Positions 1-37,110 of a stretch of DNA of 37,110 nucleotides are shown piece by piece. The stretch is from the NCBI GenBank assembly GCA_035307765.1, contig DATGHU010000008.1, positions 1 through 37,110 on the forward strand, in the 5' to 3' direction. The notes beneath the pieces are model-generated. The model was given only the letters and a program-made list of their open reading frames with translations, searched no databases and was not told the DNA's origin. The translations under genes were made by a program, and so were the position numbers. Origin of the DNA: a bacterium. GTDB taxonomy: Bacteria; Sysuimicrobiota; Sysuimicrobiia; Sysuimicrobiales; Segetimicrobiaceae. How positions within the stretch are numbered: position 1 is the first letter of the stretch; the number at the start of each line of letters is the position of its first letter.

Positions 1-1
1 C

Positions 2-661
2 GGGGAGTGCCGGATCGCCCGGGAGCTCCTCGCCGGCCCGCACGCCGTGGGGCGGGTGATCGCCCGCCCGTTTGTCGGCGCCCCCGGGCGGTTTGTCCGC
101 ACGGACCGCCGGAGGGATTTTTCGCTCGCGCCGCCCGCGCCGACGGTGCTGGACGGCCTGCGCGCCGCCGGCGTGCCGGTCGTGGCGGTCGGCAAGGTGT
201 CGGATCTCTTCGCCGGCCGGGGAATCACCGACGCCGTCCACACCCACGACGACCGGGATGGGGTGGCGCAGACCCTCCGCGCCATGGATACGACCCCCGC
301 CGGGTTGATCTTCACCAACCTGGTGGATCTCGACACCCTCTTCGGCCACCGCAACGATCCACGCGGGTACGGCGACGATCTCGAACGGATCGACGTGGAG
401 ATGGCTGCGGTGGCGGCGCGACTCGGCCCGAGCGATCTGTTGATCATCACCGCGGATCACGGCAACGACCCGACGAGCGCGAGCACGGATCACAGCCGGG
501 AGTACGTGCCGCTTCTTCTTGCGGGTCCCGGGGTCCACCGCGGGGTGGACGTCGGAACCCGCCGAACCTTCGCGGACGTCGGGGCGACCGTGGCGGCCGC
601 CCTGGACGGGATTCCCCCGGTGGTGGGGACGAGCATGCTGAGCGAGGTGCTGGCGCGGTGA
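2..661 (+). CDS. deoB: Phosphopentomutase, C-terminal part (truncated by window edge)
   Basis: Interconverts ribose/deoxyribose 1-phosphate and 5-phosphate, feeding sugars freed by the downstream phosphorylases into central metabolism. The frame is open from base 2 and begins inside the conserved region C-R-I-A-R-E followed by [10 protein letters not shown], so the N-terminal half lies outside the window. Alkaline-phosphatase-superfamily metal-site segments are visible: [14 protein letters not shown] and the [10 protein letters not shown] block with the following TDHSREYVP, typical of DeoB. The stop overlaps the next gene's GTG (GTGA), and two nucleoside phosphorylases follow, the classic deoB-punA-pdp order. 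Identity is secure; only the missing N-terminus is unknown. Confidence 0.95.
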
Positions 662-1476
662 AGGCGGGGACCCCGATCGCGGATGCGGTGGCGGCGATCC
701 GGCGGAGGACGCCGCTCGCTCCCCCGCTTGGGGTGGTGTTCGGCAGCGGGTTGGGCGCTCTCGCCGAGCAGGCCGACGCGGAAGCGGTCCTGCCCTATGC
801 GGAGATCCCCCACTTCCCGGTCCCGACCGCGGCGGGGCATCGGGGCTGCCTCATCCTCGGCCGGCTGGGCGGCCGGCCCTGCGCGCTGATGCAGGGGCGC
901 GTGCATCTCTACGAAGGGTACACCGCCGCCGAGGTGGTACTGCCCGTGCGGGTCCTCGCGGCGCTCGGCGTCCGCACCCTGGTCGTGACCAACGCCGCGG
1001 GCGGGATCAACCCGGGCCTGCGGACGGGGGATCTGATGGTGATCACCGACCACATCAACTTCTTCGGGACGAATCCCTTGATCGGGCCGAACGATGAGAC
1101 CATCGGCCCACGGTTTCCGGATCTCTCCCGCGCCTACGACCCCGCCCTCGTCGCCCTCGCCGCCGAGGTGGCCCGCGCGGCGGGGATGACGATCCACCGG
1201 GGAGTGTACATCGGGGTCAGCGGTCCATCGTACGAGACCCCCGCGGAATTGGCGATGATGGCCGGGTGGGGCGCCGACGCGGTCGGGATGTCCACCGTCC
1301 CGGAGGTCATCGCCGCCAGGCATGCCGGGATGCGGGTGCTGGGGCTCTCGGCGATCACCAACGCCGCCGCGGACGGGGACGCGGCCACGCACGAGGCCGT
1401 GCTCCGGGCCGCCCACGCCCTGGAGCCCCGGTTCGTTCGGCTGGTGCGGGGGATCATCGAGACGCTGCCGGCCTGA
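658..1476 (+). CDS. punA: Purine-nucleoside phosphorylase
   Basis: Phosphorolysis of purine (deoxy)nucleosides to base plus (deoxy)ribose 1-phosphate, in the cytosol. The 272-residue product matches trimeric PNPs: phosphate-binding loop [11 protein letters not shown] (about residues 25-35), His at about 61 in [29 protein letters not shown] and VGMSTVPEV. The same frame is open much further upstream, but that part is the shadow of deoB. The GTG at 658 is chosen because it gives a family-length protein and overlaps the deoB stop as GTGA, implying translational coupling. Its product sugar phosphate is the DeoB substrate. Confidence 0.95.
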
Positions 1477-1484
1477 GATCCCGA

Positions 1485-2789
1485 GTGCGCGCCTACGAGC
1501 TGATCCAGAGGAAGCGGGACGGGGGCGAACTCTCCGAGGCGGAGATCCGCTGGCTGATCGGGGGGTTCGTCCGCGAGGAGATCCCCGACGCCCAGATGGC
1601 GGCATGGCTGATGGCCGTGTATTTTCGCGGGCTGAATGCCGCGGAGACCGCTTCGCTGACACTGGCGATGGTCGACAGCGGCAGGACGCTCGACCTGCGC
1701 CGCGTTCGCGGGCGGACCGTGGATAAGCACAGCACCGGAGGGGTGGGGGATAAGACCTCGCTGGTGGTGGTGCCGCTCGTGGCCAGCGCGGGGGTGCGGG
1801 TGGCGAAGCTCTCCGGCCGCGGCCTGGGGCATACCGGCGGCACGCTCGACAAGCTGGAGTCGATTCCGGGCTTCCGGATCCAGCTCTCGCCCGATGAGCT
1901 GATCGACCAGGTGAACCGGGTCGGCTGCGCGATCGTGAGCCAATCGCAGGACCTGGTGCCGGCCGACAAGCGGCTGTACGCGCTCCGCGACATCACGGCG
2001 ACCGTGGGCAGCGTCCCGCTGATCGCCAGCAGCGTCATGAGCAAGAAGATCGCGGCCGGCAGCGAGGCGATCGTCCTCGACGTCAAGGCCGGCAGCGGCG
2101 CGTTCATGAAGACCCCGGAGGCCGCCCGGACTCTCGCCGCCGCCATGGTGGAGATCGGTCGGGCGGCCGGCCGGCGGACCGTGGCCGTGATCACCGCGAT
2201 GGGTGAGCCGCTCGGCCGCGCGGTCGGCAACGCGCTCGAGGTCGACGAGGCCCTCCGGACGCTCCGGGGCGACGGCCCGCCCGATCTCCAAGATCTGTGC
2301 CTGGCCCTGGGGGCACACATGGTCGTACTCGCCGGCCTCGCCGCCGACCACGCCGCCGCCCGTGCCCTCCTTGCCGACCGGCTGCGTCGGGGAGACGCCG
2401 GGCGCACGTTTCGGGAGATGGTCGCCGCGCAGGGCGGCGATCCCGGGGTAGTGGATCACCCCGGTCGCCTGCCGTGGGCGCCGATCCAGCGGCCGGCCGC
2501 CGCGGAGGTTGAGGGCGTGGTGCTCGCCGTAGACGCGGAGGCGCTGGGGAGCGCGGCGATGATCCTCGGCGCCGGACGGGCGCGGGCGGAGGACCGCATC
2601 GACCCGGCGGCGGGTCTGGTGATCGAGCGCAAGATCGGCGAGGCGGTGCGCCGAGGGGAGCCGCTGGCGATGATCCACGGGGCAGCACCGGCGGCGGTGG
2701 AGGAGGCGATCCGGCGGGTGCGGGCCGCCTATACGATCGGAGCCGGGATGCCGGTCCGGCCCCCGCTGATCTATGGGGTCGTCTCGTAG
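1485..2789 (+). CDS. pdp: Pyrimidine-nucleoside phosphorylase
   Basis: Splits uridine/thymidine-type nucleosides with phosphate. 434 residues, the usual length of the Gram-positive Pdp/DeoA family. The glycosyltransferase family 3 phosphate-binding signature KHSTGGVGDKTS is at residues 81-92, followed by KLSGRGLGHTGGTLDKLES and the VGCAIVSQSQDLVPADK block; the alpha/beta C-terminal domain ends near LIYGVVS. The GTG at 1485 starts VRAYELIQRKRDGG, the usual N-terminus, 8 bp after the punA stop. It completes the salvage operon deoB-punA-pdp. Thymidine versus uridine preference cannot be read from the sequence. Confidence 0.93.
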   Translation: MRAYELIQRKRDGGELSEAEIRWLIGGFVREEIPDAQMAAWLMAVYFRGLNAAETASLTLAMVDSGRTLDLRRVRGRTVDKHSTGGVGDKTSLVVVPLVASAGVRVAKLSGRGLGHTGGTLDKLESIPGFRIQLSPDELIDQVNRVGCAIVSQSQDLVPADKRLYALRDITATVGSVPLIASSVMSKKIAAGSEAIVLDVKAGSGAFMKTPEAARTLAAAMVEIGRAAGRRTVAVITAMGEPLGRAVGNALEVDEALRTLRGDGPPDLQDLCLALGAHMVVLAGLAADHAAARALLADRLRRGDAGRTFREMVAAQGGDPGVVDHPGRLPWAPIQRPAAAEVEGVVLAVDAEALGSAAMILGAGRARAEDRIDPAAGLVIERKIGEAVRRGEPLAMIHGAAPAAVEEAIRRVRAAYTIGAGMPVRPPLIYGVVS

Positions 2790-2855
2790 CGGGAGAGCGC
2801 GGAGCGGTACGGCGGCGGCCCGCGCGCGGGCGCACGGCCCGGGGAGGTGGAGCGG

Positions 2856-3713
2856 ATGTTCAAGCGGGTGGGAGTGATCGGGTGCGGGCTGATGGGCTCG
2901 GGCATCGCCGAGGTGTGCGCGCGAGCCGGGTGCCAGGTGGTGGTGCGTGAGGTCTCCGAGGATCTCCTCCGCCGGGGATTGGGCCGGATCGACTCATCGC
3001 TGGCCCGGGGGGTCGAGCGGGGGAAGCTCACCGATGCCGATCGCCAGGCCGCCCGAGGCCGCATTCGGGGGACTACGGCGCTCGGGGATCTCGGCGGATG
3101 CGAGATCCTGCTCGAGGCGATCATCGAGAAGATGTCGGACAAGATGGCCCTCTACGCGGAACTCGACGCGATCTGCCCCCCGGAGGCCCTTTTCGCGAGC
3201 AACACCAGCTCCTTGTCGATTACGGAGATGGCCTCGGTCACCAAGCGGCCCGAGCGCTTCCTGGGCCTTCACTTCTTTAACCCCGTGCCCGTGATGCGGC
3301 CGGTGGAGATGGTCCGAGGGTTGCTCACGGCGGAGGAAACGTTGGTGCGGTGCCGGGCCTTCTGCGAGGCTCTGGGGAAAACCGTCGTGGCCTGCAAGGA
3401 CTACCCGGGGTTTATCGTCAACCTCCTGCTCGTGCCATACCTCCTCGATGCCGTCCGCGCCCTGGAATTGGGCGTCGCCAGCCGGGAGGACATCGACGAG
3501 GCCGTCCGCCTCGGCCTCAACCATCCGATGGGACCGCTGACGCTTCTGGACTTCGTGGGGATCGACACGACGTACTATATCGCCGAGGCGATGTTCGAGG
3601 AGTTCAAGGACGCCCGATACGCCGCCCCACCCTTGATGCGAAAGATGGTCGTCGCGGGATGCCACGGCCGGAAGAGCGGGAAGGGATTCTACGAGTATGC
3701 GAAGCCGTCGTAG
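2856..3713 (+). CDS. 3-hydroxyacyl-CoA (3-hydroxybutyryl-CoA) dehydrogenase
   Basis: NAD(P)-dependent oxidation/reduction between 3-hydroxyacyl-CoA and 3-oxoacyl-CoA. 285 residues, the size of stand-alone Hbd/PaaH enzymes. The Rossmann motif G-C-G-L-M-G is at residues 9-14; SNTSSLSITEM, the catalytic HFFNPVPVM segment and the C-terminal GRKSGKGFYEY are all present. ATG 2856 is preferred over GTG 2847 because GGGGAGG at 2841-2847 sits 8 nt in front of it. It heads a run with acyl-CoA dehydrogenase and ETF, so beta-oxidation or a butyrate-type C4 cycle is likely; chain length is not determinable. Confidence 0.9.
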   Translation: MFKRVGVIGCGLMGSGIAEVCARAGCQVVVREVSEDLLRRGLGRIDSSLARGVERGKLTDADRQAARGRIRGTTALGDLGGCEILLEAIIEKMSDKMALYAELDAICPPEALFASNTSSLSITEMASVTKRPERFLGLHFFNPVPVMRPVEMVRGLLTAEETLVRCRAFCEALGKTVVACKDYPGFIVNLLLVPYLLDAVRALELGVASREDIDEAVRLGLNHPMGPLTLLDFVGIDTTYYIAEAMFEEFKDARYAAPPLMRKMVVAGCHGRKSGKGFYEYAKPS

Positions 3714-3823
3714 GCCGGCCGGCGAGGGGCGGGGCCGTGCACAGATGCAGGCAGCGCTGCTCGGGCGCGGGGCCCCGCAGGAGGCGTTGTCCTGAGAGAC
3801 GAAGACCCGGCTGAGGTGGTTCG

Positions 3824-4987
3824 GTGGAATTTGAACTGAACGAGGAGCATCGACTCCTCCAGGACACCGTCCGCGAGTGGGCGACCGTTCGGCTCGGGCC
3901 TCTCGCCGCCGAGATGGACCGGACCGGCCGGTATCCGCCGGAGCTCCTCCGCGAACTCGGAGCGCTGGGGCTGATGGGGGTGTTCATCCCCGAGCAGTAC
4001 GGCGGGGGTGGAATGGACACCGTGTCCTACTGTATTGTGCTCGAGGAGATCGCCCGGGCGGAGGCGGCGCTCGCCGCGGTGCTGTCCGTGAACAACTCGC
4101 TGGACTGCTACCCGATCTTTGCGTTCGGGAACGAGCGGCAGAAGCGGACGTATCTCGCCGAGCTCGCCAGCGGCCGAAAGCTCGGGTGCTACTGTCTGAC
4201 CGAGCCCGCGGCGGGGTCTGACGCCGCGTCGCTTCAGACCAGCGCCCGCGACGCGGGGGATCACTGGGTCCTCAACGGGACCAAGATTTTTGTCACGAAC
4301 GGTGTGGAGGCCGATCTCCTCATCATCTACGCGCGGACCGAGCCCACCCCCGGCAGCGGGGGGATCAGCGCGTTCATCGCCGAGCGAGCCGATCCGGGGC
4401 TGTCGGTCGGCAAGGTGGAGCACAAGCTCGGTATCCGGGCGAGCAGCACCTGCGAGATCGTGCTGGAGGACTGCCGGCTGCCCAAGGACCGACTCCTCGG
4501 GGAGCGGGGCAAAGGGTTCCACGTCGCGTTGGCGACCCTCGACGGGGGGCGGATCGGGATCGCGGCACAGGCGCTCGGCATCGCGCGTGCGGCGATGGAG
4601 GACTCGGTCGCCTACGCCAAAGAGCGCAAGCAGTTTGGCCGTCCGATCGCGGCGTTCCAGGCGACCCAGTGGAAGATCGCGGACATGGCGACGCGCATTC
4701 AGGCGGGCCGATTGCTCGCCTACCGCGCGGCCTGGATTCGGGACCAGGGCCGGCGCCATACCCACGAGGCCGCCATGGCCAAGCTGTTTGCGTCCGAGAC
4801 CGCGATGTGGGCGGCGACGCAGGCCGTGCAGATCTACGGCGGGTATGGGTATATACAAGATTACCCGGTGGAGCGCCACTTCCGGGACGCGAAGATCACC
4901 GAGATCTACGAGGGCACATCGGAGGTCCAGCGGTTGGTCATCGCCCGGCACCTGCTCGGCGCATCGGTACGCACGGGCGCGTCGTAA
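3824..4987 (+). CDS. Acyl-CoA dehydrogenase (short/medium-chain type)
   Basis: FAD enzyme that introduces the alpha,beta double bond in acyl-CoA and passes electrons to ETF. 387 residues, full length. Family signatures: CYCLTEPAAGSDA (flavin/substrate loop), KIFVTNG, RKQFGRPIAAFQ, and the C-terminal IYEGTSEVQRLVIAR in which the Glu of YEGT is the usual catalytic base of short-chain and butyryl enzymes. GTG start with GAGGTGG (3813-3819) in front; a 110-bp gap separates it from the hydroxyacyl-CoA dehydrogenase gene. The adjacent etfB/etfA encode its likely electron acceptor. Confidence 0.92.
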   Translation: MEFELNEEHRLLQDTVREWATVRLGPLAAEMDRTGRYPPELLRELGALGLMGVFIPEQYGGGGMDTVSYCIVLEEIARAEAALAAVLSVNNSLDCYPIFAFGNERQKRTYLAELASGRKLGCYCLTEPAAGSDAASLQTSARDAGDHWVLNGTKIFVTNGVEADLLIIYARTEPTPGSGGISAFIAERADPGLSVGKVEHKLGIRASSTCEIVLEDCRLPKDRLLGERGKGFHVALATLDGGRIGIAAQALGIARAAMEDSVAYAKERKQFGRPIAAFQATQWKIADMATRIQAGRLLAYRAAWIRDQGRRHTHEAAMAKLFASETAMWAATQAVQIYGGYGYIQDYPVERHFRDAKITEIYEGTSEVQRLVIARHLLGASVRTGAS

Positions 4988-5048
4988 CCGGAAGGAACGA
5001 GGGCCTCAGCCGAATGACGACACCGGCCGCCGAAGGAGGAGCACGCTG

Positions 5049-5834
5049 ATGGAGATCGTCGTGTGCGTGAAGCACGTCCCGGACACCGAGGCGGCGATTC
5101 GGATCCGACCGGACGGTCACGGGATCGACGAGAGCGGCCTCCCATTCGTCATGAATTACTACGACGAGCACGGGGTGGAAGAGGCGCTGCGGATCAAGGA
5201 ACGCCTCGGCGGCACCGTCACCCTGATCAGCGCGGGCCCCCCACGGGCCGCTCAAGCGCTGCGCGCGGGGCTGGCGATGGGTGCCGACGCGGCGATCCAC
5301 CTCGAGGATGCCGCGCTGGAAGGGGCCGACCACGTCGGCGTGGCCAGAGCCCTCGCGGCCGCGATCGGCGCGCAGACATGCGACCTCGTCATCTGCGGTA
5401 AGCTGTCAACCGACGACAACGCGGCCGTCGTGGGGCCGGCGCTCGCGGAGTTCCTCGGTTTTCCCCAAGCGACGGCGGTCACGAAGCTCGAACTGGGCGA
5501 GGGCGCGGCAACCGCCCATCGTGAGGTGGAGGGGGCGATCGAGGTGCTGCGCGTGGCCCTGCCGGCGGTGATCAGCGTGGAGCGCAGCATCAACGAACCC
5601 CGGTATCCGTCGCTTCCCGGGATCATGAAGGCCAAGCGGACGCCCATCACCACCAAGACGCTGGGGGATTTGGGGCTGACGCTCGCCGAGGTCGGCGCGG
5701 CGGCGGCCCGCTCCGAGGTGCTGGGGTACGCGTCCCCCCCGAAGCGTCAGGCGGGGCGCGTGCTGGAGGGCGAGCCGGCCGAAGTGGTCCAAGAGCTGGT
5801 GCGCCTCCTCCGCGAAGAAGCCAAGGTCCTGTAG
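5049..5834 (+). CDS. etfB: Electron transfer flavoprotein, beta subunit
   Basis: Small subunit of the ETF heterodimer (AMP-binding), accepting electrons from acyl-CoA dehydrogenases. 261 residues; the start MEIVVCVKHVPDTEA is a near-canonical EtfB N-terminus, followed by MNYYDEHGVEEALR, the DLVICGKLSTDDNAAVVGP segment and VERSINEPRYPSLPGIMKAK, the recognition-loop signature. ATG 5049 has a strong ribosome site GAAGGAGGA (5032-5040). Upstream in-frame codons shadow the dehydrogenase gene. Followed 14 bp later by etfA. Confidence 0.95.
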   Translation: MEIVVCVKHVPDTEAAIRIRPDGHGIDESGLPFVMNYYDEHGVEEALRIKERLGGTVTLISAGPPRAAQALRAGLAMGADAAIHLEDAALEGADHVGVARALAAAIGAQTCDLVICGKLSTDDNAAVVGPALAEFLGFPQATAVTKLELGEGAATAHREVEGAIEVLRVALPAVISVERSINEPRYPSLPGIMKAKRTPITTKTLGDLGLTLAEVGAAAARSEVLGYASPPKRQAGRVLEGEPAEVVQELVRLLREEAKVL

Positions 5835-5848
5835 CCCGGGGTGCCAGG

Positions 5849-6847
5849 ATGAGCCGCGACGTCTGGGTGCTTGCCGAGTACGCCGGTGATCGCCCGCGCA
5901 AGATCACCTACGAGCTCTTGGGGAAGGCCACCGAGCTCGCGCAGACGCTGGGCGGCCAGGTCGTCGCCGTGGTCCTGGGGGCTGGGATCCTGGACTCGGC
6001 GGGCAACCTCGGCGCGTACGGGGCGGACGTCGTTCGCGCCGCCGACGATCCGTTGCTCCGGGAGTACACGACGGATGCCTACGCCGCGGTGCTCGAACCC
6101 CTGCTGTCGGTGGAGCAACCCTTCCTCCTCTTGATCGGCAGCACCGCCGCGGGTCGCGATCTGGCTCCGCGGCTGGCCGCGCGGTGCGACGCCGGGATCA
6201 TCACGGACTGCGGGACGATCGAGGTGGTTGACGAGCAGATTGAAGTGACCCGCCCGGTGATGACCCGGAAGGCGATCGCCCGGGTGGCGTTTCGGGGGGA
6301 AAGCCTCCGGATCGCGGTCGTGCTGCCCAACGTCTTCACGCCCCCGCAGACGGATGCCGCGCACCTGGCCGAAGTCCTCCCGGTCTCGGTCACGCTGGAT
6401 CCGGCATCGATCCGCACTCAGGTGCTGGAGGTCAAGGCGATCGCGCGGGAGACGCTGCCGCTCACCGAGGCGGATATCATCGTGTCGGGCGGGCGGGGGC
6501 TCCGGGGTCCCGAGAATTTTGGACTCCTCCAGGCACTCGCGCGGGCCCTGGGGGCGGCGGTGGGCTCGAGCCGGCCGCCGGTCGACTCCGGGTGGGTCCC
6601 CCACGATTACGAGATCGGCCAGACGGGCAAAACCGTCAACCCACAACTATACATCGCCTGCGGGATTTCCGGGGCCCCGCAGCACTTGGCCGGCATGTCC
6701 GGAGCGCGGTACATCGTCGCGATCAACAAAGACCCGCAGGCGCCGATTTTCGGGGTGGCCTCCTACGGCGTGGTGGGGGACCTCTTTCTCGTCGTGCCAT
6801 TGCTGACCGAAGCGGTGCAGCGGCTCCGCGGCACCCCTCATGGATGA
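5849..6847 (+). CDS. etfA: Electron transfer flavoprotein, alpha subunit
   Basis: FAD-binding large ETF subunit, 332 residues. N-terminal nucleotide-fold domain starts VWVLAEY; the C-terminal FAD domain carries [12 protein letters not shown], the [30 protein letters not shown] region and [18 protein letters not shown], all hallmark EtfA segments. Its last 8 bases overlap the start of the mutase gene, so the ETF and mutase genes are probably co-translated. No extra ferredoxin domain is seen; a conventional rather than clearly bifurcating ETF is likely, but the sequence alone does not settle this. Confidence 0.95.
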
Positions 6848-8516
6848 CGTCACGCGCAAGCGCATCGCGGCGGCCCGGAAGCGGTGGGAAGAGACGATCC
6901 TGCGCGCGAGCTTAGCCCGCCAGCAAGAACGGAGTGAGCACTTTACGACCTTGTCTGACCTCGACGTCGCCCGTGTCTACGGTCCCGAGGACACCGGCGA
7001 CCAGGACCCCGACCGAGCCCTGGGACTCCCCGGCGACTACCCCTTCACCCGCGGGATCCACCCGACGATGTACCGAGGACGGCTCTGGACGATGCGGATG
7101 TTTGCCGGGTACGGCGCGGCCGAGGACACGAACGCCCGGTTTCACTACCTGCTGGGGCAGGGCCAGACCGGGCTCTCGGTCGCCTTCGACATGCCGACCC
7201 TGATGGGCTACGACTCCGATCACCCGCGGGCCATGGGGGAGGTGGGTCGGGAGGGGGTGGCGATCGACACCGTCGACGACATGGACGTGCTGCTCCACGA
7301 CATCCCGCTCGACCGGGTCACCACTTCGATGACGATCAACGCCCCCGCGAACGTGCTCCTGGCGATGTACGTGGCCGTTGCCGAGGCGCGGGGGATCAGC
7401 CCCCGCATGATCGGGGGGACGATCCAGAACGACATGCTCAAGGAGTTTATCGCCCAAAAGGAGTGGATCGTCCCGCCGCGGCCGAGCCTGAAGCTGATCC
7501 AGGACATTCTCGTGTACGCCACCCGCGAGACCCCGCAGTGGAACACGATCAGCATCAGCGGCTATCACATCCGAGAGGCGGGCGCCACCGCTATCCAGGA
7601 ACTCGCCTTCACCCTGGCCGACGGGATCGCCTACGTCCAGGCGGGCTGCGAGGCGGGTCTGGACGTCGACGCCTTCGCCCCTCGCCTTTCCTTCTTCTTC
7701 GACATCCACAACGATTTCTTTGAGGAGATCGCGAAGCTGCGGGCCGCTCGGCGGATGTGGGCCCGATTCATGCGCGAGCGGTTTCACGCCAAGGCCCCCC
7801 GCTCCTGGATGCTCCGCACGCACGCCCAGACCGCGGGGGTGACCCTCACCGCTCAGCAGCCGCTGAACAACGTGGTGCGCACAACGCTCCAGGCCCTCGC
7901 CGCCGTCCTCGGCGGCTGCCAGTCCCTGCACACCAACTCGATGGATGAAACCTACGCCCTGCCGACGGAAGAGGCCGTGACGCTGGCCCTCCGGACCCAG
8001 CAGGTGATCGCGCACGAGATCGGGGTGGCGGACACCGTGGACCCGCTGGGAGGGGCGTATTTCATCGAGCACCTCACCGGCCGCATGGAAGCGGAGGCGG
8101 AGGCGTATATCCAGCGGATCGACGGGATGGGCGGGATGCTCGCAGCGATCGAGCGTGGGTACCCGATGCGGGAGATCGCCGATGCCAGTTACCGATACCA
8201 GCAGGAGTTTGAACGCAAGGAACGGATCGTGGTGGGGGTGAACGAGTTCGCCACCCCCGAGGAGCGTCGGATCCCCCTCCTGAAGATCGATCCGGCCGTG
8301 GAGCGTCTGCAGGTGGAGCGGTTGACGCACGTCCGTTCGACCCGAGATCAACGCGAGGCGCGCCGGACGCTGGACGCGCTCCGCCGGGTGACCGAGCAGG
8401 GCGGGAACACGATGCCCGCGATCGTCGAGGCGGTGAAGGCCCGGGTGACGCTCGGAGAGATCTGTGATGTCTTCCGCGAGGTCTACGGGGAGTACCGCGA
8501 GTCCGCGATCCTCTGA
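6840..8516 (+). CDS. Coenzyme-B12 acyl-CoA mutase large subunit (isobutyryl-CoA-mutase-like)
   Basis: Carbon-skeleton rearrangement of an acyl-CoA through adenosylcobalamin radicals. 558 residues: the TIM-barrel catalytic part only, with no B12-binding domain; the separate small subunit is at 16060-16473. Family blocks: [15 protein letters not shown] (67-81), [38 protein letters not shown] (His243), [10 protein letters not shown]. The residue at the methylmalonyl-CoA mutase Tyr89 position is Phe88 (RMFAG), and at the Arg207 position is Gln206 (IAQKEW). These two normally contact the substrate carboxylate, and Phe/Gln is the isobutyryl-CoA mutase pattern. Overlaps etfA by 8 bp. The family is certain; substrate is inferred. 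Confidence 0.9.
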
Positions 8517-8800
8517 CCCTCCTGCGCTGGTCCCCCGGGCCCGGCCGGGCGTAGAAGCTGGAACCCCTTACCGAAATTGTGCGGCGCCTGCGGCTTCCCC
8601 GTCCGCTGGCGGACGAGTGCCGCCAGAATTCTCTGCGCGAGGCTGCGGCTTGGCCGAGCCTGGCCGTTGACGATCTGGTTAAAGTGCGCGGCGCTCACCC
8701 CGACCTTCATCGCAAATGCCGACTGGCTCATGTGCCACTCCCGACACCAGCGTTTCAACAGATCACCTAGGTCATTGGGAGGTTCGACGTGATTTCGCAT
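8483..8800 (-). CDS. Small helix-turn-helix (XRE-like) regulator
   Basis: Predicted DNA-binding regulator of unknown target. From ATG 8800 the product has 105 residues. An HTH is clear at about 14-62: LLKRW, then [22 protein letters not shown] (helix-turn-recognition helix), then [12 protein letters not shown]. The tail is Gly/Pro-rich and lacks a recognised domain. The frame is open upstream to an ATG at 8962 (159 residues) that overlaps the stop of a 9-codon leader, so the longer form is possible; its extra 54 residues look less protein-like. It converges on the mutase gene and overlaps its 3' end by 34 bp. The HTH fold is confident; the start is not. Confidence 0.65.
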
Positions 8801-8958
8801 CGGGCGCGCCTCGCTCGCTGAGTGAACTCTTTCCCCCGAATGATAGGGACGCAGCCGCCCCCCCGCTATGAACACTTTCACAGACGCGTTCCGGCAGCAG
8901 GGTACACTCATGGAGGCGATGACCCGCTGACGCCGGAAGGCGCAGGGCGCGGTGCGGA

Positions 8959-8988
8959 TCATCTTAACCACCGAAGGCAAACATACAT
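8959..8988 (-). CDS. Possible 9-residue leader peptide upstream of the HTH gene
   Basis: Minus-strand ATG at 8988 stands 5 nt after a perfect Shine-Dalgarno AAAGGAGG (9001-8994). It encodes M-Y-V-C-L-R-W-L-R and stops with TGA at 8961-8959, whose bases overlap an ATG (8962) in frame with the HTH protein. The arrangement of strong ribosome site, minimal ORF and overlapping restart looks like a coupled leader, but an ORF this short can occur by chance. Confidence 0.3.
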   Translation of the reverse strand: MYVCLRWLR

Positions 8989-8989
8989 T

Positions 8990-9028
8990 CGATCCTCCTT
9001 TGGGATCGATCATAGTCAAAAGGAGGAT
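8990..9028 (-). promoter_or_regulatory. Inverted repeat that would sequester a Shine-Dalgarno (or act as operator)
   Basis: A perfect 10-bp inverted repeat: ATCCTCCTTT at 8992-9001 and AAAGGAGGAT at 9019-9028, separated by 17 bp. In minus-strand RNA the 5' arm is an anti-Shine-Dalgarno and the 3' arm contains AAAGGAGG, 5 nt before ATG 8988. A second, mutually exclusive 6-bp stem pairs 8990-8995 with 9003-9008. Either a translational switch or a DNA operator in the intergenic region is possible. A GATAAT hexamer at 9032-9027 would place a transcript start inside the stem if it is a -10 element. Confidence 0.45.
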
Positions 9029-9140
9029 TATCGAATCCCCAATAGAATGACGCCATTCCTTTCTCACCAAACACAGCTTCGCCGAATGCACGTGGGGTTG
9101 CTCGAGCATATTGCGCGCTCGATGTGAGGAGGTGGGTTCC

Positions 9141-10787
9141 ATGTGGGGGGGTCTCTCCGATAGTGCTCGCATGATCTGCGCAGTCGTGTGTGCCCTGTTG
9201 GTATCGACCGCGCCGTGGATGCCTGGGGAAGCGTTGACGGCGCCGGCTAAGGTGACGGCGATCACGGGGAGCCAAATCGGCGACGAAACCGCGATCACCA
9301 TCGTCGCAACGCAGCCGGTGCGCTACCGGTTGCGCAACGTACGGTCAGATTGGATTGTCATCGATATTCCGGGAACACAGCTGGGTCGGCCGGCCGGGCA
9401 AGTGCCGGTTGTCCGCGGTCTCGTGAAGCGAGTCAGGGTTGGGCAGTTCATGCCCGATATCGTCCGGGTGGTAGTGGAGTTGATCCAACCGGCCGAGTTC
9501 CATCTCGCCACTACCTCTAATCGGCAAGCGATCGTCGTGGGCATTCCGTTGGACATCGGTGGGCATTTGGTGGCCCGCGCCCAGGCCGTTGGGTACCAGA
9601 CCGTCGTCACCCAAACCGATGCCGTAGCGATTGGACCGGAGAACATGACTCCGCAGGGGACGGCGGGACCCGCGAAAACGACGAGCGCTCCCACCACCGG
9701 CACGGAGGCCGTAAGCTCCCAGGGGCTGGCGGGACCGGTGAGGACGACCAGCGCCGCTCCCACGGGCGCGGAGGCCGCGAGCCCCCAGGGGCCGGTGGCG
9801 TCCGTGAAGACGGTCAGCCCCTCTACCGTGGGGACGGGGACCCCGAACTCCCCGGCGCCCGCCGCGTCGGTAAAGTCGACCAGCCCCTCCACGGCGGGGA
9901 CGGAGGCCGTGACCCCTCAGGGGCCGACGGCACCCGTGAAGACGGTCAGCCCCTCTACCGTGGGGACGGGGACCCCGAGTTCCCCGGCGCCCGCCGCGCC
10001 GGTGAAGACGACCAGCCCCTCCACGGCGGGGACGGAGGCCGTGACCCCTCAGGGGCCGACGGCACCCGTGAAGACGGTCAGCCCCTCTACCGTGGGGACG
10101 GGGACCCCGAGTTCCCCGGGGCCCGCCGCGCCGGTGAAAACGACCGGTGCCTCCACGGCGGGGACGGTGGCGGCGACCCCCCAGGGACCGGTGGGACCTG
10201 AGAAGACGACTGGCCAGTCCGCCGGAGCCGTGGGGACCCCGAGCTCTCAGGCGCCGCCATCTGGAAAAACCGTGAGCGCCCCATCCGTGAACTCCGCGGC
10301 CACGGGACCGCAGACGCCTTTGGCTGCGCCGAAGGGGGTGACAAATCCCCAAGCAAAAATTCGGGATGTCACGCCCGGCCGCTATATCGGACCCGCAAGG
10401 TTGGGGATGAACGTCCAAGATCTTGTCGCCGCCATCGGGCCGAGCGCGAGTACCGATCATCTCCCCGACGGCACCACCGTCTATCGCTGGTTCAAGGCGC
10501 CAAAAAATGCGGGGATTGGCGTGCGCGTATCGGCGGACGGGATCATCTACCGGGTTTGGATCCTCAATGATGCTGGCTACGCCACCACCCAGCGACTCCA
10601 CGCGGGCAGCACGGAAGCCGAGATACGGGCCGCGTTGGGTGAGCCGTCGCAGTCGTTCATCAATACGGACCAGAAACTCAAGACGTTGACGTACGGGGCG
10701 CTCGGGATCTGGTTTAGCATTCAACTTGACGACCGGTATCTCTTTTACAACACCGCATTCGAAATCGGGGTCATGCAGCCCCGATAA
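9141..10787 (+). CDS. Secreted AMIN-domain protein with tandem Pro/Ser/Thr-rich repeats
   Basis: 548 residues; ATG 9141 follows GAGGAGGTGG by 5 nt. An N-terminal hydrophobic segment (about 10-26) with a likely cleavage near the A-L-T-A-P-A region suggests export. Residues about 36-135 resemble an AMIN domain (VTAITGSQIGDETAITIVATQPVRYRLR...), a module that binds cell-wall or envelope structures. Residues about 165-405 are a low-complexity linker of roughly 22-residue units (TVSPSTVGTGTPSSP / TSPSTAGTEAVTPQGP). The C-terminal 130 residues contain two similar segments, RLGMNVQDLVAAIGP and HAGSTEAEIRAALGEP, resembling SmpA/BamE-type or SH3-like repeats. An envelope role is inferred; exact function unknown. 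Confidence 0.75.
   Translation: MWGGLSDSARMICAVVCALLVSTAPWMPGEALTAPAKVTAITGSQIGDETAITIVATQPVRYRLRNVRSDWIVIDIPGTQLGRPAGQVPVVRGLVKRVRVGQFMPDIVRVVVELIQPAEFHLATTSNRQAIVVGIPLDIGGHLVARAQAVGYQTVVTQTDAVAIGPENMTPQGTAGPAKTTSAPTTGTEAVSSQGLAGPVRTTSAAPTGAEAASPQGPVASVKTVSPSTVGTGTPNSPAPAASVKSTSPSTAGTEAVTPQGPTAPVKTVSPSTVGTGTPSSPAPAAPVKTTSPSTAGTEAVTPQGPTAPVKTVSPSTVGTGTPSSPGPAAPVKTTGASTAGTVAATPQGPVGPEKTTGQSAGAVGTPSSQAPPSGKTVSAPSVNSAATGPQTPLAAPKGVTNPQAKIRDVTPGRYIGPARLGMNVQDLVAAIGPSASTDHLPDGTTVYRWFKAPKNAGIGVRVSADGIIYRVWILNDAGYATTQRLHAGSTEAEIRAALGEPSQSFINTDQKLKTLTYGALGIWFSIQLDDRYLFYNTAFEIGVMQPR
9749..10276 (+). repeat. 132-bp tandem repeats inside the AMIN protein gene
   Basis: Two almost identical 132-bp units lie at 9881-10012 and 10013-10144 (only a couple of mismatches near the end), flanked by more diverged units at about 9749-9880 and 10145-10276. 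Each unit is 44 codons and is itself two related 22-codon halves, so the reading frame is kept whatever the copy number. The near-identity of the two middle units points to recent duplication or homogenisation and predicts copy-number variation between strains. Confidence 0.85.
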
Positions 10788-10878
10788 CCGCAGGGGGAGA
10801 TCGCGCGCAGGACTGGCGCGTGGTGGCTCCACAGGATACAGTAGAAGGAGGTGCGGTTTCAGTTAAGCGAGGGCGGTC

Positions 10879-12117
10879 ATGGACTACGCGCAAGTGTTTG
10901 GCGATACGATCGCACAATTGAGGGCGGACGGGCGCTATCGGATTTTCGCCGACCTCGAGCGGGTGCGCGGGGGCTTCCCACGCGCGGTCTGGCACAGCCC
11001 GGAAGGCCCGGTGGAAGTCACGGTGTGGTGCTCCAATGACTACCTCGGGATGGGCCAGCACCCCGCGGTCCTCGAGGCCATGGCCGAGGCCCTCCAGCGT
11101 TGTGGTGCGGGCGCGGGGGGAACGCGAAACATTTCCGGCACCAGCCACTATCACGTGCTTTTGGAGCGCGAGATTGCGAGCCTCCACGGCAAAGACGCCG
11201 CGTTGTTATTTTCCTCCGGCTACAACGCGAACGAAGCGGCCATCAGCGCGATCGCCCGGTTGCTCCCGGGCTGCGCGATTTTCTCCGACCAACACAACCA
11301 CGCCTCGATGATTGAGGGGATCCGTCACGGCGCCGCCGAGAAGCGGATCTTCAAACACAACGATCCAGAAGACCTTGATCGCCTCCTCGGTTCGACCGGT
11401 CCCGCGCGGGCTAAACTCGTGTGCTTCGAATCCGTGTACTCGATGGACGGGGATATCGCGCCGATCCGCGAGATCTGCGCCGTCGCCGAGCGCCACGGGG
11501 CGATGACCTATCTCGACGAGGTCCACGCGGTGGGGCTCTACGGTCCGCACGGAGCAGGGGTTGCCGAGCGCGACGACGTGCAGCATCGCATCACCGTCAT
11601 TCAAGGCACCCTAGCCAAGGGGTTTGGGGTCGCCGGGGGGTACATTGCCGGCCCCGCGGGGTTGGTGGATTGCGTCAGAAGCATTGCGCCGGGATTCATT
11701 TTCACCACTGCGATTCCGCCCGTCATTGCGGCCGGCGCGTTGGCGAGCGTGCGGCATCTCAGGCGCAGCCACGTGGAGCGTGAGCGGCACCAGGCCCGCG
11801 TCGCGTGGCTGAAGGGCCTTCTCAGGCGTGCCAGACTGCCCGCCGTGGAGACGGCGAGCCACATCGTGCCGGTCACGGTGGGCGATGCGGTGTTGTGCAA
11901 GCACGCGTCGGATGAACTTCTTGCGCGGCACCGCATCTACATCCAACCGATCAATTACCCTACGGTGCCCCGGGGGACCGAACGGCTACGGATCACCCCC
12001 ACGCCGCTGCACGACGATCACGAGGCGGAGCGGCTCGTTGCCGCGCTCCAAGACGTATGGACGCGTCTGCGGCTTCCCCGTCCGCCCCTCGTCCATTCGG
12101 AAGGGCGGAGCGGATGA
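10879..12117 (+). CDS. hemA: 5-aminolevulinate synthase (C4 haem pathway)
   Basis: PLP enzyme condensing glycine and succinyl-CoA to 5-aminolevulinate. 412 residues, full length. Alpha-oxoamine synthase features: [12 protein letters not shown] (51-62), [45 protein letters not shown] (Asp213, His216), and the PLP lysine Lys247 in GTLAKGFG. The C-terminal [19 protein letters not shown] and [15 protein letters not shown] are specific for aminolevulinate synthase rather than glycine C-acetyltransferase or 8-amino-7-oxononanoate synthase. ATG 10879 was chosen for family length. Its stop overlaps the next gene (ATGA). This enzyme is typical of Alphaproteobacteria and mitochondria, so its presence here is notable. 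Confidence 0.92.
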
Positions 12118-13040
12118 CCCCTCGGGGAACGGAGGCCTTCCACGGAATCTTTCCGTACTTGGTGTCTCCGCTCGACGAGCACGGGCGGGTGCGGACACGA
12201 GTCCTTCACGATCTCGTCGAGCACCTGATCGAGGAGGGTGTCCACGGATTGAGTCCACTCGGAAGCACGGGGGAATTTCCATACCTCACCCCGGAGCAGC
12301 GGGTCGAGGTCGTGCGCACGGTGGTGGGTACGGCCGGTGGGCGGGTCCCGGTAGTGCCGGGGGTGGCCGCCCACGCCACGGGCGACGCCATCCAGCAAAT
12401 CCGGGTCATGCTGGAATGCGGAGTCGACGGGATCATCCTCATTCTGCAAAGCTATTTTCCGTTGAGCCGGTCCGCGGTGGAGGGCTTCTACGCCGATGTC
12501 GCCCAGGCGGTCCCGTGCCCGATCGTCCTCTACTCCAATCCCCGCTACCTGGGAGTGGATTTGACGCCCGATCAGATCGGCGCCCTCAGCGAGATCCCCA
12601 ACATCAAATACGCCAAGGACGCCTCGGGGGAGACCGGCCGCATCCTCTCGATTCTCGCGCGGGTGGGGGATCGGCTCAGGGTGTTCAGCGCCTCCGCGCA
12701 CATCCCGCTGCTCGTCATGCAACTCGGCGGGGTGGGGTGGATGGCCGGCCCGGCGTGTTTAGTCCCGCGGGCATCCGTCGCTCTGTACCGCCTGGCGGTG
12801 GAGGGTCGTTGGTCGGAAGGGCTCGAACTCCAACGGCGGCTGTGGACGATCAACGAACTCTTCCAGAAATACTCGCTGGCCGCGTGCGTCAAGGCCGGCC
12901 TTCAGGTGCAGGGGTTTGATGTGGGGGACCCGATCGCTCCGCAGTCCCGGCTCCCCGCGGCGGGCCATGATGAGATCCGCCAGGCGCTGCGGGTGATTGC
13001 CGGCGACACCTTTCTGCGGACGATCGTGAATCGCGGGTAG
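12114..13040 (+). CDS. Dihydrodipicolinate synthase / N-acetylneuraminate lyase family aldolase
   Basis: Class I pyruvate-type aldolase fold. 308 residues from ATG 12114, which overlaps the hemA stop as ATGA. Motifs: PLGSTGEF (48-55, the GTTGE-type substrate loop), LYSNP with Tyr140 (the proton-relay tyrosine), and KDASG with Lys168 as the probable Schiff-base lysine. True DapA usually has GTTGE and GTGE-type neighbours; the divergence here and the coupling to hemA rather than to lysine genes make the substrate uncertain. It could be dapA itself, since lysA is present at 19929, or a keto-acid aldolase. Family assignment is firm. Confidence 0.85.
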
Positions 13041-13048
13041 ACGGAGGC

Positions 13049-14086
13049 TTAGATCTCGGGGGGAGTCCTTCCGGCCATCCGCATCCGCAGAAACACCTGG
13101 GCCCGGTGATGGACGGTGTGCTCCCGCGCATACCAGAGGACGTGGTGGACGCTTTCACCCCCAAATGGGGTCTCGAGGGTCTTGGAAAGATCGGCAACCT
13201 CGAGCGACCCGAGGATTGTTCCGGTCGCCGCCTGAATCGCCTCGAGGACCTCAACCAGCGCGGCGGCGGTGGGGAAGTGCGGTCCCACCTGCTTCGCGAC
13301 CTGGGACACCTCTAACTTCCAGCCGTCCCCCGGAAGCCGACCGTGGGAGGGGGTCCTCCGACCTCCGACGCACTGGCCCACGAGAAAATCTTCGGTCATG
13401 ACGGTGTGTAGGATCAGGTCGTGAATCGTGGGCAACCCGGGGCTTGGGGCAACGGCCAGGTCCGCGTCGGGGAGGGTGCTGACCGCGCGCTTCAGCACGG
13501 TGTTCACCTGTTTCCAAAACGGGACGATGTCCGAAATCGTTACCTCCGGCTTGTCCCAGTGAGCGGCCGGTGTCTGTCCCATCACCGGGCGCGGCCATAT
13601 CTTGGGGGGGCGGTGTCCCAACATCCTGATCCGCGTGATGATTTGAGCGCGATGGTGTTGATCGTGCTCGACCAGATGCCAGAGGATCCACCGCAGTGTG
13701 TTGTCCTCACCCCAGGTCGACCGCCGCTTGAGGCAGAGATCGGCCGCGTCGAGCTCGGCCATGAACGCGTCGACCGGGACGTGCGCGGTCCGAAGGCCCT
13801 CGACGATCGATTGCACCGATGGGAAACGCCGCCGCCGCTCCTCACGCTTCTGCTCGTCGGTGAACCGGGTCCAGTCGTCGGGGCGCCACTCCCCGTATGG
13901 CCTTCCTTCGATGCCGCCGTACCACCAATATTCCTCAACCGTGATCGCGTGCCGCAACATCTCGCCAACAGGTTGGAGGCCGGGCGCCGGCCGAAACTCC
14001 AGCTCCTCATCTGACAGGACGCCGGCCAGCTCGGTCAAGAGGTGTCGATTATCTGCCCAGTACGGGAAGAGCTCCGCCGCCTTCAC
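13049..14086 (-). CDS. Tandem DinB-like (DinB/YfiT four-helix) protein
   Basis: 345 residues made of two DinB-like domains. Each has the three-His metal triad: His46, His141, His145 in the first and His227, His323, His327 in the second. Both end in the same pattern (HDQHHRAQIITRIRM and HTVHHRAQVFLRMRM followed by G-x-x-PP-x-I), showing internal duplication. DinB/YfiT proteins are metal-binding and often act as thiol (bacillithiol or mycothiol) S-transferases; the original dinB was DNA-damage inducible. GTG 14086 is chosen because AAGGAGG lies 5 nt upstream on this strand. It is divergent from an SOS-boxed radical-SAM gene. Activity is not predictable from sequence. Confidence 0.8.
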   Translation of the reverse strand: MKAAELFPYWADNRHLLTELAGVLSDEELEFRPAPGLQPVGEMLRHAITVEEYWWYGGIEGRPYGEWRPDDWTRFTDEQKREERRRRFPSVQSIVEGLRTAHVPVDAFMAELDAADLCLKRRSTWGEDNTLRWILWHLVEHDQHHRAQIITRIRMLGHRPPKIWPRPVMGQTPAAHWDKPEVTISDIVPFWKQVNTVLKRAVSTLPDADLAVAPSPGLPTIHDLILHTVMTEDFLVGQCVGGRRTPSHGRLPGDGWKLEVSQVAKQVGPHFPTAAALVEVLEAIQAATGTILGSLEVADLSKTLETPFGGESVHHVLWYAREHTVHHRAQVFLRMRMAGRTPPEI

Positions 14087-14218
14087 ACGATCCTCCTTAA
14101 AGTAGCGGTCCCCTCCGCTGTTGGCCGATGCCCCCATCCCTTCCCGGGTGCGCCGGCGGGATCCTCTCCTGCCCTCGATCGGGGGCGCTCGCTCCCAGTG
14201 GGTGGTAATGACGGGTGC

Positions 14219-14247
14219 TTGAATCGAACGTATGTTCGTATTATGAT
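14219..14247 (+). promoter_or_regulatory. SOS-type promoter: -35, LexA box in spacer, -10
   Basis: TTGAAT (14219-14224) and TATGAT (14242-14247) form a sigma-70-like promoter with exactly 17 bp spacing. The spacer begins with CGAACGTATGTTCG (14225-14238), a perfect dyad matching the Gram-positive/actinobacterial LexA consensus CGAAC-RNRY-GTTCG. LexA bound there would block RNA polymerase. The expected transcript start, about 7 nt after the -10, coincides with the ATG at 14254, implying a leaderless message. Confidence 0.8.
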
Positions 14248-14253
14248 ATGGCC

Positions 14254-15144
14254 ATGAACCTGACCCGTGAACTCGTCGAGACCGAGGTCAAAACGGTTCT
14301 CAATCGGGTGACGGGGATGCCGTTCCGCTGGTCAATTAACCCGTACAGGGGATGCTCGCATGCATGCCCCTTCTGCTACGCGAGGCGGACCCACTGGTTC
14401 ATCGAAGAGGATGGCGTCAATCAGTGGTCGTCCAAGATCTTCGTCAAGGTCAACGCCCCGGACGTCCTGCGGCGTGAACTTAACCGACCGAGCTGGAAGC
14501 GGGAGGAGGTGGCCGTGGGCACGGCGACCGACCCCTATCAGGCGATCGAGAGCCAGTACCGTCTCACCAGGGCGATTCTCGAGGCGCTGCGGGACTTCCG
14601 CACCCCGGTCGGCATCATCACCCGGTCTCCCCTCATCCTGCGGGATATCGATCTGTTGACCGCGATGGCTCGGCTGGCCGACGTCAGGGTTTGCATCAGC
14701 GTGGCCACGACCGACGCGGGGCTGGCCCGGCAGATCGAGCCCACGGTGGCCTCGCCCGCTCGACGCTTGAGCGCCGTCCACGCCCTCGCCTCGCGCGGGA
14801 TCCGGACGGGGGTCTTGCTCGCGCCGATCCTTCCGGGTCTCACCGATGGGCGCGAGAGTCTCGCCGGCGTGATCCGGGCCGCCCGCGATGCGGGCGCCGC
14901 GTTCGTCGGGCACGGCGTGCTCCACTTGGGCGAGGTGACGAAGGACGCGTTTGTCCGGTTCCTCAGCCAGCGCTACCCGGCGCTGCTGCCCCTCTACCGG
15001 CGGTTGTACCCCCGACGGTACGCGCCGGCAGGATACCAGCGGCGGGTGGCGCAGGTGGTCGCGGCTGAGAAAGCGCGGGTACGCCTGCTGGAGTCCCGCC
15101 ATCTCCACCCCCCGGCGGCCGCCCGGCAGCTCGGGTTGTTCTGA
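14254..15144 (+). CDS. Radical SAM protein, Rv2578c / SPL-like family, SOS-controlled
   Basis: 296 residues from ATG 14254 (an in-frame ATG at 14248 is the alternative). The radical-SAM cluster motif C-S-H-A-C-P-F-C-Y (CxxxCxxC) is near residues 31-39 after WSINPYRGC; this RGCxHxCxYC arrangement defines the Rv2578c-like family related to spore photoproduct lyase. AVGTATDPYQ, GIITRSPLI and GVLLAPILPGLTD are further family segments. The immediate upstream LexA box makes a DNA-damage role plausible, perhaps repair of a nucleobase lesion, but the substrate is unknown. Converges with the exporter gene, whose stop is 2 bp away. Confidence 0.85.
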   Translation: MNLTRELVETEVKTVLNRVTGMPFRWSINPYRGCSHACPFCYARRTHWFIEEDGVNQWSSKIFVKVNAPDVLRRELNRPSWKREEVAVGTATDPYQAIESQYRLTRAILEALRDFRTPVGIITRSPLILRDIDLLTAMARLADVRVCISVATTDAGLARQIEPTVASPARRLSAVHALASRGIRTGVLLAPILPGLTDGRESLAGVIRAARDAGAAFVGHGVLHLGEVTKDAFVRFLSQRYPALLPLYRRLYPRRYAPAGYQRRVAQVVAAEKARVRLLESRHLHPPAAARQLGLF

Positions 15145-15146
15145 TC

Positions 15147-15767
15147 TTACCGAGCGGCCGCGGCGATCGCCGCCAGCCCGAATGCGGTGATGATCGCCCC
15201 CGAAACCCGATTCACCCACCGCATCCCCTTTTGGTCGAATCGAACCCGGAGCAGACTCGTCAAGCCGCTCAGCACGGCCCACCACACGGCAGACCCCAAG
15301 AACACCCCCACGACCAACAAGACGGCGGTCCGGTAGCCGCCGCCGGTCGTCCCGAGTCCCAGTCCTGCGAAGACCGCGGCGAAACTCAGGATCGTCATGG
15401 GGTTTGTCAGGGTCAAGAATAAGGTCGAGGTGTAGGCGGCGAGCAGGCGCGGATCGACGACTCCGGCCGCCGGCTGGGTCGCCGGTCGCGCCACAAAGGT
15501 CCTAGAGCCGAGGAAGATCAGAAAGGCCCCGCCCACCACGCGCAACCAGAGTTGGTGACCGACGAGGAACGCCGCGATCGAGGTCAACCCGAACGCGGCA
15601 ACCAGCCCGTAGGTCCCGTCCGCCGTGGCCGCGCCCAGGCCAGAGACAAACCCGACGACGCGACCCTCGGCCAGTGTTCGACGAATGCAGAGCATGCCGA
15701 TCGGCCCGACGGGCGCCGCAATTGAGAAGCCGATGACAAGCCCGCGGGAAAAGAAACTGAGCTCCAC
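15147..15767 (-). CDS. LysE/RhtB-family amino-acid exporter
   Basis: Inner-membrane exporter of about six transmembrane helices, 206 residues. The N-terminus GLVIGFSIAAPVGPIGMLCIRRTLAEGR is the LysE-family hallmark (PxGP), followed by GLGAATADGTYG and a NPMTILSF segment in the middle helix region. GTG 15767 has AAGGAG 7 nt upstream on the minus strand. Substrate (basic amino acid, homoserine, threonine or another solute) cannot be deduced. It lies tail-to-tail with the radical-SAM gene and divergent from the mutase small-subunit operon. Confidence 0.88.
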   Translation of the reverse strand: MELSFFSRGLVIGFSIAAPVGPIGMLCIRRTLAEGRVVGFVSGLGAATADGTYGLVAAFGLTSIAAFLVGHQLWLRVVGGAFLIFLGSRTFVARPATQPAAGVVDPRLLAAYTSTLFLTLTNPMTILSFAAVFAGLGLGTTGGGYRTAVLLVVGVFLGSAVWWAVLSGLTSLLRVRFDQKGMRWVNRVSGAIITAFGLAAIAAAAR

Positions 15768-16023
15768 ACAAGTGCTCCTTTGGGTCGTTTCGTTGACAGC
15801 ATAGCACGGCTGAAGTCACACGGACGGCGGCCGCGCGCGGTCGAAGCAAGCGATCGCGATCTCGGAGGCGTTCGACCCGCCCCTCCGCCTGGACGCCCCC
15901 GGATGGCATGCGGGCCGCACATCGGGGGTGACGACGACGTGCGCGGGATGAGGGGCCGGCCGGAGAGGACATCGCCGGAAGATTGGACCATCGCGCTCGG
16001 TCGCATAAAATCGGGTCCACGGC

Positions 16024-16052
16024 TTGCCCCAACCACAGAACTTTGTGATAAT
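16024..16052 (+). promoter_or_regulatory. Promoter of the mutase-small-subunit / TtuA operon
   Basis: TTGCCC (16024-16029) and GATAAT (16047-16052) with 17 bp spacing. The predicted start point falls at about 16059-16060, on the ATG of the B12-binding subunit, so the mRNA would be leaderless. No ribosome site precedes that ATG, which agrees. The 290 bp between this operon and the lysE-type gene hold nothing else I can support. Confidence 0.6.
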
Positions 16053-16059
16053 GGCCTCG

Positions 16060-16473
16060 ATGGCAGTGGCCAAGATCAGAATCCTGATTGCCAAGCCCGG
16101 CCTCGACGGGCATGACCGAGGGGCCAAGGTGGTGGCGCGCGCGCTGCGCGACGCCGGTTATGAGGTCATATACACGGGCCTCCACCAGACTCCTGACATG
16201 ATCGCCACCGCTGCCATCCAGGAGGATGTGGACGCCATCGGGCTCAGCATCCTGTCGGGCGCGCACAACGTCTTGCTGCCCCGGTTGATGGTGCTCCTGC
16301 GGGAGCAGGGGGTGACGGATATTCAGGTGTTTGCGGGCGGTATCATCCCGGACGAAGACCTCGCGGGATTGCAGTCGGCCGGGATCGCCGCGGTGTTCAC
16401 CCCCGGCACCTCGCTCGAACAGATCGTGACTTGGGTTCGCGAGCACGTGAAACCGCGGGGGGTGACCGCGTGA
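16060..16473 (+). CDS. Acyl-CoA mutase small subunit, B12-binding
   Basis: Binds adenosylcobalamin base-off/His-on for the separate catalytic subunit. 137 residues, just the flavodoxin-like B12 domain. The motif DxHxxG is D16-G-H18-D-R-G21 in [13 protein letters not shown], with LSILSGAHN (SxL) and [10 protein letters not shown] (GG) following; these are the methylmalonyl/isobutyryl-CoA mutase C-terminal hallmarks. ATG 16060 (M-A-V-A-K-I-R) is preferred over 16051 because it starts like relatives and coincides with the predicted transcript start. Its partner is encoded about 7.5 kb upstream. The stop overlaps the next gene (GTGA). Confidence 0.9.
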
Positions 16474-16670
16474 AGGTGCTGATCCGCCACCAAAAACGCG
16501 AGGTCGAGGTCGCCGGTCGCCGTCGGGTCCGCGATGTTTTGGCCGAACTGGGAATCAACCCCGAGACCGTACTGGTGATCCGCGGGACGCAACTCCTCAC
16601 CCACGACGTCCATCTCGCGGACGACGACCGGATCGAGCTTCGTCCGGTGGTGTCGGGAGGCGGGGCCTGA
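16470..16670 (+). CDS. ttuB: Ubiquitin-like sulfur carrier (TtuB/MoaD/ThiS type)
   Basis: 66 residues with a beta-grasp pattern: [58 protein letters not shown]. Such proteins are C-terminally thiocarboxylated at a Gly-Gly and donate sulfur. Here the end is S-G-G-G-A, so one Ala follows the glycines. It overlaps the B12 gene upstream (GTGA) and TtuA downstream (TGATG), which makes the tRNA 2-thiolation carrier TtuB the best assignment; MoaD or ThiS roles are not excluded. Confidence 0.8.
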
Positions 16671-17704
16671 TGCGCTGCCAGAAATGCAAGGGCGAGGCTT
16701 CGGTTGAGATCCGCCGTCACCACGCGGCGTTCTGCAACGAGCACTTCGTCGAGTTCTTCGATCGGCAGGTGGAGCGATCGATCGAAGGGGAACGGATGTT
16801 CACCCGCGACGACCGGGTGCTCGTCGTGGTCTCAGGGGGAAAGGACAGCCTGGCGCTGTGGGATGTCCTGCGCCGACTGGGATACCAGACCACTGGGCTC
16901 TACATCAACCTGGGGATCGGCGAGTACTCCCATGAGTCCCAGCGTAAGGCCGAGGGGTACGCCGCCGGGCAGGGGGCGGAACTGCTGATCGCGGACATTC
17001 CCCACGACTACGGGATGAGCGTGGAGGACTTTGCGCGGGCGACGGGCCGGGTCAGCTGTTCGGCGTGTGGTCTGAGCAAGCGCTATCTATTCAATCGGGT
17101 GGCGATGGACCGGGGGTTTCCGGTGGTCGCCACCGGGCACAACCTCGACGACGAGGCGGCGGTGCTCCTCGGCAACCTCCTGCACTGGCAAACCGAGTAC
17201 CTGGCCCGTCAGGCGCCGGTGCTGCAGAGCACCCACCCGCAGTTCGCGAAGAAAGTGAAACCGCTCTACCGAATCGCCGAACGCGAGACCGCCGCGTACG
17301 CGGTGATCCGCGGCATCGACTACATCGTCGAGGAGTGTCCCAACAGCGTCGGGGCCAAGAGCCTCCTCTACAAAGACGCGCTCAACCTGCTCGAGCAGGC
17401 CGCCCCCGGCACGAAGCAGAGTCTTTACTGGGGGTTTCTGGAACGAGGCCGCCCGCTCGTCGAGGCGCTCGTCAGCCCCTCGCTTCGAGCCTGCATCCAC
17501 TGCGGTCAACCAACGACCGCCGAAGTGTGCGCTTTCTGCCGCATGACCGAGCGGGCGGCCGAGCGAATGCGGGTGCGACTGGCGTTGGCGTCCTCGACCC
17601 CCGGTCCGACGCCGACCCCCGGTGGCGGGACGCCGGCGGGGGAGGACCGGCCGGAAACCCCCGCCCCCCTGGCAGAGGTGGGTCGCCCGGGCCGTCCCGC
17701 CTAG
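16670..17704 (+). CDS. ttuA: tRNA-5-methyluridine(54) 2-sulfurtransferase TtuA (TIGR00269 type)
   Basis: Thiolates U54/T54 of the tRNA T-loop using ATP and a thiocarboxylated carrier. 344 residues. N-terminal zinc finger Cys3, Cys6, Cys22, His25; PP-loop SGGKDS at 55-60; iron-sulfur cysteines Cys130 and Cys133 (CSACG) plus Cys223 (EECPNS), matching the three-cysteine pattern of Thermus TtuA; C-terminal zinc finger Cys275, Cys278, Cys287, Cys290. A Pro-rich tail (about 305-344) is extra and probably disordered. Start overlaps the ubiquitin-like gene's stop, and TrmI follows. Confidence 0.9.
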   Translation: MRCQKCKGEASVEIRRHHAAFCNEHFVEFFDRQVERSIEGERMFTRDDRVLVVVSGGKDSLALWDVLRRLGYQTTGLYINLGIGEYSHESQRKAEGYAAGQGAELLIADIPHDYGMSVEDFARATGRVSCSACGLSKRYLFNRVAMDRGFPVVATGHNLDDEAAVLLGNLLHWQTEYLARQAPVLQSTHPQFAKKVKPLYRIAERETAAYAVIRGIDYIVEECPNSVGAKSLLYKDALNLLEQAAPGTKQSLYWGFLERGRPLVEALVSPSLRACIHCGQPTTAEVCAFCRMTERAAERMRVRLALASSTPGPTPTPGGGTPAGEDRPETPAPLAEVGRPGRPA

Positions 17705-17718
17705 GGGATCCCGCCCCC

Positions 17719-18582
17719 GTGTCATCCGGTCCCCTGAAGGCGGGCGATTCGGTCCTGCTCATCGATCGCCGGCGTCGACGGTACATGATTATGCTGCGCG
17801 CGGGTGGTGTCAGCGACCTCCGCGGCGGCAAGGTGGTCCACGATACCCTCCTCGGGGAGGACGAAGGCGGCACGATCGTCTCCAGCCGCGGCGAGCGGTT
17901 TCTCGTGGTGCGCCCCACGCTGGCCGAGTTTATCCTCGAGATGCCCCGAGGGGCGCAGGTCATCTACCCCAAGGATCTCGGGGCGATTCTCCTGGCCGCG
18001 GACATCTTCCCGGGGGCCCGGGTGCTGGAGGCGGGGACCGGATCGGGGGCGCTGACGATGGCGCTCCTTCGGGCGACGGGACCGCAGGGTCGGGTGACGA
18101 CCTACGATCTGCGTGAGGAGTTCGCGCGCATCGCCGAACGGAACATCCAGCGGTTCCTGGGCGCCGCCGACTCGCTGGTGCTCCGCCGGCAAGATATCTA
18201 CACCGGCGTGCTCGCTGAAGACCTTCCCATCGATCGTATCATCCTCGATCTCCCAGAACCGTGGCGGGTGGTGGGACATGCGGCACACGCACTGCCGCCC
18301 GGGGGGATCTTCGTCTCGTACGTCCCCACCGTCCCCCAGGTCGTCCAAACGACCGAGACGCTTCGGAACTCAGGGGCGTTCGCGATGATCGAGACGGTCG
18401 AGGTGCTGATGCGCCCGTGGAACATCGAGGGACTCAGCGTGCGGCCGGCGCACCGCATGGTGGCGCACACGGGGTTCCTCACCGCGGCTCGCCGGGTCCG
18501 CTCGATGGCCGCTGAACGCAACGACATTCCGGAGCCCGATGGACCTGCCGAGGGGGAGGGGGACGACCGCGGCGAGGTCTGA
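17719..18582 (+). CDS. trmI: tRNA (adenine-58-N1)-methyltransferase TrmI
   Basis: Makes m1A58 in the tRNA T-loop, with S-adenosylmethionine. 287 residues from GTG 17719. N-terminal barrel (PLKAGDSVLLID, RGERFLVVRPTLAEFILEMPRGAQVIYPKDLG) and the Rossmann domain motif RVLEAGTGSGALTMALLRA, then LDLPEPWRVV and a C-terminal RPAHRMVAHTGFLTAARR: all typical of the Gcd14/TrmI family. The final 20 residues are acidic. It lies 14 bp after ttuA; m1A58 and 2-thiolation at 54 occur on the same loop. Confidence 0.9.
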   Translation: MSSGPLKAGDSVLLIDRRRRRYMIMLRAGGVSDLRGGKVVHDTLLGEDEGGTIVSSRGERFLVVRPTLAEFILEMPRGAQVIYPKDLGAILLAADIFPGARVLEAGTGSGALTMALLRATGPQGRVTTYDLREEFARIAERNIQRFLGAADSLVLRRQDIYTGVLAEDLPIDRIILDLPEPWRVVGHAAHALPPGGIFVSYVPTVPQVVQTTETLRNSGAFAMIETVEVLMRPWNIEGLSVRPAHRMVAHTGFLTAARRVRSMAAERNDIPEPDGPAEGEGDDRGEV

Positions 18583-18587
18583 TCCCC

Positions 18588-19766
18588 TCAGTTCCGCTCG
18601 ACCGCCAGGCTGACGGCTTCGCCACCTCCCAGGCAGACCGCCGCGACGCCCCGCCGAACCTCCCGTGCTTGCATCGCGTACAGCAGTGTCGTGAGGATCC
18701 GAGCGCCGCTCGCGCCGATCGGATGACCCAGCGCCACCGCGCCACCATGGACGTTTACCCGTTCCATGTCGAGACCGACATCGCGGGCCACGGCGATGAC
18801 GACGGCGGCGTAGGCTTCGTTGATTTCGTAGAGATCGACCGCGTCCTTGGTCCAGCCGATCTTGGACAGCAACCGGCGGATCGCCCCCGCCGGGGCGATC
18901 GTGAACCACTCCGGCGCGGTCGCGTTCACAGCTTGGCCAACAATCCGCGCAAGGGGTCGCAGCCCCAACCGATCGGCGGCCTCCCTTGAGGCCATCACCA
19001 CCGCCGCCGCTCCGTCGCTGATCGACGACGCGTTCGCGACCGTGACGGTCCCGCCTTCCTCGAACACGGGGCGGAGTTTCCCGAGCTTTTCCGGGTCAAA
19101 CCTGCGCGGCTCCTCGTCTTCCTTCACCGTCGTGTGCTCGCCGCGGACGCTGGGGATGTCCACGGGAACGATTTCCTGCCGGAAGTGACCCGACTCCGTT
19201 GCCGCGATGGCCCGAGTGTAGGACCGGCGGGCGAATTCATCCTGCTCCGCCCGAGAGATCTTGTACTCGCGGGACAGGAGTTCCGCGCAACTTCCCATGT
19301 GCATATCGGTGTAGACGTCCCAAAGGCCATCGGTGATCATCGAGTCAACCAGAGCGCCGTGGCCCATTCGATACCCGGTACGGGCCCGATCGAGTAAATA
19401 AGGGGCGGCACTCATATTTTCCATGCCGCCGGCGACGACGATCTCAGCGTCGCCGGCCTGGACGGCCTGCGCCCCCAGCATCACCGCCTTGAGTCCTGAC
19501 CCGCACATCTTGTTCAGCGTCGTCGCCGGGACCGTATTTGGCAGCCCGGCGTAGAGCGATGCCTGGCGCGCCGGAGCCTGCCCCAATCCTGCGGCGAGGA
19601 TGATGCCCATATAAACTTCGTCCACCCGCTCCGGGGGAATCCGGGCCCGACGGGTCGCTTCCGCGATGGCCGCGCTGCCCAGCCGAGGTGCGGGAATCGA
19701 CGAAAGGCCCCCCTGGAACCGGCCGATCGGGGTCCGCGCGGCGCTCAGGATCACGACCTCGCGCAT
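18588..19766 (-). CDS. Acetyl-CoA acetyltransferase (thiolase)
   Basis: Reversible condensation or cleavage of acetoacetyl-CoA or longer 3-oxoacyl-CoA. 392 residues. Acyl-accepting Cys88 in [33 protein letters not shown]; the [19 protein letters not shown] block with the catalytic His; and the second Cys in [11 protein letters not shown] 19766 is chosen: the AAGGAGG ribosome site lies just upstream and [15 protein letters not shown] is the usual start. Works with the dehydrogenases at 2.9-5 kb in beta-oxidation or in C4 synthesis. Converges with trmI. Confidence 0.93.
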
Positions 19767-19841
19767 AGCCACCTCCTTCACCGAGGGTACGTTACACGAC
19801 CCCGGGGGCATTCCCTGTGCGGCGGCTACACGTGGGTCGAA

Positions 19842-19871
19842 TTGACACTCCGCCGCGGCCCATGCTATCTT
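19842..19871 (+). promoter_or_regulatory. Probable lysA promoter
   Basis: A perfect -35 TTGACA (19842-19847) is followed after 18 bp by TATCTT (19866-19871). It lies in the divergent gap between the thiolase and lysA genes, with a transcript start expected about 50 nt before the lysA GTG. The -10 is only a 4-of-6 match. Confidence 0.5.
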
Positions 19872-19928
19872 GGGTGCGGCGCCAGCCTGGTTTGCCGGGC
19901 GGGCGCCACGTTGTATGGGAGGATCGAC

Positions 19929-21257
19929 GTGGAGGGCAAATTAGCGGTCGGGCAGGCGGGAGCGCTCCCGCTGGGATTGGCGCAGGCGAACGAGTGGACG
20001 GTCGGCGGTGTCAGCGCCCGGCGGCTCGCGCGAGACTTTGGGACGCCGCTGTACGTCATGGACGAGGGCCGACTGCGGGCGAACTGCCGAGCCTACACCG
20101 CGGCACTCCGGGAGTCATACCCGCACTCGCAGGCGATCTTCGCGAGCAAAGCCCTGTGCTGCATGGCCACCTGTCGTCTGGCCTACGACGAAGGGCTCTG
20201 GGTGGATGCGGTGTCGGTCGGGGAGATCCACACAGCCCTCCGGGCCGGGATCCCCGCCGGCGCGCTGTTGCTCCACGGGAGCAACAAAACGCCCGACGAG
20301 CTCCGCGTCGCCCTCCAGGCCGGCGTTGGCCGGATCGTCGTCGACAACCTCTATGACCTCGAGCTCCTAGAGACGCTGACCAGCGAGATGCACCAACCGG
20401 TCGATGTGCTCCTGCGGCTCACCCCGGGCATTGAGCCGCATACCCACAAGGCCATCATCACCGGCGGCGTTGACAGCAAGTTTGGCCTCGGCATCGTCGA
20501 CGGAACCGCGCGGGAAGCGATGCGGCGGGCGCTCGAAATCCCCGGGGTGCGGGTGCGCGGGATCCACTGCCATATCGGGTCTCAAATCATGGAGCTCGAC
20601 CCGTTCAAGACGGCAGCGGAATCGATGATGGAGTTTGCGATCTGGATGGCCCGGGACGTTCGGGTGCCGGTGGAAGAGCTCGATCTCGGCGGGGGGCTCG
20701 GCATTCGGTATCTCCCCACGGACACGCCGCCGCCGATTCGGGACTACGTATCGGCGCTGGCGGCGATCGTCAAGGAACGGGCGCAGGCCGCCGGCATCCC
20801 CCTGCCCAGGCTGATGCTCGAGCCGGGGCGATCGATCGTGGGAGACGCGGGCGCCACCCTGTACACGGTGGGAGCGGTGAAGCCGGTCGCCGGGGTCCGC
20901 ACCTACGTGTCCGTCGACGGAGGCATGTACGAGAACCCGCGTCAGGCGCTGTACCAGGCTCGGTACGAAGCGGCGCTGGCGGAGCGCCTTACCGAACCCC
21001 GCAACCAGACGGTGACGATCGCCGGCCGATGCTGCGAATCCGGCGACGTGCTCATCTGGGAAGCCAAGCTGCCGCCACCGCGGTCGGGAGACCTGCTGGC
21101 GATCTTCGGCACGGGCGCCTACAACTACGCGATGGCGAGCAACTACAACCGGTATCCGCGGCCCCCGATCGTGTTTGTCCACGATGGTCGGACGCGGGTG
21201 GTCGTGGAACGCGAGACCGTTGAGGATCTGCTGGCCAGGGACGTCCCGCCGGCCTGA
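19929..21257 (+). CDS. lysA: Diaminopimelate decarboxylase
   Basis: PLP-dependent last step of lysine synthesis. 442 residues. N-terminal TIM barrel with Lys74 (AIFASKAL) as the PLP lysine, VDAVSVGEI, HGSNKTPDEL, HCHIGSQI and LDLGGGLGI (phosphate loop); C-terminal domain with CCESGDVL, containing the catalytic Cys, and GAYNYAMASNYN. GTG 19929 is chosen because GGGAGGA lies 5 nt upstream; the preceding open codons overlap the promoter. Leads a plus-strand run with an M50 protease. Lysine use here may also feed diaminopimelate for peptidoglycan. Confidence 0.93.
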   Translation: MEGKLAVGQAGALPLGLAQANEWTVGGVSARRLARDFGTPLYVMDEGRLRANCRAYTAALRESYPHSQAIFASKALCCMATCRLAYDEGLWVDAVSVGEIHTALRAGIPAGALLLHGSNKTPDELRVALQAGVGRIVVDNLYDLELLETLTSEMHQPVDVLLRLTPGIEPHTHKAIITGGVDSKFGLGIVDGTAREAMRRALEIPGVRVRGIHCHIGSQIMELDPFKTAAESMMEFAIWMARDVRVPVEELDLGGGLGIRYLPTDTPPPIRDYVSALAAIVKERAQAAGIPLPRLMLEPGRSIVGDAGATLYTVGAVKPVAGVRTYVSVDGGMYENPRQALYQARYEAALAERLTEPRNQTVTIAGRCCESGDVLIWEAKLPPPRSGDLLAIFGTGAYNYAMASNYNRYPRPPIVFVHDGRTRVVVERETVEDLLARDVPPA

Positions 21258-21274
21258 TCAGGAGATCGAGGCGC

Positions 21275-21883
21275 GTGCTCAGACTGGATCCGCTCGTGCT
21301 CGCGTTGCTGCTCCCCGCCGTGCTCCTCGCGGTGACCGTTCATGAGTACGCGCATGCGCTGGTCGCGGACCGGCTGGGAGATCCCACGGCCCGGCAGTTG
21401 GGGCGGCTGAGCCTCAATCCCTTGGTCCACCTTGATGTGTTGGGGACGCTGTTCTTCGTGCTGTTCGGGTTTGGGTGGGCGCGTCCCGTGCCCGTGAATC
21501 CGCGAAACTTTGCCGACCCCCGGCAGGGAATGCTCCAGGTGGCGCTCGCGGGTCCGCTGGCGAACGTTACGGTCGCGTTCGCGGTCGGCCTGCTCATCCG
21601 GGCCCCGGGGGTCATCGATGGGCTCTGGCTCGCCCTTGCCTCAATGCTGGTGAGGATCAATCTCGTGCTCGCGATCTTCAACCTCATTCCGATCCCGCCC
21701 CTCGACGGATCGCGGATTCTGACGAGCCTGCTCCCGGTCGATCGGGCGCAGGCGTATGCGCGGATTCAGCCGTACGGCACGGTGTTGCTCCTGTTGCTGC
21801 TCTACACCGGAGTGGTGGGGCAGGTGATCTCGCCGGCGATCCGGTGGCTGTACGCAATCTCGACCGGGAGCTTCAGCTTGTGA
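21275..21883 (+). CDS. Site-2-protease-like membrane metallopeptidase (M50)
   Basis: Multi-spanning inner-membrane zinc protease, 202 residues. HExxH is H23-E-Y-A-H27 in the first transmembrane segment; the second motif NLIPIPPLDGSRIL (the NPxDG-type metal-ligand Asp) is at about 136-149. There are about five hydrophobic segments and no PDZ domain, as in the short FtsX-independent YwhC/Rip-related class. GTG 21275 follows CAGGAG. Natural substrates are unknown for this subgroup. Next to lysA and ahead of scpA, an arrangement common in Gram-positive genomes. Confidence 0.88.
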   Translation: MLRLDPLVLALLLPAVLLAVTVHEYAHALVADRLGDPTARQLGRLSLNPLVHLDVLGTLFFVLFGFGWARPVPVNPRNFADPRQGMLQVALAGPLANVTVAFAVGLLIRAPGVIDGLWLALASMLVRINLVLAIFNLIPIPPLDGSRILTSLLPVDRAQAYARIQPYGTVLLLLLLYTGVVGQVISPAIRWLYAISTGSFSL

Positions 21884-22032
21884 GCGGGGCCGCCGGGCCG
21901 CTGTGACCTCCTCGGGCCGTCCGGCAGCAGGAACGGGCCCGGCGATCGGCGAATACGCGCAAGTAGCAACGGGAGCCACAAACGCAGCAAACGACGCAGC
22001 CTTGAACCGAAGCAGCGCCCGGAGGACGGCCC

Positions 22033-22752
22033 GTGGCCTACCACGTTCAGTGTGAGGGCTTTACCGGCCCCTTGGATCTCCTCGTCAGCCTTGCCTACCG
22101 CGGTCAGGTGGATTTCAAAGCCGTCTCGCTCCGCACGATCGCGGAAGGGTACGTGGAGCGCGCCCGCGAGACCCTCGACCTCGAGGAAGCCACGGAGGTG
22201 CTGGTCCACCTCGCGGTGCTCGCCGACCTGAAAGTCCGCACCCTCGTCCCGCATGCCCCACCCGCAGAGGCCCCCGCGGAAGAAACCGAGGTCCCATCCG
22301 ACCTTCGAGATCGCCTGGGGGCTCAGATGGCCGAGTATCTCAAATTCCGCGAGGCGGCACACGCTCTGCGGGTCCTCGAAGAGATTCAGAGCCAGGTTTT
22401 TGTCCGCTCGGCCGATGCGCCGGACCCGCACGGCGAGGTATTGGTCGAGGGGGTAACCCTCCAGGATCTCTTCGCCGCCTTCGCGCAGGTCCTGCGGCGG
22501 GCGCGCGAAGCGCCCCGGCAGATCCCGGGCGAAGAGTTCACCGTCGAGGGGAAGATGGAAGCCCTGCTCGGCGTCCTCCGGCAGGAACCGGCCGGGGTGA
22601 CGTTTGAGGCATTGTTTCTGGCCAGCGCCAGCCGGCTCGAGATCATCGTGACCTTCCTGGCGATGTTGGAACTGATCAAGCAGCGGCGCATCCGCGTCCG
22701 GCAGCCCAAGGTCTTTGGAAATATTCTGGTGATGCTGGTCGAGGCGTCATGA
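22033..22752 (+). CDS. scpA: Segregation and condensation protein A (SMC kleisin)
   Basis: Kleisin that bridges SMC heads in the chromosome-condensing complex. 239 residues. The N-terminus EGFTGPLDLLVSLAYRGQVDF is the ScpA hallmark; then an acidic linker near 75-90, and the C-terminal winged helix (VTFEALFLASASRLEIIVTFLAMLELIKQRRIRVRQ). GTG 22033 follows GGAGGA by 6 nt. The stop overlaps the next start (ATGA). A 10-bp inverted repeat pairs 21913-21922 with 22024-22033 over the start; possibly chance. Confidence 0.95.
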   Translation: MAYHVQCEGFTGPLDLLVSLAYRGQVDFKAVSLRTIAEGYVERARETLDLEEATEVLVHLAVLADLKVRTLVPHAPPAEAPAEETEVPSDLRDRLGAQMAEYLKFREAAHALRVLEEIQSQVFVRSADAPDPHGEVLVEGVTLQDLFAAFAQVLRRAREAPRQIPGEEFTVEGKMEALLGVLRQEPAGVTFEALFLASASRLEIIVTFLAMLELIKQRRIRVRQPKVFGNILVMLVEAS

Positions 22753-23465
22753 GCGAGAGGCCCGTGCGGATCGGAGGCACGCGTGCGGGAAGTCAGGCCG
22801 GTGAATCCGGCCGGGACTCGGTCGTGGGCAACGGATCGGCGGGGACCGGCGGGGCGACCGTCGCGTCGGGGGCCCGGCAAGCGGCTGGTCTCGGCGGGCC
22901 GGGCGCTGAATCGACGGGGAATGGGGAAGGTACTACAGATGTGCGAAACGCCATCGAGTGCCTCCTCTTGGCTCGGGGCGGTCCGGTTCGCCTCGAGGAG
23001 ATGCGAAAGGTGTTGGAACTCAGCGAAGCCGAGCTCCTGGCCACCTTGGCGGCCCTGCAGGTCGAGTACGAGGGGCGAGGTCTTCAGATTCAGGAGGTGG
23101 CACAGGGGTATCAGCTGTGCACCCGCCCCGAGTACGGCGGGTATGTCCAGCGGTTGCTTCGCCTCGGCGAACTCGAGCCGCTGACCCGCGCCACGCTGGA
23201 TGTCTTGGCGATCGTCGCCTACCGCCAGCCGGTGACGCGGGCGGAGGTGGACGTCATCCGCGGCGTTCAGTCGACGCACCATCTGGTCAAGCTGCAGGAT
23301 CGGCGGCTGGTCCGGGAGGTAGGGCGGCGCCCGGGCCCGGGGCGGCCGATTCTGTACGGGACCACCGACGGATTCCTTCGATACTTCGGCCTCAAAGACT
23401 TGGGCGCACTCCCCAAAATCGGCAATCATGAGCTGTCGGACGCACTGGTTCCGCCGGGTCCCTAA
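22749..23465 (+). CDS. scpB: Segregation and condensation protein B
   Basis: Partner of ScpA in SMC condensin; two winged-helix domains. From ATG 22749 (ATGA with scpA) it has 238 residues, with the conserved part beginning at about residue 65: VRNAIECLLLARGGPVRLEEMRKVL, RPEYGGYVQRLL, VLAIVAYRQPVTRAEVDVIRGV, GRPILYGTTDGFLRYFGLKDL. The first 64 residues are Gly/Ser/Ala-rich and unlike other ScpB proteins. An internal GTG at 22941 with GGGGAAGG in front would give a 174-residue, family-length protein. The 3' end overlaps dacF by 38 bp. Confidence 0.92.
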   Translation: MSERPVRIGGTRAGSQAGESGRDSVVGNGSAGTGGATVASGARQAAGLGGPGAESTGNGEGTTDVRNAIECLLLARGGPVRLEEMRKVLELSEAELLATLAALQVEYEGRGLQIQEVAQGYQLCTRPEYGGYVQRLLRLGELEPLTRATLDVLAIVAYRQPVTRAEVDVIRGVQSTHHLVKLQDRRLVREVGRRPGPGRPILYGTTDGFLRYFGLKDLGALPKIGNHELSDALVPPGP

Positions 23466-24648
23466 GGCCCCGGCGCGCTCGTGGGGGTGGGGCATTCTCA
23501 TCCCCCTGGTGGCGTTCGCGCCGACGTGGGCGGGGGTGCCGTCCCGCGGGCCGGGGGTTGAGCCGCGTCGAGCCAGTGAGGTCGTTCCGGTAAACATCAC
23601 CGCCACCGCCGCAATCCTGATAGACGCGAGGTCCGGTCAGGTTCTCTACAGCCGCAACCCCCATCTGCGGTGGCCCCCTGCCAGCACGACCAAAATCATG
23701 ACCGCGCTCGTGGCGCTGGAGCATGCGCACCTCGACACCCTGATCGAGATCAGCCCAGAGGTGGCGCATTTCCGAGAGGGGTCGGTCGTGGGCCTGCCCG
23801 CAGGGGCAAAGATCTCGCTGCACGATTTGCTCTACGCCCTCCTGTTGCCATCGGGGAACGACGTCGCGCTCGCCGTGGCGGAAGGCGTGTCCGGCTCGGT
23901 GCCGGCCTTCGTGGATCTGATGAACGATCGCGCCAAGGAACTCGGCGCCGTGCAGACGCATTTCACCTCCCCGCACGGATTGTTCGATCGGGAGCACTAC
24001 ACCACCGCCTACGACCTCGCGCTGATTGCCGACGCGGCGATGCAGGACCCCGTGTTCCGCGAGATCGTGCATACGCGGCGCTGGACATTTTCGGTGCCCG
24101 GTTACCGTGCGCGCTGGCTGTTCAACCACAACCGGCTGTTGAGCCGGTATCCGGGCGCGGACGGGGTGAAAACGGGTTACGTCCACCAGTCCGGGCAGAC
24201 GCTGGTTGCCTCGGCCACGCGAAACGGATGGCGGCTCATCGCCGTGCTCCTTCACAGCCGGGACGAATGGGGCGATGCGGCACGCCTGCTCACCTACGGG
24301 TTCACCCACTATCGTTCCACGGAGGTCGCGTCGGTCGGTGAGCCCCTGGCGGTTGTGCAGCTTTCCGCGGGGGGTGCGCTGCTGACCGGAGTGGTGCCCC
24401 AACCCGAGTACGCGGCACTGCTTCCGGGCGATGTGGTCCGGCGCCAGGTCAGACTGGATCCGCGCGTGAACCTGCCGATCCGCCGCCGCGCCAGGGTGGG
24501 ACAGGTCGATTTCTACGCGTCGGGAAGACTGCTGCGCTCCGCTCCACTGGTGGCGGCAGAAGATGTCACGGCCCCCACGGGGTGGCCCGGATTGATGTCG
24601 TGGTTCGGCCGCGTCGTGTCGGATTTGTCCGCCGTTTCGCGCCTGTAG
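23428..24648 (+). CDS. D-alanyl-D-alanine carboxypeptidase (DacF/PBP5 type)
   Basis: Trims peptidoglycan stem peptides outside the membrane. 406 residues. Signal-peptide-like hydrophobic stretch at about 19-36, then the three S11 active-site motifs: S86-T-T-K89 (SxxK), S142-G-N144 (PSGND) and K247-T-G249 in GVKTGYV. C-terminal beta domain from about 300 resembles PBP5 C-terminal domain, with a short hydrophobic end (GLMSWFGRVV) that may anchor it. ATG 23428 lies inside scpB, giving coupling. Confidence 0.92.
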   Translation: MSCRTHWFRRVPKAPARSWGWGILIPLVAFAPTWAGVPSRGPGVEPRRASEVVPVNITATAAILIDARSGQVLYSRNPHLRWPPASTTKIMTALVALEHAHLDTLIEISPEVAHFREGSVVGLPAGAKISLHDLLYALLLPSGNDVALAVAEGVSGSVPAFVDLMNDRAKELGAVQTHFTSPHGLFDREHYTTAYDLALIADAAMQDPVFREIVHTRRWTFSVPGYRARWLFNHNRLLSRYPGADGVKTGYVHQSGQTLVASATRNGWRLIAVLLHSRDEWGDAARLLTYGFTHYRSTEVASVGEPLAVVQLSAGGALLTGVVPQPEYAALLPGDVVRRQVRLDPRVNLPIRRRARVGQVDFYASGRLLRSAPLVAAEDVTAPTGWPGLMSWFGRVVSDLSAVSRL

Positions 24649-24666
24649 CGCACGTTCATCCTGCCC

Positions 24667-25563
24667 ATGACGGGCGTCCCATGGGTCCTGCGTAGTCTCC
24701 TCTTCGTTCCGGGAAACCGCGCCGACATGATTGCGAAGGCGGGGCGCTACGGCGCGGACGCCATCATCCTGGATCTTGAAGATGGGGTGGCGCCGGAGGA
24801 GAAGGATCAAGCGCGCCGCGTGGTCCGTGCGGCATTGGACGCCGGACTGCCCGGCAAGCCGGTTGTCTGGCTCCGGGTGAACGGCGCGGCGAGCGGCCTC
24901 TTGGAGATGGACCTCCGGGAAGGATTCCGGCCGGGTGTGGTCGGGGTGTGCCTTCCGAAGTGTGAGACCGGGGAAGACGTGCTGACGGTCGACGTCCACC
25001 TGCGGATTCTCGAGACCGCGCACGGACTCTCGCTCGGGGAGACCCGGCTGTTGCCAATGATCGAAAGCGCGCGAGGTGTGGTCAATGCGAGCGCGATCGC
25101 GTGCCGCCACCCGCGGGTGTGCGGCGTGGGATTCGGCGCTGAGGATTACACAGCGGATCTCGGGGTCGTGCGCACACGGCAGGGGGAAGAGATCGCCTAT
25201 CCAAGAGCCGCGGTGAGCGTCGCTGCCCATGCCGCCCACGTCGAGGCTGTGGATGGGATTTTTGCGGATTTTCGAGACGCGGAGGGGTTGCGGGCGGACA
25301 CCGCGGCCGCGCGCCGGCTGGGTTATACCGGCAAGATGGTGATCCACCCAGCGCAGATCGCCCCCGTGCACGCAGCGTTCACGCCGGGCCCGGAGGAAAT
25401 CGCCCACGCGCAGCGGGTGGTGAACGCATTTGAGGAGGCCCGCTCCCGCGGATCGGGCATCGTGGTGGTCGACGGCGCCATGGTCGATCGCCCCGTCGTC
25501 CTGCGAGCGCAGCGTACGCTGGCGATCGCGGCCCGATCGAGGCCGGCGGGCGGCGAGAAATGA
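24667..25563 (+). CDS. HpcH/HpaI-CitE-family acyl-CoA lyase
   Basis: TIM-barrel lyase of the citrate-lyase beta / malyl-CoA lyase family; cleaves or condenses 2-hydroxyacyl-CoA thioesters with a Mg-bound carboxylate. 298 residues: RSLLFVPGNRADMIAKA at the N-terminus, AIILDLEDGVAPEEK, LLPMIESARGVVNA, GFGAEDYTADLG and GKMVIHPAQI are signature segments. It may be a malyl-, citramalyl- or methylmalyl-CoA lyase; no partner citF/citD genes are nearby, so a citrate-lyase complex is unlikely. Overlaps the next gene (ATGA). Confidence 0.88.
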   Translation: MTGVPWVLRSLLFVPGNRADMIAKAGRYGADAIILDLEDGVAPEEKDQARRVVRAALDAGLPGKPVVWLRVNGAASGLLEMDLREGFRPGVVGVCLPKCETGEDVLTVDVHLRILETAHGLSLGETRLLPMIESARGVVNASAIACRHPRVCGVGFGAEDYTADLGVVRTRQGEEIAYPRAAVSVAAHAAHVEAVDGIFADFRDAEGLRADTAAARRLGYTGKMVIHPAQIAPVHAAFTPGPEEIAHAQRVVNAFEEARSRGSGIVVVDGAMVDRPVVLRAQRTLAIAARSRPAGGEK

Positions 25564-25964
25564 TGCCGGGAGGGCGCCTCTTCCGGTCGCGCAGCGATTC
25601 ATTTCTCCTAGGGGTGTGCGGCGGCCTGGGGAAGTACTTTTCGGTCGACAGCAATGTAATCCGGTTGGCGTTCGTCCTCTTGGCGACCTGGAATGGCCTG
25701 GGGGTGTTGCTGTATCTGGCGACCGTGCTGATCGTGCCCGAGGAATCCGCGAGCGAGGCGCCTCCGCCCTCCCCGGCGCCTGGGCAAGAGGAGACCCGGC
25801 GGATGCGCATGCTGGGCTGGTTGCTCGTCCTCGCGGGGGGGTACCTGCTTCTTCGTACCCACCCATTGTTCCGACCGATCCTGCAGGACCCGATCTTCCC
25901 GGTCGTCTTGATCCTGGGCGGCCTCGTGCTTCTGTTTCAGCGGGGAGGGTTCCGGCAGCGGTGA
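25560..25964 (+). CDS. PspC-domain membrane protein
   Basis: 134 residues. An N-terminal PspC domain: LFRSRSDSFLLGVCGGLGKYFSVDSNVIRLAFVLL followed by a transmembrane helix ending VLIVPEE. Then a Pro-rich acidic linker (about 62-80) and two further hydrophobic segments (MLGWLLVLAGGYLLL and PVVLILGGLVLLFQ). PspC proteins take part in envelope-stress responses; no PspA/PspB partner is in the window. Two ATGs (25560, 25563) can serve as start. Coupled to the lyase gene. Confidence 0.85.
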   Translation: MMPGGRLFRSRSDSFLLGVCGGLGKYFSVDSNVIRLAFVLLATWNGLGVLLYLATVLIVPEESASEAPPPSPAPGQEETRRMRMLGWLLVLAGGYLLLRTHPLFRPILQDPIFPVVLILGGLVLLFQRGGFRQR

Positions 25965-26072
25965 GGGGAGCGGGGCGGACCCCTGGGCGGATCCGCAGAA
26001 CCGGGACCCACCCCGGGCCGCCCACACGGCCGCACCGCGGCAAGCCGTCACATCTTCGAGCGTTCGCCGCCC

Positions 26073-26642
26073 GTGCGTGACGAGCGGGGAATCTGGGACG
26101 CTCGGTATGCGTCGGGTGACCGGCGGCATGATGCGGGGCCCGCGGCGCTCCTGGCGTCCTGGATTTCCCGATGGCCCATCGGCCGCGCGTTGGACGTTGC
26201 GGCCGGGTTGGGGCGGCACGCCTTGTTCCTCGCCCGTCGCGGGTGGACCGTTGACGCGGTCGACATCTCGGGGGAAGGACTTCGGATCCTCCGCCGGCGA
26301 GCGCAAGCGGCGGAACTTCGAGTGGGCCTGATCCTGGCCGACCTTGACCGGTTCGAGGTCTGCGACGGGGTGTACGATCTGATCGTCCAGACCTTCTATT
26401 TCCAGCCCCGGCTCATCCCCCGGCTCTGGCGGTGGCTGCGCCCCGGCGGGGCGGTGTATTTCGAAACTCACCTGGCCGTCCCGGATGATCCATGCCACAG
26501 TCGGTATGCGCTGCCGCCCGGGGAGGCGCGCCGCCTGTTTGCCCGTTGGGAACTCCTTGACTACGCGGAGGGCCCGACGACGGAGGGGGAGCGGGAAATC
26601 GCCACGGCGCGTCTAGTCGCGAAACGCCCGGACCACACATAG
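26073..26642 (+). CDS. Class I SAM-dependent methyltransferase (TehB/UbiE-like)
   Basis: 189 residues. Starts WDARYASGDRRHDAG, then the SAM-binding motif I ALDVAAGLGRHALFLARRG (39-57), motif II VDAVDISGEGL, VYDLIVQTFYFQPRLI and WLRPGGAVYFETHL. It resembles the tellurite-resistance/thiopurine methyltransferase group. GTG 26073 is the first start. The substrate cannot be named. Neighbours are membrane-stress and nucleotide genes, with a 100-bp gap upstream and 34 bp to cmk. Confidence 0.8.
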   Translation: MRDERGIWDARYASGDRRHDAGPAALLASWISRWPIGRALDVAAGLGRHALFLARRGWTVDAVDISGEGLRILRRRAQAAELRVGLILADLDRFEVCDGVYDLIVQTFYFQPRLIPRLWRWLRPGGAVYFETHLAVPDDPCHSRYALPPGEARRLFARWELLDYAEGPTTEGEREIATARLVAKRPDHT

Positions 26643-26676
26643 GAGCGGTCGCCGTCCGCGCCGAATCCGTGGCGGC

Positions 26677-27375
26677 GTGGAAGCCCCCCCGACTGCGCTC
26701 GCGGTCGCCATCGACGGCCCGATGGGCTCAGGAAAGAGCACGGTCGCGCGCGAAGTCGCTCGTCGCCTGGCATTTCGCTACGTCGACACGGGCGCCATGT
26801 ACCGCGCCATCGCGGTCGCGGCCGTCCGCCGCGGGGTTCCTGTCGATGACCCCGCCGCCCTCGCTCTCCTCGCCCGCACCACGACGCTCACGGTTACCCC
26901 GGGGTCCGATGGTGCGTCGCGCGTCTTGCTCGGCGGGGAGGATGTCACCTCCGAACTCCGGAGCGTGCAGGTCAATCAGATTGTCGCCAAGGTGGCTCGT
27001 GCCCCCGGAGTGCGAGAAGTTCTCAGCGCGTTACAGCGCTCGATGGGGAGCCAGGGGAACGTCGTGATGGAGGGCCGGGACATCGGGACCGTTATCCTTC
27101 CGGACGCCGCGGTCAAGGTGTTCCTGACCTGTTCCCCCGAGGTGCGCGCCAGGCGGCGCCAGCAGGAGCTGGCGGCGAGCGGGACGCCGATGTCGTTGCA
27201 GGCGGTGCAGCGGATTCTGGAGGAAGACGATCGAGCGGCGACCACCCGCGAAGTCGCTCCCCTGCGGGTGGCTCCGGGAGCCGTGGTCATCGACAGCTCC
27301 GGACTGACGGTGGAGGGGGTCGCCGACCAGATCGTCGCCTTGGTGGAGCACGCGCGTGGTCTTCGGGATCTCTAG
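26677..27375 (+). CDS. cmk: Cytidylate kinase
   Basis: Phosphorylates CMP/dCMP. 232 residues with Walker A GPMGSGKST (14-22), YVDTGAMYRAIA (substrate loop), EGRDIGTVILPDA, and the lid-region REVAPLRVAPGAVVIDSS. Family length (about 220-230). GTG 26677; its 3' end overlaps plsC by 20 bp. The order cmk-plsC-ispH-der-plsY is a common Gram-positive/Terrabacteria arrangement. Confidence 0.95.
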   Translation: MEAPPTALAVAIDGPMGSGKSTVAREVARRLAFRYVDTGAMYRAIAVAAVRRGVPVDDPAALALLARTTTLTVTPGSDGASRVLLGGEDVTSELRSVQVNQIVAKVARAPGVREVLSALQRSMGSQGNVVMEGRDIGTVILPDAAVKVFLTCSPEVRARRRQQELAASGTPMSLQAVQRILEEDDRAATTREVAPLRVAPGAVVIDSSGLTVEGVADQIVALVEHARGLRDL

Positions 27376-27991
27376 GGCGCTGATCCGGATCGTCCTCCGG
27401 ATGCTGTGCGGTTTCCGCGTGGAAGGCCGTGAGCACGAGCCCCCCTCAGGTCCGGTGATCATCGTGAGCAACCACGTCAGCGACCTGGACCCGCTGGTGG
27501 TCGGATCCGCGGTTCGCCGCCGCTGCCGCTTCATGGCGAAGATCGAACTGTTTGGTCCGCCGCTGCTGCGGTGGTGGGTCAGCGCATGCGGGGCGTTCCC
27601 TGTCCGCCGCGGCGCCCCGGACCGTCAGGCGTTGCGGACGGCGCGCGCCATCTTGGAACGGGGAGGGGTGTTGGTGATGTTCCCCGAGGGGACCCGCGGG
27701 ACCAACAGCCGGGACCTGCGGCCTCCCGAGCCGGGCGCGGCGTTGCTCGCCTTGCGCACCCACGCCACCATCTTGCCCGTTGCCGTGATTGGGACCGACA
27801 CCGTACTCCCCCGGGGTGCCCATCGGTTGTCACGTGGCGTGATTCGGGTCCGGATCGGACCGCCCATCCGAATGGCGGGTTCCGAGGAAACCGCAGGCGG
27901 CACGAGAGCCGACCGGGACCGAATTGAGGAGGTGGGCCGGCACTTCATGGGGATGATCGGCGCGCTGCTCGCGGACGCCGACCCGTCCTAG
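27356..27991 (+). CDS. plsC: 1-acyl-sn-glycerol-3-phosphate acyltransferase (PlsC)
   Basis: Second acylation of phosphatidate synthesis at the membrane. 211 residues. The NHx4D catalytic motif is N39-H40-V-S-D-L-D45; FPEGTRG is at about 109-115; the VPxxI-like ILPVAVIG follows. GTG 27356 overlaps cmk. PlsY (30309) supplies the lysophosphatidate, so both acyltransferases of the pathway are encoded within 3 kb. Confidence 0.9.
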   Translation: MVFGISRALIRIVLRMLCGFRVEGREHEPPSGPVIIVSNHVSDLDPLVVGSAVRRRCRFMAKIELFGPPLLRWWVSACGAFPVRRGAPDRQALRTARAILERGGVLVMFPEGTRGTNSRDLRPPEPGAALLALRTHATILPVAVIGTDTVLPRGAHRLSRGVIRVRIGPPIRMAGSEETAGGTRADRDRIEEVGRHFMGMIGALLADADPS

Positions 27992-28074
27992 CCAAGGGGG
28001 CGGGCTCGACAGGGGAGGGGTTTGCCCCTATCATGATGAAGAGTGGGCGCCCCGCGGCACCCCGGAGGACCTGC

Positions 28075-28917
28075 GTGAAAATCATTGTAGCCAAACACAT
28101 GGGTTTTTGCGGTGGCGTGCGTCGCGCCGTCGACATCGCGCAGAAGACGGCGCGGTCCGCGGGAGGGCCGGTGCAGACGCTGGGGCCTTTGATCCACAAC
28201 CCCCAGGTGGTGCGCCGGCTGGAAGAGGCCGGGGTCAAGGTTGCCGAACGCCCGCAGGATCTGGGCGGGATGGCGTTCGTCGTCTCCGCTTACGGGGTCG
28301 AGCACGCGGTGTTAGAAGAAGCCCGGACGAAGGGGATGGCGGTCGTGGACGCGACGTGTCCCGTGGTGATCCGGGCGCATGCCGTGACCGAGAAACTGGC
28401 CGCCGAAGGATACCAGGTCATCGCGGTGGGCGACCACGGCCACCCGGAGATGGTCACGCTCAAGGAGTTGCTGGGCGACCGGGTCACGGTCGTGCACACT
28501 CGCGAGGAGGCGGCTCGCATCAAGCTCACCGGGAAAGTCGGGGTGGTCTCGCAGACCACCCAATCCCAAGAAAACTTCCGCCAGGTCGTGGGGGATCTGG
28601 CGCTTCGGGTACGCGAGCTCAAGGTCCTCAACACGCTCTGCCCCGCGATCACGGTCCGCCAGGAAGAAGCGGATGAGATGATCCCGCAGGTCGATGCGCT
28701 GCTCGTCATCGGCGGGCACGGAAGTTCAAATACGACCCGGTTGGCCGAGATGGGACGCGCCCGGCAGCTGCCCACCCACCATATCGAGACCGCCGACGAG
28801 ATCTCCCCCGAGTGGTTTGAGGGGGTTGACGCGCTGGGGGTCGTGTCGGGCGCCAGCACCCCGGATTGGATCATCGAAAGCGTGCTCCTGCGGCTTCAGG
28901 AGTTGGGAGGGTCCTGA
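28075..28917 (+). CDS. ispH: 4-hydroxy-3-methylbut-2-enyl diphosphate reductase
   Basis: Last step of the non-mevalonate isoprenoid pathway; a [4Fe-4S] enzyme. 280 residues. The three cluster cysteines are Cys12 (GFCGGVRRAV), Cys95 (DATCPVV) and Cys189 (LNTLCPA); His41 (HNP), GHPE with Glu near 125, and GGHGSSNTT are the substrate-site segments. GTG 28075 is preferred over an upstream ATG because GGAGG (28064-28068) stands 6 nt before it and the protein then starts at the family's conserved VKIIVAKHMGFC. Confidence 0.94.
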   Translation: MKIIVAKHMGFCGGVRRAVDIAQKTARSAGGPVQTLGPLIHNPQVVRRLEEAGVKVAERPQDLGGMAFVVSAYGVEHAVLEEARTKGMAVVDATCPVVIRAHAVTEKLAAEGYQVIAVGDHGHPEMVTLKELLGDRVTVVHTREEAARIKLTGKVGVVSQTTQSQENFRQVVGDLALRVRELKVLNTLCPAITVRQEEADEMIPQVDALLVIGGHGSSNTTRLAEMGRARQLPTHHIETADEISPEWFEGVDALGVVSGASTPDWIIESVLLRLQELGGS

Positions 28918-28955
28918 TCGTCGGGCCCCGTCCCGGCGCGCCGACTCCCACCCCC

Positions 28956-30293
28956 ATGGGGCTACCCACCGTCGCCATCGTCGGCCGCCCTAACGTCGGG
29001 AAGTCTTCGTTGTTCAACCGGCTGCTCAGCCGCCGCCACGCGATCGTGTCCGACGTCCCGGGGATCACCCGGGATCGCCTTGAAGCACCGTGCCGGTGGC
29101 GGGGCCGCGAGTTTCTCCTGGTCGACACGGGAGGCCTGGTGCCGGGAGACCCTGAACCCCTCGTGGTGCAGGTGCGGCGGCAGGCCGAGCGCGCGATCGC
29201 CTCCGCCCACGCCGTGCTGTTCGTCGTCGACGCGGTCACGGGGCTGACCCCGCAGGATGAGGAGATCGCAGACGCGCTCCGGCGGGGACGCCGTCCGGTC
29301 ATGGTGATCGCCAACAAAGTGGACACCCCGGCCCTCGCGGCGAACGCGTACGAATTCCACGCCCTGGGGTTGGGGGAGCCGATCATGGTGTCCGCCACAC
29401 ACGGGCTGGGCATCGGCGAGTTGTTGGACGCCGTGATCGGGATCCTCCCCGACTCGGTGCTCGCGGAGGCGCCCGAGGAAACCGTGGGGGTCGTGTTCCT
29501 GGGCCGCCCGAACGTGGGCAAATCCTCGCTGGTCAACGCGCTGCTCGGCGAAGAGCGCGTGATCGTCGACGCGCGACCGGGGACGACACGCGATGCCATC
29601 GACATCTCGCTTCGGTACGACGGCCGGCCGGTGACGGTGATCGATACGGCGGGGTTGCGCCGGCGGAGCCGGGTGGTCGCGGGGGTCGAATACTACAGCA
29701 CACGACGAACCCACGACGCCCTTTCCCGCGCGGACGTGGCCGTTCTGGTCGTGGATGCCGTTCAGGGGATCACGGACCAAGATCAGCGGATCGCCCGGAC
29801 CGTGTACGAGGCGGGGCGCGCGAGCGTGATCGCTGTCAACAAATGGGACCTCCTCAGCGGGTATACTCCCGAGCACATTCATCGCGTCGCCCAGCAGGAA
29901 CTCCGATTCCTCGGGGAAGTGCTGGTGTGCCTGACGGTTGCCGTTCGGGGCGAGGGGATCTCCCACCTGATGGCGGCGGTGTTCCGCGCCGCGGATGCCC
30001 GGGCCACGCGGATCGCGACCGGGCCCCTCAACCGGCTGATCGACGAGGCGGTCCGCGCGAACAATCCGCCCGCGAATGCGACCGGGCGGCACCTGCACAT
30101 CTACTACGCGACGCAACCCACCACCAAACCGCCGGCATTTGTCCTCTTCGTCGACGACCCGAACTTGCTCACCGACGGATATCGCCGCTACCTGGAGGGC
30201 CGGATGCGGGCCACGTTTGATCTCGCCGGAACGCCCGTGCGGTGGGTCCTCCGCAGGAGGAGACCCCCGGCCCCCGCACGAACCACGCGGTGA
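28956..30293 (+). CDS. der: Ribosome-assembly GTPase Der (EngA)
   Basis: Double GTPase needed for 50S assembly. 445 residues with two G domains: GRPNVGKSS near residues 8-16 (after MGLPTVAIV) and again near 187-195, each with DxxG and NKxD (NKVD, NKWD); the C-terminal KH-like domain ends RRRRPP. The chosen ATG starts at the usual MGLPTVAIVG; no good ribosome site is visible, and an earlier in-frame start overlapping ispH is possible. Family order is intact. Confidence 0.95.
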   Translation: MGLPTVAIVGRPNVGKSSLFNRLLSRRHAIVSDVPGITRDRLEAPCRWRGREFLLVDTGGLVPGDPEPLVVQVRRQAERAIASAHAVLFVVDAVTGLTPQDEEIADALRRGRRPVMVIANKVDTPALAANAYEFHALGLGEPIMVSATHGLGIGELLDAVIGILPDSVLAEAPEETVGVVFLGRPNVGKSSLVNALLGEERVIVDARPGTTRDAIDISLRYDGRPVTVIDTAGLRRRSRVVAGVEYYSTRRTHDALSRADVAVLVVDAVQGITDQDQRIARTVYEAGRASVIAVNKWDLLSGYTPEHIHRVAQQELRFLGEVLVCLTVAVRGEGISHLMAAVFRAADARATRIATGPLNRLIDEAVRANNPPANATGRHLHIYYATQPTTKPPAFVLFVDDPNLLTDGYRRYLEGRMRATFDLAGTPVRWVLRRRRPPAPARTTR

Positions 30294-30308
30294 CCCGAGG
30301 AGGGGCGG

Positions 30309-30908
30309 ATGCTGCTCGCGGTCGTCGTTGCCAGTTATCTCATCGGTTCCATCCCGACCGGACTGATCGTGGTCCGTCTCCTGACCGGTGAGGATATCCG
30401 CCGCCACGGCAGCGGCAACATCGGGACGGTCAACGTGCTCCGCGTGGCCGGCGTCGCCACCGCCGCGGTCGTGCTCGCCGTCGATATCCTCAAAGGCATG
30501 ATCCCCGTCCTCCTGACCGCGCGGCTCGGCGTATCGGCGTGGACCGTCGTTGCCTGCGGTCTCGCGGCGATCGCCGGACACAACTGGTCGGTGTTCCTGG
30601 GATTTCAAGGGGGAAAGGGGATTGCGACCTCGTTCGGCGTTCTCCTTGGGCTCTCGTGGCCCGCCGCCGGGGTCGCCGCGGCGGTCTGGGTGGTCGCGGT
30701 CGCGGTCACCCGGTATGCCTCGCTCGGCTCGCTGCTGGGCGTGGTCTCCGTCCCCATCACCCTTTGGCGGGCGCGGCAGCCGGTCGAGTACGTGTACTTT
30801 GGGGTCATCGCCTCGCTCTTCGCGATCTATCGCCACCGGGCCAACATCCAGCGTTTGGTGGCGGGAACCGAGTTGCACATTACCGATCGAGAGTCCCTCA
30901 AAAAATAA
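30309..30908 (+). CDS. plsY: Acyl-phosphate:glycerol-3-phosphate acyltransferase PlsY
   Basis: Membrane acyltransferase making lysophosphatidate from acyl-phosphate. 199 residues, about five helices. Family motifs: SYLIGSIPTGLIV, RRHGSGNIGTVNVLR, AGHNWSVFLGFQGGKGIATS. Start ATG 30309 preceded by GAGGAGGGG. No PlsB or PlsX in the window. C-terminal lysines abut panE one base later. Confidence 0.95.
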   Translation: MLLAVVVASYLIGSIPTGLIVVRLLTGEDIRRHGSGNIGTVNVLRVAGVATAAVVLAVDILKGMIPVLLTARLGVSAWTVVACGLAAIAGHNWSVFLGFQGGKGIATSFGVLLGLSWPAAGVAAAVWVVAVAVTRYASLGSLLGVVSVPITLWRARQPVEYVYFGVIASLFAIYRHRANIQRLVAGTELHITDRESLKK

Positions 30909-30909
30909 G

Positions 30910-31971
30910 ATGCGAGTGTTGTGCTTCGGAGCCGGGGCGATCGGATCCCTGGTGGGGGCCCGGTTGTCGCTCTGTGGCATCGATGTCACCGTTTTTGGCC
31001 GGCGTGCGCACGTCGCGGCGATCCGCACCCACGGCCTGATCCTTGAGGCGCCGCACGAACGGCTGGTCTGCAAAGAGATCGACTCTATCACGACGCTCGA
31101 CGATCTCGCTGCCCCACCCGACCTCGTCCTGCTGACCGTGAAAGCCTATGATACCCGCGCCGCCCTGGAGATCCTCCGCCCGGTGCTCCACGCGGGCGTG
31201 CGGATCCTTTCGCTGCAAAACGGCATCGGCAATGAAGAGTTGATCGCGACGGCGGCCGGCGCTCATCGGACGGTCGCGGGGAGTATCACGATCAGCGCAC
31301 GATGTCCGCGGCCGGGAGTGGTCCGACAGAATAGCGAGGCGGGGGGTATTGCCGTGGCGCCCGTGGACCCCCGGCAGGATTCGGCGGACCTGGTCGCGCT
31401 CTTCAAAGGGGCGGGCCTGTCGGCCCAATATCACCGGGACTTTCGGGCGATGAAGTGGAGCAAGCTCCTCCTGAATATGTTCACCAACGCCACCGCGGCG
31501 ATTTTGGATCTGCCTCCGGTTGAGGTGGTCGACCACCCTAAGCTCTTTCGTGTTGAGCGGGACGCGTTTCGCGAAGCCGGCCGTGTGATGCGTGTGCTCG
31601 GGCTTCGCCCGGTGACGTTGCCTGGGTATCCGGTCCCCCTATGGCAGGCCGCGGTCGCCGCGCCTCCCTGGATGATCCGGCCCGTCCTCCGCCGATACAT
31701 TCGCAGGGGTCGGGGCGAGGAAAGGCCTTCGCTGTGGCATGATCTTCATCGGGGTCGGCCCCAGAGCGAAGTGGAGGTGCTCAACGGCGCCGTGGTGCAG
31801 GAGGGAGGCCGGCTGGGGGTACCGACGCCGGTCAACGCTGTGTTGACCGAAGTCCTCATCGGTCTCGCCGGTGGACGTCAGGACCCCGCTCAGTTTCGAC
31901 ACCGACCGGAGGCGCTGCTCGCACTGCTCAACGGGGGGAGCCGTGGTGCGGCCCCGCCACAGGTGCTATAA
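30910..31971 (+). CDS. panE: 2-dehydropantoate 2-reductase (ketopantoate reductase family)
   Basis: NADPH-dependent reduction of ketopantoate in CoA synthesis. 353 residues, somewhat long for the family. Rossmann GAGAIG at 7-12; LLTVKAYDT; LSLQNGIGNEE with the catalytic-site Asn; WSKLLLNMFTNATAAIL with the catalytic Lys; and HDLHRGRPQSEVEVLNG. Upstream open codons shadow plsY. The TAA stop overlaps the -10 of the tRNA-Pro promoter. Family members include other 2-oxo-acid reductases, so the symbol is moderately sure. Confidence 0.85.
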   Translation: MRVLCFGAGAIGSLVGARLSLCGIDVTVFGRRAHVAAIRTHGLILEAPHERLVCKEIDSITTLDDLAAPPDLVLLTVKAYDTRAALEILRPVLHAGVRILSLQNGIGNEELIATAAGAHRTVAGSITISARCPRPGVVRQNSEAGGIAVAPVDPRQDSADLVALFKGAGLSAQYHRDFRAMKWSKLLLNMFTNATAAILDLPPVEVVDHPKLFRVERDAFREAGRVMRVLGLRPVTLPGYPVPLWQAAVAAPPWMIRPVLRRYIRRGRGEERPSLWHDLHRGRPQSEVEVLNGAVVQEGGRLGVPTPVNAVLTEVLIGLAGGRQDPAQFRHRPEALLALLNGGSRGAAPPQVL

Positions 31972-31972
31972 T
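31967..31972 (+). promoter_or_regulatory. -10 element of the tRNA-Pro gene
   Basis: A perfect TATAAT (31967-31972) overlaps the panE stop codon and lies 12 bp before the tRNA 5' end. A good -35 is not visible at 16-18 bp (weak G/T-rich sequence at about 31944-31949). Confidence 0.55.
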
Positions 31973-31984
31973 GGCCCCGAGAGA

Positions 31985-32061
31985 CGGGCCGTAGCGCAGC
32001 TTGGTAGCGCACCTGAATGGGGTTCAGGTGGTCGCCGGTTCAAATCCGGCCGGCCCGACCA
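31985..32061 (+). tRNA. tRNA-Pro, anticodon GGG
   Basis: 77 nt including encoded CCA. The acceptor stem CGGGCCG/CGGCCCG pairs in all 7 positions, D stem GCGC/GCGC, anticodon stem CCTGA/TCAGG around loop ATGGGGT (anticodon GGG, G at 37), five-base variable region, T stem GCCGG/CCGGC with TTCAAAT loop carrying A58. Reads CCC and CCT. Its 3' half is duplicated at 36650-36694, so it appears to be the attachment site for the adjoining element. Confidence 0.97.
32017..32061 (+). repeat. Left attachment repeat (3' end of tRNA-Pro)
   Basis: 45 bp shared with 36650-36694: the first 34 bp (from the anticodon loop through the T arm) are identical and the last 11 differ at two positions. The intact tRNA is at this end. 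Confidence 0.85.
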
Positions 32062-32104
32062 TGTTCTAAAGGGTTTCCGCGCGATGACCGTTTCCGACTC
32101 GGCC

Positions 32105-32132
32105 GCTTGTGCCTTACTCGTGCCTTAACAGG
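32105..32132 (+). repeat. Putative recombinase arm-type site, left
   Basis: This 28-bp segment is 25/28 identical to 36486-36513, in the same orientation, and contains TGCCTT twice 11 bp apart. It lies 43 bp inside the left attachment repeat. Position and internal direct repeat fit an arm-type integrase site; no direct proof. Confidence 0.45.
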
Positions 32133-32170
32133 CAGGGCTGAATGAGCGTAAATCGCGAGGGAGGCAGCAC

Positions 32171-32509
32171 ATGGAACGCATCAAGTGGCAGGATGTCCCG
32201 GCCGAAACGCCCGAAGGGATGCCGGGAGTTCGAATCCACTGGGTCATCGATAAGACCCGAGGCGCTGAGAACTTCGCTATGCGCGTCTTTGAGGTGGCGC
32301 CGGGGGCCAGCACGCCGTATCACCACCATTGGTACGAGCAGGAGATGTACTTCCTGGAAGGAGAGGGGGTCGCGGTCTCTCCGCAAGGCGAACAGCTGCT
32401 GACGCCCGGGAACGTGCTTTGGGTCCAACCCGAAGAACCCCACGCGATTCGGAATACGGGGTCCGTGCCGATGAAGTTTATCTGTTGCGTGCCCACCAAA
32501 AAGTCCTAA
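32171..32509 (+). CDS. Cupin-domain protein
   Basis: 112-residue single cupin_2 barrel. Motif 1: TPYHHHWYEQEMYFLEGEG with metal-ligand His residues and Glu; motif 2: GNVLWVQPEEPHAIRNTG with the last His. ATG preceded by GGGAGGCAGCAC. Cupins of this size bind a metal and may be isomerases, dioxygenases or sugar binders; the function is not readable. First gene inside the tRNA-Pro element, followed by a flavin monooxygenase. Confidence 0.85.
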   Translation: MERIKWQDVPAETPEGMPGVRIHWVIDKTRGAENFAMRVFEVAPGASTPYHHHWYEQEMYFLEGEGVAVSPQGEQLLTPGNVLWVQPEEPHAIRNTGSVPMKFICCVPTKKS

Positions 32510-32622
32510 GAACGGCTGGGCCTGCGGGCCATTTCGCACAACCCGGCTAGTGCAACTCTGCGAGCTTTGTGCTCGGCGAATCTCGCGAAGCCTTCACGAC
32601 GGTCTTCGCGGCCAGGAGCATC

Positions 32623-33870
32623 ATGCGCGTCGCCGTGATGGGTGGCTCGCTGGGCGGGTTGAATGCCGCCGTCTGGCTGCGAGACGCGGGGTGCGATGTC
32701 GAGGTTTACGAGCGCTCGCGTTCTCCACTCGAAGGGCGCGGCGCGGGCATTGTTCTCCATCCGGCAGTACTCCGGTATTTCACGCGACATCGAGTCCTAG
32801 ACGTCCGCCGAATCAGCGCCCCCGTCCAATATGCTCGCTACCTCGCACGCGCGGGGACAGTCGCCCACGAGGTGCCCGCCCGCTACCGATTCACGTCATG
32901 GACGGCCCTCTACCAAGCGTTGCTCCGCAGTTTCGACCGCGAACGTTACCACCTCGGCGACGAAATCCTCGGATTCGAGGACGATGCTGGTGGGGTCAAT
33001 GTTCGCCTTGGGGGCGACCAGTGCATTCGATGCGATCTGCTGGTCTGCGCCGATGGCATCATGTCGACTGCCCGACAGATCCTGCTCCCCAGTACCACGC
33101 CGCAGTATGCTGGTTACGTCGCGTGGCGAGGCACCGTGGAGGCAGAGGAACTCGCACACAACACCTGGGCGAGCTTGCAGGATGCCGTCACCTATTTCCT
33201 ACTGCCGAACAGTCACATTCTCGCCTACCCTATTCCCCGCATCGACGACATGCCGACGTCCGCTCGACCGATCAACTGGATTTGGTATCGAAACGTCACG
33301 CAGGGTCCCGATCTCGATGATCTCATGACCGATCCTGATGGTTTCCGCCACGCCGTTTCCATGCCTCCCGGGCAGTTGCGCGACACCTACCTTCGGGATC
33401 TCCGAGAGGCCGCACGCGACCTACTTCCATCTGCGCTCGCTGAAATGGTCGCCAGGACCGCGAGGCCGTTCCTCCAGGTGATCGTAGATGTTGAGGTGCC
33501 CCGGATGGCGTTTGGCCGAATCTGTCTTATCGGCGACGCCGCGTTCACGCTTCGGCCGCACGCGGCCGCCGGTACCGCAAAGGCAGCCGAGGACGCCTGG
33601 CAACTCGCGCAGGCCGTGATCAAGTTCGACGACGTCGTGGCGGCGCTTGAGGGGTGGGAACCCGGTCAACTTACGCTTGGCCGGCAGGTCCTAGCGCGAT
33701 CACGCGAGGCCGGAAGGCGCCTGCAGATCGAAGGAACCTGGCGGGTCGGCGAACCGCTGCCCTTCGGGCTGTATAGGGTGGGCGACAGCAGCCAAATCGA
33801 CCTCGACGACCCGCCCGCGCCTGCGACAGGAACAAATCAGCGCACCTCTACGCCGAGGTCTTTGGGATGA
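32623..33870 (+). CDS. FAD-dependent aromatic-type monooxygenase
   Basis: 415 residues from ATG 32623 (AGGAG 4 nt upstream). Dinucleotide motif MGGSLGGLNAAVWLRDAG at the N-terminus with the acidic YERS, the DG motif CDLLVCADGIMSTAR, and the GD motif CLIGDAAFTLRPHAAAGTAKAAEDAW, the signature set of PHBH-fold hydroxylases. Overall it resembles 2,6-dihydroxypyridine / 6-hydroxynicotinate-type hydroxylases. The substrate is unknown. Its 3' end overlaps an antisense XRE gene by 171 bp. Codon use is less GC-biased than the housekeeping genes, as expected for cargo. Confidence 0.85.
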   Translation: MRVAVMGGSLGGLNAAVWLRDAGCDVEVYERSRSPLEGRGAGIVLHPAVLRYFTRHRVLDVRRISAPVQYARYLARAGTVAHEVPARYRFTSWTALYQALLRSFDRERYHLGDEILGFEDDAGGVNVRLGGDQCIRCDLLVCADGIMSTARQILLPSTTPQYAGYVAWRGTVEAEELAHNTWASLQDAVTYFLLPNSHILAYPIPRIDDMPTSARPINWIWYRNVTQGPDLDDLMTDPDGFRHAVSMPPGQLRDTYLRDLREAARDLLPSALAEMVARTARPFLQVIVDVEVPRMAFGRICLIGDAAFTLRPHAAAGTAKAAEDAWQLAQAVIKFDDVVAALEGWEPGQLTLGRQVLARSREAGRRLQIEGTWRVGEPLPFGLYRVGDSSQIDLDDPPAPATGTNQRTSTPRSLG

Positions 33871-34152
33871 CGCGGGTATCAAAACTCTTGGTACTGGCGG
33901 GACTCTTGCCTTAGATTTGCCTTGAACGGAGCGCCCGGCTGGCTGTAGGTCTTCGAGGTCGACCTCGGCTAACAACTCACCGATCGGCCGCTTGAAATAT
34001 CGTTCCAGTCGTTGCACAACCGGCGACTCAGGATTGGGTCGCCATCTACCGGACTCCAGATGCCCGAGATATGACGAATCACAGCGCAGATCGTGCGCCA
34101 GGGCCGTTCGCGGCGTTTTCCGGGACCGCCGCAGGAACTCAAGCAAGGTCAT
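33700..34152 (-). CDS. XRE-family transcription regulator
   Basis: 150 residues. HTH at residues 1-62: MTLLEFLRRSRKT, then TALAHDLRCDSSYLGHLESGRW (helix-turn-helix) and VVQRLERYFKRPIGELL. The C-terminal half (about 75-150) is basic, low-complexity and mostly antisense to the monooxygenase, so it may be tail rather than domain; the real stop may differ if a frameshift exists. ATG 34152 has AAGGGGG upstream on this strand. Divergent from the zinc-finger gene across a 105-bp gap containing inverted repeats, so autoregulation is likely. Confidence 0.75.
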   Translation of the reverse strand: MTLLEFLRRSRKTPRTALAHDLRCDSSYLGHLESGRWRPNPESPVVQRLERYFKRPIGELLAEVDLEDLQPAGRSVQGKSKARVPPVPRVLIPASSQRPRRRGALICSCRRRGRVVEVDLAAVAHPIQPEGQRFADPPGSFDLQAPSGLA

Positions 34153-34202
34153 GCCGGCCGACCCCCTTTCTTGTTCCTGAACCTGCGCCCATGGTTAACT
34201 TG

Positions 34203-34268
34203 TGTTACTCGCAATGGAAGACAGCCAAGTAACATTTAAGGGTCGCATGGAGGCGAGATGCAAGTAAC
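34203..34268. promoter_or_regulatory. Candidate operator between the XRE and zinc-finger genes
   Basis: TGTTACT (34203-34209) and its inverse AGTAACA (34228-34234) form a 7-bp dyad with 18-bp spacing in the divergent intergenic region. The half-site CAAGTAAC recurs at 34226-34233 and again directly after the zinc-finger ATG (34261-34268). Repeated half-sites in front of an XRE gene suggest regulator binding. Confidence 0.45.
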
Positions 34269-34875
34269 GCGGGACGAATCCCGACTCATTCGGGCGGCCA
34301 TCCACTTCGCGAATCTGCAGCGTATCACGTCACCAGAGCAGGTCGAGGCGATGTTCTTTCAGTTAGGACCCCAGCAGACGGGCCCTACGTTCAAAGCCCT
34401 CAGCCTCTCCCCCATCTCGGCTGAGGCCGCGATCGCTGCCTTTCGTGATAACGACCAGGCCGAGCTACGGCGCTGGCTTACGGAGATTGCCGAGCGCGGT
34501 GTCGCTGCGCGCGACCGGATTCGGGACGAGGTCAACGTCCGCCTTCGGGCCGTGAACGTGCATCCGATCTTCGACGGGAGACGGCTTCGGCTTGAGGTGT
34601 GGCCCAGCAGCGGCGTGCAGGCTGCCTATGCGTATGCAGTGGCGATGATCCTGGACGACGAGCGGGGACTCACGAACCGACTAGGGCACTGCCCCGGCCG
34701 ATCACCGATGCATCCGTGCGGCCGGTTTGTGTTGACGCTCGAGGGGCGCCCGCGGCGATTCTGCAGCGTTGCGCACCGGCTCGCCTGGAATCGCGCCGAT
34801 GCCAAAGAACGGGTCTGGAGATCGCGCCATCCCGGGGAGGGCCCTCGTCCAGTGGGTCCTCGAGGGAGTGCGTAG
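34258..34875 (+). CDS. Protein with C-terminal CGNR-like zinc finger
   Basis: 205 residues. The N-terminal 140 residues are alpha/beta with no motif I recognise. Residues about 142-183 have a Cys/His cluster: GHCPGRSPMHPCGRFVLTL, RRFCSVAHRLAWNRADAKERV, i.e. C-x8-C, then C-x3-H followed by Arg-rich helix, resembling the CGNR treble-clef finger (which normally carries a fourth Cys). CGNR proteins are thought to bind nucleic acid. ATG 34258 follows GGAGGCGAG closely. Pairs with the divergent XRE gene. Function is unknown. Confidence 0.7.
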   Translation: MQVTRDESRLIRAAIHFANLQRITSPEQVEAMFFQLGPQQTGPTFKALSLSPISAEAAIAAFRDNDQAELRRWLTEIAERGVAARDRIRDEVNVRLRAVNVHPIFDGRRLRLEVWPSSGVQAAYAYAVAMILDDERGLTNRLGHCPGRSPMHPCGRFVLTLEGRPRRFCSVAHRLAWNRADAKERVWRSRHPGEGPRPVGPRGSA

Positions 34876-34925
34876 AGCCCCCCAAACCGACCCTTCACCT
34901 CTCGGATCCTGCCCCTTACTCCGCC

Positions 34926-34964
34926 TTGCACAGAATTAGCATATATGCTAATATGGTCTAGACC
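34926..34964 (+). promoter_or_regulatory. Toxin-antitoxin promoter with two palindromic operators
   Basis: TTGCAC (34926-34931) and TAATAT (34949-34954) at 17 bp. Between and over them lies the perfect 18-bp palindrome ATTAGCATATATGCTAAT (34935-34952), followed directly before the GTG by a second perfect palindrome GGTCTAGACC (34955-34964). Such dyads on the promoter are characteristic of autoregulated toxin-antitoxin operons. Confidence 0.7.
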
Positions 34965-35345
34965 GTGGAATCACGCCTAACCTGGTCCACCGTCTTCTAC
35001 GTCGCCCCCTCCGGGCGCGCACCGGCCGAGGAATGGCTGGACGGGCAGGACGAGGAGGTCCAGGAGCGGGCCATCGCGTTGCTGCAGGTCCTTCGGGGGC
35101 AAGGTGGGCGGCTGGGGATGCCCCACGCGAAGCACCTGCGCGGGAAGGTTTGGGAGTTGCGCTTCCAGGCGCGCAGCGGAGCGTACCGGCTTCTGTATGC
35201 GGCCATGAGCGGGCAGCGTATCCTGGTCTTGCATGGGTTTCGGAAGGCGACCCGGGAGACGCCGCAGGGGAAACTGAGAACCGCCGAGGTCCGGCTGGCG
35301 GAGTTCGAGCGATCGGACAGGACAGACAGACCGAAAGGGAGGTAG
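34965..35345 (+). CDS. RelE/HigB-like toxin (Gp49 family)
   Basis: 126 residues. EEWLDGQDEEVQERAIALLQVLRGQGGRLGMPHAKHLRGKVWELRFQARSG then YRLLYAAMSGQRILVLHGFRKATRETP is the phage-derived Gp49/HigB RelE-fold pattern: LRGKVWELR, the YRLLY strand and the HGFRKATRETP end with Lys/Arg. Such toxins cleave mRNA on ribosomes. GTG 34965 follows the operator with almost no leader. Toxin first, antitoxin second is the HigBA order. Tail is Arg/Glu-rich. Confidence 0.85.
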   Translation: MESRLTWSTVFYVAPSGRAPAEEWLDGQDEEVQERAIALLQVLRGQGGRLGMPHAKHLRGKVWELRFQARSGAYRLLYAAMSGQRILVLHGFRKATRETPQGKLRTAEVRLAEFERSDRTDRPKGR

Positions 35346-35353
35346 CGGCCATC

Positions 35354-35728
35354 ATGGGACGCAGGCGACGATCTGCTGTGAGCACCACGGGGTGGGAGGA
35401 GAAGGTACTAACTCGTCCTGGGGCGGCCGAGCGCGTGGCGCAATACCGAGCCGAGGTCGAGACGGGCCGCTTCGTCGAACAGTTGGTAGAGGCTTCGGGG
35501 AAAACACAGCGAAGCATCGCGGCGCTGGCGCGGGTGCCGGAGCCGAACCTCACGAGGATCAAGCGTGGGGAGATCCTGCCGTCGCTGGATACGATCGCGC
35601 GGCTGACCTGGGCGGCGCTCGGCACCGGCCTTGAGCTGAGGCCTCAGGGCCGTCGGTCGAAGAAGGTCGAGCCGATCGTCCTGCGGTTCGCATCCCGGCG
35701 GCAGAAGGGAATGGTTGCGCAGGGTTAG
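35354..35728 (+). CDS. XRE-family antitoxin
   Basis: 124 residues; ATG 35354 is 8 bp after the toxin stop with GGGAGG (35338-35343). HTH at about 52-91: GKTQRSIAALARVPEPNLTRIKRGEILPSLDTIARL. N-terminal basic MGRRRRSAVS and a linker; C-terminal RRSKKVEPIVLRF. HigA-type antitoxins neutralise the toxin and repress the operon. Assignment rests on order, spacing and HTH; toxicity is untested. Confidence 0.85.
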   Translation: MGRRRRSAVSTTGWEEKVLTRPGAAERVAQYRAEVETGRFVEQLVEASGKTQRSIAALARVPEPNLTRIKRGEILPSLDTIARLTWAALGTGLELRPQGRRSKKVEPIVLRFASRRQKGMVAQG

Positions 35729-35777
35729 CCGGGCGGCATGGTCCCATTCGGAGTATTACGATACGGGGAGGTCGCCG

Positions 35778-36206
35778 TTGAAGTATTACATCCAGATCAC
35801 CGCGTTCGCGCCCGACCCGGCCGACTGGGCCAAGGGCGAGAGACAACGGGACGAACTCCTTACTGAGCACAAGATTCATGTGGAACGCAAAGGCGATGAT
35901 CTCGGCTTCATCGTGGCAACAGCTGATATCGAGGCTGATTCGCCAGAGACAGCAGCACGGCAGTTGATTCTTCAGATCAAATCGGCGAAGGTGATTCGTG
36001 ACCAGGAGGGCGCATTGGTCGACGCCACATGGCACGATGACGGAGGTCACAAGCACAATCTGCCACTTGATCCTCTCGCGGCGTCAGTTGCATGGACCGT
36101 CGGCAGAAAGGGCCCGGGAACACCGTCCGGAATTCCGGGCGAAGACAACCCGCAACGGCGCCAGTATGAAGGTGGGCCCAAGTTCGATCCCAAGGAGCCT
36201 TGGTGA
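35778..36206 (+). CDS. Uncharacterised 142-residue protein
   Basis: No family recognised. TTG 35778 is chosen since GGGGAGG (35765-35771) stands 6 nt before it, giving M-K-Y-Y-I-Q-I-T-A-F-A-P-D-P-A-D-W at the start. The protein is soluble, alternating strand and helix (HVERKGDDLGFIVATADIEADSPETAARQLILQIKS), with a Gly/Pro-rich end. Located in the tRNA-Pro element directly after the antitoxin and separate from its stop by 49 bp, so possibly part of the same transcript. Base composition is lower in GC than the chromosome. Confidence 0.6.
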   Translation: MKYYIQITAFAPDPADWAKGERQRDELLTEHKIHVERKGDDLGFIVATADIEADSPETAARQLILQIKSAKVIRDQEGALVDATWHDDGGHKHNLPLDPLAASVAWTVGRKGPGTPSGIPGEDNPQRRQYEGGPKFDPKEPW

Positions 36207-36273
36207 GAATCTCTTGTGTCTTCCTCGTGCACGGCGGCGACGGAAGATGGACCCGGAAGAAGCGGGATGAGAG

Positions 36274-36456
36274 GTGAAAAACATTAGCAGCCAATCTTCG
36301 ACGGGGCAAACATCAGTCGTCCTGCTACCTGCAGAATTCCTTATCGACTACGGCAAGGGCGCGTTTCTCGGTGAATGCCTGGTCCCACTCCGCGGGGACC
36401 AGCTCTGCATGGACGAGAAAGGCAACGTGTACATCCAAATCGTCACGCACGACTGA
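36274..36456 (+). CDS. Possible small protein, 60 residues
   Basis: GTG 36274 opens 60 codons: KNISSQSSTGQTSVVLLPAE, then FLIDYGKGAFLGECLVPLRG and DEKGNVYIQIVTHD. No motif and only a weak ribosome site. Composition and alternating hydrophobic pattern look protein-like, but it may be spurious. It is the last ORF before the right-hand attachment repeat. Confidence 0.4.
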   Translation: MKNISSQSSTGQTSVVLLPAEFLIDYGKGAFLGECLVPLRGDQLCMDEKGNVYIQIVTHD

Positions 36457-36485
36457 TTAGTAGCCCCCCGGTGTTCGATAGTCGA

Positions 36486-36513
36486 GCTTGTGCCTTCCTC
36501 GTGCCAAAACAGG
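36486..36513 (+). repeat. Putative recombinase arm-type site, right
   Basis: Counterpart of 32105-32132 (25/28 identical), 136 bp inside the right attachment repeat. A third, shorter relative, CTTGTGTCTTCCTCGTGC, is at 36213-36230 (17 of 18 bases match this site). In a circularised element both would flank the core site. Confidence 0.45.
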
Positions 36514-36649
36514 ACCAAAATCGGCCCACCAGACCCGAACAGACCCCACGAAACCCAAGATAGGGGAGGGCCGCAAAACGCAGGTGCTGCACGGCTTTCC
36601 GCATGATTGCCGCGTCTTCGCGGTGTTCGCTAAGAAGCCCGAAGCATAG

Positions 36650-36694
36650 ATGGGGTTCAGGTGGTCGCCGGTTCAAATCCGGCAGGACCGACCA
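36650..36694 (+). repeat. Right attachment repeat (partial tRNA-Pro copy)
   Basis: Positions 36650-36683 are identical to 32017-32050; then AGGACCGACCA replaces CGGCCCGACCA. It lacks the 5' half of a tRNA and its acceptor strand would mispair at two positions with the upstream tRNA's 5' strand, so it is not a functional tRNA. Confidence 0.85.
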
Positions 36695-36702
36695 AAGCAA
36701 CA

Positions 36703-37110
36703 TGGGTCCAGCCCGGAGACATAGGGAACACTTTGTACCTAGGACATGGGTAACACTTTCGGCCCAACCGGATTGTCGAGCGGTTCAAGCACGCGCGTCT
36801 CCAGATCAAGGTAGCCCAAGTCATAATCCATAAAGCTGACCAGCCAGATGCCGTCGTGCACTTCTTTAATGCCGACGGCTTGTCCCGCAAAGACCTGGCT
36901 GAGATTGATTTTGGCCGTGCGCAGACAGATGCGCCCGCACTGCGTGCCCACGATGGTTTTGTCGTGGAGCGGATAGTCGATATCTGGTAAGCCCGTGTAG
37001 GGACGTGGAGACGGATGGTAGACTTCGGCCGGACATTTCATGTTCAGCGCTTCGTGCGGGCGTTCGGTGTTGAAGATGTCGAGAAATTTGTCAACGCGGG
37101 CCTGCTGCTG
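36703..37110 (-). mobile_element. IS481-like insertion sequence, partial
   Basis: Only the transposase 3' end and one terminus are in the window. The outer end is inferred to start near 36703 (about 9 bp after the partial tRNA) from the IS-like border sequence; GACAT-A/G-GG-G/T-AACACTTT occurs twice (36718-36734 and 36743-36759), typical of these termini. The other end is off the window, so inverted repeats and target duplication cannot be checked. Confidence 0.6.
36739..37110 (-). CDS. IS481-family transposase, C-terminal fragment
   Basis: Open to the window edge for 124 codons; the visible part begins QQARVDKFLDIFNTERPHEALN, the end of an rve/DDE integrase core (NTERPHEAL is the tell-tale segment), then MKCPAEVYHPSPRPY and the IS481-type tail IWLVSFMDYDLGYLDLETRVLEP...PKVLPMS. 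Catalytic DDE residues lie outside the window. Function of the complete copy cannot be judged. Confidence 0.85.
   Translation of the reverse strand, partial: QQQARVDKFLDIFNTERPHEALNMKCPAEVYHPSPRPYTGLPDIDYPLHDKTIVGTQCGRICLRTAKINLSQVFAGQAVGIKEVHDGIWLVSFMDYDLGYLDLETRVLEPLDNPVGPKVLPMS

What the first reader, a model, noticed from the sequence alone, without database searches (positions are those of the whole stretch)
14219..14260. Textbook LexA-controlled, leaderless promoter for a radical-SAM gene
TTGAAT-17 bp-TATGAT with CGAACGTATGTTCG (a perfect Gram-positive LexA dyad) in the spacer, and the predicted transcript start on the ATG. It assigns an SPL-related radical-SAM protein of unknown substrate to the SOS regulon, hinting at a DNA-lesion repair or damage-response enzyme.
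Basis: partly seen in the sequence, partly recalled or inferred. Interest (0 to 1): 0.7.

Follow-up and report, generated by a model that had tools for sequence, protein, structure and literature searches.

The report
SOS-controlled, clamp-tagged radical-SAM repair enzyme
A soil bacterium's DNA-damage alarm (LexA) sits directly on the switch of a radical enzyme related to a UV-damage repair enzyme; the switch is conserved across several bacterial phyla, and the enzyme carries a conserved tail that should dock it onto the DNA-replication machinery.

Summary
Confirmed and extended. TTGAAT-17-TATGAT with a perfect CGAACGTATGTTCG dyad in the spacer is at 14219-14247. The genome has two lexA genes and a recA. 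The same kind of box sits before recA (also between TTGACA and TATACT), both lexA genes, ruvC and a Pol IV gene. In the host phylum (CSP1-3 lineage), 21 of 24 testable orthologues keep the box, with TTGAC or a near variant just before it, a -10-like hexamer just after it and a start codon 3-15 nt further on. So the near-leaderless promoter is conserved. Across 96 relatives in several phyla, 87 have the LexA core within 200 nt upstream, against 3 and 5 in control stretches. Proteobacterial relatives carry their own, different LexA boxes.

SOS control of SplB-like radical-SAM genes was already published for other phyla, so this part is a new lineage. What appears new is a C-terminal sliding-clamp-like motif (window ...QLGLF): Q292 and L295 are each kept in 43/45 relatives at the end of a variable tail. 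The enzyme has the spore photoproduct lyase fold but no conserved fourth cysteine. Best reading: an SOS-induced, clamp-tethered radical-SAM enzyme that repairs DNA lesions at stalled forks. Clamp binding, substrate and induction are inferred.

The parts
14219..14224 (+). -35 hexamer TTGAAT
   Evidence: TTGAC(A/T/G) at the same place in most orthologues
14225..14238 (+). LexA box CGAACGTATGTTCG filling the promoter spacer
   Evidence: 0-mismatch box in most of the phylum's orthologues; scores 17.8 with a matrix from lexA promoters
14242..14247 (+). -10 hexamer TATGAT, 17-bp spacer
14254..14256 (+). start codon ATG at the predicted +1 (leaderless)
   Evidence: sequence; start codon 3-15 nt after the -10 in orthologues
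14254..15144 (+). radical-SAM protein of 296 aa, related to the Rv2578c and PA0069 families
   Evidence: Pfam PF04055; NF038135 297 bits, below its 430-bit cut-off; AlphaFold model pLDDT 85, SP lyase as best PDB match
14353..14376 (+). CX3CX2C cluster motif (C34, C38, C41), the only cysteines invariant in 45 relatives
15127..15141 (+). C-terminal QLGLF (residues 292-296), predicted sliding-clamp (DnaN) binding motif on a variable tail
   Evidence: Q292 43/45, L295 43/45, L293 34/45; strict motif 79/112 relatives against 0/335 control ORFs
13049..14137 (-). divergent DinB/YfiT-superfamily protein sharing the intergenic region; possibly under the same box (not shown)
   Evidence: Pfam PF05163 and PF12867; same neighbour in L023 and L025, same genus

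Best explanation
In undamaged cells LexA binds 14225-14238, between and touching the -35 and -10 elements, and blocks RNA polymerase. After DNA damage, RecA-triggered self-cleavage of LexA frees the promoter and an mRNA starting at or within a few bases of the start codon (14254) is translated. The product is a radical-SAM enzyme with the spore-photoproduct-lyase fold. Its flexible C-terminal tail ends in a sliding-clamp-binding motif (QLGLF), which should bring it to DnaN at stalled replication forks or post-replicative gaps. There it most likely reverses or removes a DNA base lesion by 5'-deoxyadenosyl-radical chemistry, rather than acting as a spore enzyme. Shown here by sequence: box, promoter architecture, their conservation, lexA and recA with the same box, conservation of the tail motif, and the fold match of the predicted model. 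Inferred: LexA binding, induction, leaderless translation, clamp binding, lesion repair and its substrate.
For: Box and promoter. Two lexA and recA with the box; recA has the same TTGACA-box-TATACT layout. RuvC, a Y-family polymerase and an HRQ1-type helicase also lie by exact boxes. 21 of 24 testable phylum orthologues keep -35/box/-10/start; two of the three exceptions have a box further upstream. All 30 lexA promoters examined carry the box or a one-base variant. 87/96 relatives across phyla have the core within 200 nt upstream against 3/96 and 5/96 in control stretches. In 30 genomes from several phyla, 25 have the core at one mismatch or less before both lexA and this gene. All five alphaproteobacterial relatives read have a perfect GTTC-N7-GTTC and Aeromonas has CTGTATATATAAACAG. 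Published: splB SOS-regulated in alpha/betaproteobacteria (PMC3323433) and Bacteroidetes (PMC8565304); in Streptomyces venezuelae a radical-SAM gene described as like thymine cross-link repair enzymes is LexA-bound and mitomycin-induced (PMC9380542). Tail motif. SP lyase fold.
Against: No expression, binding or activity data for this organism. Clamp binding rests on a five-residue motif. The motif decays to QxxLF in Solirubrobacterales and is absent, or followed by extra residues, in a minority. The enzyme lacks a conserved H-donor cysteine beyond the cluster, so SP-lyase chemistry cannot simply be transferred, and the substrate could in principle be nucleotide, RNA or protein. L035 has lost the box.
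Confidence: 0.66

Rival explanations
1. The gene is in the SOS regulon, but the enzyme is an ordinary spore photoproduct lyase acting on the SP thymine dimer by the known Cys/Tyr relay.
For: Top six PDB fold matches are SP lyase; 16 of 45 relatives match TIGR04070 weakly; published papers call these genes splB.
Against: The window protein itself does not match the SP lyase models at E 1e-3; no fourth cysteine is conserved, position 147 being C in only 11/45, while SP lyase needs one (PMC5368176); about 16% identity to SP lyase; hosts are not known spore formers (my knowledge).
Confidence: 0.15
2. SOS-induced radical-SAM enzyme acting on something other than DNA lesions (for example a nucleotide pool, RNA or protein modification that assists the mutagenic polymerases); the tail still brings it to the clamp.
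For: Substrate unknown; the conserved fold is shared with many unrelated radical-SAM chemistries; translesion factors such as ImuB also use clamp motifs (PMC10421592).
Against: Closest fold is a DNA repair enzyme; a distant relative on a Staphylococcus plasmid sits beside a DNA glycosylase, a 2OG-Fe(II) oxygenase and an Ada-domain gene.
Confidence: 0.15
3. The dyad serves mainly the divergent DinB-superfamily gene (13049-14137, minus strand), the radical-SAM gene being a bystander.
For: Shared intergenic region, neighbour kept in the genus; B. subtilis DinB is damage-inducible (from memory).
Against: In other genera and phyla the box stays with the radical-SAM gene, while among L020-L043 only L023 and L025 have the DinB gene in their flanks; -35 and -10 lie around the box in the radical-SAM direction in orthologues.
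Confidence: 0.03
4. Chance palindrome.
For: Eleven exact matches exist in the genome and some (for example L010, L011) lie inside genes.
Against: Conservation across the phylum and beyond and the same box at recA and lexA.
Confidence: 0.01

Closest known systems
SOS-regulated splB (COG1533) in alpha/betaproteobacteria, Bacteroidetes and Streptomyces (PMC3323433, PMC8565304, PMC9380542)
   Same: LexA box before an SPL-like radical-SAM gene; the alphaproteobacterial and Aeromonas relatives read here carry their own LexA boxes
   Different: Another phylum and the Gram-positive type of box inside a near-leaderless promoter; no clamp motif was mentioned in the passages read or found by the searches made
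Rv2578c / PA0069 family radical-SAM proteins (NF038135, NF033668)
   Same: Best HMM matches, 297 and 243 bits; same tree block; shared intein site between residues 40 and 41
   Different: Below both cut-offs (430 and 360 bits); no function is assigned to either family
Spore photoproduct lyase (TIGR04070; PDB 4FHC-4FHG)
   Same: Fold (E 1e-7, TM 0.62) and CX3CX2C cluster
   Different: About 16% identity, no conserved H-donor cysteine, SOS control, C-terminal clamp-type motif
Clamp-tethered SOS factors such as mycobacterial ImuB (PMC10421592)
   Same: Damage-induced and carrying a QLxLx clamp motif
   Different: ImuB is an inactive Y-family polymerase; here the cargo is a radical-SAM enzyme and binding is unproven

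Membership tests
LexA (SOS) regulon with Gram-positive type box | lexA and recA present in the genome | tested here: met
   two lexA, one recA
LexA (SOS) regulon with Gram-positive type box | same box before lexA and recA | tested here: met
LexA (SOS) regulon with Gram-positive type box | box overlapping the promoter of the target and conserved in orthologues | tested here: met
   21 of 24 in the phylum; 87/96 across phyla
LexA (SOS) regulon with Gram-positive type box | LexA binding and damage induction | not testable with these tools
   published for a Streptomyces radical-SAM gene only (PMC9380542); its identity with this family is inferred from its description
Spore photoproduct lyase | SP lyase fold with CX3CX2C cluster | tested here: met
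Spore photoproduct lyase | match to the SP lyase family model | tested here: not met
   no TIGR04070 match for the window protein at E 1e-3
Spore photoproduct lyase | conserved H-donor cysteine besides the cluster | tested here: not met
   only C34, C38, C41 conserved in 45 relatives; role in SP lyase from PMC5368176
Spore photoproduct lyase | repair of SP TpT | not testable with these tools
   needs purified enzyme
Rv2578c family (NF038135) | score over the curated cut-off of 430 bits | tested here: not met
   297 bits
Rv2578c / PA0069 superclade | groups with these relatives and away from other COG1533-type proteins | tested here: inconclusive
   supported joins, but the backbone is partly open (87/57) and unrooted
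Sliding-clamp binding protein | QLxLF-type motif in a flexible terminus, conserved | tested here: met
   tail without predicted secondary structure and with low confidence
Sliding-clamp binding protein | physical binding to DnaN | not testable with these tools
   no complex prediction or assay available

The most novel reading that the evidence does not exclude
A widespread, previously unrecognised class of replisome-tethered radical-SAM enzymes: SOS-induced under unrelated LexA motifs in several phyla, docked on the sliding clamp by a C-terminal QLxLF peptide, and directly reversing base lesions (of a kind not requiring SP lyase's cysteine relay) at stalled forks.
Probability: 0.45. Interest if true: 0.82.

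Novelty: new variant of a known kind. Interest (0 to 1): 0.62.

Why it matters
SPL-like radical-SAM genes recur in the SOS regulon of unrelated bacteria, yet their substrate is unknown. Conserved control under three different LexA motifs argues that the enzyme is a core DNA-damage-response function. The clamp motif gives a concrete, testable site of action (the replication fork) and a simple tail-mutant experiment that could reveal whether bacteria have a fork-coupled direct-reversal pathway besides photolyase, AlkB and Ada.

Tried and rejected
TIGR00620 is not in the library, so no SP lyase alignment was made to map the Bs C141 position; the absence of any conserved fourth cysteine was used instead. 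Sequence search of PDB found SP lyase only below significance (E 0.07); the fold search gave it clearly. Neighbourhood clustering showed only lineage-specific synteny and no convincing cross-phylum partner gene, so gene context does not help. A chance palindrome and control of only the DinB-type neighbour were rejected. Programmed -1 frameshifting as the explanation of L023/L039 was considered and not adopted, because it would keep the cluster cysteine in L023 but not in L039. Literature searches for Rv2578c with LexA gave nothing, and none of the searches for a clamp motif in this family turned up a relevant paper; a search on COG1533 with LexA returned only the Bacteroidetes LexA paper.

Full report
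Observation. The window holds TTGAAT (14219-14224), CGAACGTATGTTCG (14225-14238) and TATGAT (14242-14247), then in-frame ATGs at 14248 and 14254. The promoter scan found the same element, with 2 promoter-like sites in the region against 0.3 in shuffles. It is the only exact dyad in the window. In the 3.82-Mb genome the exact pattern CGAACNNNNGTTCG occurs at 11 places; with one mismatch 225 places against 102 for the reversed control pattern. ATG 14248 abuts the -10 and cannot be a transcript start, so the leaderless start is ATG 14254, giving 296 residues.

Is it a LexA box? The genome has two lexA genes over the family cut-off and one recA. The box stands before lexA1 (CGAACACCTGTTTG), twice before lexA2 (CGTACATTTGTTCG, CGTACAGATGTTCG), and before recA as TTGACAAAG-CGAACATATGTTTG-GTATACT, the same layout as the window promoter. 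Exact boxes also lie before ruvC, before a Y-family polymerase and by an HRQ1-type helicase. All 30 lexA orthologues examined across the phylum have CGAAC-N4-GTTTG or a one-base variant upstream. A matrix from those lexA promoters alone ranks 14225 first in the window, 17.8 against 10.9 for the next site. No binding data exist for this organism.

Conservation. The nearest genomes belong to the CSP1-3 lineage: two of them share contig lengths with public records titled 'Armatimonadota bacterium' and 'Armatimonadetes bacterium CSP1-3'; the GTDB name Sysuimicrobiota is from memory. Of 43 phylum genomes, 27 have a match. Of 24 orthologues with a readable N-terminus, 21 have the box at two mismatches or less, TTGAC or a near variant immediately upstream, a -10-like hexamer immediately downstream and a start codon 3-15 nt later. 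Two of the three exceptions have a box further upstream, at -334 and -463. So the near-leaderless LexA promoter is a conserved design, although 'leaderless' itself is a prediction. Over 96 relatives from several phyla, the core GAAC-N4-GTTC at one mismatch or less lies within 200 nt upstream in 87, against 3 and 5 in control stretches and 5.2 in shuffles. These sequences are related, above all the 20 Streptomyces, so the counts are not independent. In 30 genomes paired with their own lexA, 25 have the core before both genes. Proteobacterial relatives of the PA0069 family show lineage-specific boxes: five of five alphaproteobacteria have a perfect GTTC-N7-GTTC, Aeromonas has CTGTATATATAAACAG, and a Legionella relative has none; L. 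pneumophila lacks LexA as far as I recall (not tested).

The enzyme. Pfam gives Radical_SAM. NCBIfam gives Rv2578c 297 bits and PA0069 243 bits, both below their cut-offs. The AlphaFold model (mean pLDDT 85) matches spore photoproduct lyase as its six best PDB hits (E 1e-7, TM 0.62, about 16% identity). Only the three cluster cysteines are conserved in 45 relatives; position 147 is Cys in 11. SP lyase needs a further cysteine as H donor (PMC5368176), and the window protein does not match the SP lyase models. It therefore has SP-lyase-like architecture but is not shown to be an SP lyase.

The tail. The protein ends ...AARQLGLF. Relatives end QLSLL, QLDLF, QLFLF, QLALF, QLTLM and so on. In the 45-row alignment Q292 is kept in 43, L293 in 34 and L295 in 43, while residues 280-291 vary freely. 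A strict motif in the last 12 residues occurs in 79 of 112 relatives against 0 of 335 neighbouring ORFs; a looser one in 96 against 2. The control ORFs are mechanical and some are not real genes. This is the classic form of the bacterial sliding-clamp motif (my knowledge; ImuB's QLPLWG is a published example, PMC10421592). Most more distant COG1533-type proteins lack it, but QQSLFD in L200 and QLSLGI in L206 are similar. The Legionella relative keeps the motif (QLDLF) although no LexA box was found. Binding to DnaN was not tested.

Literature. SOS control of splB-like genes is published for alpha/betaproteobacteria (PMC3323433) and Bacteroidetes (PMC8565304). In Streptomyces venezuelae, vnz_31145, described as similar to enzymes repairing thymine cross-links, is LexA-bound and mitomycin-induced (PMC9380542); its reported box differs from the GGAAC-N4-GTTCT site seen in Streptomyces loci here, so identity with this family is inferred. 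SplB-like genes also neighbour ImuB-C genes (PMC3765255). No held paper found by these searches mentions a clamp motif in this family, but the library lacks most subscription journals.

Verdict. The regulatory finding is real and ordinary in kind: a new lineage for a known SOS association, with an unusually clear conserved promoter. The clamp-type tail is the new element and turns the gene into a testable hypothesis: a fork-directed radical-SAM repair enzyme.

Noticed in passing
L025, L033, L036, L041, L042 (orthologues in G004, G009, G006, G023, G042): Inteins interrupt the gene exactly between residues 40 and 41, so the third cluster cysteine is the residue after the intein; four of the five carry LAGLIDADG_3 domains, and weak Intein_splicing matches occur in three. 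The actinobacterial intein model NF038136 joins at the same site.
   Followed up: partly
L023 (G002) and L039 (G005), at the residue 40/41 junction: Both genes have a one-base deletion exactly at the intein insertion site while the rest of the frame and the box are intact. Could be a scar of homing-endonuclease cutting, assembly error or, less likely, frameshifting.
   Followed up: partly
G000:C13:37044 and G000:C44:137206: Two LexA paralogues, both with an Ala-Gly dipeptide at the expected cleavage position and their own boxes; two lexA copies are found in most genomes of the phylum.
   Followed up: partly
window 13049-14137 (-): Two-domain DinB/YfiT-superfamily gene divergent from the box, kept in the genus; might be co-regulated.
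   Followed up: partly
window 8978-8991: Second-best LexA-like site in the window (CAAACATACATTCG, score 10.9), upstream of the ORF listed from 9111.
   Followed up: no
L203 (Staphylococcus saprophyticus plasmid): A distant COG1533-type radical-SAM gene sits beside a 2OG-Fe(II) oxygenase, a DNA glycosylase and an Ada-domain gene, hinting at alkylation repair.
   Followed up: no
L004 and L006 (own genome): Exact boxes beside an HRQ1-type helicase gene (CGAACATATGTTCG) and just upstream of an HhH-GPD-type protein (CGAACAGGAGTTCG), candidate further SOS genes.
   Followed up: partly
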